A DNA stretch of 64,000 nucleotides from Tremella fuciformis (taxonomy: Eukaryota > Basidiomycota > Tremellomycetes > Tremellales > Tremellaceae). Every line of letters starts with the position of its first letter. Position 1 is the first letter of the stretch. Shown here piece after piece: positions 1-64,000 of the stretch. The notes under the pieces were generated by a model. The model saw nothing but the letters and a program-made list of their open reading frames with translations. It ran no database searches and was not told where the DNA came from. The position numbers and the translations under genes are program-made. Where the stretch lies: assembly GCA_032768795.1 (NCBI GenBank), contig CP136491.1, positions 1,860,001-1,924,000 on the forward strand, in the 5' to 3' direction.

Positions 1-720
1 CTTGAGGGTTGAGGGGGTAGTCTCTGACCTGTCTGAGCAAGTGTCATGACCTGGCAAATCCTATTACAAAGGCCGCATTATTGTCCTAATTATCCGTCTC
101 ATTTGTCTTCCTCATAGCCCTTGTTATGAAGGAAGATGACAGACACTTGACTATGCCCTGTCGGACACCCGGCATAGCTTAAGGATGCATAGAAGTGCAT
201 CACGCATGACACCCGTCAGCCATGCACCAGAAAGGGGATTTACTAGGGGTTGGACGGATTTGGGACAGGTGACAGACATGGTATGTGTCACGGTTGTCAC
301 GGGGGGTTTCCACACCTGAAGCGCGGTGCGGCGAGAATGTATGCGCAGGTACAACGAGGTTGCCCGCGGGCTTAGTCTCTGGCTTGCAAAGCCTAGAAGT
401 CTGCCTTAGGACGAGAGTGTTGGGCGAAACCAACTGTGTGACTTAACTGTAGAAGAAAGTACAGTAGAGATCCATCGCTAGAGAAGAAGGGGGTCAGAGG
501 CAAAACCTCTGGGTTTATATCCCCTTCACATGACTACAGGAGGGACTAAATGAAGAGTATCGCTTATCAAGCGAGTGGAGGTACAAGAGCGTGTATCCAG
601 GATATACTTGGTTTGGTACCTTCGTATATCTGGGTACCTTCGTATATCTGGGTACCTTCGTATATCTGAGACGGCTTAAAGCCTAACTCTGATGTACCTA
701 GATTACGGGAACACAAGAAC
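1..720 (+). repeat. degenerate copy of LTR family B with extra sequence
   Basis: Bases 1-43 and about 408-525 match, in the same order, the solo LTR at 11842-12250 (shared stretches around GGTTGAGGGGGTAGTCTCTG and CCAACTGTGTGACTT, then a TTTATAT box). Bases 44-407 interrupt the match and are not found elsewhere in the window; they could be an old insertion. No clean ends or target duplication are visible, and the copy may run off the left edge. No gene is supported here. Confidence 0.5.
615..668. repeat. 18-bp tandem repeat, three exact units
   Basis: Three consecutive exact copies of GGTACCTTCGTATATCTG at 615-632, 633-650 and 651-668. Probably a short expansion inside old repeat DNA. Confidence 0.9.
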
Positions 721-1734
721 ACGAGAATATGAGAATACGAGAAACTAAAATAAGAGAAGCGTGTGCTACCAAACCTAAGTGGTTGACCTGAATGGCAGGT
801 CTAGGAAGAATTGTCGATCATGCCGACTGCCAAGTGGTACATTGTCAACCCTGTCAATTGAGTGGGAACACTTTGTCGATCATGTCGATGCATTGTCCAT
901 TGTGTCGGTTGGTCAGAAAATATTTGTCGATCTTGTCGATCGACCAGAAATCCAAGTTACAGATGGGAGCGCACAGTGGACCGCACATGACCGCACATGG
1001 GGCGCACAGAACCGCACTTGGAGCGCACAAGAGCGCACACGGAGCGCACGGAGCGCACATGCTGTTATGGCTGGTTGCTGGCTTGGCTGGTCATGACAGT
1101 ATGGTCATATACCAGACGACCCCTTTTGTCTATATAAACCCCCTTCTTCTCGCAGTTCGTTTGATTCTTCCCAAGGATCAAAAATTTCCATAGCTTGATA
1201 TTGTACCCCCCCTCCTCCCTTTTCCTCACTTAGCTTACAACTGGTGGGATCTTATATAGTCCTTGCACTACTCTTGACACACCCTATCAAGCTCTCGTCA
1301 CTTCACCACAGACCTACCCATCTTGGATAGCTTGCCTCGATCCTTCCAAGCTATCACTTGCCGTCCAACTGATCGGCACCCAGGACTCATCTCTTCTGGT
1401 AAGTCCCTCTTGCGAAACCGTCTTATTTGCCCCTGTCTCCATTTGTATACTCTAGGTCTGGTGGGGACAGCCCCGTGACACTGTCTTTGATTACCAGGCA
1501 TGGAAAGGTGGCTGAAGGTTGCCGGGGAGCATCACCCACAAAATACTGATTTCCGGAAATATCACCAATGAAAGTATTGACTTCAGGGAAGGTCTCCTAG
1601 CACAGTACTGACTTAAATTGGGAAGGTTGATGAGGTAATGTTTGAGCAGTTTGGTGGAAAAAGTACTGTGTTTTGTAGGTAAATGGTTCAAGATGCACTG
1701 ACTTGTGTTTGAGATGTGGTGGGTCGTGACATCC
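721..1734. other. gene-free repeat-like stretch before the chromovirus
   Basis: Holds TTGTCGATC-rich sequence (about 810-945), an imperfect array of GCGCAC/CCGCAC motifs spaced about 10-12 bp (967-1062), a TATA-like box at about 1131 (TCTATATAAACC), and AT-richer DNA with recurring AAGTACTGA-type words (1540-1680). It resembles LTR debris with a promoter, but I could not find matching termini. The last five bases (1730-1734, CATCC) are the left target duplication of the Ty3 element. No coding gene is convincing. Confidence 0.5.
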
Positions 1735-2401
1735 TGTTATGACCCTACAACTCGGCTCATAACACAAACGACACATCAGCCACAGTCAACACTTATACCG
1801 GCGATCACCGACATAACACTATACTATTTCCACCGACCCAAGCCACAGTCAGCACTTACCCTGGCAATCACCGACAAAACACTATACTATTTCCACCGAC
1901 CCAGCCACAGTCAATACTTTTATCGGTGATCTCAGTACTATTATCGGTGACCTTCCCTGGAGTCAGTACTTTTCCCGGTGACCTGGCTCACCGACCTCAA
2001 GCCCTCTTACCATTCCGAGTAATTCAGTACAAGCCACTGCAGCGAGGAGAATCGCTTGCAGTCGAGGAATATCGAGTGCTAGGAAAACTTTCATGCGGAA
2101 TGGGTGGCAAATAGCCTTCGGCGTAGAGGGGTCTGAGGTCTATATAAGGAGGCCCGTTTCCGGCCTAGAGATCTCCTCTTCAGAGATCGATTCTTGTAGT
2201 TACTTCTCATAGCTTTCTTGCACTCGAGTCTGCTTCCTTGCGCACCCAGCCTCGAGCGCCCATCGACTTCAACATTCGACTTCGAACCTCAACCTTCTAC
2301 CATCAATCGTCCGGTACGTCCCAGACTGTATTTCCTCTTACCTCCGTGTGCGTATTACCCGTCCGCCTACCTTGGCTAGCTACCAAGGCCAGGTCGTAAC
2401 A
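1735..2401 (+). repeat. 5' LTR of the Ty3 chromovirus
   Basis: 667 bp, beginning TGTTATGACC and ending GGTCGTAACA, i.e. TG...CA with a short inverted terminus. It contains a TATA box at 2141-2147 and, just downstream, a hairpin (GATCTC 2170-2175 / GAGATC 2183-2188) in the expected start of the transcript. Confidence 0.95.
2141..2147 (+). promoter_or_regulatory. TATA box of the Ty3 LTR promoter
   Basis: TATATAA sits about 40 bases upstream of the hairpin/self-complementary segment at 2170-2194, the spacing expected between a TATA box and the start of the R region. The same box and spacing recur in the 3' LTR and in related solo LTRs. Confidence 0.7.
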
Positions 2402-2403
2402 GT

Positions 2404-2416
2404 AGAATCGATCTCT
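2404..2416 (+). other. self-complementary primer-binding site of the Ty3 element
   Basis: The 13 bases AGAATCGATCTCT begin two bases after the 5' LTR and are the exact reverse complement of AGAGATCGATTCT at 2182-2194, inside the presumed first bases of the transcript. No TGG-type tRNA site is present at the LTR edge. This geometry is that of Tf1/sushi elements, whose mRNA folds back and primes its own minus-strand synthesis. The match is seen directly; the priming mechanism is inferred. Confidence 0.75.
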
Positions 2417-2484
2417 CCTTTACAGTTGGGAGTACCAACCGGTACAACTGATTTAGTAGGTCAGCTATTACACCAGCAGTCATC

Positions 2485-3599
2485 ATGTCTGGCGGACCTA
2501 CCAACACCAGCCGTATTGCCTCCCTGGAGGAGCGTGTTGAGCAACTCATGACCTCTCTTACCGACGTCACTGCCCATAACACCACCCTTCAGGACACCAT
2601 TGACGCTTTGCGCTCCCAGGTGGAGCATCGACAGACTTCAGTCGACACAACCACCCCTTCAACCCACAGCGCAAACGTCAACTCCAACTCCGACTCAGGT
2701 GTCAAACCAGCCACACCTGACACCTTCAATGGCCAACGAGCTAAGCTTGAGAGCTTTATCACTCAAGTCAAGCTTGCCATTGAACTTCAACCTCGCAAGT
2801 TCCAAAGCGAGCGCACCAAGGTAATGTACATGGCCTCTTTCCTGCGGGACACGGCCTTGCAGTGGTTCCAGCCTCTGCTTGGCCAAGACCCAACCCCCAC
2901 TGTGCTAACCACCTTCTCTCTCTTCATTGAAGGCCTCCGTACTAACTTCGGTGATCCAGACCGCAAGGCTACAGCTGAGCGAAAGCTTTACGAGCTGCGC
3001 CAGCGCGGTTCAGCTGCAGAGTACCTAACCCAGTTTCAACAGCACGCCACCTTGCTTGACTGGGACGACTCTGCCAAAGCGTCTAAATTCTACCATGGCC
3101 TCAAGGACTCGATCAAGGATGAGCTTGCCCGCATTGGACGACCTGACAACTGGGACGAACTCACTCAGGCAACCATCCGAATTGATAACAGACTATTTGA
3201 GCGAGCCATTGAGCGTGGTACGGGCCAGGGAGCAAACTTCCCCATCGCTCCTCTCCTGCTCCCTCTGCGCGGCCTCTCTACCCACGCACCAGCACCACGC
3301 CAAGCAACTTCAACTCTTCTCGGACTTCTACTCCTTTTCAACGCTCTTCTCCGCCCCCTCAGCAGCGTCGAGAGCATCACCTCCAGCGTAATGGGAAACT
3401 GACGCCTGAAGAGTATAAGCGACGCCAAGACGCAGGCCACTGTGTCTACTGTGGCGACACCACTCATAAGGTGGACAAATGCCCGCTCTCCAAGGCCAGA
3501 CCTCAGCCAGCTTCAGTCAAAGCCATGGTTGCGCCTCCCTCTCACATCGAGCAGAATCAGGGAAACTCCTGGACGCCCAGTGTGCAGGCCAACCACTGA
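2485..3599 (+). CDS. Ty3 Gag, frame broken once
   Basis: Capsid/nucleocapsid protein of the element. It starts at ATG 2485 with a predicted coiled coil (about residues 8-50), then the retrotransposon-gag core (FLRDTALQWFQPLL region, YLTQFQQHATLL). The frame of the first part runs to a stop at 3402, but from about 3216 the expected Ser/Pro-rich linker and the zinc knuckle (C-X2-C-X4-H-X4-C: CVYCGDTTHKVDKC, near 3441-3482) continue in the -1 frame, ending at TGA 3597-3599. So one base seems to be missing around 3215-3235, or a frameshift is needed. The zinc-knuckle frame overlaps pol by about 200 bases, which would suit the usual -1 gag-pol frameshift. Confidence 0.8.
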
Positions 3600-6500
3600 G
3601 GCCAGTTTCTCCGGCCAAACCAGCAATCATCTCGTCCACCAACTATCAGGCTTCTCCGGATCATATCACTCTCGAATTCAGCTTACCCAACACTAATCAA
3701 AGATACCATGCTCTCATAGACACTGGCGCTTCCGACAGCTTTATAGATGCTTCATTTGTCAGCAAACACAAACTTAGAACAGAGGAAAAGGAACAGGCGG
3801 TTCCATTAGAACTGGCGGATGGATCATTTGTGGGAAAACTCACCAAGCAGGTAAAAACGACACTTCACCTCTCGAATCACTTTGACCCACTCCCTATATC
3901 TCTCTCGGTCACCCGGCTTGGTCACTTCCCAATCATTCTCGGCCTCCCTTGGCTTCAACAGCATCAACCTACCTTCGACTGGATGCAACTCACAGTCAAG
4001 CCTTCCAACATGTCAACTCTAAGTACAACACCGGTACATCAACTACCACCCAAAAAGGCACCAGTTGCCATACTCTCTGCAATGCGGTTTGCCAAAGAAG
4101 TCGGCAAAGGCACTGTAGGAGTTCTTCGACTTTACTCGACTACCACCAAAAGCGAACCTCAGATTCCTCCGGAATACCAGGAGTACCAGGATGTCTTCAG
4201 CAAAGCTAAAGCAGAGACACTTCCACCACACCGTCCCTACGACCATCGAATACCTTTGGAGGAAGGTAAGACACCACCATACGGACCCATCTATTCGCTC
4301 TCCGCAACCGAGCTTGAGACTCTGAAAGGCTACCTTGAGGAGAACCTTGCCAACGGTTTCATCAGGCCCTCAGAGTCCCCTGCAGCGTCGCCCATCCTCT
4401 TTGTCAAGAAGAAGGACGGATCCCTCCGACTCTGTGTGGACTATCGAGGACTCAACAAAATCACGATCAAGAACCGCTACCCATTACCTCTGATCCCAGA
4501 GCTGCTTGATCGACTTTCAACCGCCAAATACTACACCAAAATCGACCTACGTGGCGCATACAACCTTCTACGCATTGCCGAGGGCGATGAGTGGAAGACA
4601 GCCTTTCGTACGCGCTATGGACTATTCGAATACCGAGTCATGCCATTTGGCCTGACCAATGCTCCCGCTTCTTTCCAGCATCTCATGAACTACAACTTCC
4701 GTGACATGCTTGACAACTTCGTCATCATCTACCTCGATGACATACTCATCTACTCGGACAACCTCAATCAACACATCCAACATGTCCGAGCTGTCCTCCA
4801 GCGACTGCGTGAGGTAAAACTCTATGCCAAACTGGAGAAATGCGAGTTTCATACTACTTCAACCGCCTTCCTAGGGTACATCATCACACCCAACGGAATC
4901 TCTATGGACCAGGAAAAGATAAGTGCAATCTTGGACTGGCCCACGCCTCGCACTGTCAAGCAAGTTCAAGCATTCTTGGGCTTTGCCAACTTCTATCGCC
5001 GCTTCATCAAGGACTTCTCTTTCAAGTCCCGCGGACTCACTCGACTTACCCGTAAGGATCAGAAATTCCTATGGGACAACGACGCACAGCTCTCCTTTGA
5101 GCAACTCAAAGAGTCATTCACCAACGAGACTCTTCTTCGACACTTCGACCCTGCCCGACCTATCCAAGTTGAAACTGATGCCTCAGACTTTGCTATAGGA
5201 GCAGTTTTATCTCAACAATTTGACAACGGCCTGACTCATCCCGTGGCGTTCTACTCCCGGAAGATGCTGCCAGCGGAAACAAATTACGAGATACATGACA
5301 AAGAACTCCTTGCAATTGTCGACGCATTCAAAGAGTGGAGACAATACCTAGAAGGAGCAGAACATCAAATCGAAGTCATCACCGATCATCAAGCGCTGCA
5401 ATACTTCACTACCTCCAAGAAACTCAATCAACGCCAAACCCGATGGCATGAGTTCTTGGTTGGCTTCAACTACCGTGTCACTTACCGACCCGGCAAAAAG
5501 GCTGTTGTGCCAGATGCACTCAGCCGTCGATCCGACCACTGGCAAGACCGCGCGAGTCTGCCACCTATCACTATGTTCTCTCCGGAACAACTTCCCGCAA
5601 CCAACAGCGGTACTTTTACTATCACCAATCCCCTGCTCGAGCAACTTGCAGCCGCCCAGCAGGAGGACCCTCGAACCGTAGCCCTTGGGGAAGACCCAAG
5701 CGCACCGTTCCGTATCAACACATCCGGACTCATTTTACACAACAATCAAGTTGTTGTGCCCGACCTTCACGACCTGCGACTTCGCATCATGCAGGACAAT
5801 CACGACTCTCTTCTGGCTGGACACCCAGGCAGACGTTCAACTCTTCTGCTGATAAAGCAGCGTTACTGGTGGCCCAACATGCGAAAAGACATCGAGCACT
5901 TTGTGGAATCATGTGAAACATGCCGAAGGAACAAAGCAGTCCGACACAAAAAGTACGGTCAGCTACAACCTTTACCGGCACCGTCACAACCATGGAGCTC
6001 AATTTCAATGGACTTTGTTGGCGAGTTACCAGAATCTCAAGGTCACAATGCTATCCTTGTCATTGTCGACCGACTCACTAAGATGGCACTCTTCATCCCA
6101 TCTAGCACTACCCTTACTTCGGAACAATTGGCCTCAACCTACCTCAAACACGTCTTCTCAAAACACGGCCTACCTTCCGAGATTGTATCCGACAGAGGAT
6201 CGACCTTTGTATCAGGCTTTTGGCGGTCACTTGCCAAAGCACTCAACATTGACCTCAAATTCAGCACAGCCTACCACCCGGAGACAAACGGACAAACCGA
6301 GCGAGTCAACCAATCCCTCGCACAATACCTTCGAATGTTTGTCAACCATCTTCAAACCAACTGGGCAGCTCTCCTGCCTATGGCTGAATTTGCTTATAAC
6401 AACACTCCTCACTCGACAACCGGCACCTCTCCCTTCTTTGCAAATAAAGGGTACCACCCGCAGTTCACAGCTGACCACTCACGCGACTTGTCTGTGGTTG

Positions 6501-7096
6501 GACCAGCGGCCCCCTTCGTGGCAAAGCTAGAGGACCTTCACAACCACCTTCAACAGGAAATTACCAAGGCAAACAAGCGTGCTCAAGAGCAGCACGATCG
6601 CAAGACTCTGCCAGCACCAACCTACAACCCCGGCGAACGAGTCTGGCTATCTACCGAGAACCTCAAGCTACAACGGCCATCACGCAAGTTTGACCATCGC
6701 TTCATCGGCCCATTCAAGATTATCAAGTTCATTCCTCCGCATCAGTACCAGCTCGACCTTCCCTCGCACCTACGGATCCACGATACTTTCAACGTCAAAC
6801 TGCTTGAGCGATACGTGGAGAATACCATTCCACACCGCATCACACCACCTCCCCCTCCTATTGAAGTAGAGGGAGACATGGAGTATGAAGTGGAAGAAGT
6901 ACTTGACATACGCAAAGACAAGCGTCGAAAGAACCCCTGGCAATACCTTATCAAATGGGTTGGTTACGGGCCGGAGCACAACTCATGGGAACCCCTCGAT
7001 GCACTGGACAACGCCCAGGACGCCATCGCAGCATTCCACCATGCATACCCGGCAAAACCAAGGCCACCGCTGCGACGAGCATCAAAATCTACATAG
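3479..7096 (+). CDS. Ty3 Pol polyprotein with C-terminal chromodomain
   Basis: The frame is open from about 3392; the first ATG is 3479 (1205 residues), and in life it is probably made as a Gag-Pol fusion by frameshifting. Domains in order: aspartic protease (LIDTGASDSFID, about residues 80-92); reverse transcriptase with YLDD active site (about 415); RNase H (VETDASDFAIG, HDKELLAIV, TDHQAL); integrase with HHCC zinc site (HPGRRST...CETCRR), catalytic D, D (VSDRGSTF) and E (ETNGQTERVNQ); GPY/F-like module; and a chromodomain near the end (YEVEEVLDIR...KWVGYGPEHNSWEP). All catalytic residues I can identify are present and there are no internal stops. The chromodomain is known in this family to direct integration to heterochromatin carrying methylated H3K9. 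Confidence 0.95.
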   Translation: MPALQGQTSASFSQSHGCASLSHRAESGKLLDAQCAGQPLRPVSPAKPAIISSTNYQASPDHITLEFSLPNTNQRYHALIDTGASDSFIDASFVSKHKLRTEEKEQAVPLELADGSFVGKLTKQVKTTLHLSNHFDPLPISLSVTRLGHFPIILGLPWLQQHQPTFDWMQLTVKPSNMSTLSTTPVHQLPPKKAPVAILSAMRFAKEVGKGTVGVLRLYSTTTKSEPQIPPEYQEYQDVFSKAKAETLPPHRPYDHRIPLEEGKTPPYGPIYSLSATELETLKGYLEENLANGFIRPSESPAASPILFVKKKDGSLRLCVDYRGLNKITIKNRYPLPLIPELLDRLSTAKYYTKIDLRGAYNLLRIAEGDEWKTAFRTRYGLFEYRVMPFGLTNAPASFQHLMNYNFRDMLDNFVIIYLDDILIYSDNLNQHIQHVRAVLQRLREVKLYAKLEKCEFHTTSTAFLGYIITPNGISMDQEKISAILDWPTPRTVKQVQAFLGFANFYRRFIKDFSFKSRGLTRLTRKDQKFLWDNDAQLSFEQLKESFTNETLLRHFDPARPIQVETDASDFAIGAVLSQQFDNGLTHPVAFYSRKMLPAETNYEIHDKELLAIVDAFKEWRQYLEGAEHQIEVITDHQALQYFTTSKKLNQRQTRWHEFLVGFNYRVTYRPGKKAVVPDALSRRSDHWQDRASLPPITMFSPEQLPATNSGTFTITNPLLEQLAAAQQEDPRTVALGEDPSAPFRINTSGLILHNNQVVVPDLHDLRLRIMQDNHDSLLAGHPGRRSTLLLIKQRYWWPNMRKDIEHFVESCETCRRNKAVRHKKYGQLQPLPAPSQPWSSISMDFVGELPESQGHNAILVIVDRLTKMALFIPSSTTLTSEQLASTYLKHVFSKHGLPSEIVSDRGSTFVSGFWRSLAKALNIDLKFSTAYHPETNGQTERVNQSLAQYLRMFVNHLQTNWAALLPMAEFAYNNTPHSTTGTSPFFANKGYHPQFTADHSRDLSVVGPAAPFVAKLEDLHNHLQQEITKANKRAQEQHDRKTLPAPTYNPGERVWLSTENLKLQRPSRKFDHRFIGPFKIIKFIPPHQYQLDLPSHLRIHDTFNVKLLERYVENTIPHRITPPPPPIEVEGDMEYEVEEVLDIRKDKRRKNPWQYLIKWVGYGPEHNSWEPLDALDNAQDAIAAFHHAYPAKPRPPLRRASKST

Positions 7097-7556
7097 GTTG
7101 CAACTCGAAACCACCTCAAAATGTTCAAATTTGACCCCGTACAAGCCAATTCAATTATTTCAACCTATTTCAACTCGTCTAAGTCGCTTATTATTACGTA
7201 ATAACGGTCTGGCAAAGCGCCAGATTGACCGCCCACCTTCGGAGCTCGCCGCCCCCTCCGGAACTGCCCAATTCAACTCTCCTCTATCATTCAAATGACC
7301 CAAGCGGCCGTTTCTCCTTGAATCTCCACACCCAGAGCAGCTAGCTCGGAGATCTCAAGCTTGCCAGATGCATCTTGGTCAGGAGCAACTTTCTACCGGA
7401 GCATATGCATGCACGGTCAAAACTCAGCAAGCAATTCAAATCCGCCTTCGACCCACAAAAATCGCCAGCCTAGACATTCATTTTCCTCTATAACCGTGAC
7501 ACCTATCGCTCTATAAGCTGGAGAATCGTTTTCTACGACCCCAAAAACCCCCTAGG

Positions 7557-7865
7557 TCACATCAGAGCGAAGGGAACCTTAGCAAAATGGGCGATGGTAT
7601 CGACAGCTACCATTAGGACCCAAATCCGCCCTTCCACCTCGTTGACTCGTCCTACCGCCTCAAGGAGCGGTACAGCCCAAGCCTGGAACTCCATGAGGGA
7701 CCCTGCCAAGGCATAAAGCGATTCCTGCAGTTCCAAGCGAGCATCGACGTCGCATACCTTGTTTTCCTTGATACAAGTGTAGCACTTTGATTCCTTGTTG
7801 CTGATCCGGCAGGGATGGTTACCACGCTTCAAAGAGCATGGGGAGCAGCACACGGCCGAGACCAC
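7557..7865 (-). CDS. antisense Cys-rich reading frame in the Ty3 3' region
   Basis: A 102-codon frame opposite to gag-pol, between pol and the 3' LTR. The first codon of the frame is GTG, so a true start, or an upstream exon, is uncertain. Near its N-terminus it holds a cysteine pattern, CCSPCSLKRGNHPC, followed by CYTCIKENKVC, reminiscent of the zinc-finger-like CxxC...C...CxxC motifs common in basidiomycete accessory proteins. The rest is predicted helical. Function unknown; it may be chance, but the motif and location make it worth a look. Confidence 0.35.
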   Translation of the reverse strand: MVSAVCCSPCSLKRGNHPCRISNKESKCYTCIKENKVCDVDARLELQESLYALAGSLMEFQAWAVPLLEAVGRVNEVEGRIWVLMVAVDTIAHFAKVPFALM

Positions 7866-8039
7866 CCCAGTCTCAGTTGACTCTTCAAAGTCTTTTGTTC
7901 TCTACAACCCCAAACCGAGCCAGCTCGGCGAAGCCCTAAGGGACCAAAACAAGCAGAAAACGACGCAACAAAGCAGCCGATGCATGCAGAACATGCATAG
8001 GCCTGCAAGGGACTGCAGGCCTACCAACCGGGGGGGTAC

Positions 8040-8706
8040 TGTTATGACCCTACAACTCGGCTCATAACACAAACGACACATCAGCCACAGTCAACACTTA
8101 TACCGGCGATCACCGACATAACACTATACTATTTCCACCGACCCAAGCCACAGTCAGCACTTACCCTGGCAATCACCGACAAAACACTATACTATTTCCA
8201 CCGACCCAGCCACAGTCAATACTTTTATCGGTGATCTCAGTACTATTATCGGTGACCTTCCCTGGAGTCAGTACTTTTCCCGGTGACCTGGCTCACCGAC
8301 CTCAAGCCCCCTTACCATTCCGAGTAATTCAGTACAAGCCACTGCAGCGAGGAGAATCGCTTGCAGTCGAGGAATATCGAGTGCTAGGAAAACTTTCATG
8401 CGGAATGGGTGGCAAATAGCCTTCGGCGTAGAGGGGTCTGAGGTCTATATAAGGAGGCCCGTTTCCGGCCTAGAGATCTCCTCTTCAGAGATCGATTCTT
8501 GTAGTTACTTCTCATAGCTTTCTTGCACTCGAGTCTGCTTCCTTGCGCACCCAGCCTCGAGCGCCCATCGACTTCAACATTCGACTTCGAACCTCAACCT
8601 TCTACCATCAATCGTCCGGTACGTCCCAGACTGTATTTCCTCTTACCTCCGTGTGCGTATTACCCGTCCGCCTACCTTGGCTAGCTACCAAGGCCAGGTC
8701 GTAACA
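8040..8706 (+). repeat. 3' LTR of the Ty3 chromovirus
   Basis: 667 bp, matching 1735-2401 throughout except for one base. Preceded by a run of seven G (polypurine tract) and followed by CATCC (8707-8711), the right half of the target duplication. Confidence 0.95.
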
Positions 8707-9688
8707 CATCCTTGACATGATGCTTCCCAGAGCTTGTTTTGCTTATCTGCCCATAATGCAATCTGGCAAGCTGGAGACATGGAGATTTTTACTTTGATCC
8801 GAAGTGGGTGGAAGCAGTGGAGTCTGATCAAAACAGGCTATCTCTGTGCTGTACCTGAATGTTGTCTGGCAGATCCAAACTTATCTGTCAAGAGCAGTCT
8901 CAAAGAGAGTCATTCATCAGTGTAAACTATGAGAATTTTCCCAATGACAAGAGCATGGAACACAATCATTGAAATAGTCTTTTGAGGAAACATGGATGAC
9001 ATGGCTGTCAAGATCATCAGCTACTTCCTTGGAAGGAGAGTCAACGACTACTTAGGGTCTGATGGTCTTGTTTGACTCAGGCTCTGACTTGATAGAAACC
9101 TCAGTCATACTAAAAGGAGCTGTCCCATCACTCTCAACATGCTGTGGCCAAGGGCTGTCTGTATCTGCCGTCTTTGATGGATAAGCACAATAAATTGCCA
9201 GATCCCTCTCAGTCATCGACCTTGGGCAGCAATATGGTGCTTCCAGTTTTAGATTAGTGACATTAAAGTCAATCAAAGTATCGTCATATGCTTTTTGACT
9301 TTCCACATTCCTGGTTGACCACAAACTTTTGGAGGTACCTGGAGTACAGAGGGCCATGACAGCAGATTCTTTGCAATACAGGTGGCGCTGAGCCATCAAA
9401 ATATGGCCCCATCGGTGTAGTGGACCGCCCCTCTGACGCTCTGCCTGTCCCCTACATGACTAGGAGAAAGTCCTACGGCCTCTGCCTTTGCCCCTCAGCC
9501 GACATTCAATCCGACATCAACCAACATATCCACGAGCACACCCAACGCCGTATCCGATCCACCATCCTCAGGCCTGATGCCCAAAGCACAGCCTGGCTCA
9601 CCTCGGACCCACCTACAATACAATCCGACCTTACCCGACACACCATCCGACCTAGGATCCTCAGCTCTCATGCCTGATCCTGCACCAT
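8707..9688. other. gene-poor DNA right of the chromovirus
   Basis: Bases 8712-9400 are AT-richer than the host genes and resemble the unfamiliar coding DNA at 18.6-24.3 kb. A minus-strand frame (9052-9399) of 115 codons has a plausible composition but I recognise no family; it could be a fragment of a decayed gene. Bases 9417-9688 are C/A-rich, LTR-like sequence that resumes after the solo LTR at 11009, where a TATA-like TGTATATAAACC (about 11211) is found, so this is probably an older LTR split by LTR F. Confidence 0.35.
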
Positions 9689-9836
9689 TGTCACGACGGA
9701 CGTAGGGAGAGCACATGGAAGTCACGTGAGGAGACGGAGCTCGGACTCGTTGAATCAACGCATCACTCGCCGAGCTCACCGAGGGACGACGGATACTTAG
9801 GAAGACTGGGCGCGCGATACGTTCCGTAGTCTTCTC

Positions 9837-10398
9837 TGTCAGAACAGACTTATGTAAGCGGTCATAAGAGAGCCTGCAGTGCATTCACACTGTACCAAAA
9901 GGTATGTTAACGGATCCTTACCCTAAGGAATCCGCACCGCTTATATTAGACTCGTGTCAGTTTCCTGACACTCGACCCTCCTTGGGCAAGTTCAGTCCCT
10001 GAACTTATCGAGTCCAACCACACCGAAACACTTGACGTCATTTGGGTTCTATTTCTCACTATTTGTTACTAATTGTAACGAATTGTATCGATCAATCTCC
10101 GATTGCATCGACTCATTTCAAATTGTCCATAACAGGCACAATTGAACGCTGATAGTCCCCCTGGGACCCTGCCCGCATGACGTGGCATTTCCAAGTTGGT
10201 GCAAATAGCTGATGCCCGGCCCACACCGGTATTTGAACACACAACCCGTTAAGGATCCGTTATCTGTCAGAACAGACTTATGTAAGCGGTCATAAGAGAG
10301 CCTGCAGTGCATTCACACTGTACCAAAAGGTATGTTAACGGATCCTTACCCTAAGGAATCCGCACAGCTTATATTAGACTCGTGTCAGTTTCCTGACA
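9837..10398. mobile_element. TRIM-like element with 134-bp LTRs
   Basis: Two 134-bp direct repeats (9837-9970 and 10265-10398), each beginning TGTCAGAACAG and ending TTTCCTGACA, enclose 294 bp of non-coding DNA. The whole is flanked by TTCTC (9832-9836 and 10399-10403). The repeats are nearly identical (one visible difference, CACCGC versus CACAGC). It has no gag or pol, so it is a non-autonomous miniature LTR element. Neither a TGG primer site nor a self-complementary segment was found next to the left repeat. Confidence 0.85.
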
Positions 10399-10695
10399 TT
10401 CTCCCAATTGTTGTTCTCTGCAGACATGCAGACTGCCTGCTCCGTCCCGTCGCTTGGCTTGCCAGTGACACCGAGTCCCCCGCCGAGTACCCCGTCCATC
10501 TTCCTCGACCCGCTCTCGCTCGTCGAGTTCACCTTCCTGCTCGCCGAGTTCAACGAGTCCCTCGCCGCACCCCTCGCTCAACCCGTTCATCTCCTCGAGC
10601 TCAGCGAGTCCCCCGCTGAGCCCTTCGCCCAACTCGCCCATACCCACCGACGCCAACGACCCCCACGCCGACCGTTTGGAGTACGTGCCCACCGG

Positions 10696-10967
10696 CGACG
10701 GAATCTTAGCTCTGAGGCAATGGGATTCCCGTCACCTGTTGCCCGCTCAGCACTTGCTATGAGTGATGAGGAGGGCAACAGGCGGCGGCATTCTACAAGG
10801 TCGTCGAGGGTGTCGGCGTTATATGCGGAGTTATCGTTGTGGCAGCTTCCCCTGCCTCGTCGAGGATGAACCTCGTCGAGGCACAACCTCGTCGAGGATG
10901 TGTGTGCCTCGACGAGGCTACTCGAGGCTGAGTCAAGCTCATGTGAGCGTACTACCTATTTCCGTCG
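10696..10967 (-). repeat. solo LTR of the Ty1/copia family
   Basis: 272 bp, the reverse complement of the LTRs of the copia element at 25168-30221 (starts CGACGGAATC, ends TTTCCGTCG), flanked by ACCGG on both sides (10691-10695, 10968-10972). It lacks the 46-bp internal duplication seen in the full element. Its exact duplications confirm that this family's LTR ends are not TG/CA. Confidence 0.9.
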
Positions 10968-11008
10968 ACCGGGCCCTGGACAGAGAAGGCGGTCGGCGTG
11001 ACAACCAT

Positions 11009-11590
11009 TCGACAATCGTGCTCCACTCACACTAATACGGCTGATGTCTGGACAATCCGTAGCAGACCCTTAAGCCACACCCGTTTCCTCTCCGTGTCTC
11101 CCGTAGAATAGTTTCCTCTTATAGTAGATTCTCCTTCCCTACTTCTCAGCCGCACCACAATATCGTACGTACACCGTACGTACTCCGTAGATTCCTCAGC
11201 CTGACTTTCTTGTATATAAACCAGGCCTGAGAGAGGGAAGCCATCATCACCTCCTCTTCTTCTATTCCTCTCACTCCCGACTCCCGATTCCTCTCTACTC
11301 CTCTCTCTCTCAGAGTCTTGGCTCTGCCCTCTACTTTTCCTAACTGACTTACTTACTAGTGTTGCTCTGTGTGACATTGACTATCGCAAAGGAACCCAAC
11401 ACAGCTATCAGTCTTACCGACAGAGGCTGGCTTTATTATATGTTAGGAAGAAGGTAAGCTGTTTCTCTACACAGCTGACCTGAACCTTTACAATCGGTCT
11501 CGCCAGAGTTTGTCATTGTCAACAGGCAGAGATACCCCGTCCGCGGTCTCATCCAGCCAAATGTTCAGGAGTTCAGTTCTGAATGCCGAT
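11009..11590. other. LTR-like remnant, no gene
   Basis: Continuation of the DNA split by LTR F. It has a TATA-like box (about 11211) and a pyrimidine-rich leader (11255-11340), then unremarkable sequence to the start of LTR A. It reads like the promoter half of an older LTR. Confidence 0.4.
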
Positions 11591-12438
11591 TGTCACGATG
11601 CTGCGCTCTCCCATTGACAGAGGCCCTCTCGCACAATATCAGTTTCAGGAATAAAGGATAAAGGGGGTGGGATGTTGAGGTAGGATCCTCATCGAGGTTG
11701 GAGACTAGACTCGTCGAGGTTACAAGGTCGTTGAGGTAACAAGGTTGTTGATGATACAGCGTGAGCGCGACTCAGCCACACTGCGTGCCACGGAGAGAGT
11801 GAGATTGTCAATGGTGATCCATGGGACTCAATCAGAGAGTGTGTCACGCTGGGGTCGGATGTACGAGGAGTGACCTTGAGGGTTGAGGGGGTAGTCTCTG
11901 ACTTGTCTGAACGAGAGTGACTGAGGGTACTGAGGTTGTTGGGTTAGAACCAACTGTGTGACTTTGTACAAGGAAGTACAAGATACATCGCTGAAGAAGA
12001 AAAGCAATGTCAAACGAACTACAGGGTTTATATAGTCTACCTAGAGAAAATTACCTATATCACTGATATAGGTTCGCCCGAAATCTCTATGTAGGTATGT
12101 CTCTGCTCCTGCCCTTGGGATATATATACTCTATGTACGATAGGTAGAGAGTAGGACAAAATAGATGGAAAGATATATGAATAGACAGGGAGATGTGAGA
12201 AATAGCTATATCCACTAGAGCTGGATAGGGCAAATATGCGGTTCATGACAGAGTGCTGGAGAACTACGACGAGCGCCCGGGGCATCCTATATGATTCAGC
12301 GCCTGCCTCCCATCCTCGTGCGTTCATCCAACATCTACTCCCTCGTCAAGGTTCTCGAGGCCAAGGTAAGTCACGTGTCGGCCATGTGAGAGGTGTCGGT
12401 CACGTGCGTAGGTCGTTGAGGGCGTGGCCGTCGTGACA
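11591..12438 (+). repeat. solo LTR, family A, copy 1 (interrupted)
   Basis: Matches the family A LTRs at 20513 and 21694 from TGTCACGATGCTGCG to GGCCGTCGTGACA. It is split at 11842-12250 by LTR B; without it the length is about 434 bp. The bases outside (CCGAT and CAAAG) are not a duplication, so this copy may be a recombination product between two insertions. Confidence 0.85.
11842..12250 (+). repeat. solo LTR, family B, nested in LTR A
   Basis: 409 bp, starts TGTCACGCTGG and ends GGTTCATGACA, flanked by GAGTG (11837-11841 and 12251-12255). Removing it restores the family A sequence exactly. Contains a TTTATATAG box near 12030. Related sequence opens the window. Confidence 0.9.
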
Positions 12439-12730
12439 CAAAGCTTGTCAAGGACATCTGAGCATCAACAAGGTGCTCCTGTGTCTGACAGGCATGCTGG
12501 GCTGGGACAAAGGTTGTAGACATGTGTTGGTGATCATGGAGGCGTGGCCAATGGGTCATAAACGACACCAAAGCAGCAGCAAGACCGAGAGAGGCCAAGC
12601 CAAAGGAATGTGAGTTGAGCACTCGTTGGCGCTTGCCAAAGCTTGCCGCAACTTGTCAAGACCAATCCAGGCGATATTACCGCATTTGTCGTACAAAAGG
12701 ATACATCTTGCACAGCTAAGTCTCACCGTC
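12439..12730. repeat. decayed end of an LTR family E copy
   Basis: Bases about 12480-12560 resemble the last 90 bases of LTR E (GTGTCTGACAGGC..., TGATCATGGAGGCGTGGCC), but the end is degraded. Bases 12726-12730 (CCGTC) are the left duplication of the next LTR. No gene seen. Confidence 0.5.
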
Positions 12731-13381
12731 TGTTACGACCTACCCTTGGTAGCTAGCCAAGGTAGGTGGACGGGTGATACGCACACGGAGGTAAGAGGAA
12801 ATACAGTCTGGGACGTACCGGACAGTTGAGGGTTGAAGTCGAAGGGCGCTCGAGGCCGGGTGCGCAAGGAGGCAGACTCGAGTGCAAGGAAGCTATGAGA
12901 AGTAACTACAAGAATCGATCTCTGGGGAAGAGATCTCTGCAGCCAGAGTGGCCGCTTTATATAGTATTTGAGCTATGAACGCCGTAAGGGATTTGCCACC
13001 CATCTTGGCGCATGCTGAGTAATCATGTAACCATGCTCCTTGCCTCCCTTTCTATTGTTCTCTCTCCTTGCACCGTCTTAGTCCCTGAGGGGACAATAAG
13101 CTCCTTGTATGCAAACAATAGGCCATGAGCAAGGAGAGTTTGCTTGTACCTCAGCCGAGCAGGTTTGCGGTGCGTCCCCTGAGTGGAACTCGGGTTATGC
13201 CAGGCCTGCTTATTGTATTTGATCTCATCCGAAGGTATAAGGCCCTGGGGCGGTGTGTACAGGTTGGCGCGTCTTGGATGAGGCTATTGTCCTCTTGTCC
13301 CCTGAAGGGACTGGTTGTCTTGTGCCCTTTTGTCTGCGGGTTGATGGCTTGTGTTACGAGCCGAGTTGCAGGTTTGTAACA
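12731..13381 (-). repeat. solo LTR related to the Ty3 chromovirus
   Basis: 651 bp on the minus strand, TGTTACGACC...TTTGTAACA, flanked by CCGTC (12726-12730 and 13382-13386). Its first 240 bases align with the reverse complement of the 667-bp chromovirus LTR, including the self-priming segment and a 7-bp R-region hairpin (GATCTCT 12917-12923 / AGAGATC 12929-12935). The rest has diverged, so it belongs to a sister family. Confidence 0.9.
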
Positions 13382-13386
13382 CCGTC

Positions 13387-13583
13387 ACCGCAGCCCTTGT
13401 TGGCAGCAAGGAGCTCTTCAACATTTGCCGCGCTTGCCATGCTTGTCGTTGAAGAACAATAGGCCCCCTTGATGCTTACTCAGCAAGTTTGCCAGATGCG
13501 GCAAACTTGACAAAGGGAAACGAGAGAACAATGAGCTCGATGTAGATGGGCCAAGACCTTGCCGAGCTCACAGAGACAGAGTC
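13387..13583. other. short stretch with no recognisable feature
   Basis: Lies between two solo LTRs; contains repeated TTTGCC/CTTGCC words but no gene. Its last five bases (GAGTC) are the left duplication of LTR E copy 1. Confidence 0.4.
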
Positions 13584-13967
13584 TGTCACGGGGCCAGGCC
13601 GGTCGTCGACTGATAGGCCCCCTCACACGTGCTGTCTGTCGATCTGTCTCTGTCCTCCACGAGAAGGTGTGTCCTACAGCCTCTTGTGCGTCAACAACAC
13701 GGCTGCGCCGTTACTCTCTATCCATGGGACTCAATACCACGGTGCTAAGGACGGTCTACGGGTGAGGACTTGTATATATATCACCCGTGCCCTCCTCTGC
13801 ACCGCCTTGGGCTTTCTCCTTGAAACACCATCGACGAGGCTTGAGCTCTAGAGTCGTCGAGGCTACTCGAGGGTCGACAATAGGCTCACGTGTCTGACAG
13901 GCGTGCTGGGCTGGAACGAGACTCGTAGGCGTGCTTTGGTGATCATGGAGGCGTGGCCGACGTGACA
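13584..13967 (+). repeat. solo LTR, family E, copy 1
   Basis: 384 bp, TGTCACGGGGCC...GGCCGACGTGACA, flanked by GAGTC (13579-13583 and 13968-13972). Carries a TATATATATC box (about 13772) and CGTCGAGG motifs (about 13855). The second copy is at 23888-24300. Confidence 0.9.
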
Positions 13968-13972
13968 GAGTC

Positions 13973-14597
13973 ACAGAGACAATGGGACGGGCTATAGGAT
14001 ACATAAGGCTCGCAGAGCCCTCGTAGAACTCCAACTCTTGTAATTGAGTTGCATGGGACTACTCCCTCACTTACTCTCTCTTGCTCCGTCCCGCCAACAG
14101 CTGCTAAGGTCCAGAACTTGTCGGCTCATCTTGTCTTGTCTCGCCTTACCTAGCCAACCTCGGCTACGCTTGTCGACACTTGCTGAGACTCTACGAGCCC
14201 TTTGAGCCCTTGCCCTTGCCATTTCTCCAAGCCTCGCCCAGGCTTGCCAAAGTTGAGGAGCCTCGGTCACCCAGTGACGGGCACTTGGACAGAGAGACAG
14301 AGAGGTATTGTGACGCAATGTGACATGACCGTCATGACACTGTTGTTGTAAAAGAGGGCTTCTGATGTCAGGAGAGCAGTGTATCATAACAGTAGCTGAC
14401 GTTTTCTTTGGGGCAGACACTGAGCATTCATTTGTTGCAGTTTGGAGAGAACAAGCATCATGAAAAACTTGTTTGACACATGCCTGGTTCTGCATCATTG
14501 CCAGGGTGTTGTTGCACGTGGCTGACACTGAGGGGCCCCAAAATCCGGACGGGCTTGCCCTCTCTGCGACGTCGACGGTCAAGTCACCGACATTACC
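13973..14597. other. region between LTR E and ALG13, no confident gene
   Basis: Bases 13973-14340 are C-rich with repeated TTGCC/CTCGCC words; 14340-14530 are AT-richer, like the foreign-looking DNA further right. The last 60 bases before ATG 14598 are GC-rich and probably the promoter/leader of ALG13, which would make the promoter region short and close to repeats. Confidence 0.4.
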
Positions 14598-15269
14598 ATG
14601 CGCCCCCGACGGCTCGCAAGGCCGACAGTACCTGATCGTACGCTATTTGTTACTGTGGGCTCGACTCTTTTCCCTGCGCTCACGTCGAACCTGCTCCTCC
14701 CGTCCACTTTGATTGCGCTCTCGACCACAATCACTCGCCTGGTCGTCCAGCATGGCAAAGCTGGCGTGGTTATACCGCCAGGCTCGAAGAATGTGAGCAT
14801 GCGCGCAGATCGGACCGATTTTGTCTACAACGACCTGGAAGTTGAATTGTTCGCCTATACTTCGGACTTCAGTGCCAGGATAAGAGATGCCGATGCGGTC
14901 GTGAGCCATGCCGGTGAGCATTGGCCGATGAGTGCTGGTCGGCAGGACGAGGCTGATCCCGCAGGCTCTGGATCCATTCTGGCTGCACTGCGCGCTGGAA
15001 AACCACTGCTTGTCGTGCCGAACGACTCCCTCATGGATAACCATCAGGCCGAGTTGGCGGACGCGCTTGGCCGCGAGGGGTATCTGCAGGTGTGCAGCGT
15101 TGAGTACGCGATCTTCTGGATTCCCTGACGCCGTTGACAACTTTGCAGGGACTTGCAGGAGGGCTTGCTACGGCTACTAGACGGAGCCAGGGAGAACAAA
15201 GCATTCCCATCGCAGAATATGGAGGCATTCGCAAGCATCCTTGACCAGACGGCTGGATATGTGCCCTAG
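14598..15269 (+). CDS. ALG13: ALG13-like UDP-GlcNAc transferase catalytic subunit
   Basis: Predicted catalytic half of the Alg13/Alg14 enzyme that adds the second GlcNAc to dolichol-PP-GlcNAc on the cytosolic face of the ER, the second step of N-glycan assembly. Three exons (14598-14913, 14965-15089, 15159-15269) give 183 residues, close to the usual about 200. Motifs: LFVTVGSTLFPALT at the N-terminus, ADAVVSHAGSGSILAALRAG in the middle (joined by intron 1), PLLVVPNDSLMDNHQAELAD after it, and a short C-terminal helix region. Intron 1 is 51 nt. The third exon is assigned from frame and its ILDQTAGY-type ending and is less certain. It sits within a gene island surrounded by LTRs. The family is essential in yeast, so selection should keep it intact. 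Confidence 0.85.
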
Positions 15270-15558
15270 CGATCCGCTTACGAGCCGCTATACCGAGACG
15301 CAACACCCCTTGTACAAGTAGCGGGTCCTCCAACCTGGCAGGGCCAATATCTCTGCTGCCTGGTAGCCAAGTGAGGCCCTGAACCAGACGTCTGCTAAAA
15401 GGCTTCAAGTCGGCACCTTTGGGCACTCCAACACGGTATGACAAGAAAGAATGCATGCGATGAGTTGGCCATGACCTCCGTCCGACCCTCTATGTCTACT
15501 TCTCCTCGACGGCGATGAACCTGTCTGTCAGCTACAACACCTGACCTCCGGATATCTC

Positions 15559-15984
15559 TCACTCAATCTCGACCAAAACGTCCTTAGGGAGACGAGCGAC
15601 CTCGACACAGCTTCGTGCTGGCTTGGTCTCGCCGAAGTACTCGGCGTAGATCCCGTTGAACGTGGCAAAGTCGTTCATGTCTTTGAGGAACACAGTGCAC
15701 TTGAGGATGGAGCCTTTTGATGAGCCCGAGGCAGCGAGAACAGCAGTGATGTTCTTGAACACCTGAGTCTGACTGTCAGCGTGTTCCGGCAATGCCAACC
15801 CACGGTTTGTTCAGCAATCCCACCGGACACAATGTCCATGCTGACCGGGTCGAGAGGGATCGAACCAGACGCATAGATGAGACCGTTGTGTTTCACGGCC
15901 TGCCTCTCAGTCGAGCCTCCCACGCCTCCGGCCTTCTCTTACCTGGACATATGGGCCAATGGCGGCGGGCGCCTCTGCAACCAT
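15559..15984 (-). CDS. RidA/YjgF-family imine deaminase
   Basis: Member of the Rid family (yeast Hmf1/Mmf1), which hydrolyses reactive 2-iminobutanoate/2-iminopropanoate released by PLP enzymes such as threonine dehydratase. Exons on the minus strand: 15984-15943, 15899-15804, 15768-15559; 115 residues against the usual 120-130. Family motifs: [65 protein letters not shown], and the signature [20 protein letters not shown], including the arginine that binds the substrate carboxylate. The start is the first in-frame ATG; an additional upstream exon (for example a mitochondrial presequence) cannot be excluded. Convergent with ALG13, leaving about 290 bases between them. Confidence 0.85.
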
Positions 15985-16523
15985 TAGCCTTGGTACAGCG
16001 CATGATGAGAGCGGAACGCACTGTCAGTCGCGACGACGGAATAAGGGGACATTTTGGGCAAAGGGGTCGTAAAGAGGCGAGGTGTGGGTAGACTGGAAAG
16101 CTGTACGGCCGGTCTCAGCAGGCGCTTGAGCATGTATATGTGTATGAACTGAAGACATTGACTTTTCTATGTCTGGGCATCCGCCGACGGCCAACCTCGC
16201 CGACACTGTTTGATCCCGCTCCGGTTCTCGGACACCTCCACTCCGGAGGTCCACTAGACATGCGTCGCCGCCATCGTTTCGCCTCTACTCGACGACATCT
16301 CTAACGGGCGCGACGAGTATACAGCCCACTGACTGTCATCATGAGCACCAGCGGTCGCTATACGGGCGGAAGAGCATCATTCGATGGGTCATCTCGCCTT
16401 CAACGGGCCTCGCATTGGATTCCGTTTGGTAGCCATATACCCTTGCCGCTTGAGGCTCTCGCCCAGCACAAGTTCGTGTCATAAAGAAGCTCGGCGACTC
16501 GACTGACGTAGAGCAGAGTCCTG
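15985..16523. other. intergenic, divergent promoters
   Basis: Lies between the starts of the RidA-like and HAD genes. No convincing coding frame; probably the upstream regions of both and perhaps a first non-coding or very short exon of the HAD gene. Confidence 0.4.
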
Positions 16524-17556
16524 ATGTTTGACTGCTATGGAGTCAGCCCTCAGTCGCCGATCGTGCGGAGCTGACGGCCAGACGCTCATCGTCAGTCTCA
16601 TGCTCGACTTCGTTGCGTCTGATAGGGAGAAGTGCTGAGTACAGGATTGGGAGAGGGGAATGTATGATGCCCTTCAGCCGGTCTTTGAGCAGAAGACATG
16701 TCCCGACCAACAATTCGTGTTCGAAACCTTACATCACGCCGAGTCGGCGCTGCAGAATGAAAACAAGTCGATGCTCTATTCAGACGTGTAAGTGCAAAAG
16801 TCACGAAAGCGATCATCGACATGACACTGATCTTCAGTCTACAAGAAGCGTACGTAAGACTGTGCGGGGCACTACGACTCGACTACGAGGACGGTCTGTT
16901 GTCTGCATTGCCTCTGTGTGGGAGTTGCACGCTGAGGACAGATGCCGCTGAAGCTTTCGGACAGAGCATTGGCGACTGGCCCGCCTTTCCGGACTCCTCT
17001 GCTGCTTTAAGACGGCTGAAAGAATCGGGTTTGAAGATTGTAGTACTGAGCAATGTCGACAATGAGTCGTTCGCAAGGTGAGCTGGTCCGGGACGGTGGA
17101 GTACGTCTAATGAGCAGGACAAGAACGAAACTTGAGCATGGCTTCTCATTTGATGCGGTGTACACGGCGGAAGACAGAATGTCTCTCGCACTGAGAATTT
17201 GGGTCTGAAACTGACAGCTTAGTCGGGACTTATAAACCGGATCTGCGCAACTTTCAATACGCAATCGAGGCTATCGATGACCAGTTCTCGATCGAGCAGT
17301 CTGAAATACTTGTCGTGGCGAACAGCAAGTATCATGACATCCTCCCGTGAGCATTGCAGGGGTTCAAGGCTCGGCCACAAAGCTAAGGGGACGTAGTGCG
17401 CACAAGATGGGTTTGAAGGTTGCATGGATCAACCGTGCAGATGCGGTGATGGGCGTGTCGAGCTACACCGCCGATGCCGATTGGACCTTCTCGACGATGA
17501 GCGAATTCGCCGATGCGATGGAACGTGCGATGGGGATGGGGGATGTGTTCGAGTAG
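16524..17556 (+). CDS. HAD-superfamily hydrolase, haloacid-dehalogenase type
   Basis: Predicted hydrolase of the HAD fold, close to fungal type II haloacid dehalogenase-like proteins; true substrate unknown. Motif I (MFDCYG|TLI|DWE) is spread over three exons: 16524-16541, a 9-base microexon 16582-16590, and 16645-16797. Next are 16838-17077, with motif II in KIVVLSNVD, and 17118-17175 or so. A block beginning [14 protein letters not shown] at 17223 carries motif III, and the last exon 17397-17556 continues [13 protein letters not shown]. The junction at about 17175-17222 needs a donor I cannot find in canonical form, so either the model or the gene is imperfect there. The ATG used follows an in-frame stop by only four codons, so a short upstream exon is possible. 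Confidence 0.7.
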
Positions 17557-17676
17557 AAGCAATGTTGCAAGCACCAATAGACGCCCATCTGTATCACTAT
17601 GAACGGTATCCTAGCCTTGCTGCCCATCGCGGGGCGAAGGGAGTGGGATTGCGTTATCGATACATGAAGTGTCAAC

Positions 17677-18373
17677 TCATACCAGATGCTTCTTCGCTTC
17701 CTCTTTCTCCTCCTGCGGGGCAGCATGACTTCCCCACCCTACGCGCTGCAGAACGCGGTCCACCACCCAGGGCATCAAGACCTTCTCCATGCGCTCCTTC
17801 TCGCGACGTTCGCGCTCCTTCCTTCTGCGCTCTTTCGCGCGGAGTCGCTCGACCTCCGCTTCGAGCACCGCAATCGTCTCTGCAGATGCGGCCAATGTAC
17901 GCTCATGCGACAGATGCGTCTGGAGGAGAGACAGGGACAGGAAGATCGTCGTGCTCAGGAGGAGGATGGGGACCATGGCTGCCGATCAGCTCCGCTCGTG
18001 TACGACCGGAGACCTAGCAGAGCACGAATGCTCTCCTTGGCTCGTGATGCTCCATGAGAGAAGTGATCACAAGAGACAGTGGCTCACCAGGGACGATCTC
18101 CCGATACCACACCATATGCCCACTGGGTCGTTTCGCCCCACCTCCACTCGAACCTGCACCACTCGAGTTGCCGGGACCGGTGGCATTACCGAGACGGGAG
18201 GCTGAGCTGGACGTCGAAGGCGGTGGAGAAGAGGGCACAGGCGCCCGTAGGTGCTGTGGGGTGGAGCTTATAGATCGGGCAGCTCGGGTTGGGTCGGAGA
18301 ACATCTTGCTGCCAGGCCGACGCGATAGCGGTCCCGCGCGTAGGCCCAGAGATGATGGTAACGTTGGTCCCAT
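17677..18373 (-). CDS. small single-pass membrane protein with basic coiled coil
   Basis: Two exons on the minus strand joined between about 18089 and 17976, giving WYREIVPAMVPILLLSTTIF across the splice. The N-terminal part (about 95 residues) is Ser/Pro/Ala-rich; then one hydrophobic span (MVPILLLSTTIFLSLSLLQ), then a strongly charged helix (RAKERRRKERERREKER) and a short tail. I do not recognise the family; the layout resembles small mitochondrial or ER membrane proteins. The ATG at 18373 is the first in frame, but a GTG and an open frame precede it, so an upstream exon is possible. Convergent with the HAD gene. Confidence 0.6.
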
Positions 18374-19193
18374 CACGCGCTGTCTACACAGAGTGAGGGT
18401 CAGCTACGTGGAGCGAATTCCTGTCCTGCGAGCGGTGGGTCCTGGAGTCCGAAGCGCTGGCGTTTCGTATAGGACTAGAGATATCAGGTAGGATGGCATC
18501 GGACCTCGTTCAGAGACCGCATGGATTCGTGAAGATGACGGACCTTACGTAAGACATCATCCTGCAGACCACTTTAGCCAGTACATGGGCAGCATTTTGT
18601 CATGCCCCCTGCACATATCAGACTATCAAGCTCCCGCTTTGCAAAACGGTATTGCAATTTGCAATGCCCAGATGTTGTCATGTTGGGACAAATTTTGGAA
18701 ACTTCTCCAAGCCATTACAATACTTATGCCTTGATATACAAGAGTGTGCAATTGTCTCCCAGCCAGCATGTAGCAGAGGTAGTGTCAGTTAGGGGTAGGG
18801 TCTGAAGACTTGAGCCTGGACTTGCAAAGGCCATCAGTAAAGACGCCTCTGCGAGCAATACTAGAACAACAACAAACTTTTTGCAATCTGCTTTGTCCCA
18901 TTCATTTCCCTCTTCTTTTGCATGAGAGTTTGCAATTATATGATGGACTCCCTGAGGTGCTGGTTTTGACTTGTCTTTGCCACTTCACCTTCCTGTCAGG
19001 ATACCCTGCTTCTAGTAACACAACACCTGCCCCTCCCCCCCCCCCCCCCCCCCCCCCGGGCGCCCCCCCCACACACACACATTCTTTGAGGTATCTACCC
19101 AGACTTGCTCTGGCCACATACATCTATCAGATTCTGCTTCAACAGATCTGTTGCAAGGTCCAAGCTTTTGCCACCGGCACTCCCAGCTTAGGA
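18374..19193. other. transition into AT-rich DNA with a long C tract
   Basis: Host-like composition ends near 18.6 kb. A C23 run (19035-19057) is followed by GGGCGC, eight C and a short (AC)n run. The reading frame of the next gene is open back to 18810, but the part before 19194 is low-complexity and poorly protein-like, so I treat it as upstream sequence. Confidence 0.5.
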
Positions 19194-19925
19194 ATGCCTG
19201 CTGACGCTTCACCCAAGGATGCCATGGATAATAAGTCCAGTTTGCCTGTTCCAAAGGACTTTGAAGACAGCCTGATATTAAATGAGCTCAACGAGCTCTT
19301 GGCACCTTGTGGATGTCGTACATGTGCAGAGTGTCTGCCCAAACTATGGAAATGGCGGCAAGATACATTTACGCAAATAGCAGACCAACAGGACAGACTA
19401 GAACAACTGGAAGAGCACAAGAGAGTGGCAAAGAGGACTGGGGATTCTGATTCATTTACAAAGTACCACTCTCAGCAGAAACACAAGGTAGCCACACAAA
19501 TGGACCTACTGGAAAGATCTCAGATGCTCAACACTTTTTGCAGCAAATATCAATGGGAGGGCATTCTTACCATCGAGCTTGCAATTGAGCTTTCTCAGCA
19601 GCTTGAATTGTGCCCAGAGACTGGCATGCCGTCTCAAATTCGTCGGAACAAATTACCTGCAGACTACACAGACTTCTCAGAGCTCCTGTCTGAGGGAGAA
19701 GATGATGGTGGCCATCATCAGAAATCCAAATTTGAGGACCAGTTCATGGCAGCTGAGTCTCCTGACAAAGCGATAACAAGGTCAGAGCTCAAACTAGATG
19801 CAAGCTTAACTCTGCGGTCCAAAAACCCTCAGCAGCAGTATGATCACCAGTCTGGCTCAGATGTCTCAGATGGAGAGACTTCTGAGCACCTGTCCAAGAC
19901 ATCAGAATCAGATGTAGATATCTGA
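19194..19925 (+). CDS. unknown acidic protein with CGCRTCAEC motif
   Basis: About 243 residues from ATG 19194 to TGA 19923-19925. A short cysteine cluster (CGCRTCAEC, about residues 43-51) is followed by a charged, probably coiled-coil segment (about 60-120), and a C-terminal third rich in Ser, Asp, Glu and Gln. Codon use is AT-richer than in the host genes at 33-64 kb and like that of the tyrosine-phosphatase-like genes nearby. No family recognised. It could be a nuclear accessory protein of a mobile or host-adaptive locus, but nothing in the sequence proves that. Confidence 0.5.
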   Translation: MPADASPKDAMDNKSSLPVPKDFEDSLILNELNELLAPCGCRTCAECLPKLWKWRQDTFTQIADQQDRLEQLEEHKRVAKRTGDSDSFTKYHSQQKHKVATQMDLLERSQMLNTFCSKYQWEGILTIELAIELSQQLELCPETGMPSQIRRNKLPADYTDFSELLSEGEDDGGHHQKSKFEDQFMAAESPDKAITRSELKLDASLTLRSKNPQQQYDHQSGSDVSDGETSEHLSKTSESDVDI

Positions 19926-20512
19926 GATTTGTAATTGGCCTTGGCACTCATTATTGATGGGATCAGGAGGGGCACACCACCTTGACATGCAAGGCCATCT
20001 GCCTAACTGTATGTACAACGCTCTTCAGATGCACAATATTGATCACATTTTTAGTCCCATTTCACTTCATTATAGGTCTGCACCAACAAGGCATCTATTA
20101 GCAACTTAATAAGCATAGACTATTTATGCTTTGGGGCCTCTGCCTAAGGACCAGCCACTAAGTCTCCGAGATTCTTCCAAATTGACAACGTTGAGGAAGA
20201 AGGGGCAATGTTGAGGGACAAGTTTGGGGAGCCACTGCAAATCAAGGCAAGGCAAGGCAAGGCAGAGATGCAAAAGGCATGTTGTCATGATGGACATAGC
20301 GGAGACATGGAAGCCAGATGGAAGCCACTTTGCAGAGGCGGAGCCTGGACTCATCTAACCACCACGTCACTCTGCAAGCTCCCTGCTCATCTAGGCCAGA
20401 CCCATTGAGTTGAACGATCTCCTTGTTGACCGTTAAATGTATGTGCCCATTGGGCAGAGATGGCGGATGTTGTGACAGGCCAGACAGGTTGCAAACGCTT
20501 TTGAGGTACATA
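19926..20512. other. AT-richer intergenic DNA
   Basis: Contains a GGCAA-type microrepeat (about 20245-20262) and no convincing frame. The last five bases (ACATA) are the left duplication of LTR A copy 2. Confidence 0.4.
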
Positions 20513-20930
20513 TGTCACAATGCTGCGCTCTCCCATTGGCAGAGGCCCTCTTGCACAATATCAGAGTCAGGAATAAAGGATAAAGGGATAGAAACGAGGA
20601 TGTCGAGGTTGGATCCTCGTCGAGGTTGCAAGGTTGTCAAGGTAACAAGGTCGTCGATGATGCAGCGTGAGTGCAACTCAGCCACGCTGTGTGCCACGGA
20701 GAGAGTGAGATTGTCAATGATGATCCATGGGACTCAATCAGAGAGTGCTGAAGAACTACCACGGGCGCCCGGGGCATCCTACGTGACTCTGCGCCTGCCT
20801 CCCTTTGTTGCGCATTCATCCAACATCTACTCCCTTGTTGAGATTCTCCAGCCTGAGGTAGGTCACGTGTTGGCCACATGAGAGGTGGTGGTCACATGCA
20901 TAGGTCGTTGAGGGCATGGCCGTCGTGACA
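20513..20930 (+). repeat. solo LTR, family A, copy 2
   Basis: 418 bp, TGTCACAATGCTGCG...GGCCGTCGTGACA, flanked by ACATA (20508-20512 and 20931-20935). Contains one unit of the 17-bp motif that is expanded in copy 3. Confidence 0.95.
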
Positions 20931-21651
20931 ACATAGCTCTCATGTCTTTGTAAGGTGGCCACTTTCTGGGCATGATAGCTTCTTCAGCAATGAATCTCTT
21001 GTGTCCCATCACAGAAGTCACACAGCTGGTCTGAGCCCAGTACTCCCTGTCTCAGTCCCTTGCTTTACAAGTGGGAAACCAGACCCCCTTGTGATGTATA
21101 CCTTGGGCTCCCGCTTGAGCATGACACCTGGCCACTTCCCCCTCAACAACAACAAGGCAAAAAGAAAAATAAGAGTAGGCTAGATCTTGAGAGACCATTG
21201 GCAAGTCCAGGGTCCAAGGGAAAACTAGGCAATGGCAATCAAACATTGGTGATGCAGTAATCTCTATTCAAAAAGGTTCAAACATTGCATAACATTTGAA
21301 ATTTAGGGCACACTTGTTTGATTTGCAATGTTTTGCTAGACATCCTCTGTTTCCATCTCCCCTTGAGTTCTTCACTCCATAGATGATGCTTCTTCAACTC
21401 TGATGCCTAGAAAATGCTATATAACAGATGCAGCCAGGATTACCCATTCTTTCCGTTCCTCCATATCCTCCTGGGGTGAAAACATTTGCCACCAACCATA
21501 CATAACCTCCTGCTTCTGCATGCCTTCATCTTTCTAGTGCTTGTACATATCATATAGTGTGAGCACCTGATCCAGGGACCTACACAGATTGGGAGTCCCT
21601 CCAACAACAAGCCTTCCATTTGGAGACAGTCTGTTACATACAATGGGGGCC
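20931..21651. other. AT-rich DNA upstream of the first phosphatase-like gene
   Basis: No confident gene. Short frames on both strands (for example minus 21440-21643) are not recognisable. It should contain the promoter of the gene starting at 21652. Confidence 0.4.
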
Positions 21652-21693
21652 ATGCAGTCTACAAACACAACTGCTGACAACACCAAACAATAC

Positions 21694-22196
21694 TGTCACG
21701 ATGCTGCGCTCTCCCGTTGGCAGAGGCCCTCTCGCACAATATCAGAGTCGCGAATAAAGGATAAAGGGGTAGAAACGAGGATATCGAGGTAGGACCCTCG
21801 TCGAGGTAGGACCCTCGTCGAGGTAGGACCCTCGTCGAGGTTGGACCCTCGTCGAGGTAGGACCCTCGTCGAGGTTGGACCCTCGTCGAGGTTACAAGGT
21901 CGTCGAGGTAACAAGGTCGTCGAGGATACAGCGTGAGTGCGACTTAGCCACACTGCGTGCCACGGAGAGAGTGAGATCGTCAATGATGATCCATGAGACT
22001 CAATCAGAGAGTGCTGAAGAACTACGACGGGCGCCCGGGGCATCCTATATGACTCTGCGCCTGCTTCCCGCCGTCGCGCGTTCATCCAACATCTACTCCT
22101 TCATCGAGGTTCTCCAGCCCGAGGTAGGTCACGTGTTGCTCACGTGAGAGGTGTCGGTCACGTGGGTAGGTCGTCGAGGGCGTGGCCGTCGTGACA
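21694..22196 (+). repeat. solo LTR, family A, copy 3, with minisatellite
   Basis: 503 bp, TGTCACGATGCTGCG...GGCCGTCGTGACA, flanked by AATAC (21689-21693 and 22197-22201). It is 85 bp longer than copy 2, which equals five extra 17-bp units of its internal array. Confidence 0.95.
21790..21891. repeat. 17-bp minisatellite, six units
   Basis: Six adjacent copies of (A/T)(A/T)GGACCCTCGTCGAGG-type units, 21790 to 21891, alternating TAGG and TTGG variants. Each holds the palindrome CTCGTCGAG core shared by several LTR families here. Confidence 0.95.
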
Positions 22197-23784
22197 AATA
22201 CCAAGCCAGAAGTGCAACCCCAGTGAGTGATTTAGATGGAGCCAAACATGGCAGATCTTCTCAAGTGCAAGGTTCTCAAGGAGGCATTGTGCAAGAGAGT
22301 CCTGGTGTGAATTTTCAGCTGTCTGACTCTTTGGGGACAAGCTCTGTGGCCACATTTGGCTTGAACAATCAAAGCATAACATCTGCAGCCTTGCTTGATT
22401 CTAAGACTGATCAGGTAGGGTCACAACAGGCAAAAATAAGAAGGCATACAGCCACTGGACTCTTCAGCAGTCATGATGTCAGTGCAGCTGAGATTGCAGC
22501 ATTTGCCCAAAATATGTGGATTAGAAGGAGGTCCTGCTTGATTGCTAGATGTCCACCTCTCTGGGGGGAAGGTGATATACTCCCAGAAGATGGGCCAGAC
22601 TTGACTGGTGTGCCAGACATACAAGTTGAGCCTACAGATCTCCAGTGTGTTGCTGGTCACACTATCTTCACAGGTTCAACAATCCTGGCAGTGAGTCTTT
22701 TGTTGTGAGGCTCTGTCGGAGGCAGTCAGGGCCATCCAGAGCTGACCCTATCTTAGCATCCAAAAGCCAATCATTTGTGGGAGTTTTGGAATGCAGTCAG
22801 GAATGACAAGTTCTCCAGCAGACAGAAGGAGCTATACATCTCATGCAATGGGGCGGATCAGCTTTCCAAGACACAGACAGAGGAAAACACTCAGAAGAAT
22901 CTGATCATCAACATGTGGACGGCTTACGAGGGGGTCTCTAAATTTAAGCAATATCTACCGTCAGAACAACAGGTTATCTTGAACCATATCAGGCTGATTT
23001 TCAGGGCTGCCACAGCAACAGATGGACAGGAAGATGGTATATCTTCACCTGTGCCCCATATGACAGTAAATCCGCCCATGCAACTCCAAAACGCAGGAGC
23101 TGTACCTCTTGTGATTAAACAGGAAAGCAAAAGGTTCTCGTCAACCAGCAAATCTACAATAAGGCATTTGACAGTTTCTGACCTTACAGGTAATAATCCA
23201 ACACATGTATGGCATTTTCAAACAGACCTCTGGCCAGACCACAGTGTACCAGAAGATGCCAACCATGAATTCATAGAAAATATGATCATGGAGTCGCTTG
23301 CCAAACGGAATGAGATAGAAAACAGTGGCACCAGCTGTGCCATGCTGCATCACTGGTGGGTCTTACTCTATGATTCCAGCTGTTGCAAGGGGTTAATGTT
23401 GTTGGAAGGGTGCACACTGCTGACTGAATCAGCTCAGCAGGCATGGGAAGAGCTCCCACAGGTTGCATCTGGACAACCCTCATTGATGCAGCGGAGTTTG
23501 GAAGGAAGCTCCCCTATATGGATCTTCGGGAAGTCCCCAAAGAGCCTTTGGACAGCAAGCTTGCAAACAACTACATCTGCCATACAATTGATAAACTCAA
23601 TATTTTCTCTAATTATGTTGAAAGCAGCAGTCAGTACCAGCTCGCACTCAAATTGTATAGGAAGAAATGGCCAGCCATCAAGGAGAAGCTGGGAGATACA
23701 GTCTTCCAGGCTGTGAGATTCCGCACAGACTCCAGTCAAGCCCCTACAGCTGCACAGGATCCCAAGGATTTGCCTGCTGCTTAG

Positions 23785-23887
23785 GCTCCTGGCTCCACTA
23801 AGCAGATTCTTCTTTTGGGCATACTTTTTCCAGTGTGTGCATACTTTATGTCAGATCTTCAAAACTAGATGTTCTCAATATGTTTGG
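23785..23887. other. 3' flank of the split phosphatase-like gene
   Basis: Short AT-rich stretch ending with TTTGG (23883-23887), the left duplication of LTR E copy 2. Probably the gene's 3' untranslated region. Confidence 0.4.
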
Positions 23888-24300
23888 TGTCAGGGGGCCA
23901 GGCCGGTCGTCGACTGATAGGCCCTCTCACACATGCTCTCTGTAGATCTGTCTCTGTCCTCCACAAGAAGGTGTGTCCTACAGCCTCTCGTGCATCGACA
24001 ACACGGCTGCGCCGTTACTTTCTATCCATGGGATCCATGGGACTCAATACCACGGTGCTAAGGACGGTCTACGGGTGAGGACTTGTATATATATCACCCG
24101 TGCCCTCCTCTGCACCGCCTTGGGCTTTCTCCTTGAAACACCATCGATGAGGCTCGAGCTCTAGAGTCGTCGAGGCTACTCGAGCGTCGTCGAGGCTACT
24201 CGAGGTTTGACGATAGGCTCACGTGTCTGACAGGCACGCTGTGCTGGGACGAGGGTTGTAGGCGTGTGTTGGTGATCATGAAGGCGTGGCCGACATGACA
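23888..24300 (+). repeat. solo LTR, family E, copy 2
   Basis: 413 bp, TGTCAGGGGGCC...GGCCGACATGACA, flanked by TTTGG (23883-23887 and 24301-24305). Carries duplicated CGTCGAGGCTACTCGAG words (about 24167-24203) that are single in copy 1. Confidence 0.95.
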
Positions 24301-24381
24301 TTTGGCCACAAGTCACTGATGCAATGTTACAATCAAGCGCAAGATCTATATTCAGTATGAAAGTAGGTGTCATGAATGACT

Positions 24382-25033
24382 GTTACGACTTGAACCCAGC
24401 GGCCTTGCAGTCCAGTGACAAGTAGACGGCGGTAGTCGTAATGTGGCAAGCTCGGGTTGCACCAAAGGCGAAGGGGGTACAACCACTGAACCTGTGGCTT
24501 GGTCGGACGGCGTAGTAGGGTCGACAATCCACGAAGGCCACGGTGTGGATGTCGATGGTCGAAGTGCTCAAAGGATCCCACGGAGATAGGCGTCGTGGCG
24601 AGCAAAGGTAAAGACAAAGCGAGCAAACGGAGGCTCGGTGCAAGGCTCTAAGACTAGGTGTTACTTGCAATAGATTGATCCTTGGGGAGAAGGATCCAGA
24701 AGTAGGCTCTTTATATATGTCTACGGGCTGGGCAGCAAATCCGTGTGCGCAACTCCTTCACCTGGAGTTGCCACTCACTCCACCTGACTCCGGGCTGGTG
24801 CCACCTTGGCGCCAGTACGGGACGGCCTGGGTTCCTAGTTCCACTCGGGGTCACCTGGCATCAGCTGACTTCACCTGACGTCACCTGGCATTCCCTGATT
24901 CCACCTGGCGTCACCTGGCGGCAGATCCTTCCAGTGTTCCAGGTTGGAGATTGAACCCTTCCGGTATTCCAGCTTGGCGGGTGGTGGACGGTCAGGGGCC
25001 TGTATGGGGGGCAACGGTGACTGGATCGTAACA
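24382..25033 (-). repeat. solo LTR of a chromovirus-like family (D)
   Basis: 652 bp, TGTTACGACTTG...GGATCGTAACA. Flanked by GAATGAC on both sides (24375-24381 and 25034-25040), seven bases rather than five. Its layout mirrors the minus-strand chromovirus-type LTR at 12731: a hairpin (GATCCTT 24677-24683 / AAGGATC 24690-24696) followed by a TTTATATATG box. It is otherwise diverged. The 24750-24920 part is rich in CACCTGGCATC-type repeats. Confidence 0.85.
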
Positions 25034-25167
25034 GAATGACACATTGCCAAGGTAGCCCTATATAATGAGTCGAGTCCGGAGGTGATTGACCCGAGCTTGG
25101 CCACAGATTTCCTTTTGGTTTAGTATGAATCAGAAGGATCCTTGTGTTATGTAATCACCCATGTGAC

Positions 25168-25485
25168 CGACGGAAATAGGTGGTACGCTCACATGAGCTT
25201 GACTCATCTTCGAGTAACCTCGTCGAGGCTACTCGATCCTCGACGAGGTTGTGCCTCGACGAGGTTCACCCTCGACGAGGCAGAGAAGCTGCCACCAACG
25301 ATAACTCCGCTTATAACGCCGACACCCTCGACGACCTTGTAGAATGCCGCCGCCTGTTGCCCTCCTCATCACTCATAGCAAGTGCTGAGCGGGCAACAGG
25401 TAAGTCCGAATGCATCACTCATAGCAAGTGCTGAGCGGGCAACAGGTGACCGGAATCCCATTGCCTCAGAGCTAAGATTCCGTCG
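25168..25485 (+). repeat. 5' LTR of the copia element
   Basis: 318 bp, starting CGACGGAAATAGG and ending AAGATTCCGTCG. Contains several CTCGACGAGG palindromes (25200-25290) and a 46-bp tandem duplication (units starting at 25367 and 25413) around CATAGCAAGTGCTGAGCGGG. Confidence 0.95.
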
Positions 25486-25582
25486 TGGTAACGTCTCGTT
25501 CGACAAGTCGCGGTAGATAGAACGCGTCAACAAACTCGTCGACCTTGCCTACGCACCGCCAGCCTCGAAGTGGTCCTCCGTC

Positions 25583-28500
25583 ATGCCATCTGTGCAGACG
25601 GTGAAAGAGGAGCGTAAGCTCAACGGGCGCGACAACTACGCCCAGTGGGTGCGCGAGATTCGAGTCGTCCTCGGATCCGCCGGTCTCGTACCCCACATCA
25701 CCAAGGACGCGTCAGCGATCCGAGCACTCGTCGAGGCTCGATATCCAGTGTCAAGTCCGGCCACAGCAGCCGAGACATCAAAGAGAGCAGTTGCTCTATA
25801 CGAGCATGAGAAGGAGCAGTCCACCGCCCTCTCCACTCTCTACGGCAGTCTGACAGAGACTGTCCAAAATAAGCTTCCCTCGAGCCTGATCGACTTCGAG
25901 AATCCTCAACCGAAGGGGCTTTACGATCACCTGGTCACCACATATGGGGCCGATAACGGATCTCGCCTAGCCGAATTATGGTCATCGATATTTGGCGAGA
26001 CCATCCCAGAGAATGAGGACCCCGAACCTCATCTCACTGCTATCCGGTCACAGTTGGCCGAAATCACCTCCTCCGCCATCACTTCCAAGCTCACCCTTGA
26101 GCAATTCGCCAACCAGATCGGCGCATACGCCGCCATCCGTCGCCTACCGTCCTCATACGGCCTCCTCGCATCGACCTTCTACTCAGGGACCTCGTCGAAC
26201 AAGATCCATCTCGACGAGGTTATCGATAGGGTTGCCGATGAACACCGCCGACGTCAACAAAAGGGCGAGAGCGTAAACGAGATGGGGATGCTCAGCAAAT
26301 CTCTACCAAAACCGGCAGGCAAGAGATGCATCCACCATCCGGATCAGGGGAGGCACTCCACAGATGAGTGCTGGAAAGTGATTGGAGTGCCGAAGCACAT
26401 CCAGGAGCAGAGGTCGGCAAAGGAAGCAGACAGGAGGAAGAAGCAAGGAGGACAAGCGGGGAAGGGAATGAAGGCGAGAGAGCAGAGCGAGTCAGGAGAC
26501 GACTCATCAAGTGAGGCCAAGAGAGGCTCGTCGAGGGAGATAAAGGAGGAAGGCTATTATGCGACAGAGATCGCACTGCACGCCCACGATAACCTTCCCT
26601 CCACTTCCATCATCATCGACAGCGGTGCTACAAGTCCGTTTATCAAGGACAAACACCTCCTCTCCCACCTCACCAAGCTCGACAAGCCCATCAAAATCCA
26701 GATCGGAGATGGGTCAATTGTCGAGGCTACACACTCCGGCCGCCTGACATTCGAGAACGTATGGTACAAGAACGCCCTCTATGTCCCCTCATTCACGCAC
26801 AACCTCCTCTCCACACAGCGCCTCGGTCCATACACAGGGACCCATTGGCGCTTCTCGAGTGACTCGGCTACATTGGTCGAGAAAGGAAAGGTCATCCTCC
26901 GGGGCAAGAAGCTCGGCAACCTATGGGTTGTAGACGACACACCGGTACGCACCACCTCGCGCATTCACCGAGCACTTCAGGCAAGAGAAAACACTGAAGC
27001 CGAAGACAACCGCCTCCTCACCTGGCACAAGCGCCTAGGTCACTCGAACATGAGGAAGGTCTGGGAGCTCGGGAAAGAGGGGAAGCTAGGCGCAAAGTGG
27101 ACGGGATTGTTTCGGAGAGTCGAATGCATGGATTGCCTGAAAGGAAAGGCAACGCGCTCGGCATCTCTACCTAACCCGCGTCGAGCCGGCAAACCCCTCG
27201 TCGAGGTATCAGTCGATCTATGGGGACCAGCGACCGTCCAGTCGAGAGAAGGCTTCCAATACTTCCTCACCTGCTACGACGACCATAGCAAATTTGTGCA
27301 AGCTATACCAATCAAGAAGAAGTCGGATGCAGCCGAAGCACTACAAGACTACATCAAGTTGGCAGAGAATCAGCTTGATCGAACGGTCAAGACCATCCGC
27401 TCAGACCAAGGAGGCGAGTTCACGAGCAAGGAATTCAGCCACTGGTGTAAAAGCAAGGGAATTGAGCATACCCTCACGCCGACCGACGCACACAATCAAA
27501 ACAGTCGAGTCGAGCGCGTCCATCTCACCATCCTCAATGACATCCGCACATGTCTCGCGGACTCGAACCTGTCAAGTCAATTCTGGGTCGACGCATTACG
27601 ATATGTAGTCTTCACCAGAAACAGGCTACCAGACTCCCAGGGAAAAATCCCTGTCGCTCTCTTTCGACCACATCACGACATTGACATACGATATGAAGGA
27701 ATGCAGCCATTTGGCCAACACTGCATCTATCGAGTTGTGAGCCCCGCATCAAAGCTCGACGAGCGGGGTCAATGCGGTCGACTGCTGGGATACACAGAAG
27801 GGAGCTGGGGCTACAAGGTGTTGACCCAAACCAACAGGGTCATCGCAAGTCGAGACGTTACATTCATCACGGGCAAGAAGACAACGCCACGTTCAGATGA
27901 ACCGCGACGGATTCTGGAGCCGCCTCAACCTGAACCTCGACAAGCATCGACGAGCCTCGACGAGGATGACGATACATCAATCAAGCTGAACGAGATAGTC
28001 GAGGCAGGGGAGGCACCAGAAGAAGAGGAACAAAGGGAAGAGATGGACGACATACCTCCCCAAGCCGTGCCAAGGCAAGGGAGAGGCTGGGCCAACGAAT
28101 ACATTCGAGAGGATGCACCGAGCCCAGAACCGAACCCCGACGACGGACCAGAGGATCCAGATCGTCGGCTAAACCAGCCCATAGAGGCCGATGCAGATGA
28201 ACCAAGACGGTCCGGGAGACTAGCAGGTCAAGAGCCCAGTCATCACCCTCTGCACGACATCGACATGGACTATAACCGAGTAGCCATCGAGCACGCGTTA
28301 TCAGCCCAGTCACTCACCAACCCTCAGTCATACACCGAAGCTCGTCGAGCTGCAGACTGGGAGAAGTGGAACAGGGCCATGGACGAGGAGATGACAAAGA
28401 TGGAGAAATACGGAGTGTGGGAGAAAGTCCCCAGAGAGAACCACCGCACCCTTACAGGCAAATGGGTCTTCACCCGCAAAATCGACGGGGACACGGGCAA

Positions 28501-29884
28501 AGCAAGCCAATACAAGGCTAGATTCGTCGTGAGAGGGTTCCAACAAGTCTCAGGACGGGATTTCGACGAACTCTTTGCATCGGTCACCCACAAGTCTTCA
28601 TTCCGCCTATTCCTCACCATCGTTAACTACCTCGACTGGGAATGCGACCAAATCGACATCATCGGCGCATTCCTCAAGGCCAATATCGACAAGGACATCT
28701 TCATCGAGCCACCAGAAGGTAGCGACATCGCTGCCGATCACGTCCTGCACCTCCGGAAGTCATTATACGGTCTCCGACAATCACCGCACTTGTTCAACAA
28801 GCGCCTCGACGAGTTCCTACGGGAGCTAGGCTTCAAACCGACCCTAGCAGACCCATGCATCTACTCGCTGCGACAAGGACACAAGCGGTGCATGATCTCA
28901 GTCCATGTTGACGACATGCTCATAGCCGGCAACGATCGATCAACAATCGACGAGATCAAGCGGAGGATCGACAAGGAACTTGAGTGCAAGGATCAAGGAC
29001 CGGTCTCATACTTCCTCGGTATCAACATCTACCGAGACAGGCCAAACAAGAAGATGTACCTATCACAAGAGCACTACATCGAGGCAGTTCTTCAACGCTT
29101 CGGTGAAACCGGGAAAGCCTGCAAGACAATCTTGCCAGACGCAAAGCTCGTCGAGGCTACGCCAAAGGAGGTCGAGGAGGCTCGAGACAAACCGTTTCCT
29201 GCACTCGCCGGGTCAATCCTCTATATCGCCACTATCACCCGACCCGACATCGCCTACGCAGCCTCACTGCTGTGTCGCTTCATAAGCAAATGGTCACTCG
29301 CGCATTGGAGGGCCGCAAAGCACCTACTGAGGTATCTTCGAGGAACCTCGGATCTTGCTCTCACCTTCGATGCTCATGGAGGGAGACGAGCACTGTTGGG
29401 ATGGGCGGACGCAGACTGGGGTGGATGTCTCGATACACGCCGATCAACAACTGGCTATATCTTCAACACCTACGGAGGCATCGTATCATGGAAAAGCAGG
29501 CGACAACCGACAGTCGCACTGTCGACGACACAGGCAGAGCTCCTTGCATCGACAGAAGCGGGCAAAGAGGCAATATGGCTCAGGCAACTATTGAACGACC
29601 TCGACCTAGGCATAGATGGAGCAGTGCCCATCTACAACGACAACAATGGGGCCATTCAACTGGCCAAACATCAACACGGGTTCAAGTTGAACAAAGCATT
29701 CGACATGCGAGCCCAGTGGATACGAGAGCATCAAGCTGGTGGTCTGCTTGAGCTCAAATACACACCAACGGACAGCAATCGAGCCGACATCCTGACCAAG
29801 ACCCTTTCGGCCGAGAAGACAAGACAGCTCCGGCAGTTACTGGGATTGGAAAGACAAGGAGAAGGAGGGCAGATGAGTCAATAG
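25583..29884 (+). CDS. Ty1/copia Gag-Pol polyprotein
   Basis: 1433 residues, uninterrupted. Gag core first (about 1-220), then a knuckle-like C/H segment (RCIHHPDQGRHSTDECW, about 250); protease with DSGA (IIIDSGATSPF, about 350); GAG-pre-integrase HHCC zinc domain (WHKRLGHSNMRK...CMDCLKGK, about 480-520); integrase D, D, E (SVDLWGP, SDQGGEF, RVERVHL); reverse transcriptase with VDDM active site (VHVDDMLIAG, about 1115); and RNase H (GWADADWGG, TTQAELLAS). The order integrase before reverse transcriptase defines copia/Pseudoviridae. All catalytic motifs are present, so this copy could be active. The ATG is the first after the primer site and gives full-length Gag. Confidence 0.97.
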   Translation: MPSVQTVKEERKLNGRDNYAQWVREIRVVLGSAGLVPHITKDASAIRALVEARYPVSSPATAAETSKRAVALYEHEKEQSTALSTLYGSLTETVQNKLPSSLIDFENPQPKGLYDHLVTTYGADNGSRLAELWSSIFGETIPENEDPEPHLTAIRSQLAEITSSAITSKLTLEQFANQIGAYAAIRRLPSSYGLLASTFYSGTSSNKIHLDEVIDRVADEHRRRQQKGESVNEMGMLSKSLPKPAGKRCIHHPDQGRHSTDECWKVIGVPKHIQEQRSAKEADRRKKQGGQAGKGMKAREQSESGDDSSSEAKRGSSREIKEEGYYATEIALHAHDNLPSTSIIIDSGATSPFIKDKHLLSHLTKLDKPIKIQIGDGSIVEATHSGRLTFENVWYKNALYVPSFTHNLLSTQRLGPYTGTHWRFSSDSATLVEKGKVILRGKKLGNLWVVDDTPVRTTSRIHRALQARENTEAEDNRLLTWHKRLGHSNMRKVWELGKEGKLGAKWTGLFRRVECMDCLKGKATRSASLPNPRRAGKPLVEVSVDLWGPATVQSREGFQYFLTCYDDHSKFVQAIPIKKKSDAAEALQDYIKLAENQLDRTVKTIRSDQGGEFTSKEFSHWCKSKGIEHTLTPTDAHNQNSRVERVHLTILNDIRTCLADSNLSSQFWVDALRYVVFTRNRLPDSQGKIPVALFRPHHDIDIRYEGMQPFGQHCIYRVVSPASKLDERGQCGRLLGYTEGSWGYKVLTQTNRVIASRDVTFITGKKTTPRSDEPRRILEPPQPEPRQASTSLDEDDDTSIKLNEIVEAGEAPEEEEQREEMDDIPPQAVPRQGRGWANEYIREDAPSPEPNPDDGPEDPDRRLNQPIEADADEPRRSGRLAGQEPSHHPLHDIDMDYNRVAIEHALSAQSLTNPQSYTEARRAADWEKWNRAMDEEMTKMEKYGVWEKVPRENHRTLTGKWVFTRKIDGDTGKASQYKARFVVRGFQQVSGRDFDELFASVTHKSSFRLFLTIVNYLDWECDQIDIIGAFLKANIDKDIFIEPPEGSDIAADHVLHLRKSLYGLRQSPHLFNKRLDEFLRELGFKPTLADPCIYSLRQGHKRCMISVHVDDMLIAGNDRSTIDEIKRRIDKELECKDQGPVSYFLGINIYRDRPNKKMYLSQEHYIEAVLQRFGETGKACKTILPDAKLVEATPKEVEEARDKPFPALAGSILYIATITRPDIAYAASLLCRFISKWSLAHWRAAKHLLRYLRGTSDLALTFDAHGGRRALLGWADADWGGCLDTRRSTTGYIFNTYGGIVSWKSRRQPTVALSTTQAELLASTEAGKEAIWLRQLLNDLDLGIDGAVPIYNDNNGAIQLAKHQHGFKLNKAFDMRAQWIREHQAGGLLELKYTPTDSNRADILTKTLSAEKTRQLRQLLGLERQGEGGQMSQ

Positions 29885-29903
29885 ACATGCTCGCGAGGGG
29901 AGG

Positions 29904-30221
29904 CGACGGAAATAGGTGGTACGCTCACATGAGCTTGACTCATCTTCGAGTAACCTCGTCGAGGCTACTCGATCCTCGACGAGGTTGTGCCTCGACGAGG
30001 TTCACCCTCGACGAGGCAGAGAAGCTGCCACCAACGATAACTCCGCTTATAACGCCGACACCCTCGACGACCTTGTAGAATGCCGCCGCCTGTTGCCCTC
30101 CTCATCACTCATAGCAAGTGCTGAGCGGGCAACAGGTAAGTCCGAATGCATCACTCATAGCAAGTGCTGAGCGGGCAACAGGTGACCGGAATCCCATTGC
30201 CTCAGAGCTAAGATTCCGTCG
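29904..30221 (+). repeat. 3' LTR of the copia element
   Basis: 318 bp, visually identical to 25168-25485, preceded by a purine tract and followed by GTGAC (30222-30226). Confidence 0.95.
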
Positions 30222-30227
30222 GTGACA

Positions 30228-30401
30228 GTGAAGGAAATCTTAGTCCACGGTTCAAATCCCTGAGGGGGCACTTGCTGGCAGTCGAGAGATACCGCACCTG
30301 GCAGTTGAAAGATACTGCACCCTGTCTGTTTATACCGGCACCCTGAGGAGGGGAGGGAATGCAGTGATTGAGGTCAATCACTGTGGTGAATGTGGGGATA
30401 G
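30228..30401 (+). other. internal region of the TRIM with a tRNA-like T-arm
   Basis: 174 non-coding bases between the TRIM LTRs. Near its left end CACGGTTCAAATCCCTGAG matches a tRNA B box (GGTTCAAATCC) and can form a T-arm with one mismatch, but no A box or cloverleaf is complete. It may be a captured tRNA 3' fragment. Confidence 0.5.
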
Positions 30402-30542
30402 TGTCATGAATGACGCATCGCCAAAGTAGCCTTATATAATGAGTTGAGTCCGGAGGTGATCAACCCAAGCTTGGCCACAGATTTCCTTTTGGTTTAGTAT
30501 GAATCAGAAGGATCCTTGTGTTATGTAATCACCTACGTGACA
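30402..30542 (+). repeat. 3' LTR of the TRIM
   Basis: 141 bp, TGTCATGAATGAC...CCTACGTGACA, with a TATATAATG box and the self-complementary AGATTTCCTT at 30479-30488. Followed by GTAGG. Confidence 0.9.
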
Positions 30543-30547
30543 GTAGG

Positions 30548-31405
30548 CAAAGTGAGCAATCCTCTCCTCTCCTCATTGCAGCTTGTCATAAAAAAAGCAA
30601 AGACCTTAGCTTTGAGCCATGTAACTCATGCAGCTTTGTCAACTTGTTGGTCCCAGCTTGTCACAATTTGCCAGACTAAGACCATGTGACATTCCATATC
30701 CCCTGTACTTGATGACAATATAATGACAATAAGTCTCCCTGTGTCTCCTTGTCACAAAAGCACTTGCCACTCACAGGGAGGCCGCCATGCTTGCTGACCA
30801 GCAACAATTGGTCCATGTCAAGGAGTTGCGGTGACAGGCTGGCAAAGCCCCCGTAGACTCTCCTGTATGCTTGCATTTGTTTCACACAGAGTTCCCCCTT
30901 CACTTTCTACATCTCACTCAGTCTTGCAGGTACTGGTCAGGGTCTAGCACGCGTTCAGCATGCCTTGGCTTCTTTTGCAAAGCCTTGCCCCTGCTTGCCG
31001 ACATTGTTGAGGCTGTGACCATCTCCTGAAATGTAGCCCTACATTTATTCTCTGGGTCTTGCCTGGGTAAAATCAAAGAGTCTCCTGTGCATACCGACAG
31101 TCCTTTCAACACAAACAGAGAGGTCATACAAGAAGATGTGACAAGACCTGATGGTCTGTGTTGCCCATGGAACATGTATGAGGGTTTGTTGCTCCTGAAT
31201 AAAGTGAGCTTGAAGTGAGTGAGAATTGTCTTGTGATACCCTGCACATGACTCCTCCTTTGTACTGCTCATTCCATTGGGACAGCGTCACAGACTCATCA
31301 CTTGCATGATTCAGCATATATGCTGTGCATCCTACCCTTCCTGCTTTTGCAATCGTTCACTCTGTCCTGAATACCTAAATTCAAATTTAACAAAGAGACT
31401 CTGAC
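30548..31405. other. AT-rich DNA with decayed minus-strand coding fragments
   Basis: Minus-strand frames at 31317-31045 (starting MLNHASDESVTLSQWNEQYKG) and 31271-30918 read like pieces of one protein separated by a frameshift or intron, and 30903-30676 may continue it. I do not recognise the family and cannot build a full gene. The roughly 90 bases before 31406 would be shared with the promoter of the phosphatase-like gene. Confidence 0.35.
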
Positions 31406-32969
31406 ATGTCCTCAAATTTGAAGACTGGATCAAGCTCATCAAGTCTGCCTGATGAATCAAGAGCTACAGTCTCCCATCCAGAGGAGTGCTCACAAGGCCC
31501 CCAATCAACCACGCACAGCCTGCAAGAGCATCCCCAGAACCCCAACTTTCTGGGGGAGTATTCTTCAGCCAGACAGGATCCCAACAAACAGACCAAGGGC
31601 TCTTTGTCTTTGACTTCTGGGGACAGCTCCCAGACAGCAACACAGCAGGCAAGGGACAGGGCAGATACAGCAACAGACCTCTTTCCTAGTCATGACATCA
31701 CTGCAGAGGAAGCAAAGACCTTTCACAGTATCAAATATGACAGACGGTATGCTTGTCATTGCGCTTGGAGCCCAAAATTAGCGGAACTGATGGGTAATCT
31801 GCCCAAAGACCAATGGGCAGATTTGACACATGTGCCAAATACACAAGTGGATCCTGATGATGATTATACTGTATCTGGCTCGGCAATGTTCACAGGGCAA
31901 ACAATCCTTGGGGTGAGTCATCTACCTGATGTTCCTTGGGGAGTGTGTCAAAAGCTAATCAGAATGCAGCATCCAGATCGTAATAAGCTGCATGCCTTCT
32001 GGAAATCAGCCAGAAATGATGACTTCTCCCGCAGGGACAAGGAGCTGTACATCACGGATGAAGATGGTGACCAGCAATCATTTGATCAGACCAAGCAGAA
32101 AAATGTAGTCATCAACATGTGGAACTCAACCTGCAATATCCACAAATCATATCTCCCGTCAGCTCATTTGGTATCTCTGTACAACCAAAGGCTGAATGTC
32201 AGGTCTGCAGGAGAAGAAGACAAGGCCAACAAGAACACTAACTGGACCACTCATGCCATAAGTATGACTGTTTTTCCACCTGAAGATGCAAAAGGGGCTT
32301 TGCCTCTTGTGATCACCCAAACAAGCCAAAATTTCTCAGAAGACAGCAAAGCCACCATCACGCATTTGACTGTGTCTGACACCTCAGGCAGTGATCCAAC
32401 ACACGTATGGCACTTCCAGACTGACCTATGGCCAGACTGTGGTGTGCCTTCAGAGGAAGACAGGCCGTACATTGAGGGCATGATGAGAGAGTCACTTGCC
32501 AAACGGCATGAGATAGAGAACAGTGGCTCCAGCTGCTCCATGCTCCACCATTGGTGTGTATCTCAATCATTAAGAGCTAACCCTTGGAGCCCAGACTGGT
32601 ACTGCATGGTAGACTGCTGACTGTATCAGTGGAGTGGGCTATGGCAGAGCACCTACTGCCAGTATTTGGATGACCTTGATTGACGCCGCAGAATTCGGAA
32701 GAAAGCTCCCATATCTGGACCATCCCAAGGTCCATAAGACAGCATTGGACTCCAGGTTCGCAGACAATTATATATGCAAGACCATTGACGATCTCAACAT
32801 CACCAGACCAGCCATTCAAACATGGTCTCAATGCAAGCTTGTGCTTGATTTGTGTGAGGAGAAGCTGGCGACCATCAAGGCAAAGCTCGGTGACTCCATT
32901 TACAAGCGAGTGAGATCCAGAGCAGGGGCGGCAGCGTCTGCCCCGAGTTCTGACGATGCGTCTCTGTAA
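31406..32969 (+). CDS. divergent protein tyrosine phosphatase, copy 2 (intact)
   Basis: Three exons (31406-31912, 31970-32553, 32630-32969) encode 476 residues. After a Ser/Gln-rich N-terminal region (about 1-95) the protein follows the classical PTP plan: a DYTVSGSAMFTGQTILG block in place of DYINAS...IATQGP, then LHAFWKSARND (as in DFW), NVVINMW, a WPD loop (HFQTDLWPDCGVPSEED) with the general-acid Asp, and the P-loop HHCGVGYGRAP made at the exon 2/3 junction, matching HC-X5-R. It ends with a helical domain (LIDAAEFGRKLPYLD onward). It is thus probably a cysteine-dependent phosphatase, though very diverged from Ptp1/Ptp2-type enzymes, so substrate and even activity are uncertain. Codon use is AT-richer than in host genes. 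Intron 1 is a multiple of three and lacks stops. Confidence 0.75.
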
Positions 32970-33206
32970 GCCGTCGTATCATGGCATGGTTTTCCCCTTT
33001 GTCTGCGAGGCTTTTGTTAATTTGACATTCCGCACTCTTAGCCCATACCAACATATCCCTAATGAATAGCACACTTTGACATGTCTACAATCGCGCTTGC
33101 GAGCAGGTGACTCGCTTCAAAGGGCCTAGATCGGGTTGTAACAAGGCTGAGTTGCGCTGGTGTGGTCATGTGCATGGTTCTTGCCTATCTACAAGAGTCT
33201 ACCCAC

Positions 33207-34509
33207 CTACTCGCTCATCGTCACGTCGTCCGAGCCTGCTGGCGCATCTGCAGCGGGGGCGGCAGCTTCGCCAGAAGCAGCCGTCTCCTCGGTGGTCGCT
33301 GCCGGTGCCTCCTCTTCCTCTTCCTTCGGTCCGTCTTCGGGCTCGCCCCTGCTTCTTCTCCACGCCCTCAGGAGCGGATCGACATCTTCGTTCTCCCACA
33401 CCCGGAATGCTCCCTTACGAGCAGCGGCAGACTGGCCGATCTTCTCGATGCCTTCCTCCTCTGCCGGACCGATGATAGCGATCGAGGTGTTCGAGATGGA
33501 GAGGTGTTTGTCCTGCTGCAGGGTGTCGTGCAGGGCGGATAAACCATGGTTGATGAGTTCGGGAAGTGGGCCTGACGTTAGACATTGCTTTCCACAGATC
33601 ACTGATGCTTCGCGTACAATTTTCAAACTTCTCAAAGTTCTGCTCGAGGTACGTCTTGGCACTCTGACTACGGGCGCCGATCGAATGGGCGTAGTACTCG
33701 AACGCTGTGCCTGTAGGGGAAAATTCGTAGAGGTGCATCCCGGCCTCCTATTCATGAGACAGGGTTTAGTCAACAGGCAGGACGTTGAGACAGCAGTCCA
33801 GGAGAGTGTCACCGTACTCACGTCCTCGCCAATTACCAAGAATCCCACACCGTATGGCCGCTTGCCGTAGTACTGCGTGTTGGCCTGAGCCTCTAGCTCG
33901 TCAGCGCTACTCCCTTGGAGAGGTTTGTCGGGAGCTGACTGTCTGCAATGACCTGAACCATTCGTTGTACGGGCATGGGTCGACCGTAGAGTATGCGGGA
34001 GTACATTGCCTGTTGTCGCATCGTGTTGCTGCAAGTCAGCCCGAGCTCTTGAGGCAGCTGATTCGGAGCTCGATGACTCACGAAAGGACCCTGGCGTCGC
34101 TCGTCAGCCCAGCAATTGCCACGCCGACATGGTCGTCAATGCGAATAAGCTTCTTTTGGTATGTCGCAAGCTCGCCGGTCGATCGCTGGGGTCAGCGTCT
34201 GGCATGGCCGAGGTACCTCATGGCCAAAAGGACCATTCCTTCACGCATGAAGGGCTGACGATGGCTCACCTTGAGAGTCAACAGGACCGCATGCGTCTTC
34301 GATCTTAGGCCTATGGCCGCAGAGCCCTGCTTGACGGCTTCGAGGGCATACTCGACCTGGTGCAGCTTCCCTTGCGGGCTCTGCAGGTCAGCTGGTTGGA
34401 TGAAAGAGAGTGGATGCGACATGCGAAAGTGGTATTGTCAGAATCGTACGAATTGCGAAACTAGTACGTGAGCTTCGCAAGGGGCATTCTTCCTGGTCCG
34501 ACTGACCAT
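33207..34509 (-). CDS. PRE5: 20S proteasome alpha subunit, PRE5/PSMA1 type
   Basis: Non-catalytic alpha-ring subunit of the 20S proteasome core. Exon 1 is a single codon: ATG at 34509-34507, directly followed by an intron. Then [13 protein letters not shown] joins [20 protein letters not shown], the alpha-subunit signature, and continues [63 protein letters not shown] and [15 protein letters not shown], ending in an Ala/Glu-rich acidic tail (VTMSE). At least six exons. The join NTTF|SPQG uses a GC donor (GCATGT...CTGCAG). Divergent from NIP7 with 362 bases between start codons. Confidence 0.92.
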
Positions 34510-34871
34510 GCTGAGGTGTACAGAGCTGGAGAGGCTCTTTCGAACGAGAAGGATGAGATGATAGGATAGCGTTCGTGTCGTCAGCGTCAGCGTTGCGCGT
34601 CTCATAGTGGGCCACGTGGCCGAGGGGGTCTTTGGTTTTTCTTCCCGGAGATTAATTTCGATTTTATCCAGAGATTTCAGAGCTTCAGGACGGAGAAGAC
34701 GAGGTGTATCAATGGGATTGACAGATTCAACATAATCGCTTCATACCTGTACGATACTGCGTGTGACGTGACAGGAGAAAGCGGCAGGGGTAGAAAGACT
34801 AGAAAGCCTGGTGGACTCGGGAACTACCAACAGCCTCAGCGCAAGCGACGAATTCCTACTTATTCTTCACC
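34510..34871. promoter_or_regulatory. shared PRE5/NIP7 promoter region
   Basis: 362 bases between two divergent housekeeping genes. Contains an AT-rich patch (34630-34690); no clear PACE or RRPE element was identified by eye. Confidence 0.4.
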
Positions 34872-35719
34872 ATGCGCCCGTTGACAGAGGACGAGACCAA
34901 GGCGGTCTTCGAGAGTAAGTCCCGGCTGGCCTAAGATATTCCAACGACCCTTGCGTCTCGTCAAGCTTCTGGATTCGGCTGCGATGATCCTCGAACTGGT
35001 GACTGATCTGACAGAGCTCGCCAACTACATCGGCAAGAATCTGGCGCACCTGATCGACCGAGACGAGGACGACGCATACTGCTTTCGGCTGCACAAGGAC
35101 AGGGTATACTACCTGCCCTTGCCCATGCTGCACCTCGCCACATCTGTCGCAAGACCGAACCTGATCTCGCTCGGGACGTGTTTTGGCAAGTTTAGCAAGA
35201 CGGGGAAATTCAAGCTGGGCGTGACGAGCTTGGACTGGCTGGCCAAGTACGCAAAGTACAAGGTGGGTCGGCGAGCGCAGCGATACCACTGCACGTGCTT
35301 CCCCACTTGACCTAATCCCGCTATCGGAAGGGAGGGGAGGGAGGGACGGCGGCTGGTCTTGCGAAGACCCGCGGAGTAGGGGAGGGATCAGGGCTCGGCT
35401 GATCGCAGGTCTGGATCAAACCTGCCGGCGAGATGCCCTTCCTGTACGGCAACCACGTTGTGAAAGCGCACCTTGGCCGAATAACGGAGGACACGCCCGA
35501 ACACCAGGGAGTCGTCGTGTACAACATGTCCGACGTGCCATTAGTGTGTCTCCCCTCCTGGCGACGGTCAACCCAACAGGGGAGAAGCTGACTGTGCAGG
35601 GATTCGGCGTGACTGCGCGTTCGACGCTGGACACGCGCAAGCTGGATCCGTCCGGGATCATCGTGTTCCACCAGGCGGACGTGGGCGAATTCCTGCGCGA
35701 CGAAGACACGATGTTCTGA
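34872..35719 (+). CDS. NIP7: 60S ribosome biogenesis factor NIP7
   Basis: Nuclear/nucleolar RNA-binding protein needed for 27S pre-rRNA processing and 60S subunit maturation. Exons 34872-34914, 35015-35262, 35409-35543 and 35600-35719 give 181 residues, the normal family length. N-terminus [21 protein letters not shown], then [39 protein letters not shown], and a C-terminal PUA domain ([54 protein letters not shown]). No unusual residues. Confidence 0.95.
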
Positions 35720-36024
35720 TCATACCCGGGTTCGGCCGGGCCTCGGACGTGGCGTCGGGGGCATTTGTGCATGTGCATGTGCGCTGGTGGTGTCTTGCTT
35801 TGACCGGCAGGTGTATGTATGTACTTGTATCGTCATCCCACAAATGCATGGATCAGCATCGATCATCGCTGTCGATAAGCATATGTAGATGTTCGGTGTG
35901 GGCCGACCGGATGCCCGGAACGACGTAATTTCGAGCTGCCCGACTCGTTACTCTTACATATCATATTATTCTGTTCATAACTGTCTATCAACCGCAGGCT
36001 CGACGTATCAGACCAGCCCGCGAG

Positions 36025-36678
36025 ATGCTCCCTCCCCCCGTCAACTTTCCCAAATGGATCGAAGAGAACAAACACCTGCTCAAGCCGCCGGTCGGCAACA
36101 AGATGCTCTTCTCAGGAGGCAACTTCCTCACGATGATCGTGGGCGGGCCCAACACGCGCGTCGACTTTCACATCAACGGCACGGAGGAGTGGTTTTACCA
36201 GTACAAAGGCGCCATGACGCTCAAGGTGGTGGACGAGGGCAAGATCCGGGATATTGTCATTGGAGAGGGGGACATGTTTCTCTTACCGGGTGGGTCTCCT
36301 CGCGGCACGCCTCCAAGGCTTCCCCTCTCTCGCAAGAGTCGATGCAGTCGTCCGAGCTGACTATCAGCCAACACGCCCCACTCCCCGCGCAGAGTGGCGG
36401 ACACGATCGGCGTGGTCATGGAGCAGGTGCGGCCAGGCGATGCACTGGGTATGTCACCCCATCTCCTGTTCGTGTGGCGCACTGGCTAATGAAATGCAGA
36501 CATCATGCGGTGGTACTGCCCGAATCCGGCGCACACCGACCTGGTGCAGATCAAACAGGTCCAGTTTTACTGCTCGGATTTGGAGACGCAGCTCAAACCC
36601 GTGATCAATGCGTGGATGGAGGACGACGAGGGCCGGCGGTGTCCAGAGTGCGGCGAGATCGCGCCGGCCAAGCCGTAG
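36025..36678 (+). CDS. BNA1: 3-hydroxyanthranilate 3,4-dioxygenase
   Basis: Fe(II) cupin dioxygenase that opens the ring of 3-hydroxyanthranilate in the kynurenine route to NAD. Exons 36025-36289, 36368-36448, 36500-36678; 174 residues, like yeast Bna1. Motifs: [20 protein letters not shown] with the iron-binding His and Glu, [22 protein letters not shown] (second metal His; joined across intron 1), and a C-terminal rubredoxin-like zinc site (RWYCPNPAH... [10 protein letters not shown]) found in fungal and bacterial members. Convergent with SFA1, 128 bases apart. Confidence 0.95.
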
Positions 36679-36806
36679 CGCAAGGTCACGAAGTACCATA
36701 GAGCACAGTATCTGTCGCCGCCACGAGGACAAAGAGTTGTAGTACCGCACCATGCATCTGTTGACCGATACGCAACTCGCTACTGACTGACAAGACGACT
36801 ATCCAC

Positions 36807-38412
<1,606 letters not shown>

Positions 38413-41400
38413 GATGCTGTTCAAGATGCAAGCCGAAAGAATGCAGAGACAAAGCAAGCTAAGGATGGACAGGAAGGAGAGAAGTGACGCAGCGGATTGG
38501 ACCTCCACCTTTGAAATTCCGGCCAAGCCACGGCCAACTCTGTTATGAGGATGTACCGGGCTACAGACCGGTCTATAAGCCTCTCTCTCTGCATGATGTC
38601 TATTTACTGAGCGTGTCCTTAGGGCCTGTTTGGACACACAGGGACATTGGTTCCGAGCAGAAGTGACTTCCACGATACGCATGCGCCTGAGTCGGGTATG
38701 GTCTGCAGTGCCACAACGTCGATGCAGACACCGGCTGTCCCACCTTGCTGAGGATTCTGCCAATCCAGACAGGTCGCCGGGGGCCCTGCATGGCCTGTCG
38801 ACGAGAGTTCGTGATGTTGAGCGCGCAAGGGATGGACAGTCGTGTCCGCGGAAACAAGCAGCAGGCGCGATTTCAGTGATGAGGCGGGGCGGCCTGATGG
38901 TCAGCTAACGGAACGCTCGGACCATAAATTGTTGCAGACCGGCGTCGCTCGCATGTCCTATCCGCTGATACCGGTGGAATCTCCCGAACTTGGTGGGGGC
39001 CATCATCTCCCGTACGCAAGTGCCGCCCATCGTTCAGCAGAGCCGTCTCGCCCGGCTGCTCTACCCCTGAGCAATATGATGCTGCGCTTGCAACTTAGGC
39101 AGCGGCATTAACTGCTCAGATCGGGCAAAGAGGCGACAGAAGATGCGGGTCGCACAACTTGCCGCCATGTCGAAAAGATGAGAGGAGAGAGATGCGCATG
39201 GGTCTAGGTGTCTCAGCAATCGCTACAACCAGGCATTCCTACTCGGACGGACTATACTCACATAAGTGAACATTTGCCTCGTCGCTTCTTTGTCTGCGTC
39301 CGTCTGTAGAAGACGCGAGCCCACGCGGGACGCAAAACGGTTCGTTGGGTGTGCTAGTCCACAGTCGTTGCGCCCGGTCTGAACCCTTCGATGAATTGAC
39401 GGCGGGCGGATTACCCTTGAACAAGCGAGAGAGCTCTCGTTCTGACAATATATTTGAGGAGTGAACGAGTGAGTAGCTCTGGCGGTTGCTCGGGACCAAG
39501 CAGGGCTCAGGAATTGCTTTGGGAAGCAGCGGTGTTGGTGAAGGTCTGTAGGTAATGGCGGGACCAACGTCGAGGTCGAAATGTATGTGCAGAGGGTCCG
39601 CCCTGTTCTGCTGACCCTTCAGCTCTGTCTCCTATAGGTACGCTATGATAGCCGAAGAAGAACAGAGCACGAGTGGTGATGGGTGCATCGTCTTCTGCAG
39701 GCTGCCGATCGTGACCGATCCTCCCGCTCGCTGGACAGCTGAGATGAAGTGAGGGCGAGAGCTAAGGCAGGCTCATGGGAAAATATGGTGGTGTGGGCGT
39801 GGGGTCCGAGAAGCATAGAGTACAGACCTCAGCAAGTGGCCATCTGCGCCAAGAAATCTAGTTGCCGCTTCGGCGGTCGACGGCAGAGGGCGAGCTATCT
39901 TGACCAGACCATCCGGCGATCGCACAGATTCGTCTCACGGATAGTGTAGACCTCGACGCGAGCAGCTGTCGCGAAAGTGGGAGCTGCCGATACGCAGTGG
40001 TCCAGCGGCTCTTGCCAGCAGGGGCTCAGCGTGAGGCTGTCCGAAGCCGAGTATCTTCAGCCTCGAGAGTCGTTGTCGGGACGTTTGCTCACTTCCATCA
40101 CGGGATAGTCGACATCTCGCATGTTCCGTGGGTTGATGTAAATTTTGTCGCCGTGTGCTGTGAACAGCAGTCTCGATTGCCAGATGAGTTGACCAATATT
40201 CCGCCTCTGCAGCAGAGAGTGGTGCGAAGGTCACACGCCGGACAACGGGAAGAGGCAGTGGTCGACGAAGTGCAAGTCAAGAAGGAGAGTATGGGACCAG
40301 CGTGCTCATTTGCCTTCCAAAGGACCCATCTTTCTCTCCGCAAGTTGACTCAACCGCTCTCAGCTAGACCCGGGGATCTCTGCATCAAGCCTACGTCTCG
40401 CAGCTATCTTCTTCGCCTCTGTTCTCCCTCTGAGCAACACGACAAAAAAGGAGCTTTGAAAGTGCACCAACCATCCTGACAATCAACAAACAAACACCCC
40501 CCGCTTCTTCTGAGCAGATGAAGCACATCTCCGGCCTCACGACCTCTCTGCGCCCAAGATACGAAACGATCCGAGACGCCATGGGCGTTCTCGCTCGCTC
40601 GGAAGCCAGGAGAATCAGGAGCCTGAGCCAAGCGCCAACAGCCACAGGCCAGGGCGCAAAGCGGACCTCGGCGTCGTGCAGATCGATCGGCACGATCTCC
40701 CTCACTCGAGCCCTTCGAACATGCTAGCAGTCGGCGGTAATGCTACACTCCTCACTCGTCGGTCCGACGACGACGAGGGCGGGGACGACGCGGCCGCGTG
40801 GTGCTGCACCTCTGCATGACTGATGACTGACCGATTGAGCATCCAGCACCTTCCCCCGGCAGAAATAGCCCTCCAATCCCCCGATCCGCGACCGGTGCAC
40901 GGCGACAACAGAACGGAACAGAGCGCGCATCTTTGTCTTCCGACGAACGGGTGCCCCTGATCGTCTCTAAGTCTGGTTCTCTTGCTCGTGTTCGTCCTCG
41001 CCTCCTACCCCGCCCTCACGAACGATCATGGAGCATAGTGCAAGACCGCTCTGTCGCCGCACAGCACCCTCTTGCAGACGGTTGCTGTGCCACCCCCACC
41101 CTCACCCTCATCGGTCCGGCCACCCCTTGCCCTGCCGCCACTCGGTGTTGCACTACCACACGTACACACAAACACTCAAAGCGACACAAATAAGCACGGA
41201 TACAGATGCAGGGCGCGAGTGATCAGTTGACACGGAGCCGTCGGCTGTGAATCGGGACGGCGAGGGGGAGAGTGGATGGGTGGGGTGAGTGGGGTCGTCG
41301 GGTCACCTGGGCTCCGAAACATGTCGCAACGAGCAAAGCGAGCATCACACACCCGCACCACGGATCAAGAACGAGGACAAGGACCTGTTTGTAGCTTGTC

Positions 41401-42051
41401 GAGTCAGACATTTCCAGGAGTTGAGCCAAGGCGCAGGGCAACACTGCGTTACCGCACTTTACCGCACCGCACGGACCACCCATCCGTCCACCCGCCTCGA
41501 TCCTGTGTCTGATCTCCAAGATCTGAGACATTCTTCGCACTCTGTCCCCTTTCTTGTCTCTCTACTCTGACGTCAACCCAGGCAAGGATAGATAGGCGAT
41601 GTGTTTGTGTAGCTGTAGATAGTAGCGAAGCGGAGCAGTCCCACTTTCCAGGTGACCAAGGTGACCAGGGTTCTTTGGATCGACGCCCCTGAACCGCATC
41701 GGCAACGAAGATGATTGGAATCAGAGCTCTCCAAAGGGATCACACCATAGCGCACCGTGCTGCATATTCCAAATCTTCTCCTGCCTTGAGCACTGGGAAG
41801 CCATGAGGTGAGGCATCCAAACAACCACCCCCGGCCACGTCGGCCTTGATACGACCCCCCGGACAGCGTTGTCGTTGATTCCATTATCCTCGTCCTCCTT
41901 GGCCTCGGTATCAGTCCTCCCTTCTCGGTGCTTGTGCTTGTACATATTCGGCCCGAGCATCGCCTCCCCACCTCTCCACCCTCCCATAGAACTGTAACTC
42001 CTGCCACTCCCACTAGAGCGATCAGCCTGCGTGCAGATCAGCTCCACCCCA
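38413..42051. other. 3.6-kb gene-poor stretch
   Basis: Several frames exceed 100 codons on both strands (for example plus 39997-40479, minus 40705-40391), but none shows a recognisable domain, and sense and antisense frames look equally good, as expected of GC-rich non-coding DNA. From about 40.4 kb it becomes pyrimidine-rich on the plus strand, which fits a long leader for the regulator-like gene starting at 42052. It may hide non-coding RNA genes that cannot be read by eye. Confidence 0.4.
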
Positions 42052-43904
42052 ATGCCCTCTCGTACAGCTGTAACCTCGCCCCTTATCGCCCCCGCCACGC
42101 CCGTATCGATGCGCCCATCCCCGCTCCCGTCGTCGGAATCGTCTACCCCAAAGGGTCCCCTCCCGCTGCCCCCTCCTGCCCTCTCCGCCACCCCTCCCTC
42201 CCTCGCTCACCTCACGCCTCTCCGCCTCGTCGCGCCTTCGAGCCAGCCCACAACTGCCCTGACACCCCGCTCCCAAGCACTGCCACCCATCTTGAACAAC
42301 AGTCCTGCGCTCGACGCGGGTCATCAAGCGGTGATGGTCCGTGGGAGGCCGTACCCGAGCGTCCTTGAGCCCGGTTTGCCGCCATCGGGCTACTGCCTTC
42401 CGTTCGTCATGCCCGGACCCGCTCTCAGGCAGTCCATCCAGCCCACGGGGGAAATACAGCAGACTCGTCGCAGTCGCGTCATGTCGCATCATCCATATGC
42501 CCCTTCGGTAGCGACTGCACTCCGCCCTCTTCCTTCCCGGCCGCCCCCTACCTGCAACACAATGCTTTCGGTGGTCCATAGCCATCGCGAAGCATCTGAG
42601 AAGAGTCGGCTCTCCGCCGCCACGGCTCCTGTCACCACCAAGGGGGCCGCCTTCTACACGCCCCGCACGCCGGCGGGTATCCTCGCCGAAATGCCCGTCA
42701 CGCCAAACGAAATCCCCCACTTTGCGCTCGACTACGAGCGGCCCAGCGTGGTGCATCCGCCGCCGCCCGGGGCCAGCGTGCGATCTTATCGTCATGGTCA
42801 TCGACCGCCGCCTTTATCTGCCGAGCTGATCTTGCGGCGATTCCAAGTGCCCAAGAATGGGTGGATGGGGGTGCCGCCGCTGGACAGGACCGAGAAGTGG
42901 GGGTGGAAGCTCGAGGTGGAGGAAGAGGCGCATTCGCCCACCGTCTCGGCATCAGAGCATAGTGTGAGTGTGAATAGGTCGGCAGGAGAGGTGTGGCCGG
43001 TTTCGCAAAGCTCAAAGTCAGGATATGCTGCAGCTCCCCCGGCTGGTTTGCGATATAAAAGTCGTCGACGAGTTTGGGAGGTCCGTGCCGCTAAAGTAAG
43101 CCGTGCCGGCGTTTCAAGGCGAGAGAGCGGTGACTCACGCACAGCAACCCGCACCTCGTGCGCAAGATGCAGTATCTTACGGTAGCGCTGACCATCGACT
43201 CCTTCGAGCCGAGTGGGTCTCCACCACACGGTGATAGAAGGGAAAGTGGCACCCGCTGATCTCAGTCCCTCGGGCCGACCCCGAGCACGCCACGCCTTCC
43301 TCAGTCTCAGCGCGCCCTCCTGGCGGTCGTGAAAGATTATTGGGCCAGACGACGCAAAGCGCCAAGATTATCGAGGTGGACGGGCGTCAAGTCATACGGG
43401 CTGTATTCGACACGCTGGTGAGTTCGGGAACATGCCGCCTTTGGTGAGACGGTCGTGTGTAGATCTGCGCTCGGACGATGAGCTAGAGTGGCCATCCTTC
43501 AAGACCCTGTTCATTGTCCGATCCCACGTCCCACTGCCCACTTCAGTAGAGATCTCGCCTGCCCTTGGGGCTGTAGCTGAGCCCCCACTCGCTGTGTCTT
43601 GACATCTGGTCAGCAAGAGTAGAGCTGAGGACAGTCGACCTCGCACCCCGGCAAGTACACGCTCTGCGCCAAACTCTACGCCCCGGCAAAGTTCATCTTC
43701 TCCCCCGAGCACATGGGGCGATTCCTGATGGCTAGTCTTGCCGGTCATTTTGGAGCGCCGCCCTCGGGTCTCGTCGAGGTGCTGGCCGAGGCGCACACCG
43801 GGTCTCTCGTGGCCATGTGAGCGGACACGTCTCCACGCTTGACAACTTTTGAATGGAAGTGGCGGCTGACGTGCAGGGTGCGTGGGGGAGCGATGGATGG
43901 CTAG
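42052..43904 (+). CDS. regulator-like protein, possibly a divergent velvet factor
   Basis: ATG 42052 opens a long Pro/Ser/Thr-rich region (about 300 residues), ending SASEHS at 42966. An intron (42967 to about 43031) leads to LPRLVCDIKVVDEFGRSVPL, another (about 43097-43143) to NNPHLVRKMQYLTVALTID. Further downstream, GQTTQSAKIIEVDGRQVIRA, a VFDTL/DLRSDDE junction and GKYTLCAKLYAPAKFIFSPE can be read before a stop at 43902-43904. The succession resembles a velvet domain (PPP-x-VRLIV, FYVLTVDLW, DLSVR-G, then FTVYSPKKFPG), but identity is weak and several splice sites are guesses. The alternative is a fungal protein of unknown function. The disordered N-terminus would suit a transcriptional regulator. 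Confidence 0.4.
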
Positions 43905-44504
43905 CATTCCGCGTCCAATATGGACGACTCCATGCGAGGTGAGTCTGAATCTCTCACTCGGTCCGCAATGACTCTGAGTTGTGATGTGGGAGGGTCGTTC
44001 CCGCGGTACAATGGGCGTGCGCGCGACACGACGCTGACGTGCAGCTGCTCAACATTGCTCGCTGGTTTCGTCTTTGCCTCGTTCGTCACACGGGCCCGAC
44101 GTGCGACCTACGGAAGCAGCGGTCAGCTTCGCGCAGGCGGGAGCGGCTGGAGTGGCGCAGGCGCCGGCATTGGAGGAGGCGAGAATTACGGACGCAGCAG
44201 GCGCCTCGCATGGCGGCAGCGATCTCGCAGCGCAGCGAGGGATCTCAGCTCGCAATTGTGGATCGCAGAGACAGAGGCAGAGGCAGAGAGCGGTCGGGAC
44301 TGGGCACCGTCCACGCGCAGACAGCCGAGGGCAGAACGGGTAGAGGGTCTTCTTGTACGAGACATCGCCGGCGAATCTATACAACTTGTCCCAGCGAATG
44401 AGAGTCGTGCGCACTAGCGCTCGGTGCATGTGCTGTACGCGGTACAGCATGAATGAATTAATGCTACAGTAGATGTCCACCCCGCTCACCCGCCATCTCG
44501 CCCC
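43905..44504. other. unclear region between two genes
   Basis: A plus-strand frame (43920-44417) is open for 165 codons but is dominated by Arg/Ser/Ala/Gly and looks like GC-biased noise or a 3' untranslated part of the preceding gene. An alternative is additional exons: GACGTGCAG followed by CTGCTCAACATTGCTCGC (about 44040) resembles an acceptor plus exon. Confidence 0.35.
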
Positions 44505-45018
44505 TCACAGCAGGACAGCCGCCAGTCCCCCCATCCCCAAAACAGCACCCACGACCCAACCCGCTCCCCTGCTCAAATCCACACACCTCCGCGCGCCGCC
44601 CATAACGGACGCGCTGGCCGTAGGGCTGGCCGCCGCCTCCGCCTTGCCCGTCGTGGTTGTGATGCTGGTGCTCAGCGCCCCGGCGCTATAGGTCGTGTTT
44701 GCCGCTGGAATCGATACGCCCTCCGGCGTGGACACTTGGACCGACGAGGCGGATGACGATGACGACGCGGTGGGCGTGAACATCTTGAGCGAGGTGATGG
44801 GTGCCGTCTCCCTATTTATCAGCTTCGTCGGAGCAGGGGAGAAGGACGCACGATTCGGTGAATACCGTCGTGGAGTTGACGACCTCGCCTGCGCCTCCAA
44901 TCTCGGCAAAGGCGCGCCCTTCCAACTGAACCCGGCTAGCATCGCCACGAGTAAGAAGGGGCGTGGCCCCTGCGCTGCTGAACGCGAGGAGGAGCGATAG
45001 CGCTGTGCCGGACCGCAT
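44505..45018 (-). CDS. small secreted, probably GPI-anchored, Ser/Thr-rich protein
   Basis: ATG 45018 begins a signal peptide (MRSGTALSLLLAFSSAGATP). After VVNSTTVFTES a 40-base intron (GTGCGT...CTGATAAATAG) shifts the frame to ETAPITSLKMFTPTASSS. The middle is Ser/Thr/Ala-rich, with N-glycosylation sites (NST, NTT). It ends in a hydrophobic segment (GAGWVVGAVLGMGGLAAVLL) with no basic tail, preceded by small residues, the pattern of a GPI-attachment signal. About 157 residues. Likely a cell-wall or plasma-membrane surface protein; no catalytic domain. Confidence 0.7.
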
Positions 45019-45774
45019 TGCGTCGTGTCAAGTCGTGTTGGGTCGCGTCACGAAAGCTAGCCGCCGCAAGCTGCAAGGGAGCACGGGCGCAGAGAGCTCG
45101 TTCTGGCTGGCTGGCTGGACCGTCGCTGCGAGTGGTCGGGTGACGCCGGCTGCGAGCTCGCTGCCGCAATCTGGTGTCGTCTGGTCGGGCGTAGATGGAG
45201 AGCGGAGTGGTGTAAGGAGACGAGACAGAATGAAAGGAGCGTACGATAGGCGCTGGCTGACAGTACAGTACTTGTACGCTACGCTGGGCGCAGACGTGGA
45301 GAGGGAGAGGAAGGAGGGGGTGCTGCGGCCCGTCGTCGTGTTTGAAAGGAGTGTACGGGTGTGTACGCGTCTTGACTCGCCTGTCACGTCTTGAGCGAGG
45401 GCGAGTGAGAGTGATCTTGAGTGAGAGGATGAGAGTTAGCATGTTTGCTCGACCCGTGAGGGTGGGTTGGTGCATGCGAAGCGATGCTAAGCCTGTGATC
45501 CTGTGATGCGACGAGGGAAAGAGAACGAGGGCTGCTCAGTGATGGTGAAGTAGCGCATTACCCCGTGGTTTTAGCGTGTTTCACCTCGACGCTATACATA
45601 CCTCGTCACACGTCACGGCGTGGTTGTTGTACATGCTCATCTACTCAATATCGCGCCGTCCACCGTCCAGCGTTCACTCGCACTCGCGCTCGCACTGACA
45701 CCACGACGCTCCTCCATGCAGTATACGGGATATGGACATGGAGAGCCTCCCTGGCGGGAGGCTCCGACGCTCCC
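45019..45774. other. intergenic, promoter of the surface-protein gene
   Basis: GC-rich with direct GGCTGGCTGG-type words (45107-45118). No coding gene supported. Confidence 0.4.
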
Positions 45775-46853
45775 TCACTGCGGCGGCACCTGCGCGTCCT
45801 TCTCCTGCGGCGGCGTGGCCGTCATCGGGATCTCGCCCGCCTTGCTCAGCGCATCAAAGTAGTGCGGGGGCCAAACCACCGCCCAGGCCGCAATGGCCAG
45901 CGCGAGCGGGAGCGCGTCGAGGCAGTAGAACCACACCTCGTTGGTCATGTACTTGCCGCTGCGCCCCGAGTGGTACTCGACCGCGCGGTAGCACGACCGG
46001 ATCTGCGCATCAGCACTGGCCGTAGGCAAAGACAGCAGGGAGACGCACGATGAAGCCCATGCACGTCCACACGATCACGCAGTACACGACCTTCCAGTTC
46101 TTGCCGAGGGGCATGCCGCGCGCCTGGTCCATCACGTGTTGCCGCGTGCGGGCCTTGAGGAAGAAGACGATGACGAGGCATGTGAAGAGGCAGAACGAGG
46201 CGAGCTGGGCAAAGATGCCGACCATGCAGATCTGAGATCAGCCAAGACCCGAGCTATACTAGGATTACCCACCGTCTTGCCCGTCTTGGCCGTGCTGGCT
46301 TTGTTGGAGATGGTCATGGCGCCGCCCACGGCCTGAATCAAAAAAGTGACAATGTCGCTGCCCACAAAGATCCTGGCAATCCAGTTGGGGCGCAGGAAGA
46401 GACAGTCGGAGGCGTCGAGCGCCGTGGCGAGGCGCGGGAGGATGACATAGTCCTGCGCGATGAAGCCGCACGGGCTGAGCAGGATGAAGAGCGTCTCGGC
46501 GATCGCCCAGCCCTTCGAGTCGTAGTGCTTGCGACAGCCGATCATGAGGCCGAAGCCGACGGCCATGGTGGTAGTGGAGATGCAGAGCGTGAGCATGAAC
46601 CGGCGGCCTTGCCTGTAGAGGCCTGTCCGGGTCAGCACCGCGCAGCTTTGTGAGGTACTAGACTCACGCGTCCAGTACGTCGCTGCGAGCGCGCCAAAGA
46701 CCACCAGGCCAACGACACACAGGGCGAGGTTGGGAATGTACCCGAGGCTGCGCTCAGCTACCCCATTTCTACCAACAAATAAAACACTCACTACACCCGG
46801 TTGCCCTCGCTGTCAACGACGACTCCCTGTACTTTGTGCGTTTCGACGGTCAT
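45775..46853 (-). CDS. RTA1-like seven-helix membrane protein
   Basis: Member of the fungal RTA1 family (Rta1, Rsb1, Pug1), plasma-membrane proteins tied to resistance to amphipathic toxins and export of sphingoid bases or porphyrin. ATG 46853-46851 encodes MTVETHKVQGVVVDSEGNRVY, split by an intron, then YIPNLALCVVGLVVFG. Motifs: ETLFILLSPCGFIAQDYVIL (the conserved family block), FLRPNWIARIFVGSDIVTF, GGAMTISNKA, ICMVGIFAQLASFCLF, RLPAVFAYGQC and RAVEYHSGRSGKYMTNEVWF, which is the family's C-terminal signature. Seven hydrophobic spans are evident. At least four introns of 45-60 bases. Confidence 0.9.
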
Positions 46854-47330
46854 TGTCGCTTGTCAAATGCGATGTTTGGCCAGTGATGTGAGTGTGAGGG
46901 GGAAGAAGACGACGGGCGGTGCGAGCCAGCCTCTTATAGACTACCGTGCTGGATGCATGCAGCCTGCGCCATGCCCCATGGCCATGGGCTGGGCTGGGCT
47001 GTGGGCTGAATCAGTTGGTCGTCGGTGCGTGTCGGTGGACGTCGGAGTGCACCTCGGAGCTCGGATCGGAGAGGGTCGAAAGCCTCCGAGTACCGCTCTG
47101 GGTAATTAGTAACTGAAGCATTTAGCTTGGGGCGTCGTCGGCGCCCGGCGCTCGGCGCTGCAGACCGTCTAGGATGGGCTGGCCGAGGTAGCGCAGTACA
47201 GCATGTATGCAGAAGAACATGTCCCGACTGAAAGAAAGACGGAGTCGGTCGATCCCCCGTCCCAAAGAAGGCTAACCGAATCAAAGTTGCACTCGATGCT
47301 TTTTCTCCGACACACTGTGCCCACCCGATG
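46854..47330. other. intergenic, promoter of the RTA1-like gene
   Basis: No gene; contains a GGCTGGGCTG direct repeat (about 46985-47000). Confidence 0.4.
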
Positions 47331-48522
47331 CTAAAGAAGCACGATCGCCTCGCCATTCCCCACCTCGGCGTACGCCCCCTCGGCCCCAGGCAACGACTGT
47401 AGGACGTCCTGCACGCTGTACGTCTTGCGGCGCAAAAACCAACTGACCACGCCGCCGCCCCGCTTGACCTCGTCGTGTGTGCCGACCCAGTACTTGGCGC
47501 GCAGGACGGCCTGCGCGGCGAGCCCGTTGTGCGCGCCGAGGTTGAGCTGCTGGCCCCAGTCGATCGACACGTCGTGCAGGCCGTGCAGGAAGCAGAGGGG
47601 CTGTAGGGGTGGGCGGGCGGTGCGGAGCGAGGCGAGCGCGGGGGAGCGTATGCCGTGTGGCGTGTAGATGATGCATTCCGAGGCCTTGGCCGAGGACGGG
47701 TGGGGTGCCGCCCACACCACCATCACCGCCGAGTGGTAATAAAAAGCATCCCCACTCGTCTGCACACGCCCGACGCCCACCCAGCCGGGCACCCCACCGA
47801 CCCCGCCCAGCTCGGCCCGCCAGTCGGCTTGGAAGACAGGCAGGTCGTGCACGATGTCAAAGTGTTTCCATGAACGCACGAGCGCCGCGGCCTTGGGGGC
47901 GGCGAGGACGCGCACGGCGGGGTCGAGCTGGAGTAGGGTGGCGCGGTGACAGTGGTCCGTGAATTCGTGCGAGATGGCCACGGCGTGGATCGTGCCGCCC
48001 GTCGCTGTCTCTGTCTCTATCTTCCGCTCTGTCTCTGTCTCCGTCTTCCGCTCTGGCTTCGTCTCTGTCTCTGGCTTTGGCTCTGTCGTCGTCTCGCTCT
48101 GTTGTTGTTGCGCCGCATACGCGCCGCAGAGCGCCTCGACCTCCCGTATGAGCTCCCGCACCGCCGCTATGCTCCCGCGCGCCGGGCGCTGCGCATGATA
48201 CTGTTTCGAAAACCACGACGCGACGTCAGACTGAGATCCCGCGAGCCACGGGTCCAGCAGGATATTGTACCACTCGATACGGCCCCCGCCTCCCCCAGAA
48301 TTTGTGTCTGAGGCTCGGCCTCCGGCCTCGCTGGGGACGGGGAGCTGGAGCAGCCACGACGTATCCGCGTTAACTGGGCGTCAGCTGGCCCCTGCAGCGA
48401 GAAAAGGGGGACGGGCGATGGTGCAATATAGGCCGGCGGTATTTCGTGGCTCGTCGCACGATATCGGCGAGATCGCTCGACGCGTGTCCCCTCTCCCCAT
48501 CACCCCCCTGTACCTCTTTCAT
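47331..48522 (-). CDS. metallo-beta-lactamase-fold hydrolase, fungal
   Basis: Main exon 48373-47331 encodes NADTSWLLQLPVPSEAGG, WYNILLDPWLAGSQSDVASW, a long Thr/Glu-rich insert (TEPKPETETKPE..., about 30 residues), then VAISHEFTDHCHRATL with the H-x-x-x-D-H metal motif, and a C-terminal half with ECIIYTPHGIRSPAL and LHDVSIDWGQQLNLGAHNG. This is the layout of a fungal family of uncharacterised MBL-fold proteins related to UlaG-like lactonases. The start is uncertain: ATG 48522 with a short first exon (MKEVQG|V) fits, but other starts are possible. The Glu/Thr/Lys-rich insert is low complexity and coded by a (GAGACAGAG)n-like repeat. Confidence 0.7.
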
Positions 48523-48687
48523 CTCTCCTACTAGCTACGTTATACATGCACATACAAGCACATGAATACGAGTACAGCGCGATCGGCGATCTGGAATGTT
48601 GGTTCCGAGTGGTACGACCGCTCGGCCGTGCCTCGTCGATCGCACGGCACGGCTTTCCCGGAATCACTACTCTACACAAACTACGGG

Positions 48688-51070
48688 CTAAGCCTGCATC
48701 CACCCGCCCGAGATGAGCTGGTCCCAGTCGATATCCAGATCCAGCATGCCATCCAGTATGAGACCATCCCACTGCGTGGCCCAATCGCCCGCCGCCGCTG
48801 GGCCAGCTCCCCCGCCGACCGAAGCAGACAGGGCGCCTAGACCCGTGGGGCCCTCGGGGCCAATCTCCACGCCGGTGCTCATGCCCAACGCGAGCCCCCA
48901 GCCGTTGCCCACCCCATGCGGCGGCAAGACGTAAGCGCCCGCAGCCGGCCCCTGCGGGTGTTCGTCGTGCATGTGCATCTGCATCTCCGGCCCGGCGGGG
49001 ATTTCGGCGGGGAACCACTCGGCGGCCTGGGCCGCGACGTCGAGCTCGCCGTACGCGGCCTGGACGCGGCGCACGACCTCGCCAAACTCGCCGCCGACGT
49101 GGTCGAGCATGCGGCGCTCGGCGGCGATGACGGCGGGCATGCGGACCATCTGGGGCGGCACGGCGCCGCGCACGCGACCGACCTCGTTGGCCACCCTGTG
49201 GGCGGTCATGGTGGCCATGAGGACGAGGTTGAGGATGGAGGCGGGGACGAGGGTAAGGTGCGCGGGCGGCGTGTCGACAAACGAGCGGATGACCGTGCGC
49301 GCGGTCGACGTGAAGTCTTTCATGAGAAATTTGTAGCCTGGTATGCGCAGGCGCGGGTGGTACGGCGTCGGGACGGAGAGCGCGACGCTGACGATGCGGA
49401 TGCCGAGACCGTACATGAGCGAGTAGGTCTCGTACATGGTGAGCAGGTGGTCTTCTGCGAGGACGGCCCTGAGCGTGTCGAGCTTGTTGAGGAAGCTCTC
49501 CCAGACCTGCGTGAGAGACGCCATGTCGACGAGCAGGCCGCGGCTGACTGTATCCTCGGCCGTCGAGATGGTATAAACGAGCTCGCTGCTGTAGTCGAGC
49601 AGGGCGTTCTGGGCCTGTAGAGCCTCGAAAGAGCGCAGGACGGCGGGGTCGTGCATCCCAGGCGAGTCGGGGACGTAAGGGAGGGAAGAGGGGAGGCGGG
49701 AAGTATTGGCGGTGAAGACGGTGCGGAGGCTACACTCAACAATGACTCTGCGCAGACAGGCAAAGGTCACTCACATGTTGTAGCGGACCTTGATGGCCTC
49801 CCACTGGCCGTCAGCACAGACAGGCTGGGCTGGGACTCACCAGCAGGGCCTGCTCGAGCTGATCAGGGCTCATAACGCCCACACGCGCCTGTCGCTCCGC
49901 ACGCGTTTCAAAGCCCAGATCCTGCCCGATGGTATAAGCCAGCGAGACAAGCCGGAGCGCCGAAAACTGAGGGGACGACGCCGAAGCCGCATGCGAGGTG
50001 AACGCATTGGCGGGAGCGAGCGAGAGGACGAGCAGGCCAAGGAGGACGTCGGGCCCAACTGCCCCGCGGAGGACGTGGACGAGCGAGTCCTCGACGAGGT
50101 CGGCCAGGTGGAGCTGGTGTAGGGGGCGCGTATGGACGAGCATGGCGAGGCGGAGGAAGGGGTGGGTGGGGGCGGGGGCGGTGGGCGGCTCGGGTCGAGT
50201 GAACAGGGGGAGAGGGAGGATCTGGCTCATGCGTGCTTTGAAGCTGCGGGGGTGAGCGGGCGTCGACGGCACGGAGACGCCAGTCGAGGGGAGTGGAGCT
50301 GAGAGACGCAGGGAGAGAATTAGAGACTCACGCATGGTAATACATGTCCATCTGCTCGGGCGAGACGACGCCCTCCTCGACAACGTCGGGAAACCCAGCG
50401 GGGTCCACGAGGGCATAAGCAGTCTCATCGAAGCGGTGCTGCCAGCGCAGCTTGCGCTCGTCGGCCCTTCTGAGGAAGATGGACGAGAGCTGGATCTCGT
50501 GACGCCTGCGCCGGCCACTTTGCTCCCCTCTCACTGTTGCTGCCGCTGTAGCGGCAGCGGTAGTGGTGGCTGTATTGGTGGAATGGGCGAGGGGCGTCGA
50601 GCCATGCGACGCCGAGGGGGGCGTGGGGGTAGGATACGCCGAATCAGGCGAGGCATAGGCATGCCCCTGCCCATGTCCGTTGGCTCGAGACTGATGCTTG
50701 TGGTTCGAGTGCCGAGCGTGCAGACGAGCCTCGAGGTCCTTGACGCGCTCTTCTAGCCGCGCATACCCCTCCCTCTGGCCTCCTCTACGGGTCGCTTGGC
50801 CCTCCGCCGACGAGGGCGACCCCTCCGACTGCCCATGCCCATGCCCATGCCGGTACCCTCGCGCTTGCGCTTGCTCGCTGGCGCTCGCAAGGCTAGGCAG
50901 CACGCTCGGCGGCTCGTCGATAAATGAGCACCGCTCGTCCCTCCTCCGACAGCGCCTGCACCCCTGCGCGGGGACGAAATCTTCGCAGCGGACTTTGGAG
51001 GTGACGCAGGACCGGCATGCGCGGAAATCTTTTGGGATGCGGGGCCGTTTGGCGCGGGGCGGCGAGGACA
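48688..51070 (-). CDS. Zn(II)2Cys6 transcription factor, cluster member 1
   Basis: Starts MSSPPRAKRPRIPKDFRA at 51070. The binuclear zinc cluster is CRSCVTSKVRC followed by CRRCRRRDERC (C-X2-C-X6-C-X8-C-X2-C-X6-C), followed by a coiled-coil linker (RLEERVKDLEARLHARH), a Ser/Thr/Ala-rich linker, and a fungal-specific transcription-factor middle region (LRRADERKLRWQHRFDE, HPFLRLAMLVHTRPLHQLHL, GLLVLSLAPANAF, GQDLGFE). It ends with an acidic WQ/DWDQL segment (LDLDIDWDQLISGGW). Several small introns. Clearly a paralogue of the factor at 55598: both have FLRR, D-L-G motifs and the same DWxQ(L/M) C-terminus. Flanks an MFS transporter that it may regulate. Confidence 0.88.
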
Positions 51071-51341
51071 TTGCGCGAACAGCCGAGCGGGCGAGCAGGC
51101 CAACTGAGCGCGAGCTCGTTCCACGTCCCAAGAGCGTCGAGGGGCACGCCGAACGACGGAGACAGACAAGTTGTGGAAGAGAAAAGCAGTACAGAACAGC
51201 GGCGTGCCTGTCGCCGTCGGCGGCCGAGCCCAGCTCCGAGCTGCTTCTCTATGTGATGTGCATGTCTAACACTCTATGTGGATGTGACAAGTAGATATGG
51301 ACCTGACAGGTGATGATGATGAGAAACACGCTCACGACCGA

Positions 51342-53112
51342 CTACATAACGCCCCACCACTGCCCCAGCTTGGCGCGGCGGCTGGCGACCATGCTCAGCG
51401 CGCCCACTAACACGGTCACGCCGGCAAAGTACGACACGGCCTTGAGGCCGCCGCTCGTCAAGAGGGCGCCGGATATGGGAGGGCCGATGAGGCAGCCTAT
51501 ACCCGTGATGGAGATGATCATGCCGATGCGCCGGCCCAAGTCGGCGGTCTGCCATCAGCCTCGCGACCACGGTCAGCAGAACCGAGACTCACATCGCCCA
51601 GCTGGGCCACCGAGGGGCCGAGGAGCGAGACGTACATGCCCTGGAAGCACCCGTTGGTGACTGCGATCCCGATCAGACTGCTCTTTGTCGACGCGTACGG
51701 CCACGCAAATGTCTGCCGTCAGCGTTTGAATCTCACCGAAGCCGCAGCGGCGCCGGACGGCTCACGGTGGCCATGCTGCCAAACAGGCCGGGGATGAGCA
51801 GGTTGACTGGGCCCATCTTGTCCGCGACGAACGCGGGCAGCAGCCTGCCCGCCAGGCTGCCGGCATTGGCGATGGCCACGAGGTAGGGCGAGAAGTCGCC
51901 CAGGCCGATCGAGGCGCCCGAGACGTCGATGTAGGACAGCGGGGTGTACAGGCCGAGCGCGATGAGGAGCGCGGAGAAGGAGAAGAGGGCGTAGGGGGCC
52001 GAGAGGAAGGCGCGGGGGTTGACGAGGCCGCCCGACACGTGTCGAGGAGGAAGGCGGGGTTTCATCGTCTGTCATCAGCACGCAGCGTGAGATGCCCGGC
52101 AAGGGGCTCACGAAAGCGAGGAACGCCGTGCAGTACAAGATGATGAATGCGCATATACGCATGGACCACTTGAAACTGTCCGTCAGCTGCGTGAGCAAGG
52201 ACGAGCGGTGGGGGGAATGACCCGAGGGGCTCGAGGATGTTGTGCACAAGAACGGGAAAGACGACACCGCCCACACTGCCCGCGGCAGCGACGATGCCGA
52301 TGGCGAGGGCCCGCCTGCGGTGGAACCAGTGGCCCATCATGGGGATGGTGGGCGAGAACAGGATGCCCCCGCTCACGCCCGTCAGGAGACCCTGGCACAG
52401 GACGCACTGCCAGTACGCCTTGACTTCGGCGGTGAGGATGAGGCTGACGGGGTAGATGACGCAGGCGGTGCGGATCGGCCAGTGCGAGTGGCCTGTGTCG
52501 AGCAGCCGGCCCATGAACAGGCCGGGGAAGTAGAAGAGGAGGTACTGCAGGGAGCCGATCCACGCGCTATACATCAGCTCGACCCAACGGCTGTGAACGC
52601 GATAGCTGACATGGCCGACGAGGTCTGTTCGGGGAAGAGCGTGTCCTGGTAGTACTGCTGGAAGATACCCCACGAGTTCTGCCGTCAGCGCGGACCCAGG
52701 GACGTGCATAGAAGCTCGGCAAGGGAGTTAAGGAAGGAAGGCGCACCAAGAAGCCAAAGGTCGCAAAGATACAATGGCACCCGCCAAGAACGACCAACCA
52801 CGCCTCCCAGCCCCCATCGGGAAAGTGCACCGGCGGGTGATGGTGGCCCGGGTGCTCCTTCTCCTCCTGCGCCTCAATATTGCCAGCGGCGGGGTCGACA
52901 CCCGTCGCGAGGCCCCGGTCGGCATCACATATTTCGTCTTCGTCGTTCTCTTCCTGGCGCTGGCGAGCGGGCAGGTCGCCCTCGCGGCCGAGGGGGTTGT
53001 CGACGGCCTGTTTGTCGGTGAGGGTCGAGGTCTGGCTTAGCTGCGTGGTGGAGCCTGTGGGGTAGGAGGTGTAGGACGAGCGCGAGCTCTGGCCTTGCTT
53101 TTCGACGTCCAT
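51342..53112 (-). CDS. MFS transporter, monocarboxylate (MCT/MCH) type
   Basis: Major facilitator of the monocarboxylate-porter subfamily. ATG 53112 opens a hydrophilic, Ser/Gln/Glu-rich N-terminal tail (about 85 residues), then the family signature FPDGGWEAWLVVLGGCHCIF (helix 1). Further helices are seen around WIGSLQYLLFYFPGLFMGRL, GILFSPTIPMMGHWFHRRRA, LAIGIVAAAGSVGGVVFPVL, YVSLLGPSVAQL, and the C-terminal YFAGVTVLVGALSMVASRR. About eight short exons. The substrate cannot be read from sequence; such proteins in fungi carry monocarboxylates, riboflavin or secondary metabolites. It lies between the two related zinc-cluster genes. Confidence 0.88.
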
Positions 53113-53906
53113 CGCGGGGGTGGGCGCGGGTGGATGCGACAATGAGAGCGAAGGAGAAGATGTCGAGCTTGATGTATGACTATTGGGTCGTTGCACGGCA
53201 AGGCAAGGCGAGCGGTGATATCGAGGCGAGAGGCCAGTGCTGATCAATCCGATCCTGGGATCTTGGAATCAATCACGATCCTCCGTCCTGTCCTCTGTCC
53301 TCTGTCCTGTGTCCCGGGGAGAGGGAGGGGGAGCGAGAAGCGAGAAGGAGGGGAGGGGAGGATGAATCAGCCTAGTCGGTGTGATCCATCAGCGTCTCTC
53401 GAGTCGACACCCTTTTGTGATCTGATGCGTAAGAAGTAAGTAGAGAAGACATGGTTAGTCTGCAAAGTGGTCAGGTCAGGCTGGAAGCAAGGGTAAACTC
53501 TGACAAAATCGACCAGTCGAACGGAAGACATTTCCTTACGGCCGTCGCCTCGGAGACTATAAAGTACAGGTTCGGAACGGAACGACGGATAACTCGGCGT
53601 CGGGCCCCTGTCTGTTCCAGTGTGGTGGTGGAGCATCGAAGGAGTGACTACTCGTAGCTGAGGGGCTGGGCTGAGTGGCCGGTACACCGACAGTGCTCAG
53701 TGCCATTGACCCCGGCAGGCATCATGGTGTGTGGGTTATACCGAGAACAGGTCGGGGAGGATGAATCAGCCATTTGTCATCGCCAGCTAGCTTACGGCCG
53801 TACGGCATCTGATTGATGGTTACATGCAACAAAGTACAACAGTGCTCCGTAGAAGCTACAAAGACGAGACAGCTGCACGATCGTTCACGGCGGCAGGCAG
53901 TCAGCC

Positions 53907-54268
53907 TCAGCATCCACGCAAGCTGAGCTGGTGGGCCGGAGTATACAAAGACAAAGACGCCTCGACGAGAGTCAGACGGCGGTCGAGCTTGTCGACCCTG
54001 GCATCGAGGCGGTCGATTTTACGATCAAATCGTTGAATCATGGTGGAGAGCGCGTCCATTCTGCGCTGAAACAATCAGCCGTTTGACTTTCTGCACAGGA
54101 GAATCGTACCTCTAGGCTGTGGAGGGACTGAGAGACCGGCACAAGTTGACGCTGCACCGTCGTATCAATGACCCCGAGCCCGAGGGTCGCGACGGCGAGT
54201 CCGAAGGCGGTCAAGTAGACCGTAGGATGGACGCCGATGCGTGGCCTGAGCGGGTGAGGTCGGCGCAT
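53907..54268 (-). CDS. 105-residue membrane-anchored coiled-coil protein
   Basis: Two exons (54268-54110 and 54065-53907). N-terminus MRRPHPLRPRIGVHP, one hydrophobic segment (TVYLTAFGLAVATLGLGVID, about 17-36), then an amphipathic helix with heptads and alternating acidic/basic residues (RRMDALSTMIQRFDRKIDRL). No family recognised. Intron 44 nt with a CTGAT branch near the acceptor, which supports that the gene is real. Divergent from the DUF218 gene, whose ATG is 144 bases away, so they may share control. Confidence 0.65.
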
Positions 54269-54411
54269 CTTGAGATGGCGGCGACGAGCAACGAGTAACA
54301 AGTACTCGCAGCGATCGGTCGCGTCGTCTACCCCGCGCCTATTTTCTCCCAGACATCACTCCCTTGCACAGACGGGCATTCAGTCGCTTCACGCGCTCGT
54401 GGTTACGCAGC

Positions 54412-55272
54412 ATGTTCACCCCGGACGACATTGACGATATCAACCTCCTCTCGACCTTTCTCGCACACGACCAAGGGCCGCCCCCGGCCACGGCCACCTC
54501 GGCATCGACACTGCCGGGCGATGTGTACATCATCGCCGGCAGCGCCATCCTCGACCTCGTCACCGCCGCATTCGCCCATCTCTCCCGCCTGCAGGACCGC
54601 GCGACAGTGGTGCTCGCCGGCGGGCGCGGCCACTCGACCGCCCTCCTCTACGCGGCCGTCGCCGCCCACCCCATCTACCATGCCCTCCACCTCGCAGGCT
54701 CAGAACCCGAGGCGCGCGTGATGGAGCGTATCCTCCTCAACTACTTCCCCGCCCTCGCGGCCAAAGTGCACAGCGGGGAGGTGGTCCTGCTCGTCGATGA
54801 CAAGAGCACCAACTGCGGCGAGAATGTGCAGTTTGCCAGGCGGCTGGTGGACGAGCATGGGGTGAACGCGAGGCGGTGGGTGGTCGTGCAGGATGCCACT
54901 ATGTCGCTGCGCACTTGCGCCGCCCTCCGGCGGTGCTTTGACCTCCAACCCCCCGCCGAGCCACCCGAGATTCGCGCCTGGCCGACGTTCGTGCCCCTGC
55001 TGGACCGCACCGACGGCGACGGCGGCGACGCGCTCGTCTGGGCGCCGTCGACCCGGGAAGCAATTGAGCGCGGGACGGGCCAGGCGTTCAGCGCCGAGAG
55101 GCTCTGGGCGGCAGACAGGTTTGTAGGGCTGTTGCTGGGCGAGATACCACGGCTGAGGGACGACGGCGCGGGGTATGGGCCAAGGGGGAAGGGGTTCATA
55201 AGTCATGTGGATATACCGCCAGATGTCGAGCGGGCGTATGGACGGCTGAGGGAGCGGTTTGCCGACAGGTAG
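54412..55272 (+). CDS. DUF218 (YdcF/SanA-like) family protein
   Basis: Single exon, 287 residues from ATG 54412 (MFTPDDIDDINLLSTFL). Motifs of the YdcF-like fold: DVYIIAGSAILDLV, RATVVLAGGRGHSTAL (Gly-rich loop after strand 1), SEPEARVMERILLNYF, VVLLVDDKSTNCGENVQFAR (the conserved D-x-x-S-x-x-T/N-E-N helix motif), and RWVVVQDATMSLRTCAALR. Bacterial relatives act in the cell envelope or bind S-adenosylmethionine; the fungal function is unknown. No signal peptide. Its single-exon structure and bacterial-like family might reflect ancient transfer, but composition is like its neighbours. Confidence 0.85.
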   Translation: MFTPDDIDDINLLSTFLAHDQGPPPATATSASTLPGDVYIIAGSAILDLVTAAFAHLSRLQDRATVVLAGGRGHSTALLYAAVAAHPIYHALHLAGSEPEARVMERILLNYFPALAAKVHSGEVVLLVDDKSTNCGENVQFARRLVDEHGVNARRWVVVQDATMSLRTCAALRRCFDLQPPAEPPEIRAWPTFVPLLDRTDGDGGDALVWAPSTREAIERGTGQAFSAERLWAADRFVGLLLGEIPRLRDDGAGYGPRGKGFISHVDIPPDVERAYGRLRERFADR

Positions 55273-55486
55273 CTTGTAGTTACGTAAGGCGGCGTCCGAG
55301 AGCTCGGCGAATGAATTTCAGGTCCCAGCGATGTAACGATGATGCCTGATGAACAATCTTATCGGACGGCGCCGAGACGCTGAGAGGCGGTGTAGTCCTC
55401 GATACCTTTTAAGCATACTCGACAGGAGACCCGACTCGCCCGCATTCCACCCCACGCTTGAGTCGCCGCACATTCCACTCCCAAGG

Positions 55487-55588
55487 TAACTCGCCCCGCC
55501 TACCAACAGTGACTCGCTGCGTCTACCAACGGTGACTCGCCCCTCTACCAACGGTGACTCGCCCCTCTACCAACGGTGACTCGCTTCG
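55487..55588. repeat. 22-bp tandem repeat just before the second zinc-cluster gene
   Basis: About four and a half units of GTGACTCGCCCCTCTACCAACG, the last two full ones (55532-55553 and 55554-55575) identical, the earlier ones with one to four changes. The array stops 10 bases before the start codon, so it lies in the leader or core promoter of that gene. Confidence 0.9.
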
Positions 55589-55597
55589 CTCGTCAGG

Positions 55598-57590
55598 ATG
55601 GACCGCCCCCTCAAACGCGCCAAAATCTTCCGCGCATGCTCCTCGTGCGTCGCCAGCAAAGTCAAATGCGAAGACCTGCTCCAAAGCGGCTGCAAGCGCT
55701 GCCGGCACCGCGGCACCCCCTGCTCCCTCCTCGACGCCGCCTCGCCCGACTCCTACGAGCCCGACGCGCACGCGCTCGTCTCCCATGAGCTCGTGAGCCG
55801 CGTCGAGGAGCTCGAGGGGCGTCTGCGGGCCGTCGAGCGCCTCGGCCTCGAGGGCAGGGTGCAGATGCTCGAGTCGCACGCGGCGCCGCCCACCAACGGG
55901 CCAGGGTCGATGCTCATCCCCGTCCCCGCGCCGCTCAGCGCGAGCGGCACGACCGGTGCGCGCTCCCTCTTCGCCCCGTCGCCCGTGACGCCCGTCCCGG
56001 CCGGCGTGCCCCAGCCCCAAATGGGCCCGCTCGACCGCGACGCGCTGCCGAGGGCCGAGCCGACGACCTTCTTCCTCCGGCGCAACTTTGCCGGCAGCGC
56101 CGACTACATCCTCTCCTTCTTTGACGAGGTGGCCGCGAGCCACGTCCACCCCACCGCCGTCTACACCGACCCGGAGCGCCTGGGCCTCGTCACGCTCGAC
56201 CAGATGACCATGTGTTACCAGACGTTCAAGCACCGCTTCGCGCAGATCGCCCCGCTGCCCCAGTTTCTCGCGGTCACGTCGCCCTGCCCCGCGCACCCGT
56301 TCCTCAAGCTCGCGATCCTCGTCTATACCGCGCCGCTGCACGCCTTCCCCCTCGGCCGCCTGCTCGAGCATAGCCTCGGCATGGTCCTGCGCAGCGCCGT
56401 CGGCGTCGAGGTCATGCTCGCGCTCTATATCCTTTGTCTGGCGCCCGCCACCCCGGACGAGGTCACAGCTACGTTTACGCCGCTCAGGCTGGCGGGCCTG
56501 GCGTATCAGGTCGGCATGGACCTCGGGCTGGACAGCAAGTTGCGCACGAGCCCCAGGGAGCTCAAGAGGCTGTATGACCCGGGCTTTCAGCAGAAGATGG
56601 AGGATACCTTGCTGGTGTGTCACTCTCACTCTCCCTTGTCTCCTGGCCGGCCGGCTGACGGGCAGTGGGAGTCGGTCAAGAGCCGCTATGACGTGCTCCG
56701 GCTCATTCACTGCCCCATTGTCCCCGTGCACCGACCCGCCCTGGACCTCCCCCCGCACCCCTCGGCGACGATCGACCAGACCATCTCCCATCTCCGCCGC
56801 CAGAAACAGCTCCTTGCGCTCGGCAACGATATGGCCAAGTGGATCGTGCAGAAGGAACACGATGCGTACCCGGAGAACCTCGTGGATCTCGGCGATGTGA
56901 ACGCCACATGGGACGAATTCGTGTCGAGCATAGGCAGGTTCCAGACCTCTCTCGAGACGGAAGAGCGTGAGTCCCCCTCCCGGAAGGAACTTCTCCGAGC
57001 TGAGCTCGATAGTGCTATCGTTTCACGACAGCCAGGCCGTGCTCCTGTGCATGTCGCTGCGGCTCCTCTCCTTCCTCCAGACCCTGCCCAGTCCATTCGG
57101 AATGCCCCACCGTATCCCGGCGGGGCAGTATCACGACCCCTTCCTGCGCACCGTCAAAGACACCATCGCCTGCCTCCTCTCCCTCCCCGCCGCCCACCTG
57201 CACTTCCTCCCCTCTTACGTGATCAACATTTACATGTTTGCGACCATGACGGGCCACCGCACCTGCGCGCACATTGCCAAGATGGAGATCCGCTTTGTGC
57301 CCCTGCGGGTCATGGACGTCAAGGCCGTCGCGCGCGCCGAGGACAGGCTCATATACGAAGTGCGCGGCGTGCATGGCCAGGTGGTCCGTCGTCTGCAGGA
57401 GCATCACGGTATGATCCGGCCCCAGATGCAGGAAGGCAGTGGCGGCGAGGGACAAGGGCAGGAGGGCGCAGTGAGCAACGAGGATGTGCGCGCGGCGTGG
57501 GATGCGCTGGGTCTGGGTGATCTCTTTGATCTCGACTTTGACTGGAGCCAGATGATGACGGGCATGGTAGATGGTGGTGTTGTCACGTGA
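55598..57590 (+). CDS. Zn(II)2Cys6 transcription factor, cluster member 2
   Basis: ATG 55598 gives MDRPLKRAKIFRACSSCVAS. Zinc cluster: CSSCVASKVKC then CKRCRHRGTPC (C-X2-C-X6-C-X7-C-X2-C-X6-C), dimerisation coiled coil (VSRVEELEGRLRAVERL), then a fungal transcription-factor region (FFLRRNFAGSADYILSFFDE, LVTLDQMTMCYQTFKHRF, HPFLKLAILVYTAPLHAFPL, ALYILCLAPAT, GMDLGLDSK). Introns at about 56613-56666 and 56969-57017; the last exon reads IVSFHDSQAVLLCMSL to DLDFDWSQMMTGMVDGG. Paralogue of the 48688 gene, on the opposite strand, with MFS, small-protein and DUF218 genes between. Intron 1 is a multiple of three without stops. Confidence 0.9.
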
Positions 57591-58502
57591 GATGTGAGGA
57601 GGTGCCACTTGCCCGTGCACTTCGGAGACAGATTCCAAACTCCGAGACTGCCCGATGCGGTAATCCCCATTGGCCCCAATGGCTGACTTGTCTGAAATTG
57701 ATCCCGCCTTGTCAAAAAAGAACGAAGAGGGGGGGATGAGGTCATAATGACGCCCATGGGCCTTTGGTTGGTTTTGACACTGATCACTGACCTCATCGTC
57801 ACTATCTCCTTCTCTTCTGCAACAGCCAAGCCAGCCTCGTCGTCATCGTCATACCTAGTAACAGCAACTGCAGAGAGGGGTGGATTGCTGGAATCAACCC
57901 TGCTCAACGCCGAGACCGAGAAGAAGAAACAAACGTCAAAGCAAGGGGAAAAAGTTTAAAAACATCTTTCCTGCAACCAAGTCATAAAGGTGAGCATCGT
58001 CATCACCATCAATCCTCCCTTGCTCGTCGTTCCCCTTCTCTCTTCTTTCCATCCATGGTTGAATGGGCTGTCCACATGCATACTGTCATTCGCGATGAAG
58101 TCCAGACGAGAGCTGACGCGAGATCACTCCATCCCTTCTGTCGCCGCCACCCCACTCGCCCCACTCCACCACTCTGCGCTTACCAATCCGCCTTGCCCCT
58201 CACCACTTTCCTCTTCGTCCTTCCCACCTACCTTTCTCGCGTCGCCTGGCCTGCCCATCCGTCTCTTGTATCAGATACCCTCGACCGCCTGTGCATAACC
58301 CCACCACTACCACCACCACCGCCATACACCAGCCTGTCGCGTGATACATCCACCGTCCACGCATCCACACGCTCCTTTTCGATCTCGCTCTCGCGATTAA
58401 CCCCTCACCTCCGAGTGCTACCCGTGACTACGACTCGACCCGGCGCGTGACTTTCCCTCGCCCGCGCATCGCGTCACCTATCGCGTCTAGGTCTTAGTCA
58501 AA
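57591..58502. promoter_or_regulatory. long upstream region of the Atf1-like gene
   Basis: 912 bases, pyrimidine-rich toward the start codon (58140-58500), as in leaders of highly expressed fungal genes. It has a T-rich patch near 57780 and no convincing gene. Confidence 0.4.
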
Positions 58503-61133
58503 ATGGCAGCTGTTGCACAGCCGCCCCTGCCTCTTCCGACCGGCCCGACAGGACCTACTGGTACGTCCTCTGCTTTCTGTCCAACACGACCAGACCTGTG
58601 CTGCAGACTGACTCTCAGGCCCGCGGCCATCCTCCAGCAGCAAAATGTCTGTCGCCGACCCACCCTCCCGACGCGAGAGCAGTGCCTCGACCGCCGCGGC
58701 GAAAGAGGAAGCCCCGAGCGATGGTGAGCCCAGATCTCTCGCTGGTTCCTGATTCACTGCTCTTCTCTTTTCTTCTCCGCCATATCTTCCCCAATCTCAA
58801 CGCCCGACATTCGCCCAGCTCCAATCTCCCGACTCAGACACACTCTCCGACTCGGTCAGAGCTGGGCTGGGCTGGACATTCCTGGAACGCGTAAAACGCT
58901 TCCCCTATATCTCCCGCCATCTCTCCATCTCTCCTCCACGCCTCTCCCCCTCCCTGCGCCACCCACCTCACCCCCACCTTCTCACATTCGCTGTGCTCGC
59001 GACCAGCGGCCAGCTCAGACACACTCGTCGTCGTCCTTTTTGGCGGACGTCTATTCTTCGGCCATCCACAAAGGATTGACATTCCTCTCCCCGCCTACAC
59101 CCCCGCCTGCATCCCCAGATTCGAGCGTCTCAAGGAGCTCTCCAAACGTACTCTCTCTCTCCTCTCCCTCTACGTCATTCCCCGCGACGCGCTCGCCAGC
59201 ATTTGTCCCATCTTGATCGTTCAAGCTCCGCTGTCCAGTGGTGTGAGACCGAGAACAGTCCATAGACAGCAAGACCAGAGCCAGAGAAAAAAAAAGTCCG
59301 CATGCTGATCCAGCCTTTCCCCCCTCAACCTTTCGCCCATTCTCCCATCCTCGTCCCCTCGCTTCTCCCATCGACCCGACATTCAAAAACCCATCATACC
59401 CCGTCACGACCGCCCGACTACATCCCAACATTCCCACTCGACCCCTTGATCACCACCCCACCTGCCCCGCCCCCACACGTTCACCACACACACCCGACGC
59501 TGTCCGATTTGCTCATTGATGACCCGTCTATGTATCTTGCGATACCACTAGCAGCTGCCAAATCGCCCCAAAACGTAAAGCGAAACTCGCTCAAGCCCGA
59601 AGAAGAAGCCGAAGAGTCGCATCAGCAACGACCGCCCATCCGTCCCAACGCTGTAGCCAAGTCGTCCAGGCTTGACCTTGAGCCGAATCCATTCGAACAG
59701 TCCTTCTCCAGATCGTCACACCACTCGTCATCGTCTCTTTCAGATAGAGGTAATACCCCGCCGAGAGGAGGCGAAGCTACCAGCACTCGCCAAAACGCCC
59801 TGCCGCCCCTATCGTCGTTGACAAGTCCCGCTGCTGATCCTTCTCGCTTCCCTTGGCTCGCCAACCAGTCTCTCCGCACGGGCCCATTAAGTCCTGCTAT
59901 GCTCGCTGGCCCGCAGCAGAACAGCGGTGCCGTCAATGTCAATGCCCCTCTGCGAGATGTGGCCAATGGTCACACCAACGGCGAGGCGTTCGACGGGTCC
60001 ACCTTCCGCACCGGCTTCACACCCGGAACAGGCAGCGGCTTCACTCCGGGCTACAACTCGCTCATGGCTGGCAACTTTGCCTCGACCCTCCCGCTACCTT
60101 CGCCAAATACGGCTGCCTTTCTCAATATGGTCACCAACGCCACTCCCCTCGGAGAGGGCGATCCTACCCAGCCAGAAGGACAACCTCAACATACCGTCGG
60201 AGATGGCCACGACCACCCACCTTCTGCCATACCTCCCCATATGCAGGCGCAGCAGCACCCACATAACGGTCCGCCTCCCGGACAGCCCATGCCGCCCCAA
60301 CATGGTCTCTCGCATCTCCAGGCCAACCCGAATCTCGCCCAAGAGACCATCACGCCCAACACGCTCTCGGCTTTGACCGGCGTCTTCAACGACATGAACA
60401 GGAATCAACCGCCTCCCCCGCCCAACTACTTCCAGCCCATGGGCCCGCCCGGTCCACCGCATCCCATGCATCCTCATCCCGGCCACCCCAGCCAGCTGCC
60501 GCAACATCCTGGCATGCCGCATGTCGACTATGCGCAACAGTCTGCCAACGCCGCCAGTCAAGCTGCCAACGGGCTCTTCTTGCTCTCTCAAGCGCATCAA
60601 GAGCTGTCCAAGCGGGAAGGAGACTCGCGTCCCGGCAAGCGCGGTTCCACTGCAGTGCCCAAGGGTGTTGGTGGTCCGCAGGGTCAGAAACGCAAGTCGG
60701 ATGCGGGTGGTGCCAATGGCGCTCCTGGCAAACCTGCCGCGAAAAAGGGCAAGAAGAACGACAGTCCGATCAAGGATGAGAGTGCCAGTCCCAACTTTTC
60801 CGACGACGGTGACGAGACCAAGAACTCTGGCAAGCCCGAGACGGAGGAGGAGAAGCGTAAAAACTTTCTCGAGCGCAACAGGCAGGGTGAGTCGTCGGTA
60901 CGTGAGATGGGGGTTGGAGCTGATTCGTAGCCGCGCTCAAGTGTCGACAGCGTAAAAAGGCTTGGTTGGGAGAACTCCAAACCAAAGTCGAGTCCCTGCA
61001 GATGGACAATGATCGTCTCCAGCAGACCATCGCCAGTCTGCACGACGAGGTCGGAAGGCTCAGCAGTATCCTCATGCAACATCGCGATTGCGGCCTGGGT
61101 ATCCCCACCGGATACGGTCGGCCCATCCGGTAG
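58503..61133 (+). CDS. Atf1/CREB-like bZIP stress transcription factor
   Basis: Orthologue-type of fungal Atf1/Aft1, the nuclear target of the Hog1/Sty1 stress MAP kinase. ATG 58503 (MAAVAQPPLPLPTGPTGP); exon 2 carries RPSSSKMSVADPPSRRESSA. The main exon includes the osmotic-stress domain (LDLEPNPFEQSF), the HRA region (FPWLANQSLRTGPLSPAMLAG), the HRR region (FRTGFTPGTGSGFTPGYNSL, LPLPSPNTAAFLN), a His/Pro/Gln-rich stretch and a Lys-rich nuclear signal (KKGKKNDSP). The bZIP basic region is joined over an intron (KRKNFLERNRQ|AALKCRQRKKAW), then a leucine zipper with LQTKVESLQMDNDRLQQTIA. It ends at TAG 61131. The 5' part is uncertain: the second intron would be 590-830 bases, far longer than any other here. 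Confidence 0.9.
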
Positions 61134-61699
61134 TCCCCTTCCTTTTTATCTCGACCTCGACTCGCACCTTTACCTTTGATTTTGGATTTGTTGTATTCGC
61201 GCGGAGCGAAATCGGCGCGTAGAGAAAAGAGTGGATATTGCCCTCACACCCCCGCCTCACGACACGACACTTGACACTACACACGCAATTTTCTCCCTTT
61301 ATTGCTGCATCTCGGGCCGGACATCTATCGGTTGGACTGGACTGGTGGATTGGTTGGATTTGATTTTTGTTTGGTTCTGCTTTTGGGTGACATGTCTCTT
61401 CTCTTTGCGACCTCCTCTCTCTGTCCGAGGGACTTTGTACCGAGATGTATCGACTATGACATGTTGGTGCATGAGGCGGTACAATAAAGTCTATACAACC
61501 GACTATGGATACATGGCATGGCGTAGGGGTATATTAAGCTAAGGATGGCAGTCCGGCGCAGAAGTGACGAGTCCCAGCGAATTGTGAGACGGCGAGTCTA
61601 GGGCGTCCGGCGAGCCAAAGCGAGGATCTGTGCCAGCCGCGGCGTCGGGCGGGCTGGGGAGACCAGAGCTGAACGCCGGGGCAGAGTGGGACACTGGCG
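61134..61699. other. 3' region between convergent genes
   Basis: T-rich on the plus strand (61300-61390), consistent with the bZIP 3' untranslated region. No gene. Confidence 0.4.
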
Positions 61700-63317
61700 T
61701 CAGCTGTGTTCGTGTATGATGTAGAGGGGCGCACGGGGTATATCCGCCGGACTGCGTATGGGCGAGGTGGAATCCCGGCGGAGAGGGAGCTTCTCCCTCA
61801 TCTGCAGCTGCAGCTGCAGAGGCGAGGGTTTGATGGTCGCCTCGCCTTCGGGCTCGCGCGGGCCGCGCTCGCCCGGGAGACAGCGGATCGCATACGCTCC
61901 CAGCGCCCCACACACAAACCCCGCCACGCGCCTAGAGAGCCCATTGAGCGTTTTGGCAAATGGCACCACGGCCTCTATCAGGTCTCGCACGTCCACCTGG
62001 TCACGCACGCGCACGGCCCTGCCCACTTCGTTGAACTCGACCAGCGTGGACATGGGCAGTCGCCACCGTAGGAACGGCTCGATTTCGTCTGCTAGGGCCG
62101 CTGCGAGTTTCTGGGCGTATGACCGTGCGCCCGATTCCAGTGACCCGGCGGAGGAGGCCGAGTCGGATCGCCTGCGGCTCCCACGGCGCGTGTGCCGACG
62201 CCCCCGTGGCGGGGGGCATGGGGACAGGAGAGCAGGCAGGATGCTGAGCGTGACGACGCTGTGGGTTAGTATGAGACGACACATAGGGGGGCGTAGAGAC
62301 GCACTGGTCGATCTTGCCCGAGTGATGCCCGTCTGTCGATCAGTCTATCTTACTCTCTTATCGAGAGGAGGGGCCCACCGAACGTCTCCATCGCGCCGAG
62401 GTCGCGCACCTCGCTGCTCACGTCCCACAACTTCCACCATCGCCGCCTTTGCCTTGCTCCGCTCCCACCACCCCCGCCGCTCTCCGTGAAACCCTTCTCG
62501 CCTGACTTGCCCTCGTACCCTTTCTCCTCATCCATCATCTCCGCACGCACCATACTCTGCCGCGCGAACGCCGCGAGCTCCCCGACGCGCCGCGCAACGC
62601 TCGCTGGGCAGAACGCAGGTACCCGGATCTGCGCACACGCAACGAGGTTGAGCACGATAAAGTGCGCCACCATGTGCGTCCGGCCGGATATCTGCACCAA
62701 CGGGTGGTCGTAGACTGCTCCTCAGCGCGCGCACGCTCTCGCGCGTGAATCGGCGTACTGCAGTCGCCCTCGAAGAACCGCTCAGCCAGCACTCTGATAT
62801 CCGCCCCGCGCTCCAGCGTGTCTGCCTCCCCGCCCTCCTGCATTTCCATGCCTACTTCGCCCCGGTACAACACCCGGTGAATCTCCATCAGCAGCCGCAG
62901 CATCTCCACGTGCCGCACGTCCAGCTCCATCTCCATCTCGTGCACCCCCGCCGCTGCGCTACCAGCCAGCGACAAGCCCGTGATGGGCGACGCGAGCCCG
63001 AGCGCCGGCGCGTGCGCCCGGCCCCGCCCGTACAGCTGTAAGAACGATGAGTGCCGGCGTCCAAGTGTCGATGTGCTGACGCTAAAGCGCGAGTCGTGCC
63101 GCGTGGGCAGGTCCAGCGTAGATGTGCGCAGTCCGTCAAGGTGCGAGTATGACCCCGGCGCAAGTCCGGGTCCAAGAGCCGGCGGGGCATCGAGCGGCGA
63201 GGAGGCGGTGGAGAGTGTTGGGTCGGGTTCTGCATCGGGTTCGGCTAGGAAGAACTGCGCTGCTCGCCGGCGTCGACCTCGGCTGGGCCGCGGCGCGCCC
63301 AAGCTGGGCGAGGTCAT
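61700..63317 (-). CDS. unknown conserved-looking protein, possible NTF2-like fold
   Basis: Three exons on the minus strand from ATG 63317. Exon 1: MTSPSLGAPRPSRGRRRR, a low-complexity Ser/Pro/Ala region, then MEMELDVRHVEMLRLLMEIH and LAERFFEGDC. A 48-base intron, then IYDHPLVQISGRTHMVAHFI and FARQSMVRAEMMDEEKGYEG. A second intron (GTAAGA...CTAACCCACAG) leads to DVVTLSILPALLS, LADEIEPFLRWRLPMSTLVE, VDVRDLIEAVVPFAKTLNGL and VAGFVCGALGAYAIRCLPG. The block F-x-x-D-C-x-Y-x-x-P-x-V-x-I-x-GR resembles SnoaL/NTF2-like proteins, so that fold is possible, but I cannot name the family. Divergent from the eL28 gene, 631 bases apart. Confidence 0.7.
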
Positions 63318-63948
63318 GCTTGTTGAGCAGTAAAGACGTGGACGAGTGGCGAATATGGATGAGAAGTGGTTCGGTGTGGGACGGCGGTCCGGTAACGATG
63401 ACGTTAGGCTGCTGCTGAATCCCCACCACACCGGAATCCGCGACTAGGGATACAGTGAGAAGGGATACGACTAGAGTTTGATCGACGCGTGATGACTGCA
63501 CCGAGAGCAGTGAGGTAGAACTTTATAGCTACGGAGCAAGCTCAACAAGATGGTGGTGCCCCGATCTACTGACCGTCAACCCGGATCACCCGGCTTCTCG
63601 CCGGCACCTCTCTATTGATTGCCTCCTGGGCAGCTCAGCAGCCATCGAAGACCGTGCATGCCAGCTACCTGGCTGGCGTCCGAAGTCTCATACGACCCAT
63701 CGCGGGGTGTTGCACCTATTCAAGTGGCGTGCTGTCAATCTGATACAAGTAGGACATGTCCGCCAGCGATCTTCGGTCACGCCCAGCTACAGACAGCCGG
63801 CAATGTCGGATATAAGTGCACTTGGTCTTATCTCCGACCAGTGTTCCCTGGGATCAGCTCTCCCACGGGTGCTTCGCTGACTGCTCGTCTCGCTGCATTC
63901 GAGACCTGGCTTTGGGTAGTGAAGACCTCAACTCGCCCATCTAGCACC
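63318..63948. promoter_or_regulatory. shared upstream region, unknown gene and eL28
   Basis: 631 bases between divergent start codons. The 60 bases before ATG 63949 are C/T-rich, typical of ribosomal-protein gene leaders. Confidence 0.4.
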
Positions 63949-64000
63949 ATGTCCGCCGACCTTCAGTGGCTCCTCGTCCGCAAGTGGAACTCGTTCCTCG
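63949..64000 (+). CDS. RPL28: 60S ribosomal protein eL28, 5' end only
   Basis: ATG 63949 with the context CACCATGTC reads MSADLQWLLVRKWNSFL before the window ends. This matches the start of eL28 (human RPL28), a large-subunit protein present in most eukaryotes but lost in budding yeast (where the name RPL28 denotes another protein). Partial: the rest lies beyond the window. Confidence 0.85.
   Translation, partial: MSADLQWLLVRKWNSFL

What the first reader, a model, noticed from the sequence alone, without database searches (positions are those of the whole stretch)
31406..32969. Divergent protein tyrosine phosphatase gene inside a retroelement block
Correct splicing creates the HC-X5-R P-loop across the exon 2/3 junction and leaves a WPD loop with Asp; without splicing both halves look like unrelated frames. 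The N-terminal substrate-loop region is very unlike known fungal PTPs. A paralogue lies 9 kb away, and composition differs from the host genes. It may be a new, lineage-specific PTP family.
Basis: partly seen in the sequence, partly recalled or inferred. Interest (0 to 1): 0.8.

Follow-up and report, generated by a model that had tools for sequence, protein, structure and literature searches.

The report
Divergent, spliced fungal tyrosine-phosphatase gene
A jelly-fungus genome holds a small group of fast-evolving copies of its own tyrosine-phosphatase gene; one of them is evidently transcribed and spliced, and keeps the core catalytic residues while having lost others that are near-universal in the family, so it is a real but odd member of a well-known enzyme family.

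Summary
A gene at 31406-32969 (+) encodes a PTP-domain protein whose HC-X5-R loop exists only after splicing. PF00102 scores 31.3 bits (cut-off 20.9); the predicted structure matches SHP2 and PTP1B. The host's canonical PTP (PTPB) has the same three introns, one inside the catalytic Cys codon; so do my models of paralogues PTP1, PTP3 and PTP4. It is thus a derived branch of the fungus's own PTP family (host probably Tremella fuciformis, an inference), not retroelement cargo. Cys, Arg, WPD Asp and Q-loop Gln are kept; pTyr-loop Tyr, E-loop Glu and the Ser/Thr after Arg are lost. PTP1/PTP2 diverged under purifying selection (dN/dS about 0.21 in the catalytic part). Most likely an attenuated or retuned phosphatase; pseudophosphatase is the main rival. 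Besides P0001, no close relative surfaced among 5.8 billion proteins, at limited sensitivity.

The parts
31406..31912 (+). PTP2 exon 1: Ser-rich N-terminus, degenerate pTyr loop (KDQWAD, 31805-31822) and YINA-like stretch
   Evidence: column comparison
31913..31969 (+). intron 1, 57 nt, GT-AG, in frame and free of stops, at the TQGP-like motif
   Evidence: absent from P0001; same place in PTPB, where P0002 confirms it, and in models of PTP1, PTP3, PTP4
31970..32157 (+). exon 2: HAFW and VVINMW stretches; E-loop Glu replaced (T223 codon 32129-32131)
   Evidence: of 8 placements of 45 nt that reproduce P0001 the only one with GT-AG ends; same place in PTPB (58 nt) and in models of PTP1 (45), PTP3 (49), PTP4
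32203..32553 (+). exon 3: WPD (32429-32437, D310), then His and the first two bases of the Cys codon
32554..32629 (+). intron 3, 76 nt, inside the catalytic Cys349 codon (TG|T)
   Evidence: absent from P0001; same place and phase in PTPB (43 nt) and in models of PTP1 (77), PTP3 (77), PTP4
32630..32969 (+). exon 4: rest of P-loop GVGYG-R355-A-P, C-terminal helices, Q-loop Q412/Q416 (32814-32831), stop
22202..23784 (+). PTP1 paralogue, 48% identical; exons 22202-22690, 22757-22959, 23005-23355, 23433-23784 (my model, no transcript); P-loop HCSAGMGRAPTG; PF00102 43.7 bits; no start codon seen in its frame, an LTR-like repeat ends about 22196 just upstream
25168..30221 (+). LTR element (copia-type by my reading of its frame) with identical 318-bp LTRs between the two PTP genes; context, not part of the gene

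Best explanation
PTP2 is a gene of the fungus itself, evidently transcribed, encoding a class I Cys-based PTP. It arose by duplication from the host's own three-intron PTP family and evolved fast. SHOWN: the transcript-like P0001 joins the catalytic Cys codon and yields HC-X5-R; the protein scores as PF00102 and is predicted to have the PTP fold; Cys349, Arg355, Asp310 and Gln412/416 are kept; PTP1 and PTP2 diverged under purifying selection. INFERRED: it works by the usual two-step reaction (Cys attack, Asp as acid then base, Q-loop Gln placing the water) but slowly or on an altered substrate, because the Ser/Thr after Arg, the E-loop Glu that locks the Arg and the pTyr-loop Tyr are replaced by Ala, Thr and Trp. 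An intracellular place is inferred from the lack of a hydrophobic leader in the sequence (by eye). The natural substrate is unknown; a phosphotyrosine of the fungus's own signalling, for example on a MAP kinase, is the default guess.
Against: Replaced where nearly all of 43 aligned PTPs agree: Asn-Arg-Tyr to Asp-Gln-Trp (43 of 43), E-loop Glu to Thr (42), Ser-Ala to Gly-Val (42), Ser/Thr after Arg to Ala (43). So activity is far from assured. The Pfam match covers only profile positions 104-199 of 234. Folding P0001 alone gave mean pLDDT 34.6; the good model rests on an alignment made of PTPs and picked for motif placement, hence partly circular, and most of its first 150 residues lie under 50. 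The splice acceptors of PTP1, PTP3 and PTP4 were chosen by me and have no transcript. That P0001 comes from RNA is inferred from lengths; its source is known only as the tag lgn. dS is near saturation (1.9).
Confidence: 0.55

Rival explanations
1. PTP2 is a pseudophosphatase: it keeps the fold and may bind phosphorylated partners but no longer catalyses at a useful rate, perhaps shielding substrates of PTPB.
For: Loss of the E-loop Glu, of the Ser/Thr after Arg and of the pTyr-loop Tyr; PTP3 also has WAD for WPD.
Against: Cys, Arg and Asp are kept in PTP1, PTP2 and PTP3 although the residues between Cys and Arg differ (for PTP1 and PTP3 this depends on my splice models). A pure binding domain would be free to lose Cys.
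Confidence: 0.3
2. The copies are decaying duplicates with residual transcription and no present function.
For: PTP1 has no start codon visible in its frame and lies beside an LTR-like repeat; a truncated HCSAGQGRTG fragment lies near PTP4; low-GC, repeat-rich surroundings.
Against: PTP2 is open over four exons and matched by P0001; dN/dS about 0.21 in the catalytic part between PTP1 and PTP2; HC-X5-R and introns are kept in the PTP3 model at 23% identity.
Confidence: 0.12
3. The gene is retroelement cargo or came from outside the fungus, as its composition and position might suggest.
For: GC3 0.515 against 0.610 for PTPB; LTR elements nearby.
Against: Three shared intron positions with the host's canonical PTP. 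Flanking repeats are dispersed families, whereas protein searches of the genome found only PTP1-4, PTPB and one weak, unexamined match at C1:3938421 with E 0.105. Of the 1001 bases upstream of PTP2 only the first 146 match elsewhere.
Confidence: 0.03

Closest known systems
Class I classical PTPs, Pfam PF00102 (PTP1B, SHP2 as solved examples)
   Different: 14-19% identity in the structural matches shown; pTyr-loop Tyr, E-loop Glu, P-loop Ser-Ala and the Ser/Thr after Arg replaced; R-A-P-T in place of R-[ST]-G
Tremellomycete PTPs nearest to PTPB (Tremella mesenterica P0003, Naematelia P0005, Cryptococcus P0012/P0013)
   Same: PTPB, the host's member, shares its three introns with PTP2; a W..L..R stretch before the domain is seen in PTPB, PTP3 and PTP4. 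Introns of the other species were not examined
   Different: The four named keep NRY and CSAGVGRTG; PTP2 is 16-22% identical to the aligned PTPs and has a long Ser-rich N-terminus
Cryptococcus neoformans Ptp1/Ptp2
   Same: Fungal PTPs; [quoted passage not shown]
   Different: Which of them PTPB corresponds to was not determined; PTP1 and PTP2 of this report are only my labels and not those genes

Membership tests
Class I PTP (PF00102) | profile score above the curated cut-off | tested here: met
   31.3 bits against 20.9, residues 270-372, profile 104-199 of 234; the N-terminal part of the profile is not matched
Class I PTP (PF00102) | HC-X5-R P-loop | tested here: met
   HCGVGYGR after splicing, present in P0001
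Class I PTP (PF00102) | WPD-loop Asp | tested here: met
   W308-P309-D310
Class I PTP (PF00102) | Q-loop Gln | tested here: met
   Q412 and Q416, aligned to Gln in 41 and 43 of 43
Class I PTP (PF00102) | Ser/Thr directly after the P-loop Arg | tested here: not met
   Ala356; T in 39 and S in 4 of 43 aligned PTPs
Class I PTP (PF00102) | pTyr-recognition loop NRY | tested here: not met
   Asp-Gln-Trp; NRY in 43 of 43
Class I PTP (PF00102) | E-loop Glu | tested here: inconclusive
   Thr223 in alignment A5 where 42 of 43 have Glu and one a gap, but the placement depends on the alignment (another subset left this loop unaligned)
Class I PTP (PF00102) | PTP fold | tested here: met
   a predicted model built on an alignment of PTPs
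Class I PTP (PF00102) | phosphatase activity | not testable with these tools
   needs purified protein
Host PTP family with PTPB | three shared intron positions, one in the Cys codon | tested here: met
   PTP2 and PTPB with transcript-like proteins; PTP1, PTP3, PTP4 by model only
Retroelement cargo | gene repeated together with a mobile element | tested here: not met
   repeat counts are lower bounds

The most novel reading that the evidence does not exclude
PTP1 to PTP4 are a lineage-born PTP subfamily with a rebuilt active site (HC-x5-R-[AG]-[PA]-[ST]; no pTyr-loop Tyr in PTP1 to PTP3) acting on something other than ordinary phosphotyrosine, whose activity is switched by splicing of the intron inside the catalytic Cys codon. 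In PTP2, introns 1 and 2 are in frame and stop-free, so retained forms would still be translated, whereas retention of intron 3 removes the active site.
Probability: 0.1. Interest if true: 0.6.

Novelty: new variant of a known kind. Interest (0 to 1): 0.36.

Why it matters
PTPs are among the best-studied enzyme families, and the residues lost here are near-invariant in the relatives compared. A set of genes that keeps the nucleophile, Arg and Asp but drops surrounding residues is a natural experiment on which parts of the active site are needed. It also shows how gene finding can miss such genes: the signature exists only after an intron inside the Cys codon is removed. Fungi are thought to lack tyrosine kinases (start of the abstract of PMC3937382, search listing), and C. 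neoformans has 21 PTPs but only three tyrosine-kinase-like proteins (passage of PMC7445287), so a new PTP branch bears on what fungal PTPs act on.

Tried and rejected
Retroelement cargo or foreign origin: rejected on intron positions and copy number. A first PTP3 splice acceptor giving HC-X3-R was replaced by one giving HC-TAGWG-R with a 77-nt intron like those of PTP1 and PTP2; that choice was guided by the family, has no transcript, and is supported only by PF00102 reaching 21.6 bits. The acceptors of PTP1 and PTP4 were likewise chosen to keep the frame. Centromere idea: the low-GC island (about C2:1856000-1893000) is close in size to the 40-kb repeat-rich centromere regions described for T. 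fuciformis (PMC10696834, passages), but the two LTRs I tested are dispersed over the genome, so it stays open. Folding P0001 alone was uninformative. An alignment with PTP1 exon pieces (A4) misplaced the YLP motif and was not used for folding; I compared four subsets for motif placement and chose the one that lined up most motifs, a choice that favours a PTP-like model. That alignment (A5) has 43 of the 119 further listed proteins: 35 named as fungal and 8 without a name, taken by me as fungal-like (one of them, P0002, is the host's PTPB). The tree used 19 of the 119 plus the five gene models; PTP3 and PTP4 have long branches, so the grouping of PTP1-4 may be partly long-branch attraction. A weak own-genome match at C1:3938421 (E 0.105) was not followed up. 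Literature: seven searches seen as listings and passages of PMC10696834, PMC13066641, PMC8031367 and PMC7445287; none of what I saw describes this gene. The search for Tremella fuciformis with tyrosine phosphatase listed 8 papers, none about a fungal PTP by its title. The names of the PTP motifs and the effect of losing the P-loop hydroxyl are recalled; of the 1995 paper on that hydroxyl only the title was seen, in a reference list.

Full report
WHAT WAS CHECKED. The window lies at G000:C2:1860001-1924000 of a 28.14-Mb genome in 11 contigs. The gene begins with ATG at 31406 and ends with a stop at 32969. Unspliced, its halves lie in two frames. Removing 32554-32629 joins CAC CAT TG to T GGA GTG GGC TAT GGC AGA, giving HHC-GVGYG-R. 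Pfam PF00102 then scores 30.8 bits, cut-off 20.9.

TRANSCRIPT EVIDENCE. A search of 5.8 billion proteins found one relative at E up to 1 among 6761 candidates: P0001, 461 residues, source tag lgn (which I take to mean the Logan assemblies of public reads; an interpretation), on a contig of 1531 bases. It is identical to the predicted 476-residue protein except that 15 residues are absent. A four-exon model reproduces it letter for letter, with introns 31913-31969, 32158-32202 and 32554-32629. Of the placements that reproduce P0001 (2, 8 and 2 found in the ranges tried), one for each intron has GT-AG ends. The genomic span is 1564 bases, longer than the whole contig, so the contig cannot hold the unspliced gene. 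The simplest reading is that it comes from RNA; an intron-less copy in another strain is not excluded.

THE FAMILY IN THIS GENOME. PTP1 (22202-23784) is 48% identical to P0001. In my model its introns of 66, 45 and 77 nt sit at the same places, the first containing in-frame stops, and its P-loop reads HCSAGMGRAPTG. PTP3 lies on contig C1 near 2181255-2182734, 23% identical, with P-loop HCTAGWGRGPSA and WAD for WPD. PTP4 (C2 near 1067550-1068840; P-loop HCAAGKGRAATA) and the canonical PTPB (C2 near 1053385-1054505; P-loop HCSAGVGRTG) have introns at the same three places: before or at the TQGP-like motif, after YLP or YFP, and inside the Cys codon. PTPB's splicing is confirmed by P0002, whose sequence runs across all three junctions. 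The splice sites of PTP1, PTP3 and PTP4 are my choice, GT-AG and frame-keeping, without transcripts. PF00102 scores fall from PTPB 134.5 through PTP4 90.1, PTP1 43.7 and PTP2 31.3 to PTP3 21.6 bits. The PF00102 search of the genome listed 7 matches, several of them exons of one gene. The strongest, at C1:629602, has an intron one base earlier in the Cys codon and none at the TQGP motif, by my reading.

SELECTION. PTP1 against PTP2: pS 0.689, pN 0.364 over 449 codons. In the 290 codons of the catalytic part dN/dS is 0.21, with a bootstrap interval of 0.38-0.55 for pN/pS; in the 159 N-terminal codons 0.39, with 0.56-0.83. dS is near saturation (about 1.9), so the ratios are rough. The introns keep 37 of 66, 34 of 45 and 51 of 77 positions in simple global alignments.

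ORIGIN AND HOST. A profile of the five models gave 2022 proteins at E up to 0.01, of which 120 are listed. After P0001 and P0002 come PTPs of Tremella mesenterica, Saitozyma, Naematelia, Cryptotrichosporon, Naganishia, Kwoniella and Cryptococcus. T. fuciformis strain DBZ04 has 27.94 Mb in 11 chromosomes, the largest 8.62 Mb (PMC10696834, passages); G000 has 28.14 Mb, 11 contigs and C1 of 8.65 Mb. I infer T. fuciformis; no call names it. The profile of PTP1-3 found only P0001 at E up to 10 among 7754 candidates. At this database size a relative as far off as PTP3 could be missed, so lineage restriction is a statement about what was detectable. In the tree PTP1-4 group at 99/97 and PTP1+PTP2 at 100/97; PTP3 and PTP4 have branches of 3.9 and 3.3 changes per column, and the root is only the midpoint.

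ACTIVE SITE. Against 43 PTPs, 35 of them named as fungal, PTP2 keeps D310 (43 of 43), C349 (42), R355 (42), Q412 (41), Q416 (43), K228 (42) and R408 (43). It has D135-Q136-W137 where 43 have N-R-Y, T223 where 42 have Glu, G350-V351 where 42 have Ser-Ala, A356 where 43 have Thr or Ser, and P357 where 42 have Gly. In one search, PTP1 and PTP4 still have a Glu in the E-loop column, PTP3 has not. Of 152 HC-X5-R matches in the 120 proteins held, 150 read CSAGxGR[ST]G; the other two are P0001 and P0019 (CSAGIGRTM); some of the 120 have no such match, their His being another residue. PMC8031367 (passages) describes the Cys nucleophile, the Arg, the Asp as acid then base, the Q-loop Gln placing the water, and the highly conserved salt bridge of the P-loop Arg with the E-loop Glu. 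On that basis PTP2 should still be able to form the phospho-enzyme but with weaker locking of the Arg; loss of the hydroxyl after Arg should slow its breakdown (recalled). The changed pTyr loop suggests a different or looser substrate choice. These steps are inference.

SURROUNDINGS. The gene stands at the right edge of a low-GC island of about 37 kb. A Ty3-type element (LTRs 1734-2401 and 8039-8706, 99.85% alike) and an LTR element that I read as copia-type (25168-30221, LTRs identical) lie in it. All 40 copies of the latter's LTR that were scored, its own two included, are identical (254 candidates). The repeats beside PTP1 are equally dispersed (40 places scored each). Of the 1001 bases upstream of PTP2 only the first 146 match elsewhere. 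So the retroelements are neighbours, not carriers. PTP1's frame has no ATG before its first similar residues, and an LTR-like repeat ends about 70 bases upstream of them, which may have cost it its start; no transcript of it was found.

VERDICT. A real and divergent PTP gene, evidently transcribed; a derived branch of the host's own family. The surprise lies in the number of near-invariant residues lost while the core trio is kept, and in the Cys-codon intron, which the canonical host gene shares.

Noticed in passing
window 1-33000 (G000:C2 about 1856000-1893000): A low-GC island of about 37 kb with LTR elements near the middle of a 3.63-Mb contig; its size resembles the 40-kb centromere regions described for T. 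fuciformis, but the two LTRs tested occur all over the genome.
   Followed up: partly
window 22196-22268: PTP1 shows no start codon in its frame and an LTR-like repeat ends just upstream, so its 5' end may have been disrupted.
   Followed up: partly
L013 about 2500-2900 (G000:C2 about 1066000): A stretch that would read HC-SAGQG-R-TG after a Cys-codon intron, followed by a PTP4-like C-terminus, with no WPD seen: probably a truncated PTP copy next to PTP4.
   Followed up: partly
window 31913-31969 and 32158-32202: Introns 1 and 2 of PTP2 are multiples of three and stop-free, so unspliced forms would stay in frame.
   Followed up: no
window 25168-30221: LTR element whose LTR is identical in all 40 scored genome copies (its own two included): probably a recent burst of transposition.
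   Followed up: partly
window 30402-30545: A repeat of about 143 bases with 25 further matches in the genome, one near PTP4 (C2:1065291) and one beside the LTR element (25034-25167).
   Followed up: no
window 18783-19925: Long open frame of 380 codons; its only Pfam match is below the cut-off.
   Followed up: no
P0002: The transcript-like PTPB is 98% identical to the genome copy, whereas P0001 is identical to PTP2 throughout: perhaps different strains or haplotypes.
   Followed up: no
G000:C1:3938421-3938600 (-): Weak match to PTP3 (E 0.105), possibly another distant family member or chance.
   Followed up: no
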